NCBI GenBank assembly: GCA_913031435.1 | Contig: CAJWFD010000013.1 | Location: 1-54,331, forward strand | Origin: an uncultured Cryomorphaceae bacterium | GTDB lineage: Bacteria; Bacteroidota; Bacteroidia; Flavobacteriales; Schleiferiaceae | DNA: 54,331 nt | Direction: 5' to 3' | Part shown: piece by piece, positions 1-54,331 of the stretch | Layout of the letters: each line of letters starts with the position of its first letter | Numbering within the stretch: the stretch's first letter is position 1 | Notes under the pieces: model-generated | Told to the model about the DNA's origin: nothing | The model's database searches: none | Seen by the model: the letters and a program-made list of their open reading frames with translations, nothing else | Translations under genes and position numbers: made by a program

Positions 1-1328
1 GAAGCAGCGCCCATTTCTAGACTTCGAGGATGAATTGCATCAATATTATCTCTTGCGCTGTGATGAAAATCAAAATATCGTTGACTTTCTGGGCGAAAAC
101 CTATAAAAAAATCATCGTGCCCCCTGAGAGGCCCTAGGTCAGCTCCGCCACCCCCCTTTGCCAATACATGAATGCCATAGGGACTCAACACCTCTTTAAA
201 GCCTCTAACCATTTTTACACGGTCGTCACTTGCGCCTATTCCAAATCCTCTTGGGACATCTCCGCCGCCATCACTTTCCATAGCGACCCAGTGGTGAACC
301 TCTTGTTCCCTTGCCCAGCGAGCGTATTCCTTGGCGCCATCAAGGCCAAACTCTTCGTTTGCCCATAAAACCACACGAATCGTTCTTTTATTTTGGTAAC
401 CTACTTGTCGCATCAAGCTTGGAACCTGCATCGCGTGCACGCATCCCGCTCCGTCATCTTGTGCTCCTTGCCCAAGATCCCAGGAGTCTATGTGTCCTCC
501 AACTAACATGATTTCATCTGGTTTTACACTTCCGTTAAAATCTGCAATTACATTATAGTTTATGGCCGTTCCTTGCACACCACAATCTAGATAAAGGTGG
601 ATCTTGGCGGCAGGGTCTTGACGAATCGTCTCACTTAGTTTGTCCGCCGCCTGCCAAGAAAGAGCTGCCGTTGGAATCTTCTGTTCACTATCACCGTAGC
701 TCATGGCACCTGTATGTGGCAGGTCATCCCGCAATAACGTGACAGAGCGCATCACCGTTGCCACAGCGCCATGTTTTACCGCTTCCATGGCTCCAGCCCA
801 TCTGTATTTCACGGCACCGCCATACGCGTTGAATGTGCTAATCCGAGTATGGTCCATATAAGTGTTATAAAAGACTATTTTCCCTTCTATGCCAGCTCTC
901 CCAAGTTTCTCCAGCTGTTCAAATGAGTCCACCTCTACCACCTCTGCTGTAATTCCGTCTAACGGGGTCGGAATAGATCCGCCTAAAGCCGTCGTGGGCA
1001 ACACTGTTGTCACCCCTTCAGAAGTCACTTTCGACCACTCATCTCCTCGGTGCCATTTAGGAACCTCAACGGGCTGCAGCCACGCTGTATCCGCACCCGC
1101 TTGAAGCATTTCAACCTGTGCCCACTTAGCGGCTTCATTAGCTGCTTCTGAACCACTCGGTCTTGGCCCAATCCCTGTACACAAATGCTGTAGCCACTGG
1201 TAACCTTGTTGCTCACCTAAAGCTTCTGTGTATAAACTCTTAATTACTTCTTTAGCGTTTTCAGGTATCTCCTGTGCAGAAAGCAAAGTGGCCCATAAAA
1301 AACCCAATAGTAAAGCTGTATTTTTCAT
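1..1328 (-). CDS. M28-family zinc aminopeptidase, C-terminus cut by window edge
   Basis: Secreted metallopeptidase of the M28 (aminopeptidase Y/PSMA-like) family. The reading frame opens at ATG 1326-1328 and runs uninterrupted to the left edge, giving about 442 residues without a stop. The N-terminus (MKNTALLLGFLWATLLSAQE) is a signal peptide. A protease-associated-like region lies in the middle. The zinc site is visible in order: GGHIDSWD (first His near residue 277, with Asp), DDGAG (bridging Asp), ANEEFG (catalytic Glu pair), MESDGG (Asp) and DFHHSARD (last His). The full dinuclear site is therefore present before truncation. Likely exported to periplasm or outside to trim peptides. Substrate cannot be told. 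Transcribed toward the window edge; the gene to its right (DUF819) lies 185 bp away on the same strand. Confidence 0.88.
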   Translation of the reverse strand, partial: MKNTALLLGFLWATLLSAQEIPENAKEVIKSLYTEALGEQQGYQWLQHLCTGIGPRPSGSEAANEAAKWAQVEMLQAGADTAWLQPVEVPKWHRGDEWSKVTSEGVTTVLPTTALGGSIPTPLDGITAEVVEVDSFEQLEKLGRAGIEGKIVFYNTYMDHTRISTFNAYGGAVKYRWAGAMEAVKHGAVATVMRSVTLLRDDLPHTGAMSYGDSEQKIPTAALSWQAADKLSETIRQDPAAKIHLYLDCGVQGTAINYNVIADFNGSVKPDEIMLVGGHIDSWDLGQGAQDDGAGCVHAMQVPSLMRQVGYQNKRTIRVVLWANEEFGLDGAKEYARWAREQEVHHWVAMESDGGGDVPRGFGIGASDDRVKMVRGFKEVLSPYGIHVLAKGGGGADLGPLRGHDDFFIGFRPESQRYFDFHHSARDNIDAIHPRSLEMGAA

Positions 1329-1513
1329 TTTGTCGTTTATTTCTTCATCACTTTTTCTAAGACGGTAAGTGAAAAGCTCTCTCGCCGAAAGCTAGTTTCT
1401 ACCTCTAATTCTTTTATAAAACTCACGTTATGTGGCGTTAAGTTGCTCTAAAAACAGCGTTGGTTTCATAAACACGCACATACATAACGATGCTCAACAC
1501 AAAGTGCGGTTCC

Positions 1514-2770
1514 TTAGTATACACCCGCAGCACCCTGCATTAGGAGCCCACAAATGTAGGCGCCATACGTTCCAAGCGCATAGCCTAAAACCGCCAACAA
1601 CACTCCTACAGGGGCAAGTGCTGGGTGGAACGCCGCGGCAACCACCGGTGCGCTCGCTGCTCCACCAATATTTGCCTTGGAGCCTACCGCGAGGAAAAAA
1701 TACGGTGCCTTAATGATCTTGGCAACGATGAACATAAGTCCAATATGAATCATCATCCACACCAAGCCTACTGCAAAAAGACCTGGATTGTGGAAAACCT
1801 CCATGACATTCATGCTCATGCCAATTGTAGCTACCAAAATGTAAATAAACACAGACCCTACTTTAGAAGCCCCTGCTCCTTCCAAATTTCGAGCTTTCGT
1901 GAAGCTCAGTAAAATACCTAGCGTTGTTGCGATAACCACTAGCCAAAAGAAACCTGATGTCAAGCTAAATTTAGCCAAGCCCGGATAGTGCTCCCCTATA
2001 AAAGGAGCGATTAGGTCACTCCCTAAGTGAGCCAGCCCTGTTGCGCCAAAACCAAGCGCAAGAATATACATGAGATCATTAAACGTTGGTATTTTTGAAA
2101 TACTGTTTGTATAGGCCTCCATTTTGTTTTGCAACGACTCTACGGAACTCGCATCTGCCTTAAATATTTTATCAATGTCCTTTGATCTCGCAACACCTAT
2201 CAGAAGAAACGCCATCCATAGTTCAGCGACCAAAACATCTACTGTTACCATTGCGCTAAAGATATCTTCACTAACGTCAAAGACTTCTTTCATTGCTGCC
2301 TGATTTGCACCACCACCAATCCAAGAGCCTGCAATAGTGGTCATTCCTCGCCAGATTTCTTCTGGATTCGCGCCAACGATCTCTGGTGCCACTGCGCTAA
2401 AAAACAAAATACTAAGAGGACCGCCTATAACTACACCAACCGTTCCTGTAAAAAACATAATCAATGCTTTCGGCCCTAGTTTAACAACCTCCTTAAAGTC
2501 TATGCTCAGCGTTAATAGAATTAATGCTGCGGGTAACAGATAACGCGAAGCCATGAAATAGAGCCGGCTCTGCTTAGGATCAATGATCTCGAATGTCGTC
2601 AACAACGAGGGTAAGAAATAACACAGCAATAGGGCGGGAATAACCGAATAAAACTTTTTCCAAAGTCTGTGGCTACTTTTTGAAGTATAGAAGATACCAC
2701 CAAGTAGTGCTGCTAGTATGCCAAAAAGAGTTGCGTCGTTTGTGATCCAAGGATATATTTCGTGTTCCAT
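1514..2770 (-). CDS. DUF819 family integral membrane protein
   Basis: 418-residue polytopic membrane protein resembling the DUF819 (YjcL-like) family. It is almost entirely hydrophobic, with about ten predicted membrane segments. Gly/Pro-rich stretches such as TGTVGVVIGGPLS and SWIGGGANQAA lie in the first half and KANIGGAASAPVVAAAF near the C-terminus. These paired Gly-rich motifs recall the two repeated halves of transporter folds of the 2-hydroxycarboxylate/CPA type. Substrate is unknown for the family. It starts 3 bp after the stop of the alpha/beta hydrolase gene and is probably co-transcribed with it and the crotonase upstream. No unusual composition. Confidence 0.8.
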   Translation of the reverse strand: MEHEIYPWITNDATLFGILAALLGGIFYTSKSSHRLWKKFYSVIPALLLCYFLPSLLTTFEIIDPKQSRLYFMASRYLLPAALILLTLSIDFKEVVKLGPKALIMFFTGTVGVVIGGPLSILFFSAVAPEIVGANPEEIWRGMTTIAGSWIGGGANQAAMKEVFDVSEDIFSAMVTVDVLVAELWMAFLLIGVARSKDIDKIFKADASSVESLQNKMEAYTNSISKIPTFNDLMYILALGFGATGLAHLGSDLIAPFIGEHYPGLAKFSLTSGFFWLVVIATTLGILLSFTKARNLEGAGASKVGSVFIYILVATIGMSMNVMEVFHNPGLFAVGLVWMMIHIGLMFIVAKIIKAPYFFLAVGSKANIGGAASAPVVAAAFHPALAPVGVLLAVLGYALGTYGAYICGLLMQGAAGVY

Positions 2771-2773
2771 GTG

Positions 2774-3433
2774 CTAGCGAATTATTTGTTCGAGACGTGC
2801 AATCTCTGATATTAAAATGACCTGATTAAGCTTGTGTCCACCTTTGTAAATAGAAACATCTAAATCTAGTTCAAATTGGTTCTTATAATAGGCCTGGATT
2901 TCTATTTGCTTCTGTCTACCTATAAATTCATCGTTATCCCCAAACCAGCCTTGGAAATTGATTTTAGAAAGCGCTTTAAGGTTTACTATCGAAGCGTCCA
3001 GTGGCCAGCTTCCGGCCCAAGCCAATACCGTGCTTATCGCTACAGGGGAGTGCCCTAAAAATCGCATAACAGTGGCTACCCCCTGACTAAATGCTAAAAC
3101 ATGAATGTGTGCAGTAGGGGCTTTAGAGTGCGCCCAATTTAAGACCGTGGTCAGGTATTTTTTTTGGTTCTCTATATCTTTCAGTCGTTCGTCCTTGGTC
3201 ATCCAAGAAGCGCCAACACGGCCTGAGACACCGTTAATGTAAAATTTATGAGGGGCTTGGGGGAACACAAAAGCTCTGTCTTCCGTTTCTAAGTCTCTAA
3301 AGGGTCTTTGAAAGAACTCAACCAATTGGCCGTAGCCATGTAGGCCTATCCAAATGTGCTTCGTGGCCGACGTAAGCTCCCCCAACACGTCCATGCGCTG
3401 TTCCTGCTCAGTAGAAATCCAGTGTTGTCTCAT
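2774..3433 (-). CDS. alpha/beta hydrolase, phospholipase/carboxylesterase-like
   Basis: 219-residue serine hydrolase with no signal peptide, so probably cytoplasmic. It begins with an oxyanion-type LHGYGQ segment (about residues 31-36). A nucleophile elbow AFSQG places Ser at 116, GDNDEF holds the candidate acid (Asp166/168) and GGH holds His200, giving a complete catalytic triad in the usual order and spacing for the carboxylesterase/phospholipase family (usual length about 210-225). The start ATG overlaps the stop of the upstream crotonase gene by one base (TAATG), implying translational coupling. Substrate is unresolved; small acyl or aryl esters are typical for the family. Confidence 0.78.
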   Translation of the reverse strand: MRQHWISTEQEQRMDVLGELTSATKHIWIGLHGYGQLVEFFQRPFRDLETEDRAFVFPQAPHKFYINGVSGRVGASWMTKDERLKDIENQKKYLTTVLNWAHSKAPTAHIHVLAFSQGVATVMRFLGHSPVAISTVLAWAGSWPLDASIVNLKALSKINFQGWFGDNDEFIGRQKQIEIQAYYKNQFELDLDVSIYKGGHKLNQVILISEIARLEQIIR

Positions 3434-4212
3434 TAGGCTCCTGGAAAAGACGGTTTGCGTTTCTCTAGAAATGCTGTTGTGCCTTCCTTAAAATCTTCCG
3501 TCTCAAAACAGTCACCAAAAGCTTGAACCTCTACATCGTATCCTATTGCACCTTCTAACATTCCTGCGTTTACCGCTTCAACAACAAAACCCATCGCTAC
3601 AATACTGTTTTTCATGAATGATGACGCCATTTTTTGAGCTGTTTCTAAAAGCTCCTCCGGGGCAACAACATGGTTTACTAAACCATAGTTCAATGCGGTT
3701 TCAGCGTCAATCATTTTAGCGCTAAACAGCATCTCAAATGCCCGACCCTTGCCTATTAACTGCGGTAAACGCTGTGTTCCTCCATATCCTGGAATCAATC
3801 CCAACGATGTTTCCGGCAGTCCCATTCTAGCGTTCATAGAGGCTATTCTAATATGCGCCGACATAGCCAGCTCTAGTCCACCGCCCAGTGCAAATCCGTT
3901 TATCGCGGCAATCACGGGTTTTGGAAACTCTTCTATGATATTAAAAACCGTCATATGCCCAGTCTTTGCTAATTCTGTTCCCTGCGCTCCGCTAAAGTCT
4001 GCAAACTCTTTAATGTCTGCGCCAGCAACAAACGCTTTTTCACCAGAGCCTGTAAGCACCACCACCTTTACTTCGTTGTTATCACGGAAAGCTTCAAAAG
4101 CCTCGCCAATCTCTTCCAAGGTTTGTTTGTTCAATGCGTTGAGTTGCTTTGGTCTATTGATTGTTACTAGCGCTATCCCATCGTTAATCTCTACGATTAC
4201 ATATTCCATCAT
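3433..4212 (-). CDS. enoyl-CoA hydratase/isomerase (crotonase) family
   Basis: 259 residues, the usual crotonase length. The oxyanion-hole segment VAGADIKEF sits at about residues 62-70 and GGGLELAM carries Glu114. GLPETSLGL carries Glu134. Both glutamates used for water addition in true enoyl-CoA hydratases are present, so hydration of trans-2-enoyl-CoA in beta-oxidation or amino-acid/aromatic degradation is the best guess, although crotonases are functionally diverse. Cytosolic. Lies 3 bp downstream of the sensor kinase gene and overlaps the esterase gene by one base. The double ATG at the start (MMEY) leaves a one-codon ambiguity. Confidence 0.85.
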   Translation of the reverse strand: MMEYVIVEINDGIALVTINRPKQLNALNKQTLEEIGEAFEAFRDNNEVKVVVLTGSGEKAFVAGADIKEFADFSGAQGTELAKTGHMTVFNIIEEFPKPVIAAINGFALGGGLELAMSAHIRIASMNARMGLPETSLGLIPGYGGTQRLPQLIGKGRAFEMLFSAKMIDAETALNYGLVNHVVAPEELLETAQKMASSFMKNSIVAMGFVVEAVNAGMLEGAIGYDVEVQAFGDCFETEDFKEGTTAFLEKRKPSFPGA

Positions 4213-4215
4213 GTC

Positions 4216-5631
4216 TTATTTTATGTTTGTGAGAGGCAGTTCAATGGTAAAAGCTGTCCCGTGATCTCCGGTACTAAAATTGATTGTTCCGCCAAAATTT
4301 TCTATTAGATTTTTAACCATGGCAAGGCCTAGTCCCATCCCTGAACTCTTTGTGGTAAAGTTGGGTTCAAAAACCCTGTCTTGCATCTGCTGTGGTATAC
4401 CGGTTCCGTTGTCTCGAATTATTACTACCGCTTTATCCTGCGTTTTTTCAATGGAAACCTCCACAGCCGCCCTAGAACCCTCTGGTATACTTTGAAGGGC
4501 GTTCTTCACGAGATTGTGTATAATTCTTGACCACTGGCCTTTGTCCACCTTAGTGTAAACGGCCCCTGTGGAAACAAAGGTTACACCGCGGTCAATATAT
4601 AGGGAAACTGCGCTATTCGTTTGATATGAAATATCTAGACTTTCTGCTTTGAGTCCAGGCATTTGTGCAAACCTAGAAAACGCCTCTGCAATATTGGTTA
4701 GCGACTCTATTTCTTCGAGCAGGTGCGTTGACATCGACTTCATTTCTGTAACATCTGTTTCGCGCTGCATCATCTGCAGCGTAAGCTTCATCGGGGTAAG
4801 TGGGTTTGTGATTTCGTGAGCCACTTGCTGTGCCATTTCCTTCCACGCGCTTTCTCTTTCGCTTCTGGCTAATTCTATCGCAGTGGTCTCCAGTTTGTCA
4901 ACAAGAACATTGTATTCTTGGATAAGCTCCCCTATTTCGTCATTCAACCGCCACGTTAGTTTTTCGTTGGACTTATTAATACGCACTTTTTTTAGTTGAT
5001 CAATAAGAAGTCTAATGTTGTTGCTTATGTAATTGGAGAAGAACAAGGCAAACGTAATTCCGATGACAAACAGGAGTATATACAGCAGTAATAGTTGACG
5101 TAAAAAAGCAACATCCTCCTTTGGAATAGCTGAGGGATCTATTTCATAGGGTATTCTTACGACGAGTTCTACACGATTGTTGTTTCCTAAAATCTCACTC
5201 GTCGACGTTAAGAAGTTTCCTTCATTGGTGACTTTTCGACCCTGACTTTTAGCTGATCCCGCGTATTCGGTAAGGCGCCGAGGAAAAATCGCGAGGGGTC
5301 CGTTTTTTACTACGCTCGCGGTAATTAAATCGCCAGACGAGGTATATATTCCAACGTCTAGTTTGTGAATTGAGCTGATTTCTATGACTTTCCCAGATAG
5401 AATAGGTTTCCACTGGGTGGCAAGCAAGCCTTTATTCTGGTTGTTACTGGTTAAATAGTCTATGTGACTAAGGATCGCTTTTTCTTTGCGCTCTAGACGC
5501 TCGAAATGATAGTTTCTATTCTCAAGACGAAAATGATAGAGGCTGAAAATTCCAGTCAACAGAAATGCAACCACTATAGTGAGCAGCATTAATAGAAAGG
5601 TGCGAACACGCAAGGTTAGAAAAGACGACAT
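4216..5631 (-). CDS. membrane sensor histidine kinase (NtrY-like, HAMP-HisKA-HATPase)
   Basis: 471 residues. Membrane segments lie at about 11-32 and 179-199 and enclose a periplasmic sensing domain of about 145 residues. A HAMP linker follows (about 200-255), then a HisKA H-box AHEITNPLTP with the phospho-acceptor His272. After that come an N-box IIHNLVKNALQ near 370-380, a G1 box DNGTGIP and an F/G2 region with GMGLGLAMVK. All ATP-binding and phosphotransfer motifs are intact. The HEITNPLTPMKL signature is that of NtrY-type kinases. No response regulator lies next to it in this window, so the partner is encoded elsewhere. Its position upstream of crotonase and esterase suggests one operon but not a shared function. 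Confidence 0.88.
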   Translation of the reverse strand: MSSFLTLRVRTFLLMLLTIVVAFLLTGIFSLYHFRLENRNYHFERLERKEKAILSHIDYLTSNNQNKGLLATQWKPILSGKVIEISSIHKLDVGIYTSSGDLITASVVKNGPLAIFPRRLTEYAGSAKSQGRKVTNEGNFLTSTSEILGNNNRVELVVRIPYEIDPSAIPKEDVAFLRQLLLLYILLFVIGITFALFFSNYISNNIRLLIDQLKKVRINKSNEKLTWRLNDEIGELIQEYNVLVDKLETTAIELARSERESAWKEMAQQVAHEITNPLTPMKLTLQMMQRETDVTEMKSMSTHLLEEIESLTNIAEAFSRFAQMPGLKAESLDISYQTNSAVSLYIDRGVTFVSTGAVYTKVDKGQWSRIIHNLVKNALQSIPEGSRAAVEVSIEKTQDKAVVIIRDNGTGIPQQMQDRVFEPNFTTKSSGMGLGLAMVKNLIENFGGTINFSTGDHGTAFTIELPLTNIK

Positions 5632-5681
5632 GTACCGAAGTTAAAACATTAGATGTCTCAACGAATGTTGGTCATAAGGTT

Positions 5682-5858
5682 TTATACAAACTTCTCACGC
5701 AATGGCTTCGTTGGAATAATCACTTTTCCCCCAAGTTTGGCGCTGTGAATTTCACCACTTTTTAGCAGTCTTTGAGCTGTCGCTCTGGAAATATCAAAGA
5801 TTTCCATCAGTTCATTTACACTAATGAACTCCTTCTTTAAAAGAGTGTCTTGACGCAT
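5682..5858 (-). CDS. small helix-turn-helix protein, MerR/excisionase-like
   Basis: 58-residue protein starting at ATG 5856-5858 (MRQDTLLKKE). The frame extends upstream to 5960, but that stretch (Phe-rich, over the atp terminator) does not look like protein. The body is a single winged-helix DNA-binding domain of the excisionase/helix-turn-helix_17 type: FISVNELMEIFDISRATAQRL forms the HTH, followed by the wing GEIHSAKLGGKVIIPTKPL. Such proteins occur with integrases, but none is nearby, so it is probably a stand-alone regulator. It sits between the atp operon terminator and the sensor kinase gene, both on the same strand. Target unknown. Confidence 0.7.
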   Translation of the reverse strand: MRQDTLLKKEFISVNELMEIFDISRATAQRLLKSGEIHSAKLGGKVIIPTKPLREKFV

Positions 5859-5963
5859 TGTATTTGTAATTGGTTTGGAGGTGCAAAATAAAAAAAAATC
5901 TACAAAACCCATACAAAGGCGCTTCACCTTGTTAAATACTGTGTTCAAATAAAAATACACAGC

Positions 5964-5995
5964 AAAAAGCCCGTTCTATCCAGAACGGGCTTTTT
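5964..5995 (-). terminator. intrinsic terminator after atpG
   Basis: Perfect 10-bp stem (5968-5977 with 5982-5991; agcccgttct/agaacgggct), ATCC loop and flanking A5/T5 tracts, so it can work in both directions. It lies 20 bp past the atpG stop and closes the ATP synthase operon. Confidence 0.9.
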
Positions 5996-6015
5996 AAATT
6001 TCAAGGTTGGAAGGG

Positions 6016-6867
6016 TTATGCTAAAGCGTCAGCTCCTCCAACAATTTCAAGAATCTCATTGGTAATGGCCGCTTGACGAGCTTTGTTATAGACCAGCTTT
6101 AAGTCCCCTTGAAGCTCCTGTGCGTTATCGGTCGCTTTGTGCATTGCGGTCATTCTTGAGCCATGCTCTGAGGCATTAGCGTCCAATAACGACGCATACA
6201 ATTGGGTCTTTAAAGAAATAGGTATTAGATCGTCCAATATCTCGGTCATCGAGGGCTCGTATAGATATTCAGTAGTGTCTACATTAACCTCCTTGCTGTC
6301 TAATGCCAATGGCAAAAATTGCTCTACCGTAGGTATTTGAACCGCAGCGTTTCTGAAAGAGTTATATATAATAACCACCTTATCAAAATCTCCAGCCAAA
6401 TAACCCTTCATCAATGATTCAGCGTAATCAGAAGCGTTAGCAAAATTAATCTCGTCCCACAACTCTGTGTTACTGTCTGCTAATCGAGTGTCGTACTTAA
6501 ACGCTTCACCTGCTTTTTTACCTATCGAAGCAATGCTTATGTCCTCATCGTTGCTATTCATATAGGCCTTGGCCTTTTTTACAACGCTTGAATTAAACCC
6601 TCCACAAAGACCACGGTTTGAAGTGATCACCACCAGCCTAGTTTTGTTGCCTTCTTTTACTTCGCCGTATACGTTTTCACTACTGTCTAAAGTACTTGAC
6701 GCTTTCTGAAGAATTTCAGTCAATTTAGAAGAATAGGGACGCATTTGCACAATAGCGTCTTGAGCTTTCTTCAATTTAGCCGCACTGACCATCTTCATCG
6801 CTGAAGTGATTTTCATCGTACTTCCGATAGACGTTATTCTATTTCTGAGCTCTTTAAGGTTCGCCAT
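6016..6867 (-). CDS. atpG: F1Fo ATP synthase gamma subunit
   Basis: 283 residues, the central rotor stalk of F1. The N-terminal helix (MANLKELRNRITSIGSTMKI) and the C-terminal helix (about 240-283, with ITNEILEIVGGADAL) form the antiparallel coiled coil that turns inside the alpha3beta3 ring. The conserved SNRGLCGGFN segment is near residues 84-93. It is the last gene of atpB-E-F-H-A-G and is followed by a strong terminator. Genes for beta and epsilon (atpD, atpC) are not in the window, as is usual in Bacteroidota, where they form a separate locus. Confidence 0.96.
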   Translation of the reverse strand: MANLKELRNRITSIGSTMKITSAMKMVSAAKLKKAQDAIVQMRPYSSKLTEILQKASSTLDSSENVYGEVKEGNKTRLVVITSNRGLCGGFNSSVVKKAKAYMNSNDEDISIASIGKKAGEAFKYDTRLADSNTELWDEINFANASDYAESLMKGYLAGDFDKVVIIYNSFRNAAVQIPTVEQFLPLALDSKEVNVDTTEYLYEPSMTEILDDLIPISLKTQLYASLLDANASEHGSRMTAMHKATDNAQELQGDLKLVYNKARQAAITNEILEIVGGADALA

Positions 6868-6915
6868 AGTGCGCGTATATTAAGTCCCGGCGCAAGCGTC
6901 TGGACTATATAATTA

Positions 6916-8496
6916 TTAAGCTTCGTAATTAGGAAGTACCTCAGCAATTGACGCTTCAATAGCGCCAATCTCTGCGTCTGTCCACTTGCCTGCAGCAATA
7001 CGTTCTAGTGCTGCTTTTTGGTTAGCCTCCATGTATTCAATTAAAGACATTTCAAACGCCTTTACTTTACCTACAGGCACTTTATTCAGTTTTCCTTTTG
7101 TTCCAACATAAATAATAGCTACCTGGTGAGCGACGGAAACGGGTGCGTTAACGCCTTGCTTCAATATCTCAACATTACGCTGGCCTTTATTGATGACCGA
7201 CATTGTTGCCGCATCTAAATCCGAGCCAAACTTAGCAAACGCCTCCAGCTCACGGTACTGTGCTTGATCCAGCTTCAGTGTACCTGATACTTTCTTCATT
7301 GGCTTAATCTGAGCAGATCCTCCTACACGCGATACCGAAATACCAACATTAATAGCTGGACGAACACCTGAGTTAAACAAATCCGACTCTAGAAATATCT
7401 GACCATCTGTAATAGAAATTACGTTTGTTGGGATATAAGCAGAAACATCGCCTGCTTGTGTCTCAATGATTGGAAGCGCTGTTAAAGAACCTCCTCCTTT
7501 AACCATGCCTTTCAAAGACTCTGGTAGATCGTTCATTTGAGATGCAATAGTATCGTCTGCAATGACCTTTGCCGCGCGCTCAAGTAACCTTGAGTGAAGA
7601 TAGAATACATCACCTGGGTATGCCTCACGGCCGGGAGGACGACGTAGTAGTAAAGACACTTCGCGATACGCAACTGCTTGCTTAGAAAGATCATCAAAAA
7701 TAATTAATCCTGGACGACCCGTGTCGCGGAAAAACTCACCAATCGCAGCACCCGCAAAAGGTGCGTAAAACTGCATAGGTGCAGGATCTGACGCGTTCGC
7801 TGCAACAATAGTCGTGTACTGCATTGCGCCTGAGTCTTGTAAGGTCTTCGCAATACCAGCAACAGTAGAGCCTTTTTGGCCTATAGCTACATAAATGCAA
7901 TAAACTGGCTCGCCTTTGTCAAAAAACTCTTTCTGATTGATAATCGTGTCAATAGCAACCGTCGTCTTTCCTGTTTGGCGATCACCAATAATAAGCTCAC
8001 GCTGTCCACGTCCAATTGGAATCATCGCGTCAATAGACTTGATGCCTGTTTGCATGGGTTCGTTTACTGGCTGACGAAAAATAACACCTGGAGCTTTACG
8101 CTCAAGTGGCATCTCATAGGTTTTGCCTTGAATCGGGCCTTTACCGTCAATTGGTTTTCCCAAGGTGTCCACTACGCGTCCAACCATTCCTTCACCTACG
8201 TTAATAGATGCAATAGTGTTGGTACGCTTTACGCTTGTCCCTTCCTTAATGTCGTTAGATGGCGCGAGCAATACAATACCCACGTTATCTTCCTCTAGGT
8301 TCAAAATGATGCCTTGCTGGCCACTTTCAAATTCAACCAATTCCCCAGATTGAGCATTTGTTAGGCCGTAAGCGCGAGCGATACCATCACCCACCTCTAA
8401 CACGGTACCTACTTCCTGAAGATCTGCACCTCCAGCCATTCCGGAGAGTTGTTGTTTTAGAATAGCTGAAATTTCAGCTGGATTTACTTCTGCCAT
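6916..8496 (-). CDS. atpA: F1Fo ATP synthase alpha subunit
   Basis: 526 residues, non-catalytic nucleotide-binding subunit of the F1 hexamer. The N-terminal beta-barrel covers roughly 1-95. The P-loop GDRQTGKT carries Lys177. [15 protein letters not shown] forms the Walker B region, and [10 protein letters not shown] holds the arginine finger that completes the catalytic site on beta. The C-terminal helical domain is complete. The slightly long length (526 versus about 513 in E. coli) is normal in this phylum. It lies 28 bp after atpH and 48 bp before atpG. Confidence 0.97.
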
Positions 8497-8524
8497 GATC
8501 CTTTATATTAAGGTCTTTGTTTTC

Positions 8525-9082
8525 TTAATTTTTCGCCTCGTAAGACTTGTCAACTAGCTGACTTCTCAATGCTTTGAGCTTTCCTGAAATGGTGTTGTCT
8601 AACTGAAACCCACCCACCAGAAGTTTCATGCCTCCAATAGCCGATAAGTCAATTTTCTCAGAAAGTATTATTTCCTTGCTCAATTGTTTTTTCAAAGTCT
8701 CTACAAGCTTAGCTCTATCCGCTTCCGTCAATGCAACCGCGGTTGTAACCTCTGCCTCTAAAATACCCTTGTATTCTAAAACATCCTTCTCAAACTTCTC
8801 GCATATTCCTGCAAGCACGTTTTCGCGGCCATTTTTAGTTAGTAGTGCGATAAATCGATCAAACAACGGAGAAAAAGAACCACTGAAGATTTCATTGAGC
8901 ACTGCTTGCTTTTTATCTGCCTTTACTACTGGGCTTTTCAGTAACGACTTCAGTTCCTCAGAACCTTTTATCGCTTCCTTTAAAGCCGCAACATCTGAGC
9001 TTATCCTGTCTAAGTCGTTCTGTTCAACGGCCAAGTCAAGTAATGCTTTACTGTAGCGTGTGGCAACTCTTGGATAATTCAT
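8525..9082 (-). CDS. atpH: F1Fo ATP synthase delta subunit
   Basis: 185 residues, the connector between the peripheral stalk and the top of F1 (OSCP homologue). It begins with the family-typical RVATRYSKALLDLA, in which an all-helical N-terminal domain (about 1-105) caps the alpha subunits. The C-terminal end, with IGGMKLLVGGFQLDNTISGKL, matches the conserved tail that binds subunit b. Six bases separate it from atpF, and it precedes atpA in the canonical order. Confidence 0.94.
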   Translation of the reverse strand: MNYPRVATRYSKALLDLAVEQNDLDRISSDVAALKEAIKGSEELKSLLKSPVVKADKKQAVLNEIFSGSFSPLFDRFIALLTKNGRENVLAGICEKFEKDVLEYKGILEAEVTTAVALTEADRAKLVETLKKQLSKEIILSEKIDLSAIGGMKLLVGGFQLDNTISGKLKALRSQLVDKSYEAKN

Positions 9083-9088
9083 ACCCTC

Positions 9089-9583
9089 TTAGTTGAATTT
9101 TACTTCGTCAATCATCTTGCTGATCATTTCAGCCTGCTTGTTCTCGGCGCTTAGCTCCTTGCCCAAAACTTTTTCAGCAATTTCGATACTTAGAACAGCC
9201 GCTTGATTCTTAAGCTCTGCAATAGCAGATGCTTTTTCAGCCGCAATGGCCGCCTTTGCAGAAGCAATTGCTTTTTCGCCTTCAGCGATAGCAATATCCT
9301 TTGCGTCAGAGACGATCTTGTTCTTCATCTCACGGGCCTCCTTTAAGATTCGCTCGCGTTCTTCGCGTGCCTCTTTAAGAACTGCTTCGTTGTCTGCTTG
9401 GAGAGACTTCATTTCGTCGCGCGCACGTTCCGCTGCTTTCAAAGCATCTTCAATACTTGCTTCACGGTCGTTTACCATTTTAAGAATAGGCTTCCAGGCG
9501 AACTTGCTGAGCAAGAACACAAGAAGCAAGAACGTTACGAGCGTCCAAAAAATGAGACCGAAGTCTGGAGTAACTAAATCCAT
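9089..9583 (-). CDS. atpF: F1Fo ATP synthase b subunit
   Basis: 164 residues. One N-terminal membrane helix (about 8-30, GLIFWTLVTFLLLVFLL) is followed by a long, highly charged Ala/Glu/Lys-rich coiled coil to the C-terminus, the classical peripheral stalk. The KFAWKPIL segment directly after the membrane helix is characteristic. Expression may be lowered relative to the c subunit, because a strong hairpin with a T-tract lies between atpE and this gene. Confidence 0.95.
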   Translation of the reverse strand: MDLVTPDFGLIFWTLVTFLLLVFLLSKFAWKPILKMVNDREASIEDALKAAERARDEMKSLQADNEAVLKEAREERERILKEAREMKNKIVSDAKDIAIAEGEKAIASAKAAIAAEKASAIAELKNQAAVLSIEIAEKVLGKELSAENKQAEMISKMIDEVKFN

Positions 9584-9612
9584 TTTATGCTGTGTTTAAT
9601 CTTTTGTAATTT

Positions 9613-9651
9613 AAAAAGTAGCCCGCCGGCAATCCCGGCTTGGGCTACTTT
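9613..9651 (-). terminator. intra-operon hairpin between atpE and atpF (attenuator candidate)
   Basis: On the minus strand the atpE stop is followed by a two-stage hairpin: an outer 10-bp stem (9615-9624 with 9642-9651, AAAGTAGCCC/GGGCTACTTT), an inner 5-bp GC stem (9625-9629 with 9635-9639), then TTTTT. It has the form of an intrinsic terminator yet lies inside the operon. Partial read-through would give more atpE than downstream mRNA, fitting the 10 or more c subunits needed per enzyme. A role as an mRNA-stabilising 3' end is an alternative. Confidence 0.75.
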
Positions 9652-9664
9652 GTAAAGAGAATGA

Positions 9665-9871
9665 TTAGAGACCCAACAACGCTACTACGATACCGAATAA
9701 ACCGGCACCTTCAATTAGTGCTGCTGCGATAATCATTGCCGTTTGAATCTTACCAGAAGCTTCTGGTTGACGAGCGATACCGTCCATTGCAGAACCACCA
9801 ATACGGCCAATTCCCAATCCAACTCCTAATACTGCCAATCCTGCTCCAAGAGCTGCGATACTACCTACCAT
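9665..9871 (-). CDS. atpE: F1Fo ATP synthase c subunit (proteolipid ring)
   Basis: 68-residue hairpin of two membrane helices joined by the polar loop ARQPE (about 33-37). Helix 1 is Gly-rich (GAGLAVLGVGLGIGRIGG) for ring packing. Helix 2 carries the ion-binding carboxylate Glu54 in ALIEGAGLFG. The residues that mark sodium-specific rings (Gln in helix 1, Ser/Thr directly after the Glu) are absent, so proton coupling is inferred. A hairpin with a T-tract directly follows the gene. Confidence 0.96.
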   Translation of the reverse strand: MVGSIAALGAGLAVLGVGLGIGRIGGSAMDGIARQPEASGKIQTAMIIAAALIEGAGLFGIVVALLGL

Positions 9872-9906
9872 TTTACTATATTTTAAATTAAACTAATGGT
9901 TCTCTT

Positions 9907-11094
9907 TTAATGATGGTCATGCTCTTCCACGGCCTGCCCGATGAACAAAGCGGTTAACAGAGCAAAAATGTATGCCTGAAGGAACGCCACCAATACTTTG
10001 ATGATATAAATAAACAAAGTCAATGCCACCGCTGCAGGAGCAATAGCAAGTGACTTAAATATGAATGTTAATGACAGTAATGACAAAATAACGATGTGGC
10101 CCGCGGTCATGTTTGCAAACAAACGAATCATTAATGCAAACGGTTTGGTTAACACACCCACAAGCTCGATCGGGGCAAGCATAAGGCGCACCCATACCGG
10201 AACACCTGGCATCCAAAAAATATGAATCCAATATTCTTTCTTAGCGTTAACGTTAACTATAATGAGTGTTAGCGCGGCTAATGACATGGTGAAAGCAATA
10301 TTCCCCGTAAGGTTAGCGCCTCCCGGGAAAAGTCCAAGGATATTGTTAATCCATATAAAGAAGAACAGGGTCAATAAATACGGTGTAAATCGCATATAAT
10401 TCTTCTTGCCAATATTTTGAAGGGCGATATCGTCTCTTACGAAAACCACCAATGGCTCTATAAAACTTGCCCTTCCTCGCGGAACGCCGTTTTCATATTT
10501 ACGACTTATGCCCATAAACAAAGCGAGCATAACAACTACACCTAAAAACAAGTTGACCACGTTTTTGGTCAAGCTAATGTCAATCGTTGGTTTTGCGTTG
10601 GTGACTTTATGATCCTCTCCATGCTCAGCCCAGGCTTCGTGATTTTTCTTCTCTGATGCAATGTATATAATGTCGTGAACCTTTATGAAACGATCTCCGT
10701 TAGACGCGGTGTAAACCACTTCTCCGTTGTCATTGTGATGAAACACCGAGCTAGAAAACGCGCTGAATCCGTTTTTTGTATAAACAATAACCGGGAGCGC
10801 TAAAGAATACGGTTGCCCATCAATGTCAAAGAAGTGCCACTCATGAGAATCAGAGATGTGATGCATGATCAACTCTGTAATATTTAGTTCGCTGTCTTCT
10901 TTTGACGTGTGTATCTTTTGAGATTCAACGCTCTCTGTCGTTTGGTTGTGGTCCTCAGAAACGACTTGATGGTCCTCTGCGGTGGTCGATTGGTCAACAG
11001 TTGCCGTATGAGCATCTTTATCCTGAGCATTCAATTGGAAAGAAGCAAATAGAAGTGCTATTGCCGCGGTATATCGTACTAATGATTTGAACAT
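9907..11094 (-). CDS. atpB: F1Fo ATP synthase a subunit with long N-terminal extension
   Basis: 395 residues from ATG 11092-11094. The frame is open to 11127, but the added 11 residues precede an obvious signal-like sequence (MFKSLVRYTAAIALLFASFQLNAQ), so the inner ATG is preferred. Residues 25-170 form a His/Asp/Glu-rich extracytoplasmic extension not found in the E. coli a subunit. The canonical channel domain follows with five or so helices and the essential Arg324 in MIRLFANMTAGH. It ends in EEHDHH. It heads atpB-E-F-H-A-G behind its own TTTG/TACATTTG promoter (11125-11156). Large N-terminal extensions of AtpB are known in this phylum; their role is unclear. Confidence 0.94.
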   Translation of the reverse strand: MFKSLVRYTAAIALLFASFQLNAQDKDAHTATVDQSTTAEDHQVVSEDHNQTTESVESQKIHTSKEDSELNITELIMHHISDSHEWHFFDIDGQPYSLALPVIVYTKNGFSAFSSSVFHHNDNGEVVYTASNGDRFIKVHDIIYIASEKKNHEAWAEHGEDHKVTNAKPTIDISLTKNVVNLFLGVVVMLALFMGISRKYENGVPRGRASFIEPLVVFVRDDIALQNIGKKNYMRFTPYLLTLFFFIWINNILGLFPGGANLTGNIAFTMSLAALTLIIVNVNAKKEYWIHIFWMPGVPVWVRLMLAPIELVGVLTKPFALMIRLFANMTAGHIVILSLLSLTFIFKSLAIAPAAVALTLFIYIIKVLVAFLQAYIFALLTALFIGQAVEEHDHH

Positions 11095-11124
11095 GTTGGT
11101 CGTTTCTGTGCCGTAAAATCGGTG

Positions 11125-11156
11125 CAAATGTAGTGCGGAATCCGTCCAACGACAAA
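11125..11156 (-). promoter_or_regulatory. Bacteroidota-type promoter for atpB operon
   Basis: On the minus strand, TTTG (11153-11156), a 20-nt spacer, then TACATTTG (11125-11132), matching the primary sigma-factor consensus TTTG/TAnnTTTG known in this phylum. The -7 element ends about 30 nt before the atpB ATG, so atpB-E-F-H-A-G probably has its own start separate from the sprE-bactofilin-atpZ transcript. Confidence 0.6.
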
Positions 11157-11183
11157 CACCCCTAGAATTAAATAGAGGTTTTG

Positions 11184-11540
11184 TTACGTTTTGTTTTTTT
11201 TCAGCTCTTTAATTGTAATTACCGCGTCATAAACAACCGTTAAAACCAAGGGTATTGTTAGGGCAATCGCCGCTCTTTTTGACACATCAAGTGCTGTTCG
11301 ATGCAGCAGTGTAGGAAGAAGGGCTGATAAAAACAGAAAAAATCGGATGGTCGAAAACGCTAAAAACACCAAGCCTTTTTCAACTTCTTTTACCTTTGGT
11401 ATCCTTCCCAAAAGTTTAGTAACTACCAAAAGAAGTAGCGCTACCGCAAAATAGATGCTTGTTATTTTGTCAATTCTAAAAACCCATAGCTGGAAGACAT
11501 AAGCTGTGGTGTAGAGAAGCAAGAACAGGATGTTTTTCAT
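11184..11540 (-). CDS. small four-helix membrane protein upstream of atpB
   Basis: 118 residues with four predicted membrane helices (about 3-20, 27-45, 55-78, 88-107) and a Lys-rich tail (IKELKKNKT). I do not recognise a named family. Its position, between AtpZ and AtpB, is where AtpI-like assembly factors for the c-ring usually sit, so a role as an AtpI-type chaperone is a reasonable inference but not shown by any motif. It overlaps atpZ by four bases (ATGA). Confidence 0.72.
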   Translation of the reverse strand: MKNILFLLLYTTAYVFQLWVFRIDKITSIYFAVALLLLVVTKLLGRIPKVKEVEKGLVFLAFSTIRFFLFLSALLPTLLHRTALDVSKRAAIALTIPLVLTVVYDAVITIKELKKNKT

Positions 11541-11728
11541 TTAATGAAGTCTTTCAGCGCTAAATAAAGACCAACGAAAGTTCCTGCAAGTGTAAATATA
11601 ATAGTGAAAAGAGGCGCGTCTCGATCGGCGTCAAAATACTGGCCCAATAAAACGCCCACAAAGATGGGGGAGGCCATTTGAAAAGCAAGACCAGAGTAAC
11701 GCAAGAATGGGTTAGGCTGTTTGGACAC
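11537..11728 (-). CDS. AtpZ/AtpI family protein
   Basis: 63-residue protein with two membrane helices (about 12-30 and 38-57). The sequence FQMASPIFVGVLLGQYFDA, followed by FTIIFTLAGTFVGLYLALKDF, matches the AtpZ/AtpI family of small membrane proteins encoded just ahead of F1Fo genes, thought to assist ring assembly or carry magnesium. The first 17 bases lie inside the 3' end of the bactofilin gene and the last four overlap the next gene, so expression is coupled. Confidence 0.85.
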   Translation of the reverse strand: MSKQPNPFLRYSGLAFQMASPIFVGVLLGQYFDADRDAPLFTIIFTLAGTFVGLYLALKDFIK

Positions 11729-12110
11729 TTTTCTCTTCTTTTGCTCCTATTTTATGCATTACGGTTCCCATTGTGACGCTCCCGTTAAGCTCTGCGCCTG
11801 GTTCTATAGAAAGTTTTTCCGAGTGAACCTTGCCCTCGACCTTCGCAGACGCGGAAAGCGATAGCATTTGGTGAACCTTTAAAGTTCCGCTCGTGCTGCC
11901 TGCGATAGACGCGTTTTTACATTCAACATCGCCTTCAACACTTCCGTGCTCTCCTATGACTAGTTTTCCGTTGACGGTCATGTTGCCTGTGATTTTACCA
12001 TCAACCCGGATATCTCCGTCTGTTTGAACATCTCCTTGAATGGAGGTGCCAACTAAAATTCTATTTGAAGCCTGGGCTAGTTCTGGGTTTTTTTTAGCTG
12101 CTGAAATCAT
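11712..12110 (-). CDS. bactofilin, polymer-forming cytoskeletal protein
   Basis: 132 residues. The central region (about 20-115) is a run of short beta-strand repeats with the pattern [IV]xGDV..DG.I.V.GKI.GN, typical of the bactofilin right-handed beta-helix. Short unstructured tails lie on either side. Bactofilins polymerise without nucleotide and scaffold envelope proteins, often peptidoglycan hydrolases. An M23 peptidase is encoded nearby, divergently, beyond sprE. The gene overlaps sprE by four bases and atpZ by 17, so all are probably one transcript. Confidence 0.9.
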   Translation of the reverse strand: MISAAKKNPELAQASNRILVGTSIQGDVQTDGDIRVDGKITGNMTVNGKLVIGEHGSVEGDVECKNASIAGSTSGTLKVHQMLSLSASAKVEGKVHSEKLSIEPGAELNGSVTMGTVMHKIGAKEEKSVQTA

Positions 12111-14716
12111 AACTCTTTAAAGTATTGAATATATTCTTTTAGGACCTTATCTCTATACACTTTGCCAAAGTTTGGGTTGTTAATGTAGAAAAGCTCCGTC
12201 GTTCCCTTCGGATAAAATTGGCCTAATGCGGCTCCTTGTTCGTTAAAGGTATTCAAATAAACCAAGGCTTTTGCTTTTGAGCGTAAGCCGCTAATAATAA
12301 CAAGCTGTGTGCTCTTATCGTAAAATATATTTTGAATACGCAGATTGTCAAACTTAAAGTGCTCCTTATTAAAGTCTGCGAGTCCATTTCTAAGTTCATT
12401 GATTTTTGCGTTCTCCGCGGGTAACGCAAGGATGAATTTGTGTGGCGCGTTAGACTGGTCTTCAAAGTCCACTTTTCTTACTTTTTGTTCTCCTGAACCC
12501 TTAGTTTGTTTTCCGTCAACCGTTTTTTCATCAATCAACAACGCTAAAATCTGGGCAGCCCTTGTTGCCTCTTCTGTCCCTGGAAACAATTTAATCACAA
12601 CCCTGAGTTGATCTTGCGTCCCTTTTTCATCTCCTTTTGCACCAAAAATATACGCCTCTAGCAGAGACGCTTTCGAGCTCAAAATGCTGTTTGGATAAGC
12701 TGTTTTAAAGGTTAGTACCGCTGCATTCGCGTTTGTGATTTTTCCAGCACTAAATGCTACAAAAGCATCGTCATAGGCACCTTGTTCCGCCACGGGTATC
12801 GAGAGGTCTTGTTTTTCGCCCCTCAATAATGCTGAAAAAGGGCTGTTTGAAAAATCATTTAGTAGCCTTGTCTTTGCCTCGTGACGCTGCTCCTCACGTG
12901 ATGTTTCTTTGAACAGTAGGTATTGTCCATAAAGCACCTTGGGGGTGGTTTGAGACAAGGAGCTGAACTCCTTCATATAAGACTCCCAGGTTTCTTGCGC
13001 AGCCATTAGGTCATGCAAACCATCTTTATATACAAAGCCTAAGGACGCTTTTGCCTCTCCTTCTCTCGTTAAGCTTTTTTTAAGGTCTCCATCGTTTTTA
13101 AGGGTCCGGGCCATGTAATAACCAACATTGTTGTCATCCGAAGGCAACAATTCTTCTCGGGTGGTAGAGGTGTCTTCTGGATTACTGAGAACTACGTCTC
13201 CTGGTCCAAAACCCTCTACAGGCTTGTCTTTTGTTCTCCAATGGTCTTCCAGGACCCTGTCTCCCCAGGCTCTTTTAAAAGCTGCTAATCCTTTTGAGCG
13301 TACTTGTGGATTATAAAAATACCATTGTCCAGAGCCGGAGCCGGCAGTGAAGCCTGCGTCTGCTAATTGTGCGTTTTTAGCAGCGTTTAATGCTGCTATT
13401 TCAGCCCTTCTGGCGGACTCTTCTTCCTGTTTTTTCTTGTTTTCAATATGTGCCTGAAATTTTTTTCTAAGCTGCTCTTCGCTCATTCCGTACATGGATT
13501 GTAGGCTGTCCTCAAGAACAACAATATCGATCAGCGCAACAAGCTCATTCAACACCGCTTTACGATTCTTTAAGGTGTCCAGCCCTGTATAGTCTGCTGG
13601 AAGAAATGTAATAGCGCTATCATAGTAAGCTTGGGCACTATAAAAGTCTCTAAAGTCAAACTCTATCCCTGCCAAGCGCAAATAGCTTTTTCCTTTTTGT
13701 TTCGGGTTGGATACTGAGCTCTCTATGCTGTTTCGTAAAAGAGCCTCTCCATCAGGATAGTGCTCTAAGTCCAATTCTTTTAATGCCCACACATAAAAGA
13801 TTTGATCCCGGTAAGTGATGTTTTTATCATCTTTCAGCATTTTTGTTAAATCCTTAACAATCACTGCAATGTCTTCCATATAAACATCAAAATTCTCCGC
13901 CCTTTTAATTTGAGCCGAAAAAGTGATGTCGTAGTCGTTAGGATGGAGCTGTAAAACCTTTTTGTAGGCAATAGCGCTTTCGTAGCCCATGCCAAGTTTT
14001 CCGTATAATTGAGCGCTTATGTAGGTCAGTCTTACTTGCTGCTCTTTTGTGGGGGCTGTTAGAGCTGCAGCGGCAACCCATTCTTGTGCTTCCGTCCACT
14101 TCTGCTCTTGCAAGTAGTAGTAGGCATAGGCCTTTTGAGCAGCGTGCATTTGATCTTTTGGCAATTCTTTCGTGTAGACTTCGTCTATAAGTATCTCCGC
14201 CTGATATGCATTGTCCATGCGGATGTGTGTTTGTGCGGCAAGTATTTTTGCCCAGAAAATCTCCTCTTTTGCCTTTTCTATTCCTCCAAATTGATCTACT
14301 AAATAGCTTGTTGCCTCCAGTGTTTGGATGAGCTCGTGTTTGTAGAATCGACTTCGTGCGATAAGTAAATACGCCCTGACAACATAATCATTCTTCTGTT
14401 TTCCACGGAACACCATGCTGTGCTGCTTGATGACTTTAGCGCTTTTTTCTAAAGCGCGGTCCATTTTAGAAAAAAGTGCTGTGGATTGTTTCTCGTCAGG
14501 CCAATAATAAAGTGGTAGTCTTTTCTCAAAGTCAAGTTGCTCTGTCTTTTCGAAGTCTAAAACTGCTTTGTCATACGCTTCTAAGCCGTTGAAATAGGTG
14601 TTGAAGTGTGCGGTAGTTTCATGGTACTTTCTATTGACCCACTTATCCTTGGTAGTGGAGCAGCTGGTAAAAAGAAGGGGCGTCAATAAAATGACAAGAG
14701 CGTACCTTTTTAGCAT
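12107..14716 (-). CDS. sprE: type IX secretion / gliding lipoprotein SprE (PorW)
   Basis: 869-residue lipoprotein. The signal peptide ends at the lipobox LLFTSC (Cys19). The mature N-terminus (WVNRKYHETTAHFNTYFNG) is the family signature of SprE/PorW, a periplasm-facing lipoprotein required for type IX secretion and gliding, which in studied species links the trans-envelope core to the outer-membrane translocon. Tetratricopeptide-like helical repeats fill about 50-400 and 530-760. A charged linker (about 425-465) follows the first block. Length is close to that of known members (about 850-900). No other T9SS gene is in the window, which is normal since they are scattered. Confidence 0.85.
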   Translation of the reverse strand: MLKRYALVILLTPLLFTSCSTTKDKWVNRKYHETTAHFNTYFNGLEAYDKAVLDFEKTEQLDFEKRLPLYYWPDEKQSTALFSKMDRALEKSAKVIKQHSMVFRGKQKNDYVVRAYLLIARSRFYKHELIQTLEATSYLVDQFGGIEKAKEEIFWAKILAAQTHIRMDNAYQAEILIDEVYTKELPKDQMHAAQKAYAYYYLQEQKWTEAQEWVAAAALTAPTKEQQVRLTYISAQLYGKLGMGYESAIAYKKVLQLHPNDYDITFSAQIKRAENFDVYMEDIAVIVKDLTKMLKDDKNITYRDQIFYVWALKELDLEHYPDGEALLRNSIESSVSNPKQKGKSYLRLAGIEFDFRDFYSAQAYYDSAITFLPADYTGLDTLKNRKAVLNELVALIDIVVLEDSLQSMYGMSEEQLRKKFQAHIENKKKQEEESARRAEIAALNAAKNAQLADAGFTAGSGSGQWYFYNPQVRSKGLAAFKRAWGDRVLEDHWRTKDKPVEGFGPGDVVLSNPEDTSTTREELLPSDDNNVGYYMARTLKNDGDLKKSLTREGEAKASLGFVYKDGLHDLMAAQETWESYMKEFSSLSQTTPKVLYGQYLLFKETSREEQRHEAKTRLLNDFSNSPFSALLRGEKQDLSIPVAEQGAYDDAFVAFSAGKITNANAAVLTFKTAYPNSILSSKASLLEAYIFGAKGDEKGTQDQLRVVIKLFPGTEEATRAAQILALLIDEKTVDGKQTKGSGEQKVRKVDFEDQSNAPHKFILALPAENAKINELRNGLADFNKEHFKFDNLRIQNIFYDKSTQLVIISGLRSKAKALVYLNTFNEQGAALGQFYPKGTTELFYINNPNFGKVYRDKVLKEYIQYFKEL

Positions 14717-14789
14717 AGAACTAATAACGTGCTAAAATTATTTTATTTCAGCACGATGAAGAAATTCATAACACGATATTTACACCACG

Positions 14790-15647
14790 ATGAGATCTGA
14801 TAAACAAAAAAGTACTCGTGTTCAACGTTGGCGAAATAAGTTTCGCTTTGTAATACTTAACGACGATACGTTTGAAGAGCTGCTAACACTGAGGTTAAGC
14901 CCTCTCAATATTTTTGTGTTTTCTGTGGTATCTGTTTTTGCCACTATTATGTTGACCACCACATTAATTGCTTTTACCCCTCTAAAAGAGCTCATTCCTG
15001 GCTATGCATCTTCAAAATTAAGGAGAGAAGCCATTGAAATGGCGCTTAAGACAGACAGCTTAGAGCTTGTTTTGGAGCAAAACGAAAACTATATCGACGC
15101 TGTACAGCGCATTTTACAGGGCGAGGTTATTGACAGTGTACTTGTCGACCTATCTTCTCAAGACTCTTCTCAAGACGAAATAGTGTTGTCCGACCCCAGC
15201 ACAAAAGACAGTGTGTTTAGAGAATGGGTAGAAGAAGAAAACGCTTTTACACTAAGTCAAAAAGCACCTAAACTAACCATCCCTCAGCTGATTTCTCCAT
15301 TAGATGGAATAGTGACGAGTTCTTTTGATAGAGCCTCCGGGCATTACGCAGTGGATATCGCTGCAAACAAAAATACCCCTGTAAAATCATGTTATGAAGG
15401 AACTATTGTTTTTGCAGACTGGACCAGTGAAACCGGTCATATTATCATTGTTCAGCACGAAAACAATCTTCTTAGCGCGTACAAGCACAATTCTGCGCTT
15501 CTCAAGGAGGTGGGTGATTTTATACGAAGCGGTGAAGCAATTGCTATTATTGGAAACAGTGGAGAAAACTCTACGGGCCCACACCTACACTTTGAGCTTT
15601 GGTATGAAGGCGCTCCAATTAATCCAGAAGAGTTTTTAAAGCTTTAA
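14790..15647 (+). CDS. M23 family (LytM) peptidoglycan endopeptidase, membrane-anchored
   Basis: 285 residues. A basic cytoplasmic N-terminus is followed by one membrane helix (about 41-63), a short helical stretch (75-110) and a C-terminal LytM domain (about 165-285). The zinc ligands are visible as His185/Asp189 (GHYAVD) and His267 in GPHLHFEL, with the catalytic His265 of the same motif and His233 (YKHNS) nearby, so it should be active. It probably cuts cell-wall cross-links from the periplasmic side. It is divergent from sprE and its stop overlaps the convergent rnhA stop by four bases. Confidence 0.9.
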   Translation: MRSDKQKSTRVQRWRNKFRFVILNDDTFEELLTLRLSPLNIFVFSVVSVFATIMLTTTLIAFTPLKELIPGYASSKLRREAIEMALKTDSLELVLEQNENYIDAVQRILQGEVIDSVLVDLSSQDSSQDEIVLSDPSTKDSVFREWVEEENAFTLSQKAPKLTIPQLISPLDGIVTSSFDRASGHYAVDIAANKNTPVKSCYEGTIVFADWTSETGHIIIVQHENNLLSAYKHNSALLKEVGDFIRSGEAIAIIGNSGENSTGPHLHFELWYEGAPINPEEFLKL

Positions 15648-16102
15648 AGGCTGCTTTCGTATCCCACATCTGCCGGAAGCCTTGGTTTTTTGCTTGCAAG
15701 GACGGCTAGAGCATCACACCTCTCGTTTTGAGGGTGGTTGTTGTGTCCTTTAACCCATTCAAATGCTGGCTTGTGTTTTTCCAGTAAAGGCACCATTTTA
15801 CGCCATAGGTCAGGGTTTTTCTTATCCTTAAACCCTTTTTTTACCCAGGACGCTAACCATCCCTTGTTGACGGAATCGACAACATATTTACTGTCGCTGA
15901 CTACCACCACTTGTAATTGATCACCTTTTAACTCTTGTAGACCAGTGATCGCTGCAAGAAGCTCCATTCTATTGTTTGTTGTTCTTCGAAACCCCCCGCT
16001 GAGCTCCTTTCTATGACCTGCGTTGCTTTCTAAAACAACTCCGTATCCTCCTGGACCAGGGTTACCGCTCGCGGCACCATCTGTGTATATCGTTACCTTC
16101 AC
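15644..16102 (-). CDS. rnhA: ribonuclease HI
   Basis: 152 residues from GTG 16100-16102. The frame is open to 16129, but the inner GTG overlaps the purN stop as GTGA. With this start, the catalytic residues fall at Asp8 (YTDGAASGNPG), Glu47 (NRMELLA), Asp70 (SDSKYVV), His120 and Asp130 (KGHNNHPQNERCD), almost the positions of the E. coli enzyme (10, 48, 70, 124, 134). It removes RNA from RNA-DNA hybrids in replication and repair. Translationally coupled to purN. Confidence 0.94.
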   Translation of the reverse strand: MKVTIYTDGAASGNPGPGGYGVVLESNAGHRKELSGGFRRTTNNRMELLAAITGLQELKGDQLQVVVVSDSKYVVDSVNKGWLASWVKKGFKDKKNPDLWRKMVPLLEKHKPAFEWVKGHNNHPQNERCDALAVLASKKPRLPADVGYESSL

Positions 16103-16671
16103 TTGTCTTGACTCATTTGTTCTAACCACTGCTCCACCGTAGGGGCGTAATTCTTAAGTTCTAGTGCTCTTACTTTCTGTTCAATATACTTAGGATCTTC
16201 TCCCGGCGTTAGCTCCACACTGTATTGAGCTATCGTTTTCCCTTCGTCGTACCTGTCGTTTACCTCATGAATAGTTATCCCGGTAACCTTTTCGTTCTGT
16301 TCGCTTACCGCACGGTGTACGTGCATTCCGTACATCCCTGGACCGCCAAATTTCGGAAGCAATGCGGGGTGGATGTTAAGTATTTTACCTTCAAAAGCGT
16401 TGATCCAGCTCTTGGGTATCATTTTTAAATATCCAGCCAAAAGAATGACGTCTATTTTGTCTTCCAGATAGCTCAAAACCTTAACCTGTTCCTTAGGGTC
16501 TTCAAAAAGCAATACCGGTACGTTTATGTCTTGGAAACGGTCAATTACGCCGGCTTTTGGGTTGTTAGTAACTATTATTTCTACACGTGCCAGCCTACTT
16601 GACTGGAAATGTCTTGTTATTTTTTCCGCATTAGTTCCTGACCCTGAGACTATTATCGCTATTTTTATCAT
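16099..16671 (-). CDS. purN: phosphoribosylglycinamide formyltransferase
   Basis: 190 residues; transfers a formyl group from 10-formyl-THF to GAR in purine synthesis. The N-terminal nucleotide-binding loop VSGSGTN (8-14) is intact. The catalytic trio is Asn99 and His101 (NIHPALLP) plus Asp142 (DRYDEG). Length is standard. It is divergent from acpP across a 102-bp gap holding a TAAATTTG element on its strand. Confidence 0.94.
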   Translation of the reverse strand: MIKIAIIVSGSGTNAEKITRHFQSSRLARVEIIVTNNPKAGVIDRFQDINVPVLLFEDPKEQVKVLSYLEDKIDVILLAGYLKMIPKSWINAFEGKILNIHPALLPKFGGPGMYGMHVHRAVSEQNEKVTGITIHEVNDRYDEGKTIAQYSVELTPGEDPKYIEQKVRALELKNYAPTVEQWLEQMSQDK

Positions 16672-16693
16672 GCTCTTTGATGCCTTGAAAGCA

Positions 16694-16701
16694 CAAATTT
16701 A
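16694..16701 (-). promoter_or_regulatory. candidate -7 element for purN
   Basis: TAAATTTG on the minus strand, an exact TAnnTTTG match, 22 bases before the purN start. No clear -33 TTTG was found at the right distance, so support is partial. Confidence 0.35.
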
Positions 16702-16773
16702 ACTCTAAGCAAAGGCAGTAGAGAATAACTAAACTTTTATTTTCTTTGTTTCGATTATTAAAACAAACTAATC

Positions 16774-17010
16774 ATGTCTGACATTTCAGCAAAAGTAACA
16801 GCAATCATCGTTGACAAATTAGGTGTTGACGAAAACGAAGTAAGCATTGAAGCAAGCTTCACAAACGACCTTGGTGCAGATTCACTGGACACGGTGGAAT
16901 TGATTATGGAGTTCGAAAAAGAATTCGATATCCAGATTCCAGACGATCAAGCGGAGAACATCGGAACAGTAGGTCAGGCGATCTCGTATATCGAAGAAGC
17001 CAAAGCATAA
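16774..17010 (+). CDS. acpP: acyl carrier protein
   Basis: 78-residue acidic protein. Ser37 in [12 protein letters not shown] is the site of 4'-phosphopantetheine attachment. Carries growing acyl chains in type II fatty-acid synthesis. Followed 14 bp later by fabF, its partner condensing enzyme, in the widely conserved acpP-fabF-rnc order. Confidence 0.98.
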
Positions 17011-17024
17011 GAAAACCTCTTTCT

Positions 17025-18275
17025 ATGAACCTTAAACGTGTAGTTGTTACAGGGCTTGGCGCACTCACTCCGGTGGGTAACTCAGCCTCAGAAACATGGG
17101 AAAACCTGTTAGCTGGCGTCTCGGGCGCTGGGCCTATTACAAGGTTTGATTCCTCATTGTTTAAAACACATTTTGCGTGCGAGGTAAAAGACTTTACTCC
17201 TAACGACTTGTTAGACCGCAAGGATGCACGTCGTATGGATCGGTTTACACAATTCGGAATGGTCGTGGCGGATGAAGCCATTGCCGATTCCGGGTTGGAC
17301 TTTGAAAAAGAAAACGTAGACCGTATTGGTGTTATTTGGGGATCTGGAATTGGCGGAATAGACTCTTTCTATGATCAGGTGAAGGGATATGTAGAAAGCG
17401 GCTTCATCCCAAGGTTCAACCCCTTCCTTATACCAATGATGATTTCAGACATTACCCCTGGACGTATTTCTATGAAACACGGTCTTCGTGGACCTAACTA
17501 TACCACGGTGAGTGCTTGTGCTTCTTCTACAAACGCTCTTATTGACTCGTTCAATCTTATTCGATTAGGAAAAGCAGACGTTATTGTAACCGGTGGTTCT
17601 GAGGCGGCTATCAACCCTGTTGGAATGGGCGGCTTCAACGCTATGAACGCTCTTTCTACTAGAAACGATGATCCCAAAACAGCCTCGCGGCCGTTTGATG
17701 CAGATCGAGATGGTTTTGTCATGGGTGAGGGCGGCGCTGGTATTGTTTTAGAAGAATACGAGCATGCCAAAGCGCGCGGTGCTAAGATTTATGCAGAAAT
17801 GGCGGGGGGAGGCTTAAGTGCCGATGCGCATCATTTGACCGCGCCACACCCGGACGGACTGGGCGCTAAAAACGTAATGTTATTCGCCCTTGAAGACGCC
17901 AACATGACCCCAGAGGATATTGATTATATCAATGTTCACGGAACATCGACTCCGCTAGGAGACATTGCTGAAACCAAGGCGATTAAACAGGTTTTTGGAG
18001 AACACGCGTACAACATTAATATCTCTTCAACCAAGAGCATGACCGGCCATTTATTAGGAGCAGCCGGTGCCATTGAGGCTATGGCGGTTATCATGTCTAT
18101 TTACACAGATACTATTCCGCCTACCATCAACCATTTCACGGATGATGAAAATCTAGATTCTAAACTTAACTTAACTTTCCATTCGGCCCAGGGGAGAGAA
18201 GTACGAGCAGCATTAAGTAACACCTTTGGATTTGGTGGACATAATGCCTCTGTACTTTTCAAGAAGGCTGAATAA
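17025..18275 (+). CDS. fabF: beta-ketoacyl-ACP synthase II
   Basis: 416 residues, the chain-elongating condensing enzyme of fatty-acid synthesis. The nucleophile Cys165 lies in VSACASSTNAL. The two catalytic histidines are in NVHGTSTPLGD (about 305) and SMTGHLLGAAGA (about 341), giving the Cys-His-His triad. The glycine-rich C-terminal GFGGHN is complete. The stop overlaps the rnc start (TAATG), indicating coupled translation. Confidence 0.97.
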   Translation: MNLKRVVVTGLGALTPVGNSASETWENLLAGVSGAGPITRFDSSLFKTHFACEVKDFTPNDLLDRKDARRMDRFTQFGMVVADEAIADSGLDFEKENVDRIGVIWGSGIGGIDSFYDQVKGYVESGFIPRFNPFLIPMMISDITPGRISMKHGLRGPNYTTVSACASSTNALIDSFNLIRLGKADVIVTGGSEAAINPVGMGGFNAMNALSTRNDDPKTASRPFDADRDGFVMGEGGAGIVLEEYEHAKARGAKIYAEMAGGGLSADAHHLTAPHPDGLGAKNVMLFALEDANMTPEDIDYINVHGTSTPLGDIAETKAIKQVFGEHAYNINISSTKSMTGHLLGAAGAIEAMAVIMSIYTDTIPPTINHFTDDENLDSKLNLTFHSAQGREVRAALSNTFGFGGHNASVLFKKAE

Positions 18276-18997
18276 TGCGGAAAGTGTCTGGCCTACTTAA
18301 ACTGATTAAGCGCTCACCCTTTGAAAAAGACATCAAAGAGATTGTGGGTTTTTGGCCTAAAGACACCGCTCTTTACCGTCTCGCTTTGAGACACTCTAGC
18401 GCATACCCTTTTCGTAAAAAAAGGGGGGAGCGTAATAACGAGCGTCTTGAGTATTTGGGTGACGCTGTCCTTGACCTTGTCGTAGCAGAGGCCTTGTTTT
18501 ACCGTTTCCCAACCGATGACGAGGGGCATTTAACGAAACTCCGGAGTGCGCTTGTTTCGCGAAACAACCTGAACAAGGTTGCTGATGAGCTAGGCCTCCC
18601 GAATAAGGTAGTTGCTAACCTTATGGGCAACCAGAGCGAAAGCATCTACGGTGATGCTCTAGAAGCCTTAATTGGCGCATGTTACTTAGACCATGGGCTT
18701 AAGAAAGCCCAGTTCTTCATTATGAGGGCTATTGTAGAGCCTTTTATATCAAACGAAGAGCTCTTGACAAGCACCTTGAATTACAAGAGTGAGGTTATCG
18801 AATATTTCCAGAGCCACAAAAAGGCGTTCAGGTTTGAAGAGGTTCAGCGTTTAGGAGAACAGCATAACAGCACCTTTATCATGGGTTTATATGTAGACGA
18901 TGCACTAGAGGCGAGGGGCGAGGGGACCTCAAAGAAAAAAGGGGAGGAGCTTGCCGCAAAAGAATATTATCATAAGTACATAGTGACGAATGGCTAA
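18275..18997 (+). CDS. rnc: ribonuclease III
   Basis: 240 residues; cleaves double-stranded RNA in rRNA and mRNA maturation. The catalytic domain (about 20-160) has the signature NERLEYLGDAVLD with Glu56, Glu59 and Asp63, and a second acidic site in YGDALEALIGACYLD. A double-stranded RNA-binding domain follows (about 168-236, ending KKKGEELAAKEYYHKY). Part of the acpP-fabF-rnc cluster; its stop overlaps the next start by eight bases. Confidence 0.95.
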   Translation: MRKVSGLLKLIKRSPFEKDIKEIVGFWPKDTALYRLALRHSSAYPFRKKRGERNNERLEYLGDAVLDLVVAEALFYRFPTDDEGHLTKLRSALVSRNNLNKVADELGLPNKVVANLMGNQSESIYGDALEALIGACYLDHGLKKAQFFIMRAIVEPFISNEELLTSTLNYKSEVIEYFQSHKKAFRFEEVQRLGEQHNSTFIMGLYVDDALEARGEGTSKKKGEELAAKEYYHKYIVTNG

Positions 18998-19475
18998 GAT
19001 GACGCACATCAACGCGCTAGAGCGTGTAAAAATGAACTTTAGCACCGTTGGTGTTCGAACGACTCTACGTGATTTCGAGCTTGCTTATTGGTTAAACTTA
19101 CAATATGGGCTTACACTTGTGTGTCGGCCAGACCCTTTAGACACCTGGGAAGAAAGTGCCGTTTGGGAATACAATGTTTTTGACGGAAAAGACCAAAATG
19201 GCGAGGCCATTTGCATGATCATGAACATCAGCTCAGGAGCAAATACCAACAAGGTTGAGGGCTGGAGCTTATTTGAGAGTATGCCGGAAAAGCATCTTTT
19301 GCCCTCTGTTAAGCATTGGGATTATATTTTAATAGCAGAAAGCTCGGACTTTGCGTTTGATTTAGAATCGGCGCTTAAAAAAAATCCTAAGATAACTACC
19401 GCCCAGTATTTTGAGGCACATACACAACTAACGCAACAAGAAACACACCTTTTATATGAAATCAGAAACGTCTAA
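18990..19475 (+). CDS. IPExxxVDY-type conserved protein of Bacteroidota
   Basis: 161-residue soluble protein without signal peptide. It lies exactly where the IPExxxVDY family lies in this phylum, between rnc and pyk. The naming motif is recognisable but altered here to MPEKHLLPSVKHWDYIL (about 105-121). The function of the family is unknown. ATG 18990 overlaps rnc by eight bases; a second ATG at 18999 is an alternative start. Its 3' end overlaps pyk by 20 bases. Assignment rests more on context than on sequence identity. Confidence 0.65.
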   Translation: MAKMTHINALERVKMNFSTVGVRTTLRDFELAYWLNLQYGLTLVCRPDPLDTWEESAVWEYNVFDGKDQNGEAICMIMNISSGANTNKVEGWSLFESMPEKHLLPSVKHWDYILIAESSDFAFDLESALKKNPKITTAQYFEAHTQLTQQETHLLYEIRNV

Positions 19476-20889
19476 CAACACTAAAATTGTAGCCACACTA
19501 GGGCCTGCATCGTGGCATAAAGAAGTGTTAATTGAAATGATCAAAGCTGGGGTTAACGTTTTCCGTGTTAATTTTTCTCACGGAGATCATGCTACCCACA
19601 GGCGTACCATTCAATTGATTAAACAAATCAACGCTGAGCACAATTGTAAAATCGCTGTTTTAGCCGATTTACAGGGGCCAAAGCTTCGTGTTGGAGACGT
19701 AGAAGAGGGTGCTGTGGTTAAAGAAGGAGACCTTCTCCGGTTTACGACAAACAAGGTAAAAGGGACGGCTGATCTTGTTTATATGAACTATGCTCAATTT
19801 CCTCAAGACGTCAATACCGGAGAGCATATTTTGCTTGATGACGGTAAGCTTATGTGTGAAGTTTTAGAAACTAACAAGAAAGACATGGTGGTAACCCGTG
19901 TTATTCAAGGAGGGCCGCTCAAAAGCAAAAAGGGCGTTAATCTCCCAAACACAAAGGTTAGTTTGCCTTGTTTAACAAAAAAAGATCTTGAAGACGTCGT
20001 TGTTGCGATGGAAGAAGGAGTCGAGTGGATTGGACTAAGTTTTGTTCGGGGTGCCGCAGACGTTCACGAGTTGAGGGCCATTATCAATGAGTTTGGAAGT
20101 TTTGCCAAAATTGTTTCTAAAATAGAAAAGCCCGAGGCAGTTGATGATATCGACAATATTATAAATGCCACGGATTCTATTATGGTCGCTCGTGGTGATT
20201 TAGGTGTTGAGATTCCATACTCAGCGGTTCCTATGGTCCAGAAAATGATTGTTAAAAAGTGTCTTGAAAAAGCCAAGCCTTGTATCATTGCTACGCAAAT
20301 GATGGAGAGCATGATTGAAAGTCAAAGCCCAACACGTGCAGAAGTTAACGATGTGGCAAACTCTGTTTGTGACGGTGCTGATGCTGTTATGTTGTCTGGC
20401 GAAACCTCTGTAGGTAAGTGGCCGGTTAAAGTGGTTGAGACCATGGCCAGCATAGTCGCTAATGTGGAATCGAGGTTTAATATCAGTCCGTTATTAGATA
20501 ATGAGCCTTCCATTAAAAACGAGCGCTACATCACTAAAACCATTTGCTATAACGCGGCCAAAATAGCCGACCAAGTAGATGCTGCTGCGATTCTCACATT
20601 AACTTTCAGCGGATACACCGCATTGAAAATTGCAGGCCACCGTCCTAAAACGAGGATCATTGTTTTTACAGCCAACCAACATATCATGAACCAGTTGTCT
20701 TTAGTTTGGGGCGTAGAGGCCTTCTACTATGCTGGCATGGACAGCACCGACCGTAGTTTCGGTGATATAGAGCAAATAATAAAAGACTCTAAATCAGTAT
20801 CTAGCGGAGATCTTGTTGTGAAAATTGCGTCAATGCCAATTGGTGAAAAAGGCTTGACAAACATGCTGAAAATAGTGACGATTGACTAG
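19456..20889 (+). CDS. pyk: pyruvate kinase
   Basis: 477 residues; converts PEP and ADP to pyruvate and ATP. Motifs in order: FRVNFSHGDH, ADLQGPKLRVG, VSKIEKPEAV (catalytic Lys), VARGDLGVEIP (metal-binding Asp) and TQMMESM. The C-terminal allosteric domain is complete. Its start lies inside the 3' end of the preceding gene, as if translationally coupled, and a strong bidirectional terminator follows the TAG stop. Confidence 0.97.
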   Translation: MKSETSNNTKIVATLGPASWHKEVLIEMIKAGVNVFRVNFSHGDHATHRRTIQLIKQINAEHNCKIAVLADLQGPKLRVGDVEEGAVVKEGDLLRFTTNKVKGTADLVYMNYAQFPQDVNTGEHILLDDGKLMCEVLETNKKDMVVTRVIQGGPLKSKKGVNLPNTKVSLPCLTKKDLEDVVVAMEEGVEWIGLSFVRGAADVHELRAIINEFGSFAKIVSKIEKPEAVDDIDNIINATDSIMVARGDLGVEIPYSAVPMVQKMIVKKCLEKAKPCIIATQMMESMIESQSPTRAEVNDVANSVCDGADAVMLSGETSVGKWPVKVVETMASIVANVESRFNISPLLDNEPSIKNERYITKTICYNAAKIADQVDAAAILTLTFSGYTALKIAGHRPKTRIIVFTANQHIMNQLSLVWGVEAFYYAGMDSTDRSFGDIEQIIKDSKSVSSGDLVVKIASMPIGEKGLTNMLKIVTID

Positions 20890-20910
20890 TTTTCTAGCGT
20901 TTCTAAAAAC

Positions 20911-20943
20911 AAAAAAGCCCACGCTATATGCATGGGCTTTTTT
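20911..20943. terminator. bidirectional terminator between pyk and pheS
   Basis: Inverted repeat AAAAAAGCCCA (20911-20921) / TGGGCTTTTTT (20933-20943) with an 11-nt loop, between two convergent genes. A- and T-tracts on both sides allow it to end transcription from either direction. Confidence 0.9.
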
Positions 20944-20972
20944 GTTTTTATTCTTTAAATAATCTACCTGCT

Positions 20973-21989
20973 CTACAGCCCTGTCTTAAACTGAGACAAG
21001 AACCTTTTGTCGTTCTCTGTAAAGAGTCTGATGTCTGGAATCTGATAGCGATTCATCGCTATTCTTTCTATTCCCATTCCAAAGGCATAACCAGTATATA
21101 TATCTGGATCAATTCCGTTGGCTTTAAGTACGTTTGGATCTACCATTCCGCAACCCATGACCTCGAGCCAGCCTGTTCCTTTAGTTATCTTATGGTCTAT
21201 TTCGTTCTCTAACCCCCAGTATACATCAACCTCAGCGCTGGGTTCGGTAAATGGGAAATAGGATGGACGCATTCTGATTTTTGCTTTGCCGAAAAACTCC
21301 TGTGCAAAATACATTAGCACTTGTTTTAAGTCTGCAAAGCTGACGTCTTTATCTATATAAAGACCCTCAATTTGATGAAAAACACAATGGCTTCTGGAGC
21401 TAATAGCTTCATTTCTAAAAACCCTACCTGGACTAATCGTTCGGATCGGTGGCGCCACGTTTTCCATGGCGCGCACTTGCACGCTAGAAGTGTGTGTTCT
21501 AAGTGCCCAGTCTGGATTGCGTTGAACGAAAAAAGTGTCCTGCATATCCCTTGCTGGGTGCTCTTCTGGAAAATTTAACGCAGTAAAGTTGTGCCAATCA
21601 TCTTCGACCTCGGGACCGGTGCTTACATTAAATCCTATGCGCTTAAAAATGTCTAAAATCTCATCTTTTATAGCGTTAATCGGGTGTATCGACCCTAGGT
21701 CATGGGGGTTACCGCTGCGCGTCAAGTCTCCATTTTCACCCAAAACACTTTCGCTCTCAAAAGACTGCGAGGCCTCTGTGTACCTCTGTTCTGCTAATTG
21801 TTTGAGCGCGTTGAGCGCAGCGCCAAAAGCCTTTTTTTCGGCTGGTGGAACCTCGCGAAATGCTTTAAATAGCTCTTGTATTGATCCCTTCTTACTAAGG
21901 TGGGTAAGCTTGAATTTATCTGCGTCCTCTTTAGTGGCTAAAGTGGTCGATTCAATTTGATTTTGAAGATTTTGAACGTTTTCAAGCAT
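20973..21989 (-). CDS. pheS: phenylalanine-tRNA ligase alpha subunit
   Basis: 338 residues. An N-terminal coiled coil (about 1-90) contacts the tRNA. The class II catalytic core has motif 2 near GRVFRNEAISSRSHCVFHQIEG and motif 3 as YAFGMGIERIAM near the C-terminus. Works as an alpha2beta2 tetramer with PheT, whose gene is not in the window. Divergent from the lipoprotein pair, with its own TAATTTTG element. Confidence 0.96.
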   Translation of the reverse strand: MLENVQNLQNQIESTTLATKEDADKFKLTHLSKKGSIQELFKAFREVPPAEKKAFGAALNALKQLAEQRYTEASQSFESESVLGENGDLTRSGNPHDLGSIHPINAIKDEILDIFKRIGFNVSTGPEVEDDWHNFTALNFPEEHPARDMQDTFFVQRNPDWALRTHTSSVQVRAMENVAPPIRTISPGRVFRNEAISSRSHCVFHQIEGLYIDKDVSFADLKQVLMYFAQEFFGKAKIRMRPSYFPFTEPSAEVDVYWGLENEIDHKITKGTGWLEVMGCGMVDPNVLKANGIDPDIYTGYAFGMGIERIAMNRYQIPDIRLFTENDKRFLSQFKTGL

Positions 21990-22020
21990 AACTGCCTAGT
22001 CTATTACGATTGCTTTGTTG

Positions 22021-22028
22021 TAGATTTG
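22021..22028 (+). promoter_or_regulatory. candidate -7 element for lipoprotein pair
   Basis: TAGATTTG, an exact TAnnTTTG match 23 bases before ATG 22051. A clear -33 TTTG is not evident. Confidence 0.35.
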
Positions 22029-22029
22029 A

Positions 22030-22037
22030 CAAAATTA
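22030..22037 (-). promoter_or_regulatory. candidate -7 element for pheS
   Basis: TAATTTTG on the minus strand, an exact TAnnTTTG match 40 bases before the pheS start and back to back with the element of the divergent gene. Confidence 0.35.
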
Positions 22038-22050
22038 CTGAATTCCGAGC

Positions 22051-22398
22051 ATGAAACGCCTTATTCTTTTACTTGTCGTTATACTGTCTTTTTCTTCCTG
22101 TGAAGAAGAGGCTACTCAGTACTTTGTTAAAATCAAAGTAACTAATGAGGACGGTGTCCCTGTGCAGAATGCCGCCGTCAAGATGTTCACTCCTGTTCCT
22201 GGATCAGTGGAATGGTATAGCTTCACAAATACCGCCGGCGAGGTTGTGTTTAAGTCGGGCTTTGAGGCCTACCAAGATATCAAGGCATGGAAAATGGTCT
22301 ACGAGGGATGCAACTACGTAAGGCTTGTTCGCGGCGAGACTATTGCTGTAAATGTCGTACTTTACCCAATTGGAGATCCTAACGGTTGTGTAGAATGA
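22051..22398 (+). CDS. small lipoprotein, tandem paralogue 1
   Basis: 115 residues. Signal peptide with lipobox SFSSC (Cys17). The mature part resembles one carboxypeptidase-regulatory-like beta-sandwich: KIKVTNEDGVPVQNAAVKMFTPVPG, then a GEVVF strand. It ends GDPNGCVE with a lone Cys. The next gene encodes a clear paralogue (KVTN.NGVP.QN, VPG, final GC). Exported and membrane-anchored; specific role unknown. No homologous named family is recognised beyond this fold. Confidence 0.75.
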   Translation: MKRLILLLVVILSFSSCEEEATQYFVKIKVTNEDGVPVQNAAVKMFTPVPGSVEWYSFTNTAGEVVFKSGFEAYQDIKAWKMVYEGCNYVRLVRGETIAVNVVLYPIGDPNGCVE

Positions 22399-22766
22399 TG
22401 AAAAAATTTATAACTCTTTCAATAATAAGCCTACTGGTAGCTACCGGTTGTAGAATTGATAACCCAACATACGCGTTCCGTATTAAGGTCACTAACGCAA
22501 ATGGTGTGCCTATCCAAAACGTGGTAGTAGAAGCTTCTGTAGACGTCCCAGGACATCGTGACGAAGCTTATATGGTTGACACAACGGGTCTAGACGGCAT
22601 GGTTGAATTCGAGTATGACTATGAAGCTGTTTTTAAAGTTTTAGGCACCCGCGGAGGCAATCCTTTCACGCACATTGGCTGCGGGTTCATTAAGCTAGAG
22701 GAGAATCAAACAGTGGAGTCCACCATAATTCTACTGCCATACGATCCCCTGGACCCCGGTTGCTAG
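22395..22766 (+). CDS. small lipoprotein, tandem paralogue 2
   Basis: 123 residues from ATG 22395, which overlaps the previous stop as ATGA; ATG 22398 is equally possible. The signal peptide ends in LVATGC (Cys19 from the first Met). The body repeats the pattern of the preceding gene (RIKVTNANGVPIQNVVVEA, VPG, a GMVEF strand) and also ends in GC. The pair looks like a local duplication that has since diverged strongly. Likely co-translated and possibly acting together at the membrane surface; function unknown. Confidence 0.75.
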   Translation: MMKKFITLSIISLLVATGCRIDNPTYAFRIKVTNANGVPIQNVVVEASVDVPGHRDEAYMVDTTGLDGMVEFEYDYEAVFKVLGTRGGNPFTHIGCGFIKLEENQTVESTIILLPYDPLDPGC

Positions 22767-22790
22767 CTTTGCTGGGACCTTTACTCTAAT

Positions 22791-22819
22791 AAAAAAGCCG
22801 CTCGTTAAGCGGCTTTTTT
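22791..22819. terminator. bidirectional terminator after lipoprotein pair
   Basis: A6-GCCGCT / AGCGGC-T6 with loop CGTTA, lying between convergent genes that end at 22766 and 22825. Confidence 0.9.
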
Positions 22820-22824
22820 GTTGT

Positions 22825-23175
22825 TTAAATGTATGAGCTCTCTTTAAAGTAGTTTACCACGGCCTGTTTCATGAGTATAGCTTGTTCCCCTGCTTTTAAG
22901 TTGGGCAACGTTTCTAGGGCTTTGTAATGAGGCCAGCCTTCTTCATCTCTTTTTTCAAACTCATAATAGCCATAGGGCTCAAGAACGGTACATATAGCAA
23001 CATGAAGAACGTTTATTTTTACGTCCTTCTTCATTTTTACATAGCCCATCTGTAGCTCTTGTGTCCCCACAAGAAGCAACACTCCATCAAGATCTAGATC
23101 TCCGTCACCAGGAAATTGATTGGTAAGTTTCTTAAGTAATGTTTCCCAATCTGCTTTTAATTCTGCGCTTCTCAC
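22825..23175 (-). CDS. conserved hypothetical protein of Bacteroidota
   Basis: 116 residues from GTG 23175; a TTG at 23196 would add seven residues but would run into the divergent cvpA start. Soluble, acidic, no signal peptide. Recognisable segments are LVGTQELQMGY, NVLHVAICTVLEPYGYYEFE and EEGWPHY. I recall proteins of this pattern as conserved but uncharacterised in this phylum. No catalytic motif is evident. The start codon is 15 bp from that of the divergent CvpA gene, so its promoter must lie inside cvpA. Confidence 0.68.
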   Translation of the reverse strand: MRSAELKADWETLLKKLTNQFPGDGDLDLDGVLLLVGTQELQMGYVKMKKDVKINVLHVAICTVLEPYGYYEFEKRDEEGWPHYKALETLPNLKAGEQAILMKQAVVNYFKESSYI

Positions 23176-23190
23176 TAATTTGTGGGTGTT

Positions 23191-23661
23191 ATGCAAGGAC
23201 TAGACCTCGTTATATTGATTTTTACTGCTTTTCTCCTTATCAAAGGGGTGTGGAAGGGTTTTGTTAAGGAGGTAGCTGGAATAATAGCCGTTGTGCTCGC
23301 TGTATTCATTTCCTTCCGCTTTCACAAAGATACAGCGGGATATTTAGTCTCCTTTATAGACGAAAAGTACGCCACCGTTACGGCCTACCTTATGCTCTTC
23401 TTAGCTGTTTACCTAGCTGTCATGCTGTTTGGCAACCTACTGGACAAGGTGCTAAAATCCGTTTTTCTTGGTGGTGTCAATAGAATTTTAGGTGGTGTTT
23501 TTGGCCTCTTAAAGTCGGTGTTATGGCTGACCCTTATCACTTTTGCCTACTCCACTATCAAAGATGGAGCGGGATTACATCATCCAGCGTGGATAATAGA
23601 CTCGCTTTTTTACCCGTTTCTTCTAGACTTCACTGAAATCATGTCTTCTTACCTAGCTTAG
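23191..23661 (+). CDS. CvpA family membrane protein
   Basis: 156 residues from ATG 23191 (a GTG at 23182 would add three). Four membrane helices are predicted (about 4-20, 29-45, 60-80, 100-122), with VWKGFVKEVAGI after the first, a CvpA-family hallmark. CvpA is needed for colicin V export in E. coli, and relatives affect envelope integrity. The 3' end overlaps pgk, convergently, by nine bases. Confidence 0.82.
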   Translation: MQGLDLVILIFTAFLLIKGVWKGFVKEVAGIIAVVLAVFISFRFHKDTAGYLVSFIDEKYATVTAYLMLFLAVYLAVMLFGNLLDKVLKSVFLGGVNRILGGVFGLLKSVLWLTLITFAYSTIKDGAGLHHPAWIIDSLFYPFLLDFTEIMSSYLA

Positions 23662-24834
23662 CGCCGCCACACCGGGAAGCTCTTTGCCTTCCAAAAACTC
23701 CAGCATTGCGCCGCCGCCTGTGCTTATATAACTCACTTTATCTGCGAAGCCAAACTTGTTGATTGCCGCTACGCTATCACCGCCACCGATCAATGAAAAC
23801 GCTCCGTTTGCCGTGCTCTTGGCGATGGCCTCTGCTACGGTTTTTGTGCCACTGGCATAGTTTTCAAATTCAAAGACGCCCATTGGGCCATTCCAAATAA
23901 TCGTAGTAGCGTTTTGTAGCACTTTTTTAACCGCTTCAACACTTTCTGGGCCGTTGTCTAGTCCCATGTAGCCGTCAGGAATCTCACCTATGGGACAGTT
24001 GCGTTCAGCAGGAGTGTCTGCAAAGTATTTGGTAATTAACGTGTCCACTGGCAACAAGAGGTTACACCCGTTGTCCTTGGCTTTAAGAATAAGTGCTCTG
24101 GCCAATTCTAATTTATCGTCCTCCACAAGAGAGGTGCCTATCTGTCCCCCCAGCGCCTTAACGAAGGTGAAGCCCATTCCGCCTCCGATAACCACCGTAC
24201 CTACGTTTTCAAGCATGTTGCTGATCACGCCAATTTTAGAGCTCACCTTAGCACCGCCAATAATCGCTACTGTTGTTGCTCTGTCGCTGCCTAGTGCCTT
24301 TGATATGCTTTTTACTTCGGCGTCCATTAAAGCACCAAATCCTTTACAGTCATCGTCGAAATACTCGGCTATAATTGCCGTTGAGGCGTGTGCTCTGTGC
24401 GCTGTGCCAAACGCGTCATTTAAGTATATGTCTCCAAGTTCTGCTAGAGCTCCTGCGAATTCACGATCACCATCTGTCTCTTCCTTGTAAAACCGTAAGT
24501 TTTCAAGCAATACTATTTCGCCCGGGCCAGCGGCTTCGATAACATCCTTTGCTGCATCGCCTATACAGTCGTCTGCGAAATGGACGGTCGCTCCCGTTAA
24601 AGACCCTATCTCCCCAACAAGTGATTTAAGACTGTGTTTCACGCTTATCTCTCCATTTGGACGACCCAAATGACTCATTAAAACAGCAGTACCCCCAGAA
24701 TTTAGAACAGATAATATCGTTGATAAGGCCCCCTTAATACGAGTGTTATCTGTTATATTTAGTTGATCGTCCTGAGGAACGTTAAAATCAACGCGAATCA
24801 AAACGTTCTTTCCAGAAAAGTCGAAGGTTTTCAT
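23653..24834 (-). CDS. pgk: phosphoglycerate kinase
   Basis: 393 residues; transfers phosphate from 1,3-bisphosphoglycerate to ADP in glycolysis. N-domain substrate site: NVLIRVDFNVP, HLGRP and ENLRF. C-domain nucleotide site: GGAKVSSKIG, NGPMGVFE and GGGDS near the C-terminus. Complete and unremarkable. A TAAATTTG element precedes it. Confidence 0.97.
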   Translation of the reverse strand: MKTFDFSGKNVLIRVDFNVPQDDQLNITDNTRIKGALSTILSVLNSGGTAVLMSHLGRPNGEISVKHSLKSLVGEIGSLTGATVHFADDCIGDAAKDVIEAAGPGEIVLLENLRFYKEETDGDREFAGALAELGDIYLNDAFGTAHRAHASTAIIAEYFDDDCKGFGALMDAEVKSISKALGSDRATTVAIIGGAKVSSKIGVISNMLENVGTVVIGGGMGFTFVKALGGQIGTSLVEDDKLELARALILKAKDNGCNLLLPVDTLITKYFADTPAERNCPIGEIPDGYMGLDNGPESVEAVKKVLQNATTIIWNGPMGVFEFENYASGTKTVAEAIAKSTANGAFSLIGGGDSVAAINKFGFADKVSYISTGGGAMLEFLEGKELPGVAALS

Positions 24835-24859
24835 ATAAATTTGACTGTTAAATGATGTA

Positions 24860-24867
24860 CAAATTTA
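24860..24867 (-). promoter_or_regulatory. candidate -7 element for pgk
   Basis: TAAATTTG on the minus strand, exact TAnnTTTG match, 25 bases before the pgk ATG. Confidence 0.35.
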
Positions 24868-24891
24868 CCATCTATTTTAGACTCTTCATCC

Positions 24892-25983
24892 ATGTTTCAA
24901 ACATATAACAACGCGGTAATTGTTTCTCAACTCAAGCACGCTGTTGACACAAAAAAACTGCACCATGCTAACTTAATTTCATCTGGCCCTGGCGAAGACG
25001 GCCTGCCGCTTGGACTTACACTTGCGCGTCTTTTGTTGTGTGACACCAATACCGATTGTGGAACGTGTAAAGGGTGTACAAGGGTTAATAAGCTTGAGCA
25101 CCCCGATCTTAACCTTACGTTTCCTGTTGTCAGCGGCGGGGCAACGGGAACGTCTGATGATTATGTTAAAGAATTTCGTTCAGCCCTTGTTTCCAATCGG
25201 TTCTTAGACCCTGATAGTTGGCAACAGCTAATTTCAACAAAGAACCAGCAACTGCAAATTCCTGTAAAAGAAATTCAAAACCTCCAGCACAAGCTTAGTT
25301 TAACCGCTGCAGAGGGTAGAAATCGAGTTCTGTTATTGTGGATGCCAGAACAAATCAAGTCCACGGCATCAAATAAGCTTCTTAAGCTGATAGAGGAGCC
25401 TCTCCCAAACACCTATATTATTCTTGTGAGTCACCGGAAAAACAGACTTCTTCCCACTATCATCTCTAGATGTGCGCCATGGCATTGTAGGCCGTTACGT
25501 GGCGACTCTTTTAACACAGAATTAAGCTCTGAGCAAAGCGCCACCATAAAGTTGCTAGAAATGGTTTACGCACCTAACCTAGGGGCTGCAATAACGGCTA
25601 AGCAGAGTCCTGAGGCAACACAGATTGAAGGCTTTGCTCAATGGATGCGCACCTGTTACAAAGGAAACCCAACTGAAATAACAGGGGCTGTTAACGAACT
25701 CGCAGCATTACCAAAAGAAAGCCTTAAAACACTGATTTACAGAGCACAACATTTTTTAGAGCGTGGTTTTTATCATAATGTGCAGGCCACAGAAAGTGGC
25801 GCTACAGACTTGGGCGCTATAAATGTTCAGAAGCTTAGCGGATCTGTTTTACCGCGAGGAGCGCAAGCCATAACTTCTGCACTTGGATCGTGCTTAAAGG
25901 ATCTAGAAAGAAACGTTCATGTAAAAACATCAATAACACACACGAGTTACGAGCTTCACAAAGCCTTCCGGGGTTTAGGCTAA
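24892..25983 (+). CDS. holB: DNA polymerase III delta' subunit (clamp loader)
   Basis: 363 residues; part of the complex that loads the beta sliding clamp. The N-terminal AAA+ domain lacks a usable P-loop (SSGPGEDGLPL, no Lys), as expected for the ATP-inert delta' subunit. A zinc module with Cys50, 56, 59 and 62 (CDTNTDCGTCKGC) is intact. The sensor-1 SRC motif follows in IISRCAPWHC. The C-terminal part is divergent. Its 3' end overlaps the methyltransferase gene, convergently, by nine bases. Confidence 0.88.
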   Translation: MFQTYNNAVIVSQLKHAVDTKKLHHANLISSGPGEDGLPLGLTLARLLLCDTNTDCGTCKGCTRVNKLEHPDLNLTFPVVSGGATGTSDDYVKEFRSALVSNRFLDPDSWQQLISTKNQQLQIPVKEIQNLQHKLSLTAAEGRNRVLLLWMPEQIKSTASNKLLKLIEEPLPNTYIILVSHRKNRLLPTIISRCAPWHCRPLRGDSFNTELSSEQSATIKLLEMVYAPNLGAAITAKQSPEATQIEGFAQWMRTCYKGNPTEITGAVNELAALPKESLKTLIYRAQHFLERGFYHNVQATESGATDLGAINVQKLSGSVLPRGAQAITSALGSCLKDLERNVHVKTSITHTSYELHKAFRGLG

Positions 25984-26862
25984 TCTAAAGGTGTAAATCA
26001 AAGAGCTTGTATTGTCTTTTTTACCTCTATAATTACTCTTGAAGCCTTGTAATATAGCGTTTAGCCAGTTTTTAATTGATTTACTGTCGCTTGCTGATTT
26101 GTATTGTTCTGACAGAAGGCTGATGTAATAACTGTCCATGTTCATTGGCGTGATGTCTAGATGCTGAAAACCGGCATCCTCCATCATTTTAATCATGCTT
26201 CGTTTTGTAAAGTGGTGTGCGTGTATAGGAACGTCCCACGCTGCCCAATATTTTTCGTAATGCTTTGCGTCATGGCTTTCTGGGTTCGGGACAGCTATTA
26301 AAACATGGCCCCCGGGAAGTAAGCGTAGTTTAAATTCTTTAAGCAGTGTTTTTGGATCATACACGTGTTCCATTACGTGCCACATAGTAATAGTTTGGAC
26401 GCCCGGCTTAACTTTATCAATTGATTCGTGAACCGTGCCGTACTGAGATGCCTTCTCTCGAGCCCCTGGATTAATTTCCACACCTTCTGATTTGAAGTTG
26501 TTTATACCCAATACTTCTAAAAACTGGCCCGTGCCGCATCCGTAATCCAAAACGCGTCCGTGGCCTGGTGTTACAGAAGATACGTAAGATGTCTTTCGCG
26601 AAAGGTTTATTCTACGCAACCGCTGATAAACCTTAGAAAAGAGCGTAGCCTGATCGTCGGTGTGGCTGATGTAGTTTGGATTATCGTAATAAGGAGCAAT
26701 CTCATCCTCTTTTATGCGCGGGTTTGTAAACAGGTGTGTGCAGACTAGGCATTTGGTTATGTCAAACGATTCCTTTGTGGTGGAGTAATCGACCGTTGTA
26801 ATAACCTTATTTACTTGGTCACATCCACATACCGGACAACTTGTTACTTTTTCTTTCATCAT
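25975..26862 (-). CDS. class I SAM-dependent methyltransferase with zinc-ribbon N-terminus
   Basis: 295 residues starting at ATG 26860-26862 (a second ATG directly follows). The N-terminus holds four cysteines in two CxxC pairs (Cys9/12 in CPVCGC, Cys38/41 in CLVC), a zinc-ribbon-like module. The Rossmann core has motif I LDYGCGTGQFLEVL, motif II GVEIN and a post-core WHVMEHVYDP. This layout is that of methyltransferase_23-type enzymes, often acting on sugars or small molecules; the substrate cannot be read from sequence. It is not RsmG, which often neighbours mnmG. The gap to mnmG is exactly 16 bp and is filled by a parS site. Confidence 0.82.
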   Translation of the reverse strand: MMKEKVTSCPVCGCDQVNKVITTVDYSTTKESFDITKCLVCTHLFTNPRIKEDEIAPYYDNPNYISHTDDQATLFSKVYQRLRRINLSRKTSYVSSVTPGHGRVLDYGCGTGQFLEVLGINNFKSEGVEINPGAREKASQYGTVHESIDKVKPGVQTITMWHVMEHVYDPKTLLKEFKLRLLPGGHVLIAVPNPESHDAKHYEKYWAAWDVPIHAHHFTKRSMIKMMEDAGFQHLDITPMNMDSYYISLLSEQYKSASDSKSIKNWLNAILQGFKSNYRGKKDNTSSLIYTFRLA

Positions 26863-26878
26863 AGTTTCACGTGAAACG
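26863..26878. promoter_or_regulatory. parS site 1 (ParB-binding centromere-like site)
   Basis: aGTTTCACGTGAAACg: a perfect 14-bp palindrome (26864-26877) matching the bacterial parS consensus TGTTNCACGTGAAACA at every position except the two outermost bases. It occupies exactly the gap between the mnmG stop and the methyltransferase start. ParB binds such sites near the origin to segregate chromosomes. parA and parB are not in the window. Confidence 0.85.
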
Positions 26879-28732
26879 TTATCTACCCATATACACCAAC
26901 AGCACATGAATGTCGCTTTGACTTATGCCGCTAATTCTTCCTGCTTGAGCTATTGTAGCTGGTCTAATCATTTCTAACTTATCTCTTCCTTCATAGCTTA
27001 GGCCTTTAACTTTTAAATAATTAAAGTTTTCAGGGATTTCTTTGTCGTTTAGTCGCTTCATTTTAGCCACGTTATCGCGCTCTCGTGCTATATACCCTCC
27101 GTATTTAATGTCTATCTCTAATTGCTCTATGACTTCTTCGCTCCACCAACCATGAGTTTGATAGGACTCTTTAAAGTCCTTCAAATACACGCCAGGTCGC
27201 GCAACTAGTTTATTGGTTTTTGTCTTTTCCTTGGCTAATTTTTCTTCCTTGCCTTTTAAAAGACTGTTTATAGTGTCTAGTGAAAGGCTTTTGTCTAATT
27301 CTTTCTGTCCTTTTAATATTTGCGCCTGCTTAAGAGCTACCGCCTTGTTTCTAGCGTCACCCGCGAGCCCAATTCCATAACCTAAAGCGGTGAGCCTTAT
27401 GTCTGCGTTGTCCTGTCTTAGCAAGAGCCTGTACTCAGCTCTTGAAGTAAACATTCTGTACGGCTCTTCCGTACCCTTGGTAATTAAATCATCTATCAGC
27501 ACTCCTATATACGCGTCTGCCCGTCCTAAAACAAACGGTGTCTCTCCTTTAACTTTGCGCGCAGCGTTAACACCCGCCATAAGCCCTTGACAGGCTGCTT
27601 CCTCGTACCCAGTTGTGCCGTTTATTTGACCGGCAAAATACAGTCCACTAACAAGCTTAGTTTCTAAGGTGTGTTTAAGTTGTGTTGGTGGGAAATAGTC
27701 GTATTCAATAGCGTATCCTGGTCTAAAGAACTTCGCGTCCTTAAAGCCCTGCACCTTGCGCAATGCTTCATGCTGAATTTCAATAGGCAGCGATGTGGAG
27801 AAGCCGTTAACATATACCTCTACGGTGCTCCAGCCCTCTGGCTCCACAAAAATTTGATGTGATGATTTCTCGGAAAACCTGTCAATCTTATCCTCTATGC
27901 TTGGACAGTATCTTGGCCCCGTTCCTTTGATGGCCCCGTTAAACAACGGGGATCTGTCAAAGCCTTTTTTTAGTGTATCGTGTACCTCTTGAGAGGTGTG
28001 TGTAATCCAGCAACTCCGTTGTTTTTTAAGCTTGTTGTCACCCGTAAAGCTAAATTGACCAGGGTGTTCGTCACCCGGCTGCTCCTCCATTACGTTGTAG
28101 TCTATGCTCCGTCCATCTATTCTCGGAGGGGTGCCTGTTTTCATTCTTCCCGCCTCAAAGCCAAGCTGAATCAATTCCTCTGTTATTCCTGTACTAGCTC
28201 TTTCTCCTGCCCTTCCTCCGCCAAAGTTTTGATCACCAACATGAATAAGTCCGTTCATAAAAGTACCGCTGGTTAGGATGACTGTCTTTGCGTGAAACTC
28301 AAGCCCAAGTGAAGTCTTAACGCCGTGAATGGTTCCGTCAGAAACAAGTAAACCAGACACCATGTCTTGATACATACTTAATCCATGGGTTGCTTCAAGT
28401 TGCTCTCTCCAGTATTGAGCAAAGAGCATCCTATCACTTTGAACGCGTGGGCTCCACATTGCCGGACCCTTGCTTTTGTTCAGCATCCTAAACTGAATCA
28501 TACTCTTATCTGTGATCACCCCGGAACCTCCACCAAGCGCGTCTATTTCTCTTACAATTTGCCCTTTAGCAACACCGCCCATAGCGGGGTTACAGCTCAT
28601 CTGAGCTATACTTTGCATATTCATGGTTATCAGCAAAACGCTCGATCCCATTTTTGCAGCGCAATAAGCAGCCTCGCAACCAGCGTGGCCGCCTCCTACC
28701 ACTATAACGTCATATGTTTCGTCTAATACCAT
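26879..28732 (-). CDS. mnmG: tRNA uridine-5-carboxymethylaminomethyl modification enzyme
   Basis: 617 residues, FAD-dependent partner of MnmE in modifying wobble U34 of several tRNAs (formerly GidA). The dinucleotide-binding motif VVGGGHAGCEAA lies at the N-terminus. The FAD and active-site Cys regions SCNPAMGGVAKG, PRYCPSIEDK and GTTGYEEAACQG are all present. The C-terminal helical domain binds MnmE and tRNA. In many bacteria this gene sits next to oriC, which fits the flanking parS site and the nearby DnaA-box region. Three bases separate it from ybeY. Confidence 0.97.
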   Translation of the reverse strand: MVLDETYDVIVVGGGHAGCEAAYCAAKMGSSVLLITMNMQSIAQMSCNPAMGGVAKGQIVREIDALGGGSGVITDKSMIQFRMLNKSKGPAMWSPRVQSDRMLFAQYWREQLEATHGLSMYQDMVSGLLVSDGTIHGVKTSLGLEFHAKTVILTSGTFMNGLIHVGDQNFGGGRAGERASTGITEELIQLGFEAGRMKTGTPPRIDGRSIDYNVMEEQPGDEHPGQFSFTGDNKLKKQRSCWITHTSQEVHDTLKKGFDRSPLFNGAIKGTGPRYCPSIEDKIDRFSEKSSHQIFVEPEGWSTVEVYVNGFSTSLPIEIQHEALRKVQGFKDAKFFRPGYAIEYDYFPPTQLKHTLETKLVSGLYFAGQINGTTGYEEAACQGLMAGVNAARKVKGETPFVLGRADAYIGVLIDDLITKGTEEPYRMFTSRAEYRLLLRQDNADIRLTALGYGIGLAGDARNKAVALKQAQILKGQKELDKSLSLDTINSLLKGKEEKLAKEKTKTNKLVARPGVYLKDFKESYQTHGWWSEEVIEQLEIDIKYGGYIARERDNVAKMKRLNDKEIPENFNYLKVKGLSYEGRDKLEMIRPATIAQAGRISGISQSDIHVLLVYMGR

Positions 28733-28735
28733 GGT

Positions 28736-29113
28736 CTATAATCGCGCAATTACTTCATTCTCTTTAGTCCTCATTACCGCCGCTTCTTCTTGGGATTTAT
28801 CGCCAAACCCCAATAGATGTAGTATTCCGTGGGCAACAACCCTTTGTGTTTCCTTTAATACCGAACAGCCATGTTCCGCTGCGTTACTTTTAACCATTTG
28901 CGTACTTATAAAAAGTTCGCCACTTATTCTGTTACCTCGTGAGTAATCAAAGGTGATGATGTCTGTATGGTAGTTGTGGTTGAGGTGCTTGATATTTAGC
29001 TCCAGCAATTGCTGCTCTGTTAACCAGTGCGCCTCTATTTTACCTATCCGCCGCTCTGTATAAATCTGCCTAATGATCTCGAGCACGTCTTTAAATACTT
29101 GTCCTGAATCCAT
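28736..29113 (-). CDS. ybeY: endoribonuclease YbeY (16S rRNA maturation)
   Basis: 125 residues, a little short for the family. The metal site HGILHLLGFGDKS gives His95 and His99, while the third ligand, usually His in HxxxHLxGYDH, is replaced by the GDK pattern (Asp105), a variant I recall from this phylum. A conserved TDIITFDYS segment lies near the middle. Functions in 16S rRNA 3'-end processing and ribosome quality control. Coupled tightly to mnmG and the DUF4175-type gene (3- and 2-bp gaps). Confidence 0.88.
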   Translation of the reverse strand: MDSGQVFKDVLEIIRQIYTERRIGKIEAHWLTEQQLLELNIKHLNHNYHTDIITFDYSRGNRISGELFISTQMVKSNAAEHGCSVLKETQRVVAHGILHLLGFGDKSQEEAAVMRTKENEVIARL

Positions 29114-29115
29114 CG

Positions 29116-31677
29116 CTACTTATTCTGCTTTAGAATAGGTAAAGGTAATGCCGATCTTGGATATTCTCTTACTTTGAAACGCTGCTCTTCTCCACCCATA
29201 AAAACATCCTGTTTAGGCTCGTTTGCATCGCGTTGATTTCCGGTTTGATTCTTGTTATATACCGCCTCTAGTGTTTCCCAAAGCCTATCATTAAACCCCT
29301 TGTTGTCCTTAGATAAAACGCTGGTGTTGAACAACAGCTCTTCCTTAAGTTTTTTTATTGCTTCCTCCAGAGCCTTTGAGGACGCGTTGTTAGACAACTT
29401 GTTCTTAGCATTGTCTAATATTTTTAAAAGCTCCTTCGTGGAGCCTCCTGGCCCTGTTGACCCGGGCTTAACCCCTTGTTCACCTTCCTTGTTTTCACTT
29501 GGTGTCCTAGTTTTACCTTTTTTTCTTCCGTTAGGCAGCTGACCTTGCTGACCATTGCCTTGCTTACCCTCTTTACCCTGGCCTGACTTGCTCGGTTTAC
29601 CAACAGTGCCCGGTTTCCCTTTTTTACACTTATTGTTGGCGTTAGCCAGCGCCTTTTTCTCGCTCTCTAATATGAAATACAACGTCTCTGACAGTTGGTT
29701 TAACGCGTTAACCACATAACCCATAGTGCTCATGCTTTGTTGGTAGCTGTTTAGCTCATCTTTAAAAGAAAAAAGTGCGTTATCAAGGTCCTCTCTGTTT
29801 GCTGCCAAAACCTGATTCAGCGCCCGGTCTGAAACCATAATAACATCTACAGTATCCGATATAACCTGTTCTAGCGCAAGCAGTGCTCTTTGTTGTTTAG
29901 CGCTTTGCTCCTGCGGATCAACACTCATGCGTTCTTGCTGTACACTTACAGACCATGATCCTTTTAGAAGTCTTTTTAAACGCTCAACGTTGTCGGACCG
30001 AACGCTAGCCATCTCTTCATTTAATATGTCCTTTAATTTATCAGCCGCTTCTTTTGCTTTTTGAGCTCGTTCTTCCCCGGTTTCTGCAATTTTTAAAACC
30101 GCACCGGCAGCCTCTTTTATATTGTTTTGCTCCGTGGTTTCTAGTATACTCTTGCTCACCTCAAACATTGCTGTGTCTAGTGATTTATCCTGCCCTGTGT
30201 CCACGGTTTCTAATAACCCTATGAGCTGTTCTGTTTTCCATAAAACATCAAGTTCGTTTAAAAGGTCTTCCTTGGTTTCGTTTGGACGCTCTATTTTTTT
30301 AACGTCTGTCAAGTCATTTTGCTTCTTTTCTTCTTTTTGCAGCTCCTGCATAGTGCTGCGCTTAAAAGTATTTGGTTTAGTTTTTTTCAAACCTAAAAGT
30401 TGTTCCGCCTTGCTTGGTATACTGCTTTCAGTGTTTGACAACAGTTCAGACGCTAGTGGATTTGGTTTTTTAATCTCAAGTGTTGTTAGTTGGTTAAAGC
30501 TGTCCCAGGCCGTCACCTCCATTTTAACCATGTTGCGCCATTTAATCTCAATCTCGACCTCACTTCTATTAACCGTTGTGGGGTCTTCTTTATTCAGCCG
30601 CAAGCCCTTGATCATAAAGTCGTCCTTAAGGCTATATCGAACAAACCCTAGTTCATTCTCTAAAACATCTATGACTGGTGGTGTATCTTTTATGATATGT
30701 ATTGGAATCTGTAAGGCTGTTGTTTTGTGATATATAAATACCGCGGTGTCTAAGTGGTCAACCACAAAAGTTTCTTGTATTTTATGTGTTCCACGTGAAA
30801 CTTTAATTTTAAACCATTCCGTCAGCACTCCCTTAACACGAAGCTTCACTAAAGACCCTTCGTATGCCGTGATGGTGTCGTTCACGTTGTATCTAGTCAG
30901 ATTTAAATATTGAGGCGGTGTTATTTCAGCGGACCAACTTGTGAGCAGCGGTATGCTATCGCAAATAATATATTGCTCCCTAACTCTTCTGTGTAGATAT
31001 TCCCAATATAGAACGGTATCTTTTTCAATTACAAACGCACCATTAACTCCTGTGCTCAGGAAGCCTTGAGAGAGTATAGGCGCTATGTTGTAGCGCTCTT
31101 TGTAATGAACATGTACTGTGTCTTTGATAATAGAGTCGTTGAATGAAGACCTAAGACCTCCAAACAACAATTCCTTTGAGCTCTCCATTACTGAGGTACG
31201 AGGAAGTAGATAAACTATACACGCTAACCCAAACAATAGAGCAATGACTTTTTTAATATTAAACCGTTTTTTTAGTGACGGTAGTGTTTTGGTGAGTAAT
31301 AGTTCCGAATTCCTTTTTACTTTTTTAGAAGACCACGTTCCAATATCTCCTTCTTTTTTTAGCTGATTAGCTTGGGTTAATAATCCCTTGTCATACTTAC
31401 TGAGTAAGTAACCTAGTTTATGATCAGATAACCATGGTGTTAAACCAGCTAATAAAAAGTATCGTATTGGAAATAAAATAGCGGCAAGTAATAATAATAA
31501 TCCTGCAACGACAGAGAGTAATCTAATTACCTTTAAGTCGGGTAGGTATAGAGAATTATACCCCACGATTAATAATATTATTATCGTTGCTAAGAAAACA
31601 AATAAAATACTGAAATACAGTGACTTACGTAAAAATAAAGCTTTCGCAAACCCTTTTATGTGTTTGTTTTCTTTCAT
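29116..31677 (-). CDS. large DUF4175-type membrane protein
   Basis: 853 residues. Three membrane helices near the N-terminus (about 17-38, 46-77, 142-160) precede a periplasmic beta-rich part (about 165-400). A long charged, coiled-coil-forming helical region (about 430-660) follows. A low-complexity stretch rich in Lys, Gly, Gln and Asn (about 675-745) is followed by another helical segment. This matches the DUF4175 type found next to ybeY/mnmG in Bacteroidota. Function unknown; its architecture suggests an envelope scaffold. The coding sequence carries parS site 2. Its first 58 bases overlap the start of the divergent lipoprotein gene, and its 5' half is distinctly AT-rich. Confidence 0.8.
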   Translation of the reverse strand: MKENKHIKGFAKALFLRKSLYFSILFVFLATIIILLIVGYNSLYLPDLKVIRLLSVVAGLLLLLAAILFPIRYFLLAGLTPWLSDHKLGYLLSKYDKGLLTQANQLKKEGDIGTWSSKKVKRNSELLLTKTLPSLKKRFNIKKVIALLFGLACIVYLLPRTSVMESSKELLFGGLRSSFNDSIIKDTVHVHYKERYNIAPILSQGFLSTGVNGAFVIEKDTVLYWEYLHRRVREQYIICDSIPLLTSWSAEITPPQYLNLTRYNVNDTITAYEGSLVKLRVKGVLTEWFKIKVSRGTHKIQETFVVDHLDTAVFIYHKTTALQIPIHIIKDTPPVIDVLENELGFVRYSLKDDFMIKGLRLNKEDPTTVNRSEVEIEIKWRNMVKMEVTAWDSFNQLTTLEIKKPNPLASELLSNTESSIPSKAEQLLGLKKTKPNTFKRSTMQELQKEEKKQNDLTDVKKIERPNETKEDLLNELDVLWKTEQLIGLLETVDTGQDKSLDTAMFEVSKSILETTEQNNIKEAAGAVLKIAETGEERAQKAKEAADKLKDILNEEMASVRSDNVERLKRLLKGSWSVSVQQERMSVDPQEQSAKQQRALLALEQVISDTVDVIMVSDRALNQVLAANREDLDNALFSFKDELNSYQQSMSTMGYVVNALNQLSETLYFILESEKKALANANNKCKKGKPGTVGKPSKSGQGKEGKQGNGQQGQLPNGRKKGKTRTPSENKEGEQGVKPGSTGPGGSTKELLKILDNAKNKLSNNASSKALEEAIKKLKEELLFNTSVLSKDNKGFNDRLWETLEAVYNKNQTGNQRDANEPKQDVFMGGEEQRFKVREYPRSALPLPILKQNK
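30787..30802. promoter_or_regulatory. parS site 2, inside the DUF4175-type gene
   Basis: TGTTCCACGTGAAACT matches the parS consensus TGTTNCACGTGAAACA at 15 of 16 positions, differing only in the last base. It lies within coding sequence, as parS sites often do, about 3.9 kb from parS site 1. Confidence 0.85.
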
Positions 31678-32291
31678 TGTTTCTTTCCAGCTGTAGTGAG
31701 TTAACCTCGCTTAAAACAAACCTACCTAATTATAAAGTGTGGACGCAGGGTAAAACAAAAAATCCAACAGTGCTTTTTTTTAGAGATCCAGCAGTTCTTG
31801 TTAATGACTCTATTGCCCGTAATTTAACTAAGGTGTACCACGTTATTAATATAGAGAAGTCATATAGTAACCCTTTATTAGTGCTTAATGAAGACCATCC
31901 TAAACTAAGGGGAATCGAGGGTTTAGAAATATATAAACAGTTGTCTAGCCAATTTATGATCCACCACATAGCAGCGTCTGGCACTGAGGCTACGGTTATT
32001 ACAACATGGTTTACTAGTTTACCTTTTAAAAAAGCACTTTTATATCCATATTACAGTGGTTCTTTAATAGATCATATAAAAACAGCAATAGGAACAGGGT
32101 CGTTGTATTTAAAAGCTTATAAACCTGTGTTAACACCTGTAGAAATTTATACACTGTTTCATACAACACCTCTTCCTTCAGGTCAATTAGGTATCTATTC
32201 TTATCGTTTTATAGAAGCGTTATGGCGGATAGAACCTGATTTATTATTAACCCCTTATAAAGGGGTTGTTGAAACTTATATTCTTGATTAA
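31620..32291 (+). CDS. lipoprotein of unknown function
   Basis: 223 residues from GTG 31620, the only start that gives a complete signal peptide; the lipobox is FLSSC (Cys25). The mature protein is soluble and AT-codon-rich with no recognised motif (segments such as VLFFRDPAVLVND and YHVINIEKS). Its first 58 bases are antisense to the 5' end of the divergent DUF4175-type gene, and its stop overlaps the convergent rpiB stop by four bases. A domain of stand-alone periplasmic lipoproteins is plausible, but I cannot name it. Confidence 0.65.
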   Translation: MTYVKIKLSQTLLCVCFLSLFLSSCSELTSLKTNLPNYKVWTQGKTKNPTVLFFRDPAVLVNDSIARNLTKVYHVINIEKSYSNPLLVLNEDHPKLRGIEGLEIYKQLSSQFMIHHIAASGTEATVITTWFTSLPFKKALLYPYYSGSLIDHIKTAIGTGSLYLKAYKPVLTPVEIYTLFHTTPLPSGQLGIYSYRFIEALWRIEPDLLLTPYKGVVETYILD

Positions 32292-32719
32292 ATACAAGCG
32301 ATTTTATCTACTCGGCGTTTGTGTCTACCTCCCTCAAACTCTGTATTAAAAAACGACTTAATAATTGCTTTAACCTCTTCCGTTGTTAAAAATCTAGCTG
32401 GTATAGAAATTATATTAGCGTCGTTATGTTGCCGCGCTAAACAAGCTATTTCTGGCAACCAACACAAAGCACCTCTTATGTTTTGATATTTATTTACCGT
32501 CATATTAATTCCGTTTCCTGAACCACATATAACAATTCCTAAATCTACTTCATTAATAGAGACGGCTTGAGCCACTTTATGGCCATAATCAGGATAATCG
32601 ACACTATCAGTTGTGTACGGCCCTAAATCAAGCATACTTAACCCCTCCTTTGATAATGATTCAATAATTACTTTTTTTAAATCAACTCCTGCGTGATCAG
32701 ATCCAATAGCTACTTTCAT
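32288..32719 (-). CDS. rpiB: ribose 5-phosphate isomerase B
   Basis: 143 residues from ATG 32717-32719 (MKVAIGSDHAG); the frame is open to 32794, but the family always starts at this motif. Interconverts ribose 5-phosphate and ribulose 5-phosphate. Asp8/His9 and the catalytic Cys65 (ICGSGNG) are intact. It reads away from the 401-bp gap that resembles a replication origin. Its codon usage is AT-rich compared with genes in the left half of the window. Confidence 0.95.
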   Translation of the reverse strand: MKVAIGSDHAGVDLKKVIIESLSKEGLSMLDLGPYTTDSVDYPDYGHKVAQAVSINEVDLGIVICGSGNGINMTVNKYQNIRGALCWLPEIACLARQHNDANIISIPARFLTTEEVKAIIKSFFNTEFEGGRHKRRVDKIACI

Positions 32720-33120
32720 TGTTCTTATATTTAACTGCAAGTTCGTAATAGTTGTTAATAACCATGGTTGTAAAAGTGAATAACCTATTAACATAAATTA
32801 AAAACTTCCCCTTGTTTAATTCAATAATTTTCCTAATTCAAAAAATCCTTGATAATACTGTTATGAATAAGGAAAACTTTTAAATTATTGGTGAACAAAA
32901 AAATCACTACTATACACAGTGATCTTATAAAATACTTTCAACATCTTACTGTTTAAAACCCTATCAACACTGTGTATTTATTTATTTAAACCATTCATTA
33001 CTAGCACTTCTATATTAATCACAACTGTGTATAAAGCGTTAATATTGTTAATATCACAAGCTTATTATTTAAGTTACCACGGTTACTAACACCCTATTAT
33101 TATTACTATATATCTTTTAA
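32720..33120. other. candidate replication origin (oriC) region
   Basis: This 401-bp gap has no gene and is very AT-rich. It carries a perfect DnaA box TTATACACA (minus, 33026-33034) and close variants: TTATTCACT (minus, 32776-32784), CTATACACA (plus, 32910-32918) and AAATACACA (minus, 32971-32979). The 9-mer ACTGTGTAT occurs three times, once inverted (32912-32920, 32969-32977, 33024-33032). Tandem TAT/TTA triplets lie at 33095-33113, a possible unwinding element. Two parS sites lie 2-6 kb to the left and mnmG 4 kb away. Function is inferred. Confidence 0.6.
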
Positions 33121-33687
33121 ATGAATACTTATATATATAAAGGAGACTGGCAAATTGTTGACAGCGAAGATATTTATAGTAATCCTTGGATTTCTTTAAC
33201 CCATCATTCTGTTGTAACCCCAGGAGGGACAAATGGAATTTACGGAGAGGTTATTTTTAAAAATATAGCTATTGGGATTATTCCACTAGATGATCAAGGT
33301 TATACCTGGCGTGTTGGACAATTTAGATTTCCAATTAATTCCTACAGTTGGGAAATACCAGAGGGTGGTGGGTTATTAAAAGATGATCCTTTATCAAGTG
33401 CTCAAAGAGAATTAAAAGAAGAGGTGGGATATACTACTGAGGTGTGGGAGTTATTTTTAGAGATGGACTTAAGTAATAGTGTGATAAATAAGCGTGCTCA
33501 CGTCTATTTTACGGAAGGTTTAACGTTTTTTGGTACATAGCGTGAGGACACGGAAAATATATCCTTAGAACGCTTACATTTTAGTGAATTACACCAGCAA
33601 GTATTGAATGGTGAAATAAGAGATGCTATTTCTATTGCTGCGGTTTTAAAATTAGGTTTACTAAAACCAAATTTATTAAATAGATAG
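33121..33687 (+). pseudogene. NUDIX hydrolase interrupted by an in-frame TAG
   Basis: The first 139 codons (33121-33537) encode a NUDIX domain, followed by TAG at 33538-33540. The same frame then continues for 48 codons (REDTENISLERLHF to LLKPNLLNR) to TAG 33685-33687. The tail has the typical NGEIRDAISIAAVLK ending of such proteins, so the two halves form one protein of about 187 residues. The Nudix box ends RELKEEVGY; its first Glu is Asp (KDDPLSS). Removing the tail would lose the last helices, so the product is probably inactive unless the stop is read through. TAG is a normal stop elsewhere here (pyk, cvpA). The 3' end overlaps the GSCFA gene by 12 bases. Confidence 0.75.
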
Positions 33688-34449
33688 AAAGTCTTTAAAT
33701 CTATCCATAACAACACTTATTGCTTTTTCATTTGGATGAGTTCCATTATTTTCTGAAAAAGAATAATCCCTTAACTCATCTGTAACTATTTCATAACTAG
33801 GAAAATAAAAACATTTATCTCTAAAAGATAATAATTTTTCTATAGAGGATCTTAATATAGATTTTCCTAAAAAGTTATCTACTAAACCAATTTTAGTATA
33901 ACGCACTGGACTTACTGTGAATATAATATTCCAATGCTTAGGTATTTTATTTAACACCTTTTCCCAAGCTTCAATTATTTCTTGTTGCGTCAGAATTCTA
34001 CGAGTAAAAAAATCTCCAGGTAGTTTATGACAGTTATTTACAATACGTCCATTTCTTTCCCAAGCATGTGCTGTACCAAATGATAATATCAATGTTACAT
34101 TTCCGTGAGATACATTTAAAAAGGAATTAAATAATTGTCTTTGATTGTTTATTTGAGCAAATAATAATTCCATAGAATCTGCTTGAAATTTATTACCTGC
34201 TGCAAGATGATGTACAGAGGATTTATATAATTCAATGGGTTCTAAAGAATATTGCTCATCTAACAACCAGTTTAATTGTTCTGAGATACTCACTGGGTTA
34301 AAACTAGTACCTAGTGGATTGTATTGATAAGGAATATTCCATGAAGACAAGGACGTTTTTAAATGACCAACAAAACAACTACCCAACCCTAAACATAAAA
34401 AAGGGGAGTCCAGACTAGGTCCGGCTCCCACTTTTACTTTTGTAATCAT
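33676..34449 (-). CDS. GSCFA family protein (SGNH-like hydrolase)
   Basis: 257 residues from ATG 34447-34449; an earlier ATG at 34473 would overlap the aldehyde dehydrogenase gene and adds a poor N-terminus. The family motif appears as LGLGSCFVGHL (about 20-30), holding the putative nucleophile Ser. TLILSFGTAHAW and NGTHPNEKA carry the likely Gly/Asn and Asp/His blocks. GSCFA proteins are common in Bacteroidota but uncharacterised; an esterase-like activity is inferred from the fold. AT-rich codon usage. Confidence 0.85.
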   Translation of the reverse strand: MITKVKVGAGPSLDSPFLCLGLGSCFVGHLKTSLSSWNIPYQYNPLGTSFNPVSISEQLNWLLDEQYSLEPIELYKSSVHHLAAGNKFQADSMELLFAQINNQRQLFNSFLNVSHGNVTLILSFGTAHAWERNGRIVNNCHKLPGDFFTRRILTQQEIIEAWEKVLNKIPKHWNIIFTVSPVRYTKIGLVDNFLGKSILRSSIEKLLSFRDKCFYFPSYEIVTDELRDYSFSENNGTHPNEKAISVVMDRFKDFLSI

Positions 34450-34456
34450 GATAGCA

Positions 34457-35998
34457 TTAAATATTGAATTCAATACCCTGCGCTAATGGTAAATCAATAC
34501 CATAATTAACAGTATTTGTTTGTCGCCTCATGTAAGCTTTCCATGCGTCAGAACCACTTTCTCTTCCACCACCGGTTTCTTTCTCTCCACCAAATGCACC
34601 ACCAATCTCAGCGCCAGAAGTACCAATATTAACATTAGCAATACCACAATCAGAACCTCTTTCGCTTAAAAATAAATTAGCCTCCCTAAGGTCACTAGTC
34701 ATTATCGCACTAGATAATCCCTGCTTTACGCTATTTTGAATAACAATAGCATCTTCTACAGATCCTGAATATTTAAGTAGGTATAAAATAGGAGCAAACG
34801 TTTCTCTCTGAACACTCTCGTAACTATTATCAGCTTCAATGATGCAGGGTTGGACATAATATCCTTGATCATAAATTCCACCAGACAAAACTTCACCACC
34901 ACATAAAACAGTACCGCCTTCTTTTTGGACAGCGTCAATAGTATGAAGGAAATTATTTATGGAATCTTGATCAATTAAAGGCCCTACGTGATTAGAAACA
35001 TCTAGTGGGTTTCCAATTTTCAATTGACCGTATCCTTGGATTAAAGCACTCTTTACTTTATCATAAACACTGTCATGGATAATTAACCTTCTTGTTGAAG
35101 TACAACGTTGACCACACGTACCTACAGCACCGAATATAGCACCGGTAATTGTAATTTTAAGATCACAACTAGGTGTAATAATTATAGCGTTATTACCACC
35201 TAACTCCAGTATAGATTTTCCAAATCTTTCCGCAACCTTAGCACCTACTATACGACCCATTCTTGTGGAGCCTGTGGCAGAAACTAAAGGTATTTTATTA
35301 TCCACTGTCATCCATTCCCCAACAGTATAATCTCCAGATACAATAGAGGATATACCTTCTGGTAAATTATTTGCAGCAGCTACTTTGTTCCATATATTTT
35401 GGCAAGCGATGGCGCATAATGGAGCTTTTTCGCTACCCTTCCAAACCACGGTATTTCCACAAACCAACGCAAGCGTTAAATTCCACGCCCAAACAGCTAC
35501 AGGAAAATTAAAAGCTGAGATAACCCCTACAACCCCTAACGGATGCCACTGCTCCATCATATTATGATTAGAGCGCTCACTTTTTATTGTTAATCCATAA
35601 AGCTGTCGGGACAAACCAACGGCAAAATCACAGATATCTATCATTTCTTGAACTTCTCCCAGGCCTTCTTGATAACTTTTACCCATTTCTAAAGAAACTA
35701 GAGCGCCCAACTGTGCTTTTTCTTCTCTAAGGGCATTTCCAAATTGACGGATGTATTCCCCTCGTTTAGGTGCTGGAATAGTTCTAAGTTCTTTAAAAGC
35801 AGAATCAGCTTTTTTAACCACCTCATCATATTGAGACTTAGAAGTAACACTAACCTTACCCAATTCTTTCCCATCAATAGGTGAAAATGAAGTAATCCAT
35901 TTATCAGTGCTCATCCACGAACTTCCTGTAGAGGTTCCTGGGTTTGTGGGCTGTAGGTTAAGTGAGTGAAGAATTTCTGATGGTGTGAAATTTGACAT
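34457..35998 (-). CDS. aldehyde dehydrogenase, ALDH7/antiquitin type
   Basis: 513 residues from ATG 35996-35998 (MSNFTPSEIL); the frame reaches 36040, but that extension is implausible. The catalytic pair is Glu265 (ILELGGNN) and Cys299 (GTCGQRCTSTRR), with the NAD-binding ATGSTRMGRIVG just before. The overall pattern (WHPLGVVGVISAFNFPVAVWAWN) is that of antiquitin, which oxidises alpha-aminoadipate semialdehyde in lysine breakdown. That substrate is inferred from the subfamily only. AT-rich like its neighbours. Confidence 0.9.
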   Translation of the reverse strand: MSNFTPSEILHSLNLQPTNPGTSTGSSWMSTDKWITSFSPIDGKELGKVSVTSKSQYDEVVKKADSAFKELRTIPAPKRGEYIRQFGNALREEKAQLGALVSLEMGKSYQEGLGEVQEMIDICDFAVGLSRQLYGLTIKSERSNHNMMEQWHPLGVVGVISAFNFPVAVWAWNLTLALVCGNTVVWKGSEKAPLCAIACQNIWNKVAAANNLPEGISSIVSGDYTVGEWMTVDNKIPLVSATGSTRMGRIVGAKVAERFGKSILELGGNNAIIITPSCDLKITITGAIFGAVGTCGQRCTSTRRLIIHDSVYDKVKSALIQGYGQLKIGNPLDVSNHVGPLIDQDSINNFLHTIDAVQKEGGTVLCGGEVLSGGIYDQGYYVQPCIIEADNSYESVQRETFAPILYLLKYSGSVEDAIVIQNSVKQGLSSAIMTSDLREANLFLSERGSDCGIANVNIGTSGAEIGGAFGGEKETGGGRESGSDAWKAYMRRQTNTVNYGIDLPLAQGIEFNI

Positions 35999-36099
35999 GT
36001 AGGTATAATTATGATTCGGTATAAAACTAAACATAATCAACCACTTCTGTTTTATTTAAAAACTTCAATTCAGGGTTTTTATTGAGAGGACCTAAGGCG

Positions 36100-36107
36100 T
36101 ACCTTTG
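36100..36107 (+). promoter_or_regulatory. candidate -7 element for metal ABC transporter genes
   Basis: TACCTTTG, exact TAnnTTTG match, 25 bases before ATG 36132. No convincing -33 element or metal-regulator operator was recognised. Confidence 0.4.
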
Positions 36108-36131
36108 TTATTTAGAACTAATACAAATAAG

Positions 36132-37049
36132 ATGAGAATCATTATTAACGCCCTGATTGTTATTGCATTATTTCAGTCGTGTGAATCGGGCCCAACAAAC
36201 AAAGACGCATCGTCTGAAAAAATAAAGATAGTTTGCACCACGAGTATCTTAACAGACTGGGTATTAAACATAGCAACTGATGACATAGCGGTTTATTCGC
36301 TATTAAATAAAGGAATAGACCCACACGTATACAAGCCTTCAAAAAAAGACTTAGACCTGCTTCGGTCTGCAGACATTATTATTTACCATGGCCTTCACTT
36401 GGAGGGTAAAATTATTGATGTTCTAGAGAAGATGACGGGTCCTTTAGTTATCGATGCATCAAAAAACTTTCCTAAATCAGCTATAATAACAGACCCCAGC
36501 TTCCCCGCGTCTCAAGATCCTCATTACTGGTTTGATGTTGAATTAGTTAAAAACGGTTTAGCGACGATTAAAAAAGATATTTCTATTAATTACCCGGGAC
36601 TAGAGGCTGAAATGAAGGACAATCTGCATTTGTATTTAGGGAAAATAGATTCGGTCACCACGGAGGTACAAAAAACAATAAACACAATAGGCCCAGACCA
36701 GCGAGTTGTAATAACAACACATGATGCGTTGAGCTACTTTGCTCGCGCTTTTGGCCTTACCGTTAACACCCTACAAGGAGCCTCTACCGTAAGCGAGTTT
36801 GGGCTTAGAGAAATAACAGACCTCGTTAACTTCATATGCGATAGAAAAGTTAAGGCTATATTCTTAGAAAACATAGTGAGTCCGCAGGCCATGGAAAGCG
36901 TTCAGAGGGGGTGCCAAGAAAAAGGATGGGACGTGGCGCTTGGCCCAGAGCTCCTAAGTGACTCGTTAGGTCAAAAGCAAGACCAAGACACCTATTTGGA
37001 AATGCTGCTGTTTAACGCGCGTACGATCGCTTTATACCTAACTAAATAA
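36132..37049 (+). CDS. metal ABC transporter substrate-binding lipoprotein (ZnuA/TroA type)
   Basis: 305 residues from ATG 36132 (MRIIINALIV); the frame is open from 36105. Signal peptide with lipobox LFQSC (Cys17). This cluster A-I binding protein has the two-lobed TroA fold. Likely metal ligands are His in GIDPHVYKPS, His in YHGLHLEG and His in THDALSYFARAFGL, with an acidic ligand near the C-terminus (SEFGLREITDLV region). It has no His-rich loop, which leans toward manganese or iron over zinc, though this is uncertain. Two permease genes follow directly; no ATPase gene is seen between them. Confidence 0.9.
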   Translation: MRIIINALIVIALFQSCESGPTNKDASSEKIKIVCTTSILTDWVLNIATDDIAVYSLLNKGIDPHVYKPSKKDLDLLRSADIIIYHGLHLEGKIIDVLEKMTGPLVIDASKNFPKSAIITDPSFPASQDPHYWFDVELVKNGLATIKKDISINYPGLEAEMKDNLHLYLGKIDSVTTEVQKTINTIGPDQRVVITTHDALSYFARAFGLTVNTLQGASTVSEFGLREITDLVNFICDRKVKAIFLENIVSPQAMESVQRGCQEKGWDVALGPELLSDSLGQKQDQDTYLEMLLFNARTIALYLTK

Positions 37050-37052
37050 TAG

Positions 37053-38357
37053 TTGGAAATACTCTACAAATACCTTACCCTCGATGATCCAAACGTCAGG
37101 TATGTAGCGCTTTCAATCGTGTTATTAGGAGGGGTAAGTGGCGCTGTTGGCTGTTTTAATTTTTTACAAAAGAAAACTCTGGTAGGAGAAACCGTAGCGC
37201 ACAGTATGCTCCCAGGCGTACTGGTTGCGTTCTTGTTAAGCGGAGTTAAAAACCCTTATGTTCTAATTACCGGGGCCGCTATTAGCGGATGGTTAAGTAT
37301 TTTACTCGTGGACGCTATCACCAACCACAGTAAAATAAAAAATGATAGCGCCCTAGCTATTGTACTTTCAAGCTTTTTTGGGTTTGGGATAGTTCTACTT
37401 ACAATGATCCAAAGCAGGTACTTGGGCAATCAAAGTGGATTAGATCATTATATTTTTGGAAACGCAGCGGCCATGTCTCCGGAAGACAGTACAGCGTTTG
37501 CCTGGGTGTCTATTCTCGTTGTTATTCTTGTGATCGCTTACTACTTTAATCTAAAGGCAGTAATTTTTAATCCCGACTACGCCCAAAGCATAGGTATTAA
37601 TAATAAAAAAGTAAAAGGCCTAATTAGTTTTATAACGATTCTTAGTATTTCTGTAGGAATAAAAGCGGTAGGGATTGTTATGATGAGCGCCCTGCTTATT
37701 ATACCGCCCACTGCCGCTCGGTTTTGGACATCTAGACTAGTGCCCATGTTGATTCTTAGTGGTTTTTTTGGCGCCTTTTCGGGGTGGATTGGCGCCTTTG
37801 TTAGTTATGCTAAAACTTCAATGCCCACGGGTCCGTGGACGATAGTGGTTGTTAGTTGCATTGCTTTTGCTTCCATGCTGTTTGCGCCCAAAAAAGGAGT
37901 GGTTTATCAACGCTGGAGTAAACTGCTGTTGAAACGAAGAATTAATGAGGAAAACCTTCTCAAGGCCGCTGTTCAAAACGAGGTTAGAGGAAAGGGGAAG
38001 CTTTTCACAAGAGAATCAATCATGACGCGTCAATTTTTCGAGTTCAAGCGGTGGAAAAGAACCATAAAAAGACTAGTGCGCAGCAAGCTAATCCATAAAG
38101 TAAACACCGGCTACACACTAAGCACAAAAGGACGCAGCTATGGCGCGGAGATAGATAGACGACACAAGATCTGGGAGGTGTATCTGCAGCGCCGAATGCA
38201 AATGAGCCTTCATCTTGTCCACGACGAGGCGGAAACCATGGAACACTTCTTAACACCTGAAATCGAAAACGAGATTTTAAGTGAACTAGGCTTATGCTCA
38301 AGGTTTAACCCTATTCTGGAAATTCACGAGTTAGTCCCAGACACAGAACTACTTTGA
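37053..38357 (+). CDS. metal ABC transporter permease fused to DtxR/MntR-like domain
   Basis: 434 residues with TTG start three bases after the previous stop. The N-terminal ABC-3 permease has eight to nine helices (about 12-285), with GETVAHSMLPG near residue 46 and the coupling-type YAQSIGINNKKVKG. A cytoplasmic tail of about 150 residues follows: a winged-helix-like part (about 310-375) and a segment matching the metal-binding dimerisation domain of DtxR/MntR (HKIWEVYL, then LVHDEAETMEHFL, with His/Glu ligands). Such fusions occur in this phylum but are poorly studied. A built-in metal sensor gating transport is an inference. The next permease starts inside its stop. Confidence 0.85.
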   Translation: MEILYKYLTLDDPNVRYVALSIVLLGGVSGAVGCFNFLQKKTLVGETVAHSMLPGVLVAFLLSGVKNPYVLITGAAISGWLSILLVDAITNHSKIKNDSALAIVLSSFFGFGIVLLTMIQSRYLGNQSGLDHYIFGNAAAMSPEDSTAFAWVSILVVILVIAYYFNLKAVIFNPDYAQSIGINNKKVKGLISFITILSISVGIKAVGIVMMSALLIIPPTAARFWTSRLVPMLILSGFFGAFSGWIGAFVSYAKTSMPTGPWTIVVVSCIAFASMLFAPKKGVVYQRWSKLLLKRRINEENLLKAAVQNEVRGKGKLFTRESIMTRQFFEFKRWKRTIKRLVRSKLIHKVNTGYTLSTKGRSYGAEIDRRHKIWEVYLQRRMQMSLHLVHDEAETMEHFLTPEIENEILSELGLCSRFNPILEIHELVPDTELL

Positions 38358-39190
38358 TGGATGCGTTTTGGATCATATTGACCGGTTTTTTAGTGGCCTC
38401 CTCAACAGGAATGCTGGGAAACCTATTGTTGCTCAGAAAAATGAGTATGATGGGCGATGCGCTTAGTCACGCTGTATTACCGGGAATCGTGGTGGCCTAT
38501 TTAATCAGTGGATCACGGGCCTCACTACCGCTCTTTTTAGGAGCCATTATCATGGGCGTTCTAACCACCTTTTTAATACAATTCTTCTCCTCTAAAGGCA
38601 AAATGCAATCAGACGCTGCTATGGGAACCGTGTTTACTTTTTTGTTTGCGGTAGGGGTAATTATGGTAACTCGTTTCGCAGGGGAAGCAGACATAGATGC
38701 CGACTGTGTCTTGCACGGCGAACTGGCTTTTGTTCCTTTACAAGTTTCTGGTTTTATGGGGTTAGGTGTTCCAAGCCCTGTATGGACACTGCTGGTTCTT
38801 TTAGCAATAATTCAATTAATTTTCTGGGCGGGATACAAGGGATGGCTTATCACGTCTTTTAACGCGGAATACGCCCAAAGCATAGGGGTCAAAACGATGA
38901 TTTGGCACTATAGCCTTATGGCTGCGACAAGTGTTGCAACAGTTGTTAGCTTTGAAAGCGTAGGTGCTATTTTGGTGATTGCCTTCCTCGTCGTCCCAGC
39001 GGCAACAGCGTATCTATTAACAGACGAGCTTCGCTTTATGCCTGTTTTAATAATGGTTCAAGGCGCGTTAAGTGCGGTGGGCGGCTACATGATATCTGAG
39101 GCTCTAGAAGCGTCTATTAGCGGGTCAATGTCTGTTATGAGCTTTTTTCTATTTATTGCCGCTTTTCTTTGGAGCAAAAAAAAGGGCTAA
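38357..39190 (+). CDS. metal ABC transporter permease, second subunit
   Basis: 277 residues from ATG 38357, overlapping the upstream stop as TGATG; a TTG at 38354 would add one residue. ABC-3 (ZnuB/TroD) type with about eight helices, a SMMGDALSHAVLPG motif and EYAQSIGVKT in the loop that contacts the ATPase. Forms a heterodimeric pore with the preceding fusion protein. The cognate ATPase must be encoded elsewhere. Its last codons overlap the T-tract of a minus-strand terminator. Confidence 0.9.
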   Translation: MDAFWIILTGFLVASSTGMLGNLLLLRKMSMMGDALSHAVLPGIVVAYLISGSRASLPLFLGAIIMGVLTTFLIQFFSSKGKMQSDAAMGTVFTFLFAVGVIMVTRFAGEADIDADCVLHGELAFVPLQVSGFMGLGVPSPVWTLLVLLAIIQLIFWAGYKGWLITSFNAEYAQSIGVKTMIWHYSLMAATSVATVVSFESVGAILVIAFLVVPAATAYLLTDELRFMPVLIMVQGALSAVGGYMISEALEASISGSMSVMSFFLFIAAFLWSKKKG

Positions 39191-39208
39191 AGTCCCCACT
39201 TTAGCCCT
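39174..39208 (-). terminator. terminator for the paaABC transcript, reading leftward
   Basis: Perfect 10-bp stem AGGGCTAAAG (39183-39192) / CTTTAGCCCT (39199-39208), loop of six. A T-run appears only on the minus strand (plus-strand A-run 39174-39183), so it ends leftward transcription from paaC. The T-run lies within the 3' end of the permease gene. Confidence 0.8.
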
Positions 39209-39350
39209 CACTCGCTTAACACAAAAACACTTACGATTACTATATCGTTTAAACATTAATGCAAACACAGTGCCGAAACACCTCTGGCGCTAAAGTTTTG
39301 TGTTAAAAAACCAATATTGAAATAAACAGCAAAGAAAATAGATTAAAAAA

Positions 39351-40142
39351 CTACCAGGTTGCCTCTGGGTGTGTCCGTGCTAAGCTTTGCATTTCTGCAA
39401 GAATAAAACCAAGCTCAGAGGTGTGAACACCATACCTACCTCCAGTTTGCATCCAGAGTTCGGGACTAGGCATAATCAAAGTAGCTTCTTTAATAACCTC
39501 TCCTATTTTATGCAGCCAAACCTCTCTGAGAGACTCAAACCTCACAAAAGAATCGTCCAGTTGATCAAACATAGGGTGGGCTTCAAACAACTCACCAGAC
39601 CACATCCAAAGGCTGTTAATGCTTTGCTGCATTTTGTGGTGACTCTCTTCTGTACCATCGCCTAAACGAATAACCCACTCAGCGCTCCATTGGGCTTGGT
39701 AGGCAATCTCCTTTAAAGCCTTTTCTGCAACACCCGCGAGGGCTTTGTTAGAGCAACTACGGAGTTTATCAAAGAGGTAAAAATTAAAAGTATCGATCAG
39801 GAAACTTCGAGCAATAGTATCGCCCCAGTGACCGTTTGGCTGTTCGAGTAACAATGCGTTTCTGAACCCCAAGTGATCCCTGAAATAAGCCAGGGTATCT
39901 TCTGTGACTTCTCCACCTTCCATTTTAGCAAGCTCTTGGTACAACAAACGAGCTCTGCCTATATGATCTAATGAGGTGTTAATGATTGCGATGTCTTGCT
40001 CAAGCACAGGGCCCTTGGAACACCAGCTGCTTAATTGCTGCCCCAACATTAAGGCGTCATCTGCAAGAAAAAAGAAATACTCCTTGAGCGCTTCTTCTGA
40101 AGTAAAATCACGTTTTACTCCGTTTAACCAACCTCCTGCCAT
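39351..40142 (-). CDS. paaC: phenylacetyl-CoA epoxidase subunit PaaC
   Basis: 263 residues. Structural, non-catalytic partner of PaaA in the ring-1,2-epoxidase. It has the ferritin-like four-helix fold with ADDALMLGQQLSSWC near the N-terminus and DHIGRARLLY in helix 2; metal-binding glutamates are absent as expected. Follows paaB by three bases. No paaD follows: the operon ends here with a terminator. Confidence 0.92.
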   Translation of the reverse strand: MAGGWLNGVKRDFTSEEALKEYFFFLADDALMLGQQLSSWCSKGPVLEQDIAIINTSLDHIGRARLLYQELAKMEGGEVTEDTLAYFRDHLGFRNALLLEQPNGHWGDTIARSFLIDTFNFYLFDKLRSCSNKALAGVAEKALKEIAYQAQWSAEWVIRLGDGTEESHHKMQQSINSLWMWSGELFEAHPMFDQLDDSFVRFESLREVWLHKIGEVIKEATLIMPSPELWMQTGGRYGVHTSELGFILAEMQSLARTHPEATW

Positions 40143-40145
40143 GGC

Positions 40146-40433
40146 CTACATGTGTTGAACATCATCAGGGATGTCATAAAAGGTGGGGTGTCGGTATACC
40201 TTGTCATCGCTAGGGGTAAATAAAGCGTCTTTTTCATCAGGAGAACTAGCGGTAATAGATTCTGAAGGAACCACCCAAATACTTATTCCCTCAGAACGAC
40301 GCGTGTATACATCTCTGGCGTTTTTGATGGCCATATTAGAATCAGGAGCGTGCAAGCTACCTACGTGTTTGTGGGAAAGCCCGTTCTTACTTCTTAGGAA
40401 AACTTCCCAAAGCTTCCAATTTGTTGTGCTCAT
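40146..40433 (-). CDS. paaB: phenylacetyl-CoA epoxidase subunit PaaB
   Basis: 95 residues from ATG 40431-40433 (MSTTNWKLWEVFLRS); the frame is open to 40499, but that part overlaps paaA and is only basic filler. Small bridging subunit that joins two PaaAC heterodimers. The family pattern LWEVFLRSKNGLSHKHVGSL and the ARDVYTRRSEG segment are clear. Sixteen bases separate it from paaA. Confidence 0.92.
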   Translation of the reverse strand: MSTTNWKLWEVFLRSKNGLSHKHVGSLHAPDSNMAIKNARDVYTRRSEGISIWVVPSESITASSPDEKDALFTPSDDKVYRHPTFYDIPDDVQHM

Positions 40434-40449
40434 GGCGGTTTCTTTAGGT

Positions 40450-41406
40450 TTATGCTGCGGACGATTCTTTGTTTTTACGCGTTGCTTGTTTTTCAGCAAA
40501 CGCGCTGGCGGCTTCTCTCACCCACGCGCCATCCTCATGTGCTTTAACATGGTGGGCAATGCGTTCTTTATTACAAGGTCCGTTTCCCTTAACGACATCA
40601 TAGAACTCGTTCCAATTAATTTCACCAAAGTCATAGTGTCCGCGATCTTCATTCCAAACCAAGTCGTTGTCTGGAATAGTTAAGCCAAGATATTCGGCTT
40701 GAGGAACGGTTTTGTCGACAAACTCTTGACGAAGCGTATCGTTGCTTTTTCTTTTTATTTTCCAAAGCATGCTTTGCTCAGAGTTTGGGCTATTATCATC
40801 AGATGGGCCAAACATCATTAACGAAGGCCACCACCACCTATTCAAACTTTCTTGTGCCATTTCTTTTTGCTCAAGCGTTCCTTGAGTCAATTTCATAACC
40901 ACTTCGTATCCCTGTCGCTGGTGAAAACTCTCTTCTTTACAAATTTTAACCATAGCCCTGGCATAAGGGCCGTAAGATGTTCGCGTGAGCATTACTTGGT
41001 TTTGAATTGCAGCACCATCTACAAGCCAACCAATGGTTCCCATATCAGCCCAAGAAGGGGTGGGATAATTAAAAATCGAACTGTATTTTGCTTTTCCGCT
41101 CTGTAAATCGGCGATCATCTTGTCTCGTGGTTCCCCAAGCGTTTCGGCTGATGAGTAGAGATAAAGACCATGTCCGGCCTCGTCTTGAACCTTTGCTAGA
41201 AGGATTAATTTAGCACGTAAAGACGGAGCTCGGGTGATCCAATTTGCCTCTGGCTGCATCCCAATGATCTCACTATGAGCGTGTTGAGATATTTGACGTA
41301 TAAGTGTCTTGCGGTATTTTTCAGGCATCCAATCCTTTGGCTCTACCTTGTTTTCGGCGTCCACATAAGATTGGAATTTGTCTTCCAGCGATACATTCGT
41401 TCCCAT
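40450..41406 (-). CDS. paaA: phenylacetyl-CoA epoxidase catalytic subunit PaaA
   Basis: 318 residues, the diiron oxygenase subunit that epoxidises the ring of phenylacetyl-CoA. Iron ligands include Glu46 (HSEIIG), Glu76 and His79 (KVQDEAGHG), and the second pair in [10 protein letters not shown]. First gene of paaABC, transcribed leftward and divergent from paaE, with a 99-bp shared promoter region. A TAACTTTG element is on its strand. Confidence 0.95.
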
Positions 41407-41428
41407 GTTCTGTGTATTTGGTTGTCTA

Positions 41429-41436
41429 CAAAGTTA
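41429..41436 (-). promoter_or_regulatory. candidate -7 element for paaABC
   Basis: TAACTTTG on the minus strand, exact TAnnTTTG match 22 bases before the paaA start. No recognised -33 element at the usual distance. Confidence 0.35.
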
Positions 41437-41505
41437 AAACACAACGCGCTATATGGTGTTATGGTTTAGAAATGAGAACTACCTTTACACAATAACTTGA
41501 TATAG

Positions 41506-42639
41506 ATGCTGAAGTTTTTTAAGAAAAACAAAAAAGAAAAGACCTCTTTACTGGCCAATTCCAAAAAGTCCAGCGACACTAAATTTTACAAAATAAAGGT
41601 AAAAGAAGTGCGTCGCGAAACAGAGGATGCGGTGAGTGTTGCTTTTGAGACACCAGAAAACTTAATGTCAACGTTTGCTTTTATGCCGGGCCAGTACCTG
41701 ACCCTTAAGGCTAAGGTTAAGGGCGAAGAGCTTCGACGCTCATATTCTATATGCTCTGCGCCTCAGGAAGGAGAGCTTCGCGTCGCCATAAAACAGATAG
41801 AAGGAGGTAAGTTTTCTACCTACGCGAATCAAACCCTTAAAGAGGGAGATACACTAGAGGCTATGCCGCCAATGGGTAACTTTAAGTGGTCTCAAGGCGC
41901 AAAGGCCTCTCATCTTGTCGGCTGGGCTGCGGGCTCTGGAATTACCCCTATGATGTCTATCGCAAAAACAGTTCTGCAATCTGACAAGCACGGCACGTTT
42001 ACCCTTTTTTATGGAAACAAAAACAGCAACAGTATTATTTTTAAAGACGAGCTGGAAGACTTGAAAAATTCTTTTGTAGACCGCCTAGAGGTGCACCATA
42101 TTTTAAGTCGCGAAGACCAGGGCAGTGATGCGACTAAGGGCAGAATAGATGGAGAGAAAGTTAAAGCGTTTAACGATAAGTTTTTTGACGTTAACACCAC
42201 TACAGGCCATTACTTGTGCGGCCCTTTAGGAATGATAGAAAGTGTTACAGAAACACTTCAAGAGTTGGGCACATCAAAAGATAATATTCATTTCGAGTTG
42301 TTCAACACCACAGCCTCGCCTGACGCTAAACAGAAAGAAACACCATCAGCATCTTCTTCGGGGCTATCATCCGTTACCGTAGTGTTAGACGGAGAAGAAA
42401 CACATTTTGAAATGAAGGGCAATGAGTACCTTTTAGATGCTGCACTTGATGCTGGCGCGGACATTCCTTACGCGTGTAAAGGAGCGGTATGCTGTACTTG
42501 TCGCGCGAAGGTTTTAGAAGGCTCATCGGAGATGGTGATGAATTATGCCCTTGTAGATGAAGAGGTAAAGGAGGGTTATATACTAACGTGTCAGGCGCAC
42601 GCTACTAGTGAGAAACTGGTAGTGAGCTTTGATGAGTAA
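41506..42639 (+). CDS. paaE: phenylacetyl-CoA epoxidase reductase PaaE
   Basis: 377 residues; passes electrons from NADPH to the PaaA diiron centre. FAD-binding domain with RRSYSICSAP (about 74-83), NAD(P)-binding domain with GWAAGSGITPMMS, then a plant-type 2Fe-2S domain with the cysteine cluster CKGAVCCTC and a final TCQAHA. All cofactor motifs intact. Divergent from paaABC instead of following it. Confidence 0.93.
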   Translation: MLKFFKKNKKEKTSLLANSKKSSDTKFYKIKVKEVRRETEDAVSVAFETPENLMSTFAFMPGQYLTLKAKVKGEELRRSYSICSAPQEGELRVAIKQIEGGKFSTYANQTLKEGDTLEAMPPMGNFKWSQGAKASHLVGWAAGSGITPMMSIAKTVLQSDKHGTFTLFYGNKNSNSIIFKDELEDLKNSFVDRLEVHHILSREDQGSDATKGRIDGEKVKAFNDKFFDVNTTTGHYLCGPLGMIESVTETLQELGTSKDNIHFELFNTTASPDAKQKETPSASSSGLSSVTVVLDGEETHFEMKGNEYLLDAALDAGADIPYACKGAVCCTCRAKVLEGSSEMVMNYALVDEEVKEGYILTCQAHATSEKLVVSFDE

Positions 42640-42651
42640 ACAAAAAAGACC

Positions 42652-42801
42652 ATGACAGACGATAAGCCGGGACCAGCGTTTCACGAAAAGAAAGACAAAA
42701 ACAAGAAAGACTTTAACATCGGTGGTGGCGAAAAAATAAGAATGAACAAAGCAAAAAAATACAAGAAGGCCATTAAGAGAGGCCCTAAAAAAAAGAAATA
42801 A
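42652..42801 (+). CDS. 49-residue basic protein downstream of paaE
   Basis: Complete short frame (ATG 42652 to TAA 42799-42801) 12 bases after paaE. It is Lys-rich: 18 of 49 residues are Lys. It has an acidic/proline start (MTDDKPGPAFHEKKDKNKKD), a short central GGGEKIRMN and a KKYKKAIKRGPKKKK tail. Looks like a nucleic-acid- or ribosome-binding peptide, but no family is recognised. A bidirectional terminator begins two bases after the stop, consistent with a real gene at the end of the transcript. Chance frame cannot be excluded. Confidence 0.55.
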   Translation: MTDDKPGPAFHEKKDKNKKDFNIGGGEKIRMNKAKKYKKAIKRGPKKKK

Positions 42802-42802
42802 C

Positions 42803-42833
42803 AAAAAGCCCGGCATATCATGCCGGGCTTTTT
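42803..42833. terminator. bidirectional terminator between paaE group and M1 peptidase
   Basis: A5-GCCCGGCA (42803-42815) / TGCCGGGC-T5 (42821-42833), loop TATCA; a perfect 13-bp inverted repeat between convergent genes. Confidence 0.92.
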
Positions 42834-42834
42834 G

Positions 42835-44646
42835 TTATTTATTCCAAACGTTATTGCCGGGAGAAATATCAAGCAACCTGCCTGTTGGATCTATTTTAAC
42901 GTTGTTTATTTCTTGTCCGCCGGTGTTCAACTTTAACTCATACACGGGATGCGTCCACGCCCATGGAGCCTGAACAACATGGTCTGTTCCCTTTTTCGAA
43001 CCATACATGCTTATCAAGGGAATGGTCATACGCTCTATTCTGCCACCAGCATACTCTACCTCAAGATCAATAGGCATGGGGAACTTACCCAGGCGTGCTA
43101 AAGAAATGACCACCCCATTCATCACGGGAGAAACAGAGGTTATAGCGTAATCAACAGACTTTACCTGGTCCACATAATAACTCAGGTACCAATCCAGCTC
43201 TAGGCCAGATACGCGCTCCATGATTCTAATAAAATCTTCTGGAGTGGGATGTTTAAACTGCCACGCGCTCCAATAGCGCTTCATACCGGCGTCAAAAGCA
43301 AAGGGCCCTACGATATACTCTAATTGGTTTAAAAACAAGGAGCCTGCGCTGTAGCTGTTGATGCTGTAAACCATGTTGAAATCAAAGTGATCAGCAGGCG
43401 TGCTAAGGGGCTCTCTCAACCCCGCCGTGTCTATGTACACATAATTGCGGTACGCGCCCACGTGAGGGTTCTCTGTCTCGCGATCAAAGAGTATGTTCAT
43501 GCACTCTTCTTCTGCGTAGGTAGTAAAACCTTCATCCATCCAGGGATACAAAGCTTCGTTAGTTCCTATAACGCCATAGTACCAATTGTGTGTTGCCTCG
43601 TGTACAAATAGACCGGTGAAGCTCTCAAAATCTGCACCTCCCCCAAGAATCATGGTACACATAGGATATTCCATACCTCCATCGCCACCCTGGATAATAG
43701 AGAACTGGCGATACGGGTATTTTCCAAAATTGGAGGCCATAAAGTCAAAGTAACCCTGTAGATACCCCTCTTGTAGTTTTTTCCAATTCTTTACGTTTGC
43801 CGTCGCCGGATCGTAAAACAAGTGAACCAACGGCCCGTTTTTAATTTGAAGTTGGTCATGAACGAAGTCAGGATCTGCCGCAAAAGCGAAGTCGTGCACA
43901 CGGTCTGCTTTAAAGCGCCAAACACGTTTTTTGTTTTTTCTCACACGAACCTTTTCGAAATTGCCGTAACCAAACCCTACGGCATCGGCATTCTGTAAAT
44001 AACCGGTACCGCCTAAGACATAGTCTCTGTGCGCGTGAATAGTGACATCAAAATCTCCCCAAACCCCATAAAACTCACGCCCTACGTACTGATCAGGGTG
44101 CCATCCGTTTTTATCATACTCGGCTAGTTTTGGATACCACTGGGCCATGGTAAACTCCACCCCTTCCTTGTTGCCATATCCAGAGCGTCTAATTTGCTTA
44201 GGAACCTGTGCGTTCCAGGTCATATTGAAGGTGGTTTGCTCGCCCGGCAGCAAAGGAACAGAAAGCTCTGCCTTAAGCACAGTGCCAGAAATACTCCAGT
44301 TTAAACCCATATTATCCTGACTCAATGAGGTAATGTTCTGATAACCGATCTCATCTTTGGTAAGCTTAGAAATACGATCGGCTACTCGGCGGTCCGGATC
44401 CTTGATGTTTAAGCTTCTCACATCCATCATGCTTCCGGGCTGAAAAGCATTAAAATAAAGATGAAAATAGACTTTAAGAAGTGTGTCAGGGCTGTTGTTG
44501 GTATAGACAACAACACTGGTTCCGTCGTATTGATGTGCTTCAACATCCAGGTCTATATCCATGCTGTAGCTTACAGATTGTTGCCAGTATTGACTAAAAA
44601 CCAACGGCCCTGTACAGAGCGCAAGAAGAAGGAGTGTTTTTTTCAT
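42835..44646 (-). CDS. M1 family zinc metallopeptidase, secreted
   Basis: 603 residues with signal peptide (MKKTLLLLALCTGPLVFSQ). N-terminal beta domain (about 25-210), then the catalytic domain with GGMEYP (323-328), the zinc motif HEATH (His349, Glu350, His353) and the distal ligand Glu372 18 residues later, exactly the HExxH-18-E pattern. Aminopeptidase activity in the envelope is expected. A fibronectin-like C-terminal segment follows. It starts six bases after the MBL-fold gene. Confidence 0.93.
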   Translation of the reverse strand: MKKTLLLLALCTGPLVFSQYWQQSVSYSMDIDLDVEAHQYDGTSVVVYTNNSPDTLLKVYFHLYFNAFQPGSMMDVRSLNIKDPDRRVADRISKLTKDEIGYQNITSLSQDNMGLNWSISGTVLKAELSVPLLPGEQTTFNMTWNAQVPKQIRRSGYGNKEGVEFTMAQWYPKLAEYDKNGWHPDQYVGREFYGVWGDFDVTIHAHRDYVLGGTGYLQNADAVGFGYGNFEKVRVRKNKKRVWRFKADRVHDFAFAADPDFVHDQLQIKNGPLVHLFYDPATANVKNWKKLQEGYLQGYFDFMASNFGKYPYRQFSIIQGGDGGMEYPMCTMILGGGADFESFTGLFVHEATHNWYYGVIGTNEALYPWMDEGFTTYAEEECMNILFDRETENPHVGAYRNYVYIDTAGLREPLSTPADHFDFNMVYSINSYSAGSLFLNQLEYIVGPFAFDAGMKRYWSAWQFKHPTPEDFIRIMERVSGLELDWYLSYYVDQVKSVDYAITSVSPVMNGVVISLARLGKFPMPIDLEVEYAGGRIERMTIPLISMYGSKKGTDHVVQAPWAWTHPVYELKLNTGGQEINNVKIDPTGRLLDISPGNNVWNK

Positions 44647-44652
44647 AATAGT

Positions 44653-45513
44653 TTAAGAAATGAAGTGGTCAAGGCGTCCGTTTTCTAGAAGACGAGGTCC
44701 TTTTTCGGTCATTTGAAGCGTACAGACCTCGTTGTAAGCGTCGTGCTCAAGGAACAAATGATACCCTTTTTCAGCAGCCTCCGTAAATATACGCTGGCGC
44801 TCATCTATGGTAAGCAATGGACGAGTGTCATAGCCCATAACATAAGGCAACGGTATGTGACCGGTTGAAGGCAGGAGGTCCGCCATGAAGACTATGGTTT
44901 TCCCTTTAAAGTCTAAAATTGGACACATCTGCGCATCCGTGTGCCCGTTCACGATGAAAACATCAAAACCAAGAGGTGTGGCCATTCGATGAGCGTTTTC
45001 TGGAGCATCAAGAAACCGCAGCTGACCACTCTCTTCAAGGGGAAAAATATTTTCTTTTAAGAAGCTGGCTTTTTCTCTAGCATTAGGCGCTGTAGCCCAT
45101 TTCCAGTGTCTCTTGTTTGTCCAATAAACCGCATTTTCAAAGGCAGGCTCATACCCTGTCCTGTCTTTGTTCCACCGTACTGCGCCACCTACATGGTCGA
45201 AATGTAAATGGGTAAGAAAAACATCGGTAATATCACTCCGATTAAAACCAAGCGCAGCCAATGAAGCGTCTAAGCTGTGGTCACCATGGAGGTAATAATG
45301 ACTAAAAAACTTTTCGTGCTGCTTCTCTCCTATTCCCGTGTCTATCAAGGTCAATCGGTCTCCGGTTTCAATCAATAAGGAGCGCATTGCCCAGGTGCAA
45401 AGATTTTTTTCATCTGCAGGGTTGGTTCTTTCCCAAAGACCCTTTGGAACAACACCAAACATAGCGCCGCCATCAAGCTTAAAGTTACCAGTATGTATAG
45501 GGTATATGGTCAT
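44653..45513 (-). CDS. MBL-fold metallohydrolase
   Basis: 286 residues, metallo-beta-lactamase fold. Zinc ligands THLHFDH (His102, His104, Asp106, His107), then His in VNGHTDAQM, Asp in MADLLPS and His in FLEHDAYN. The layout is that of lactonase-type (AHL-lactonase-like) hydrolases, but substrate cannot be assigned. No signal peptide. Just upstream of the M1 peptidase gene. Confidence 0.88.
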   Translation of the reverse strand: MTIYPIHTGNFKLDGGAMFGVVPKGLWERTNPADEKNLCTWAMRSLLIETGDRLTLIDTGIGEKQHEKFFSHYYLHGDHSLDASLAALGFNRSDITDVFLTHLHFDHVGGAVRWNKDRTGYEPAFENAVYWTNKRHWKWATAPNAREKASFLKENIFPLEESGQLRFLDAPENAHRMATPLGFDVFIVNGHTDAQMCPILDFKGKTIVFMADLLPSTGHIPLPYVMGYDTRPLLTIDERQRIFTEAAEKGYHLFLEHDAYNEVCTLQMTEKGPRLLENGRLDHFIS

Positions 45514-45628
45514 CCGTGTTGGTTTTGGACCAAGTTACAAAGCATAGCACTTATTATGAACGCGGAGTTGTTAAAATGAACATATTGGTTAGCTTGGCGC
45601 TTATAAAGAAGAACAATACCGCAGCGCT

Positions 45629-47224
45629 ATGAAGTCCAATTTCAATCACCCCCCAATTGCACAACATGAAGCACCTCAGCCCATAAAGTGGGACAAATAC
45701 CTTATTAATGGCGAGCTAAAGACCTGGGAGGGTCCCCGAGAGCTTGTTTACAGTCCAATGGGTAAGGTCGACAAAGACGGCTTCGTGGACCGTGTTTTTT
45801 TAGGGGAGTCACCTACATTAGATGAAAGCGTTGGGCTTGAGGCCCTGGGCGCTGCAAAACAAGCCTACAACAACGGCAGGGGCTTCTGGCCAACAGCTAG
45901 CGCTACCCAGCGAATTACATGCATGGAGCGCTTTCTTAAACTGATGGTTCTCAAAAGAGAAGAGGTGAGCACCTTGTTAATGTGGGAAATAGCTAAAAAC
46001 AAAAGCGCATCATACAAAGAGTTTGACAGGACTGTTGACTATATCAAAGACACCATAGAGGAGTATAAAGAATTACAGCGCCGAGGATCGCATATCGCAA
46101 GCAAAGGAGACGTGATCTCTCAGGTACGAAGAGGCCCGTTGGGCGTTGTTCTATGTCTAGGCCCATACAACTACCCACTGAACGAGACCTTCTGCTTATT
46201 GATACCCTCTGTTCTTATGGGTAATACGATTGTTTTTAAGCCGGCAAAGTATGGCGTGCTGTTGCTAACACCGCTTATGGAGGCGTTTAAAGAAGCGTTT
46301 CCGCCGGGTGTAATCAACGTGATTTTCGGAAGAGGCAGAACCCTCGCGGGGCCCATCATGAAAACAGGAGATGTAGATGTTTTGGCTTTAATAGGCAATT
46401 CAAAAAGCTCTAATGCATTAGCCGCGCAACACCCAAAATCAAACAGGCTAAGACAGGTTTTAGGACTGGAAGCGAAGAACCCTGCTATTGTTTTTGAAGA
46501 CGCAAACCTAGACAAGGCAATAAAACAGTGTGTTGCCGGGGCGCTTAGCTTTAACGGCCAGAGGTGTACGGCGTTAAAAATTATTTTTGTTCACAAAAGC
46601 ATATCTGCAGAATTTGTGACAAGATTCAGTGACGCTGTTGATAAGCTTAAACTAGACCATCCAGAAAACAACAGTGACCTTACGCCACTTCCAGAAGCAA
46701 ATAAGGTCGATTATATGGACGAATACGTTTTTGACGCAAAAGAGAAGGGGGCAAACGTGATGAATAAAAGAGCAGGAAAGGTGAATGAAACATCCTATTT
46801 TCCAGCGGTTTTATTTCCGGTAAACAAGCACATGCGAATTTTTCATGAAGAGCAGTTTGGCCCAGTAGTGCCTATTGTTGAATATGATAAGTTAGAGGAG
46901 GTAATGGACGCTATAGCAGAGTCAGATCATGGCCAACAGTGTAGCGTTTTTAGCGAAAACGAAGCGACAATATCCTATGTGGTGGATAATTTAGTAAACC
47001 AAGTTTGTCGCGTTAACATAAACACGTCTTGTCAACGCGGACCTGACTATTTACCTTTTACAGGAAGAAAAGACAGTGCCGTTGGAACACTAAGTGTACA
47101 TGATGCGTTGAGGAGTTTTTCCATTCGCACAGTAGTTGCCGCCGGCACAGACCAAAAGGACTTGGTCAGAGATATTGTTTCGTCAGGCCAGAGCAACTGG
47201 ATGACGACAGACTATCTGTTGTAA
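45629..47224 (+). CDS. gapN: NADP-dependent glyceraldehyde-3-phosphate dehydrogenase, non-phosphorylating (GapN type)
   Basis: 531 residues of the aldehyde dehydrogenase superfamily. Catalytic Glu281 (LGLEAKNPA) and Cys313 (NGQRCTALK). The C-terminal signature INTSCQRGPDYLPFTGRKDSA, with the following SVHDALRSFSIRTV, identifies the GapN branch, which oxidises glyceraldehyde 3-phosphate directly to 3-phosphoglycerate with NADP, bypassing pgk. Symbol assigned by family only. Confidence 0.85.
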   Translation: MKSNFNHPPIAQHEAPQPIKWDKYLINGELKTWEGPRELVYSPMGKVDKDGFVDRVFLGESPTLDESVGLEALGAAKQAYNNGRGFWPTASATQRITCMERFLKLMVLKREEVSTLLMWEIAKNKSASYKEFDRTVDYIKDTIEEYKELQRRGSHIASKGDVISQVRRGPLGVVLCLGPYNYPLNETFCLLIPSVLMGNTIVFKPAKYGVLLLTPLMEAFKEAFPPGVINVIFGRGRTLAGPIMKTGDVDVLALIGNSKSSNALAAQHPKSNRLRQVLGLEAKNPAIVFEDANLDKAIKQCVAGALSFNGQRCTALKIIFVHKSISAEFVTRFSDAVDKLKLDHPENNSDLTPLPEANKVDYMDEYVFDAKEKGANVMNKRAGKVNETSYFPAVLFPVNKHMRIFHEEQFGPVVPIVEYDKLEEVMDAIAESDHGQQCSVFSENEATISYVVDNLVNQVCRVNINTSCQRGPDYLPFTGRKDSAVGTLSVHDALRSFSIRTVVAAGTDQKDLVRDIVSSGQSNWMTTDYLL

Positions 47225-47260
47225 AAAACAAACCCCCGTTGCACAGGTGCAACAAGGGTT
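47223..47260 (-). terminator. terminator after tRNA-Cys
   Basis: On the minus strand AACCC-TT-GTTGCA-(CCTG)-TGCAAC-GG-GGGTT is followed by TGTTTTTT. The T-tract is only on this strand, so it serves the tRNA gene rather than gapN. Confidence 0.65.
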
Positions 47261-47268
47261 CTGTTCTG

Positions 47269-47339
47269 AGGTTCCGAGCGGATTCGAACCGCTGTACATG
47301 GTTTTGCAAACCATTGCCTAGCCACTCGGCCACGGAACC
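47269..47339 (-). tRNA. tRNA-Cys (GCA)
   Basis: 71-nt cloverleaf on the minus strand: acceptor GGTTCCG/CGGAACC, T at position 8, D-arm GCC..GGC, anticodon arm ATGGT-TTGCAAA-ACCAT with anticodon GCA, and T-arm AGCGG-TTCGAAT-CCGCT. The discriminator base is U73, the known identity element for cysteine. CCA is not encoded. Ends and anticodon fix both identity and strand. Confidence 0.97.
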
Positions 47340-47349
47340 TTAGGGAGGC

Positions 47350-47378
47350 CAAAAATAGCAGAAAAAATCTGTTTGCAA
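47350..47378 (-). promoter_or_regulatory. promoter of tRNA-Cys
   Basis: On the minus strand TTG (47376-47378), 18-nt spacer, TATTTTTG (47350-47357): an exact TAnnTTTG element with a -33-like TTG at a plausible distance. It ends 10 bases before the mature 5' end of the tRNA. Confidence 0.5.
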
Positions 47379-47392
47379 CAGAAATATTTCAA

Positions 47393-47761
47393 CTAACGTT
47401 CAGCCGTAAAGGTTAGGGCGACTCTTTCCACATCGCCATTAATTGGAGGGCTGAGCTTCGCAACATTCACAGATGCCTTTTGAACAGCAGGATGCTCATC
47501 CATTATTCTGTCCATAATTCGCTGACAAACAACCTCAAGAAGCTTTGCGCGCTTGCCCATTTCACTTTTTGTAATCTCGTAAAGAGCTACATAATCAACG
47601 GTATCTATCAACTCATCTGTTTGGACAGATACAGAAAGATTCGCCCAAACACTGATGTTGACCTCGTAATGTGAGCCTATAATAGCCTCTTCCTGCATGC
47701 AGCCATGGTTGGAATAGAGCCGTATGCCATGAACATCTATCTGGTGGAGCATGGCCATCAT
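47393..47761 (-). CDS. folB: dihydroneopterin aldolase
   Basis: 122 residues; splits dihydroneopterin in folate synthesis and may also epimerise it. N-terminal IDVHGIRLYSNHGCMQEE with the catalytic Glu/Tyr region, a YVALYEITKSEM helix and the C-terminal VNVAKLSPP. The start overlaps the gltX stop (ATGA), so it is the last gene of a gltX-folB pair; a second ATG three bases later is possible. Confidence 0.9.
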   Translation of the reverse strand: MMAMLHQIDVHGIRLYSNHGCMQEEAIIGSHYEVNISVWANLSVSVQTDELIDTVDYVALYEITKSEMGKRAKLLEVVCQRIMDRIMDEHPAVQKASVNVAKLSPPINGDVERVALTFTAER

Positions 47762-49281
47762 TTTAGTTTTTCTATTGCTAAACTGATGCGAGCCAGAACC
47801 TCTTCTTTTCCAAGGACTTCACATATTGTAAACATGCTTGGCCCCATACCCTTTCCTGTTACAGCTAGCCTGAAGGACGGTCCAACCTTTCCAAAACCGA
47901 GCTCTTTTTCAGTCAAATAACCTTTGAAGCAGGACTCTATAGAAGCGGCATCGAACGTCACAAGCGCAAGGAACCTACTGGAAATATCCTCCATCATTTT
48001 AGGACTGTCTGCTGACCATTTTTTCGTTAGTGTTTTTTCATCATATGTTGATGGCCGCTCAAACAAGAACAAGCCTTCTGTTACCAGGTCTTTCGGAAAA
48101 GTAGCTCGCTCACTCATCATCATTGCAACAGTACCTAGATGTTTTTCGTCACAATGGAGTCCACGTGAATTGAGCTCAGTTTTGAGCGCACTGGCCAACT
48201 TTTCCTCACTCATCCCTCTCAGGTAAACCTGGTTAAACCATTTTCCTTTCTCAAAATCAAACTTAGCGCCGCTTTTTGAGACGCTGCCCAGGTCAAAAGC
48301 TTCTACAAGCTCCTGAAGGCTGAACACCTCTTGTTCCGTGCCCGGGTTCCACCCCAGTAAGGCGAGCATGTTGATAAAGGCATCAGGATAGAAGCCTGTT
48401 TCTCTGTAGCCACTTGCTGTTTCTTGAGTTTCGTCATTTTTCCAGTCAATCGGGAATACAGGGAAACCTAGTCTATCCCCATCCCGTTTTGAAAGTTTTC
48501 CGGGTCCGTCTGGCTTTAAAAGCAGCGGTAGGTGAGCAAATATTGGGCTTTCCCATCCAAATGCTTCGTAGAGCAGCACGTGTAAAGGTGCGGAAGGAAG
48601 CCATTCTTCGCCGCGTATAACGTGGCTAATTTCCATGAGGTGGTCATCCACAATATTAGCGAGATGATACGTGGGCATTCCATCACCTTTAAACAGAACC
48701 TTGTCGTCCATGTTGTTTGTATTTACACTCACCCATCCACGGATGGTGTCTTCAAAGCGAACCTCGTGGTCTCGCGGAAGCTTCATTCTAATAACATAAG
48801 GCTCTCCAGCGGCTATTTTAGCCTTGACTTCGTCCTTAGCAAGTGTCAGCGAGTTTTTCATGTTCTCGCGTGTGATATAATTGTATTGCCAGTTTGACGC
48901 TCCGGCTTCTTTCGCAAGCGCGCGCACCCGCTCGAGCTCGTCAGCAGTATCAAAGGCGACGTAAGCGCTATCGTTTGCTAGCAAAGTCTCTGCATATTCC
49001 CGATACATAGGCTTCCGCTCACTTTGACGATAAGGCCCGTTTCCCCGGTCTTCACCACCTATTCCCTCGTCAGGAGAAATACCACACCAAGCCAAAGCCT
49101 CAACGATGTATTTTTCGGCTCCTGCAACAAACCTTGTTTGGTCCGTATCTTCCACGCGAAGCAAGAAGTCTCCACCGTGTTTTTTGGCGAACAAATAATT
49201 ATACAATGCAGTGCGTACCCCGCCAATATGTAGGGGTCCTGTTGGAGATGGCGCAAATCTTACGCGAACTTTTGAGCTCAT
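47758..49281 (-). CDS. gltX: glutamate-tRNA ligase
   Basis: 507 residues from ATG 49279-49281 (MSSKVRVRFAPSPTGPLHIGG); the frame is open to 49314. Class I synthetase: HIGH motif as HIGG at 18-21, LRVEDTDQTR next to it, and KMSKS as KLSKRDG. The C-terminal anticodon-binding domain is complete. A TACCTTTG element lies in the short divergent gap to the bacilliredoxin gene. Confidence 0.97.
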   Translation of the reverse strand: MSSKVRVRFAPSPTGPLHIGGVRTALYNYLFAKKHGGDFLLRVEDTDQTRFVAGAEKYIVEALAWCGISPDEGIGGEDRGNGPYRQSERKPMYREYAETLLANDSAYVAFDTADELERVRALAKEAGASNWQYNYITRENMKNSLTLAKDEVKAKIAAGEPYVIRMKLPRDHEVRFEDTIRGWVSVNTNNMDDKVLFKGDGMPTYHLANIVDDHLMEISHVIRGEEWLPSAPLHVLLYEAFGWESPIFAHLPLLLKPDGPGKLSKRDGDRLGFPVFPIDWKNDETQETASGYRETGFYPDAFINMLALLGWNPGTEQEVFSLQELVEAFDLGSVSKSGAKFDFEKGKWFNQVYLRGMSEEKLASALKTELNSRGLHCDEKHLGTVAMMMSERATFPKDLVTEGLFLFERPSTYDEKTLTKKWSADSPKMMEDISSRFLALVTFDAASIESCFKGYLTEKELGFGKVGPSFRLAVTGKGMGPSMFTICEVLGKEEVLARISLAIEKLK

Positions 49282-49303
49282 GTTATTAACCTTAGAATTG
49301 TGA

Positions 49304-49311
49304 CAAAGGTA
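49304..49311 (-). promoter_or_regulatory. candidate -7 element for gltX
   Basis: TACCTTTG on the minus strand, exact TAnnTTTG match, 22 bases before the gltX start. Confidence 0.4.
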
Positions 49312-49337
49312 CAATCGGCCAAACCATTAGGAAACAC

Positions 49338-49345
49338 TAACTTTG
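49338..49345 (+). promoter_or_regulatory. candidate -7 element for bacilliredoxin operon
   Basis: TAACTTTG, exact TAnnTTTG match, 20 bases before ATG 49366 and facing away from the gltX element. Confidence 0.4.
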
Positions 49346-49365
49346 TTTTATAAACGCATCATATT

Positions 49366-49779
49366 ATGTACCCAGAAGAAATGATTGCGCCCATGCGCGC
49401 AGAGCTTGCTAACAGTGGATATACAGAAACGAAAACTTCAGAAGAGGTAACCGCAGCAATAGAGTCGGAAGGCACAACGTTAGTCGTTGTAAACTCTGTT
49501 TGTGGTTGTGCAGCAGGATCAGCTCGTCCAGCGGCAATGGAGCTAGCGAAGTCTGAGTTGAAGCCAGATAGAATGATTACTGTGTTTGCGGGTAACGACC
49601 GTGAAGCAGTAGACCAGGCGAGAAAGCACATGATGCCATTCCCCCCGTCATCGCCTTGTATGGGCTTGTTTAAAAACGGGGAGTTAGTGCACATGGTAGA
49701 ACGTCACCACATTGAAGGACGTACGGCACAAATGATTGCCGGAAACCTTCTTGGAGCCTTTGAAGAGCATTGTAAATAA
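49366..49779 (+). CDS. BrxA/BrxB family bacilliredoxin
   Basis: 137-residue thioredoxin-fold protein with the CGC redox motif (Cys46-Gly-Cys48 in NSVCGCAAG). Family members (YphP/YqiW in Bacillus) remove bacillithiol from oxidised proteins; in Bacteroidota the partner thiol is inferred. N-terminal MYPEEMIAPMR is typical. First gene of a plus-strand run with ktrA, SDR and a lipoprotein. Confidence 0.92.
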   Translation: MYPEEMIAPMRAELANSGYTETKTSEEVTAAIESEGTTLVVVNSVCGCAAGSARPAAMELAKSELKPDRMITVFAGNDREAVDQARKHMMPFPPSSPCMGLFKNGELVHMVERHHIEGRTAQMIAGNLLGAFEEHCK

Positions 49780-49786
49780 GACTACT

Positions 49787-50461
49787 ATGAACAAGAAGTT
49801 TGCAGTTATTGGATTAGGTGTTTTTGGCTCTGCTATTGCAAGAAAACTTGCCGAGCGCGGAGCTGATGTTATGGCTATTGACGAGAACGAAGAGCGGGTT
49901 CAGCACATTGCTCAAGAGGTGGCCTTCGCGGTCACGTTGGACGCAACAAACCTTCAGGCTTTGGAAGCACAAAACCTTAGAGACGTTGACGCTGTTGTGG
50001 TGAGCATTGGATCAAGCTTTCAAGAAATGCTTTTGTGTGTGTTTCAGCTGCAAGAAATGGGTGTTCCCAGAATCATTGCGCGCGCTCAGGGACCTGTTCA
50101 GCGTAAAATTCTTGAAAAAATGGGTGTTCAAAACATCCTGAGTCCAGAGATGGAGGTAGCAAACAACGTCGCAGAACAGCTCATCAACCCTGGTGTTTTA
50201 ATGTGCGTTCAGCTTCCTGACGACTACGAAATCATAGAGGTTGAAGCGCCGTCTAAAATAATTGGTCGCTCGTTGGAAGACATAGGTCTACGCAAGAAAT
50301 ACAATATTAACCTTGTTACGGTCCTGCGTAAATCTAAAGATGACAACGCCCACCACATCAATGGTGTCCCAAGTCCCGAAAGTTTCATTAACCCAGGAGA
50401 CATTATCCTTGTTTTTGGTCAAGTAAAAGACATAAACAGATTTATTGAGATCAACGCATGA
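49787..50461 (+). CDS. KtrA/TrkA-type potassium uptake regulatory subunit
   Basis: 224 residues from ATG 49787; the frame runs back to 49736 over the previous gene. N-terminal RCK_N Rossmann domain with GLGVFGSAIA (about 8-17) and acidic residue after the second strand (AIDENEERV) for NAD(H)/ATP sensing, then an RCK_C domain (about 140-220) for cyclic-dinucleotide or cation binding. It gates a KtrB/TrkH channel, whose gene is not next to it here. The stop overlaps the SDR start (ATGA). Confidence 0.88.
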   Translation: MNKKFAVIGLGVFGSAIARKLAERGADVMAIDENEERVQHIAQEVAFAVTLDATNLQALEAQNLRDVDAVVVSIGSSFQEMLLCVFQLQEMGVPRIIARAQGPVQRKILEKMGVQNILSPEMEVANNVAEQLINPGVLMCVQLPDDYEIIEVEAPSKIIGRSLEDIGLRKKYNINLVTVLRKSKDDNAHHINGVPSPESFINPGDIILVFGQVKDINRFIEINA

Positions 50462-51180
50462 TGGGTGCAAAGGGCCAAATTATCATTACAGGAGTAAGCT
50501 CTGGAATTGGACTTGCCATCGCAAAACGAGCCTTAGAGATTGGCTTTAGCGTGCAAGGAATAGGAAGAAATGAGCCAAAAGAATTAACGAGTAACCCGTA
50601 TTGGGTCTTTACCACGGCGGATTTATCACAAGAAAAGGAAGTAGAGAAAATTCAGTTTCAAAGTGCCGCACACCCTTTACCCACAGTACTCATCAACAAT
50701 GCAGGAACACTGGGAAGAATGGGTCAGGCCAACACAATTGACTGGAACGATACAAATGAATGTATGACACTGAACGTCACCGCTCCAATGAGACTGACCG
50801 CTCGTTTCATGTCGATGTTACAGAAGTCAAAACAGGTTTTCTTTACAGGTTCAGGAGCTGCTCAATACGCGATTAACGGATGGTCATCTTACTGCGCATC
50901 AAAAGCGGCGATTCACATGTATGCTGAGGTTTTAGCGCAAGAAAACCCTACAACACCTATTCACGCGTTCACGCCGGGAAAGGTAGACACCCCCATGCAA
51001 GCACAAATACGAGCGGCCTCAGCAGCAGACTTCCCAGGAGTGGAGCACTTTAGAGAAGAGCATGCAGAGGGATTGCTGGTAAAACCAGAAACCGTAGCCG
51101 AAGCCGTTTTACACGTGATTCAGAACCCCGGCGAACAACCGGTTGTTTTCCCAACGTCACAAATAAGTACAGTACTATGA
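50458..51180 (+). CDS. SDR family NAD(P)-dependent oxidoreductase
   Basis: 240 residues of a classical short-chain dehydrogenase: cofactor motif GVSSGIG (about 11-17), NNAG after strand 4, a Ser near FTGSGAA and the YCASK Tyr/Lys pair. Substrate unknown. Cytosolic. It overlaps both neighbours by four bases (ATGA at each end), so it is part of a coupled ktrA-SDR-lipoprotein run. Confidence 0.88.
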   Translation: MMGAKGQIIITGVSSGIGLAIAKRALEIGFSVQGIGRNEPKELTSNPYWVFTTADLSQEKEVEKIQFQSAAHPLPTVLINNAGTLGRMGQANTIDWNDTNECMTLNVTAPMRLTARFMSMLQKSKQVFFTGSGAAQYAINGWSSYCASKAAIHMYAEVLAQENPTTPIHAFTPGKVDTPMQAQIRAASAADFPGVEHFREEHAEGLLVKPETVAEAVLHVIQNPGEQPVVFPTSQISTVL

Positions 51181-51662
51181 AAAAAGTGATATCCATCATT
51201 GCCCTTGCTGTTTGTTTTAACGCGTGCGACACGACACCACAGGCCTCAGAAGTTTTTGTACGTCAAGACCTGTTGGGAGAATGGACGGTAAGCCAGGTGG
51301 CGTACAGTGGAGAAATGCCCAACCCTTTAAATCCTTCAGCGCTCATGCAGTTTAGCGGCTTAGGCACCCAATTAATGGGCGAGGTAAACATTTACGAAAT
51401 GCCGGATAGCGGCAACATAGACCTTCAATTTGTAGCCAACTTAAACACGATTCAGGTCCCTGTAGAGCTCGCAAGTGCAGGAACATGGACTCTAACAAAC
51501 AGTGATAGCACCTTGGTTTTAGACAACGACAGCGTGAGCTACAGTTTTGTTATTGTGAGTGGCCTTCCAAACACCCAGGTGTGGAGAACATCTTTTATGC
51601 AGGTCCCCGCGGACAGCAGCTACTGGGCTAATATAGACATGGAACTAACCTTGATCAAATAA
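51177..51662 (+). CDS. lipocalin-like lipoprotein of unknown function
   Basis: 161 residues; signal peptide with lipobox CFNAC (Cys17). The mature region starts LLGEWTVSQVAY, a pattern seen in lipocalin-like small beta-barrel domains, and continues with alternating beta-strands (NIDLQFVANL, GTWTLTNSDSTLVLDND). No binding residues can be assigned. Overlaps the SDR stop by four bases. Confidence 0.7.
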   Translation: MKKVISIIALAVCFNACDTTPQASEVFVRQDLLGEWTVSQVAYSGEMPNPLNPSALMQFSGLGTQLMGEVNIYEMPDSGNIDLQFVANLNTIQVPVELASAGTWTLTNSDSTLVLDNDSVSYSFVIVSGLPNTQVWRTSFMQVPADSSYWANIDMELTLIK

Positions 51663-51679
51663 TATTCATTCGCTAAAAA

Positions 51680-52648
51680 ATGGCAAGAGTACTCACGGGA
51701 ATTCAAAGTTCAGGACGGCAGCATTTAGGAAACATCCTAGGTGCTATTCTACCTGCAATTCAAATGAGCAACGACCCTAAAAATGAGGCGTTTTTATTCA
51801 TTGCCGATCTACATAGCCTAACCTCTGTGAAAGATGCCGGATTGCGTAAAGAAAACTTACTAGCGACCGCCGCAGCGTGGCTTGCTTGTGGCTTAGACCC
51901 TAAAAAAGTAGTGTTTTACGTGCAAAGCGATCTTCCGGAGTGTACGGAATTAACATGGTATTTGAACTGCTTTACCCCGTTTCCTATGCTGGCTAACGCC
52001 CATAGTTTTAAGGATAAAAGCAATAACCTCAGCGATGTTAACGCTGGGTTGTTTGACTACCCGGTACTGATGGCTTCTGACATCTTGTTGTATGACGCTG
52101 AGGTTGTCCCTGTAGGCAAAGACCAGAAGCAACACCTTGAAATCACCCGTGATCTAGCGATAAGCTTTAATCACCGCTATGGAGACACTTTTGTAGCCCC
52201 AGAAGTCAGTATTTCAGAGCAGGTAATGGCTATTCCGGGCACCGATGGACGTAAAATGAGCAAGAGTTACGGCAACGTTATTGACGTGTTTTTGCCCAAG
52301 AAGCAGTTGAAAAAACAGGTGATGGGCATTCAAACAGACTCTACACCGCTTGAAGGCGTTAAGGATCCTGATTCCTGTAATGTATTCGCGTTGTATGAGC
52401 TGCTTGCAACCGCATCACAAACAGCGGAGATGTCAAATAGATACAGAGCAGGAAACTACGGCTATGGACACGCTAAAACAGCACTCTTAGAACTTATTCT
52501 AGAGGAGTTTAGCGAGGCACGTGATAGATTTGACCACTTCATGGACCATCCAGAAGAGGTTTATGCTGCGCTTAAACAAGGAGCGGATAAAGCGAGGCCT
52601 ATCGCTAAACAGACCCTGTTAAGAGTAAGAACTAAGCTCGGCTTCTAA
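51680..52648 (+). CDS. trpS: tryptophan-tRNA ligase
   Basis: 322 residues. Class I synthetase with the HIGH motif as HLGNI (about 14-18) and KMSKS as GRKMSKSYGN. The GKDQKQHLEITRDLA segment next to the active site is characteristic. Complete. Confidence 0.96.
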   Translation: MARVLTGIQSSGRQHLGNILGAILPAIQMSNDPKNEAFLFIADLHSLTSVKDAGLRKENLLATAAAWLACGLDPKKVVFYVQSDLPECTELTWYLNCFTPFPMLANAHSFKDKSNNLSDVNAGLFDYPVLMASDILLYDAEVVPVGKDQKQHLEITRDLAISFNHRYGDTFVAPEVSISEQVMAIPGTDGRKMSKSYGNVIDVFLPKKQLKKQVMGIQTDSTPLEGVKDPDSCNVFALYELLATASQTAEMSNRYRAGNYGYGHAKTALLELILEEFSEARDRFDHFMDHPEEVYAALKQGADKARPIAKQTLLRVRTKLGF

Positions 52649-52767
52649 AACTATCTTCAGAGACATCTTATTTTTTTTGGCTTGCCAACCTTTGGGTGCT
52701 AAAAGGCTTGTTTATAAAGCCTTTTGACGATGTTCACGTGGTTATAGGATGTCTTATATTTAGCTCC

Positions 52768-53523
52768 GTGAAAAAAACTTTGAGCTACATACATCACTGT
52801 TGGTATTACTTGGTTGCGCTAATCTCTATCGTAGTGCTTTTGCCAGCGCTTATTTGGACAGCAAGACCAGCAGCTAATTATGTTCATTTTTTTAAACTTG
52901 CCAAGGTTTGGTCGTGGCTGTTTCTAGTAGGAATGGGTATTTGGCCCAGGCCAGGAAAGTACAAAATGAAGTATTCCGGCCCCATGGTGCTAGCGGCAAA
53001 CCACGGATCAAACCTTGATATTCCTATGACGTTTTTAGCAAGTCCCGTTCCTGTGGTCTTCATGGGGAAGGCAGAGCTTTTGAAACTACCCTTGTTCGGT
53101 TATTTTTTTAAACAGACTAGCATCGCTGTAGATAGAAGCAGCTACTCAGGCAGAAAACAAGCGCTTATAGACGCCGGCCAGCGGATAAAGGACGGGTATA
53201 GTGTTTGTATATTTCCTGAGGGCGGGATTCCGCCACAAAAGAAGCTTTTGGGCGCCTTTAAAGCTGGCGCCTTCAAACTGGCCGTTGACAACAATGTGCC
53301 TATAGTGCTTATGAGTATTTATCAAAGTAAGTTTAGACTAGGCGACTGGGGAGAGCCCTCAAGCTTGGGTCCCGTTGATTCCGAAGTTTTAGGAGAGTTT
53401 TGGCCAAATACGGATGCTGAAAACCCCCTAAGAGAGTTGAGCGACCGTTGCTATATCGCCCTTGCTGAGGACTTAAAAAAGTGGGGGCACACCGGCAATC
53501 TTGCCTTACCTTTACGTTCTTAA
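52768..53523 (+). CDS. 1-acyl-glycerol-3-phosphate acyltransferase (PlsC-like)
   Basis: 251 residues from GTG 52768 (KKTLSYIHHCWYYL follows); a GTG at 52696 would add 24 residues and is an alternative. One N-terminal membrane helix (about 13-31). The acyltransferase motifs are HX4D as NHGSNLD (His79, Asp84), then the GKAEL and FPEGG blocks. Makes phosphatidic acid from lysophosphatidic acid; may instead be an ornithine-lipid type acyltransferase. Confidence 0.85.
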   Translation: MKKTLSYIHHCWYYLVALISIVVLLPALIWTARPAANYVHFFKLAKVWSWLFLVGMGIWPRPGKYKMKYSGPMVLAANHGSNLDIPMTFLASPVPVVFMGKAELLKLPLFGYFFKQTSIAVDRSSYSGRKQALIDAGQRIKDGYSVCIFPEGGIPPQKKLLGAFKAGAFKLAVDNNVPIVLMSIYQSKFRLGDWGEPSSLGPVDSEVLGEFWPNTDAENPLRELSDRCYIALAEDLKKWGHTGNLALPLRS

Positions 53524-53532
53524 GAGTACGTT

Positions 53533-53826
53533 ATGAGCATCACAAAAGAGCAAATAAAACACCTTGCCCATTTAAGCCGCCTTGAGCTTACTGACAATGA
53601 GGTAGACTCAATGCAGGGGGACATGGAAAAGATATTAGAGTTCGTTGCGAAGATTGACGAGCTAGACCTTACCGGTGTTGAGCCATTAACTCAAATGAGC
53701 GCCAGCGTTGATGTGATGAGAACGGATCAAGCGCGGAACATGATCACTAAAGAACAAGCTTTAAAAAACGCTCCAGACGCTAACTCAGATTACTTTCGTG
53801 TACCTAAGTTTGGAAAGAAGGCATAG
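53533..53826 (+). CDS. gatC: Asp-tRNA(Asn)/Glu-tRNA(Gln) amidotransferase subunit C
   Basis: 97 residues, the small subunit that stabilises GatA-GatB in transamidating misacylated tRNAs. Signature LAHLSRLELTDNE and DLTGVEPLTQM near the middle, FRVPKF near the end. Its presence implies an indirect route to Gln-tRNA or Asn-tRNA. Confidence 0.95.
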   Translation: MSITKEQIKHLAHLSRLELTDNEVDSMQGDMEKILEFVAKIDELDLTGVEPLTQMSASVDVMRTDQARNMITKEQALKNAPDANSDYFRVPKFGKKA

Positions 53827-53846
53827 CCCCGCAACATTTCTGCTGT

Positions 53847-53862
53847 CACGGTGTTGACCGTG
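53847..53862. promoter_or_regulatory. inverted repeat upstream of FMN reductase
   Basis: CACGGT-GTTG-ACCGTG, a 6-bp perfect inverted repeat 24 bases before ATG 53886. No T-tract, so an operator or leader hairpin is more likely than a terminator. Confidence 0.3.
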
Positions 53863-53885
53863 TAATCGACACATCTATATCCATT

Positions 53886-54331
53886 ATGAAAATCACCATT
53901 GTTCAAGGAAGTCCTAGAATAGGATCCAATTCTAGTAAAGTTGCAATGTTTCTAGCCGCTGAGCTAGAGCAAAAATTTGGCGCCCTGGTCACCCTGGTTG
54001 ATGTTCAAAAAATTAACGCACCCAATTACGGCGCCGAAACTAATTTCGATCAAGAGAAAGAGGTTGCGGGACATCTTGGAGGTGCTGACGGATTACTTTT
54101 TGTGGTTCCCGAATATAATGGTCGTGTCCCGGGAGCGCTCAAAAACCTCACAGACTACTATAGGGCAGAGTTCAAAAAGAAGCCTATGGCCACGTGCACA
54201 GTAAGCGCAGGACCTTTTGGTGGACTGAATGCTCTTCATGACCTGCGCTCATGGATGCTTTATGTTGAAGGTGTGGTTTCCCCAACGAAGCTTTTAGTGA
54301 GCGGAGCTGGAAAACTTTTTGACGAGGACAA
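53886..54331 (+). CDS. NAD(P)H-dependent FMN reductase-like protein, cut by window edge
   Basis: 148 codons from ATG 53886 to the right edge with no stop. Flavodoxin-like fold: FMN phosphate loop GSPRIGSNSS (about 9-18), and PEYNGRVPGALKN (about 78-90), the family's signature for flavin binding. The ending is missing. Reduces FMN or quinones using NADPH in other members. Confidence 0.85.
   Translation, partial: MKITIVQGSPRIGSNSSKVAMFLAAELEQKFGALVTLVDVQKINAPNYGAETNFDQEKEVAGHLGGADGLLFVVPEYNGRVPGALKNLTDYYRAEFKKKPMATCTVSAGPFGGLNALHDLRSWMLYVEGVVSPTKLLVSGAGKLFDED

Follow-up and report, generated by a model that had tools for sequence, protein, structure and literature searches.

Where does replication of the chromosome begin in this uncultured Flavobacteriales bacterium, and is the long AT-rich gap between rpiB and a NUDIX gene its origin? 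The window, by which we mean the whole 54,331-bp stretch of DNA analysed here, is contig C13 of an assembly that comprises 66 contigs and 1,826,381 bases. A preliminary description had singled out this gap as a candidate origin on the basis of its length, low GC content, repeats and DnaA boxes and the nearby parS sites and mnmG, and had noted that dnaA is absent from the window. That observation was confirmed overall. The reading of the gap as an origin was supported as well, but the description had overlooked a DnaA-trio element, which is the most telling part of the locus. On computational evidence, the gap at 32720-33120 is very probably the chromosomal oriC of this bacterium.

The gap between rpiB and the NUDIX gene

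The candidate oriC comprises the whole of the gap (32720-33120, 401 bp). On its left is rpiB, encoding ribose 5-phosphate isomerase B (32288-32719, minus strand, with its start at 32719; Pfam LacAB_rpiB), and on its right a NUDIX gene (33121-33540, plus strand, with its start at 33121; Pfam NUDIX). The GC content of the gap had been called very low and is 24.7% over the 401 bp. It had also been described as the only gap of more than 300 bp, and this proved correct for the window inside its two ends: three other apparent gaps between ORFs each hold small ORFs, one acpP-like, one atpE-like and one more that is a plausible gene. The density of GATC was of no use as a sign of an origin, with a single GATC in the gap.

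Low GC content extends well past the gap into the neighbouring genes. Positions 31001-36000 have approximately 31-39% GC, compared with approximately 39-49% in the rest of the window, and the rpiB loci of 15 congeners are likewise AT-rich (28-36% GC). The NUDIX gene is truncated by an in-frame TAG at 33538-33540. Because the reading frame continues beyond this codon, and the ORF of the nearest congener, G020, is 188 amino acids long, either the copy in the window has been shortened or the TAG reflects an assembly error at one base. Farther to the right, the interval 39351-42639 appears by eye to encode phenylacetyl-CoA oxygenase-like parts and a ferredoxin reductase-like protein.

DnaA boxes and a short repeat

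Three copies of ACTGTGTAT had been reported in the gap. The window contains exactly three, all of them in the gap, at 32912 (minus strand), 32969 (plus) and 33024 (plus); together they span 32912-33032, within 121 bp. The number expected in the gap is 0.01, and none of 1000 simulated sequences reached three. Across the 1.83-Mb assembly there are 14 copies, compared with 5 for the reversed control, and among the other 11 no two lie within 25 kb of each other on one contig.

The claim of a perfect DnaA box was borne out only in part. The sequence TTATACACA is present at 33026-33034 on the minus strand, where it overlaps a copy of ACTGTGTAT, but at one position it departs from the usual consensus, TTATCCACA, and the window has two more copies of this 9-mer, at 1227 and 4515. 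Six further DnaA-like boxes in the gap have two mismatches to TTATCCACA. Three are on the plus strand: TTAATCACA (33015-33023), CTATCAACA (32961-32969), which adjoins the repeat at 32969, and CTATACACA (32910-32918), which overlaps the minus-strand repeat at 32912. The other three are on the minus strand: TTATTCATA (32862-32870), TTATTCACT (32775-32783) and TTATTAACA (32753-32761), the last being replaced by TGTGAATAA or TGTGTATAA in several congeners. These seven boxes with up to two mismatches compare with a mean of 2.04 in simulated sequences (p = 0.002), and the gap has in them the box cluster of a DnaA-dependent bacterial oriC. With up to one mismatch to TTATCCACA the gap holds one box and is not enriched (p = 0.149 by simulation), and when TTATACACA is taken as the consensus, enrichment in the gap is likewise absent (p = 0.117 and 0.132 by simulation).

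A DnaA-trio block at the NUDIX end

At the end of the gap nearest the NUDIX gene the order is TTACTAACA-CC-CTATTATTATTACTA (33083-33108), and after it comes an AT-rich run in which the NUDIX start codon lies. The first element, at 33083-33091 on the plus strand, is a weak DnaA-like box with three mismatches; alignments show TTATCAACA in its place in many congeners. The second, CTATTATTATTACTA at 33094-33108 on the plus strand, reads 3'-GAT AAT AAT AAT GAT-5' on the other strand. The consensus of the DnaA-trio is 3'-GAT-5' in the accessible portion of its description (PMC6669920). Since CTA and TTA triplets are 3'-GAT-5' and 3'-AAT-5' on the opposite strand, this run matches the DnaA-trio motif. 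The third element, at 33104-33141, overlaps the NUDIX start codon, is AT-rich in the congeners too, and is presumably the DNA unwinding element; an AT-rich region beside DnaA boxes is what a DnaA-dependent bacterial oriC has. Box, trios and AT-rich stretch form a conserved, putative unwinding block (33070-33142, plus strand), delimited by its match to profile R1 (see below); the E value of this match, 1e-18, includes the contribution of the window's own sequence to the model.

The trio run at 33094-33108 is the only one of at least five consecutive [CT]TA triplets in the window. By itself such a run is not rare, for the 1.83-Mb assembly contains three and its reversed control two. A published search rule for the DnaA-trio origin unwinding module (BUS) asks, in the part of the text available, for three or more trios separated by a spacer of 0-16 bp from a box with up to two mismatches (PMC8287927). 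The window has five trios and a spacer within these limits, but TTACTAACA, with three mismatches, does not qualify as the box. The full rule, with the strict [CT]TA pattern, is satisfied at the block by 7 of 16 sequences (the window and 15 congeners), and by 10 of 16 when three box mismatches are allowed; two further sequences of the 16 match the rule elsewhere in the gap. In simulated sequences, 0-9 of 300 per gap matched. The block in the window thus looks like a BUS, although it fails strict membership.

The genomes compared here show directly how the locus is built, that it is conserved and that it coincides with the skew switch in relatives. How it might function can be modelled on the corresponding module of B. 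subtilis. DnaA would bind the weak boxes arrayed along the gap together with a box-like pair at approximately 33074-33091, and from this pair a DnaA filament would load rightward onto the trios at 33094-33108. The filament would then melt the AT-rich stretch that overlaps the NUDIX start, and helicase loaded there would start two forks. ParB acting on two nearby parS sites may segregate the new origins. By analogy, the same steps would make the locus active in this species.

Conservation of the block and replacement of its neighbour

Sixteen congeners have a match to rpiB, and a match was absent in eight others. We compared the regions upstream of rpiB from 15 of the 16, leaving out G022, whose match is only 44% identical. 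The block was found upstream of rpiB in all 15 loci, at a distance of 332-356 bp there and in the window. It is most divergent in G015 and G006. Mean column identity is 81% in the block, compared with 66% across the whole gap.

The right-hand neighbour is less constant. No NUDIX ORF was seen at this locus in G003 and G015, and in G004 the NUDIX ORF is broken across two frames; the block is still present in all three. In five genomes from other genera, one of which (G049) belongs to another family, a MORN-repeat-like gene stands to the right and a similar block is kept. The MORN assignment is a Pfam MORN_2 match for G049 and sequence similarity, judged by eye, for the other four. The gene adjacent to the putative origin therefore appears to have been replaced, being a NUDIX gene in this genus (33121-33540 in the window) and a MORN-repeat gene in others (for example L082, 1581-2318).

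This replacement bears on whether the gap is instead a promoter or operator region for rpiB and the NUDIX gene, using DnaA as a transcription factor, with the origin elsewhere. DnaA does regulate some promoters, and the gap is common to two divergent genes. However, the block outlives its neighbour gene, being kept where the NUDIX ORF is missing (G003, G015) and beside the MORN-repeat gene, and a promoter-only role is disfavoured for that reason; a skew switch and parS sites at or near the gap also speak against it. We regard this explanation as extremely improbable.

Profile searches across genomes

Profiles made from the rpiB-adjacent sites were run over whole genomes. The first, R1, was built from 16 sequences and run on 60 genomes including this one. 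Its best match was the gap in all 16 genomes used to build it. Outside the genus, 12 genomes matched at E up to 0.1; location was checked in five of these (G049, G031, G030, G027 and G029; E 7e-7 to 0.02), and in all five the match is upstream of rpiB. The remaining seven matched with E values of 0.005 to 0.07.

A second profile, R2 (19 sequences, with those five added), was run on 88 family genomes including this one. At E up to 0.1 it gave 77 matches; 51 are oriented as expected and sit 256-567 bp upstream of rpiB, and the other 26 lie elsewhere. A match upstream of rpiB was obtained in 51 of 69 family genomes that hold rpiB; 18 of the 69 had no R2 match there. Among rpiB-holding genomes outside the R2 model, 33 of 51 match upstream of rpiB, including two congeners (G016 and G017). 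Of such genomes, 36 have at least one R2 match, and their best match lies upstream of rpiB in 31 and elsewhere in 5. The strongest match away from rpiB (E 3.5e-6) is in G079, which has two block matches on two contigs (C273, 40-113, the strongest one, and C41, 4780-4854), perhaps because a contig is duplicated or mixed.

Among named Bacteroidota, the best 80 of 587 relatives were searched at their rpiB loci. At E up to 1 there were 21 matches, and 20 of them, from 19 loci, were upstream of rpiB; two are on contigs that were already in the model, and many of the others were weak (E 0.01-0.9). The matching loci include those of Formosa, Ulvibacter, Kordia, Nonlabens, Chryseobacterium, Flavobacterium and Marinifilum, and 61 of these best 80 loci gave no profile match. 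Box density (up to one mismatch) in the named loci falls from 0.99 per locus in the 500 bp directly upstream of rpiB to 0.39 in the following 500 bp and 0.09-0.29 farther out; many loci are without any box upstream of rpiB. Counted from the rpiB start, the first 500 bp have a density of 0.69, perhaps owing to a conserved part of the gene itself.

GC skew in the window and in relatives

If the gap is the origin, cumulative GC skew had been expected to reach its minimum at about 32.9 kb in the window. In the window taken alone it did not; the minimum lies 16.3 kb to the right of the gap. Skew changes from -0.13 left of the gap to -0.04 on the right, where it is near zero. Because this genome is divided among 66 contigs, the proposed check on the whole chromosome was moved to relatives, and there the expectation held. 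In three single-contig chromosomes of the family, local cumulative skew, taken over 100 kb around the block, has its minimum about 170 bp from it (+170 bp from the match start in G027, +171 in G068 and +168 in G071).

On the scale of whole chromosomes, we sampled skew in 20-kb stretches of the single-contig genomes. In G027, 12 of 13 samples left of the block are negative, the exception being near the opposite point, and all 13 on the right are positive. G068 gave 10 of 11 negative on the left, again with the exception near the opposite point, and 9 of 9 positive on the right. The corresponding figures are 8 of 10 and 9 of 10 for G071, and 11 of 13 and 9 of 13 for G049, whose local minimum is 19 kb left of the block. 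In G031, of which 157 kb of a 197-kb contig was covered, the minimum is 3.6 kb left of the block. An upward jump in skew occurs at the gap in all seven long congener contigs: values run from -0.12 to -0.19 in the 5 kb on the left and from -0.00 to +0.04 in the 5 kb on the right, being positive in six contigs and about zero in G003. The GC-skew switch of a DnaA-dependent bacterial oriC is thus present in relatives.

In the same seven congener contigs the cumulative minimum falls 2.3-2.9 kb to the right of the gap, outside it, as might be expected if the origin were nearby, at the end of the aldehyde dehydrogenase gene near 36.0 kb. However, GSCFA and aldehyde dehydrogenase are encoded leftward here (33676-36040), an orientation able to displace the minimum. 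In the window, the ORFs on either side of 36040-36105 leave a space of 64 bp, which has no box with up to one mismatch, and the minimum within about 170 bp of the block in the three single-contig relatives also tells against this site. An origin near 36 kb is in our judgement very unlikely, and the gap itself remains the preferred location.

parS sites, mnmG and the distant dnaA gene

The parS sites of ParABS systems are GTTTCACGTGAAAC palindromes that lie close to the origin. The whole assembly has only two matches to GTTYCACGTGRAAC: an exact 14-mer at 26864-26877 and a parS-like site with one mismatch at 30788-30801. These had been described as flanking the gap. Both are indeed near it, but both are on the rpiB side, approximately 5.8 and 1.9 kb away. 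Of the 15 congener loci, 12 have a parS-like site with no or one mismatch at 1.48-1.50 kb beyond rpiB. Exact copies of the 14-mer were found in 26 of 60 genomes, nearly all within the genus; in G027 an exact site is 42 kb from the block. The gene mnmG is nearby, as noted before (26879-28732; Pfam GIDA), 4 kb from the gap.

The gene for DnaA itself lies outside the window, on another contig (C27, at 18717), in agreement with the earlier statement. It encodes a complete protein with the N-terminal, ATPase and helix-turn-helix domains (Pfam), so the initiator on which a DnaA-dependent oriC relies is encoded in this genome. The earlier suggestion that the origin would be unlinked from dnaA also stands: the two are on different contigs here, and dnaA is 1.57, 1.84 and 1.58 Mb from the block in the single-contig relatives G027, G068 and G071.

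An origin beside dnaA, as in many bacteria, would be the conventional choice. In an early survey, the available text of which gives the figures, 342 of 568 chromosomes had the origin adjacent to dnaA and near the skew switch (PMC2275245); an origin beside dnaA is common by this count, and since only 342 of the 568 had one, so is an unlinked origin. In this assembly, the 3.5-kb dnaA locus lacks exact copies of TTATCCACA, TTATACACA and ACTGTGTAT, has no parS site within one mismatch and gives no match to the block at E up to 5, and in the three single-contig relatives the same 1.57-1.84 Mb separates dnaA from the skew switch. We give an origin at dnaA hardly any credence, and return to the gap upstream of rpiB.

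In four single-contig genomes with the block upstream of rpiB (the three above and G049, where the distance is 1.37 Mb), dnaA is at 0.78-0.96 of the half chromosome. This is near the point opposite the putative origin, and dnaA would therefore be copied late. A terminus-proximal dnaA as a general rule was considered and rejected: with rpiB as a proxy for the origin, and across the 20 single-contig genomes with both genes among the matches listed, the separation ranges, as a fraction of the half chromosome, from 0.13 (G047) to 0.96; for 15 of these genomes the chromosome lengths are rounded or assumed (G276, for example, at 4.05 Mb). In nine genomes of one genus (g15) it is 0.38-0.52. Family f16 (for example G114, G119 and G124) has 0.6-Mb genomes that retain rpiB and show no DnaA match (E up to 1e-30) among the matches listed.

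Comparison with known systems

The analysis places the probable origin of an uncultured lineage in a gap of 400 bases and its likely opening site in approximately 75 bases. For many fragmentary Flavobacteriales assemblies the block upstream of rpiB could serve as a usable origin marker, for example in estimating growth rates from read depth. The more interesting aspects are the wide linkage to rpiB and the distance of dnaA, a distance that varies within the order. Tentatively, and at somewhat less than even chances, an rpiB-adjacent origin with a DnaA-trio block and a swappable right neighbour may be ancestral in much of Bacteroidota, with dnaA kept at a distance; late copying of the initiator gene would then uncouple its dosage from origin firing.

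The likeness to ParABS centromeres lies in the GTTTCACGTGAAAC palindromes near the origin, and the system is known here from these sites. Flavobacterial origins near mnmG have already been published, and this locus is one of that kind. In Mariniflexile litorale, the available text places the origin by mnmG, in agreement with GC skew, and finds that the position of dnaA does not fit the skew (PMC11278836; one figure legend there exchanges the oriC and ter labels). For Algorimicrobium, too, the accessible portion describes an origin predicted by mnmG, with support from skew (PMC12843772). These predictions, as far as the available text goes, name mnmG only, whereas the site described here is a specific gap, upstream of rpiB and 4 kb from mnmG, that carries a DnaA-trio block. 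Our literature search found no report naming rpiB as an origin neighbour, most subscription papers and DoriC being outside its range. An origin far from dnaA seems ordinary in this group. The rpiB arrangement is not universal in it, since in Blattabacterium, a flavobacterial endosymbiont without dnaA, the origin was placed in dapB by skew, according to the available text (PMC2768785).

The closest parallel is the BUS of Bacillus subtilis and others, as presented in the accessible parts of its descriptions (PMC6669920, PMC8287927). The block shares with it the order of box, short spacer, trios and AT-rich stretch, the orientation of these elements and the 3'-GAT-5' trio consensus. Unlike the BUS, the box beside the trios in the window has three mismatches, the origin lies away from dnaA, and the element is known here by its sequence. 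The trio module seems to have been retained in this lineage, in which origin and dnaA are far apart.
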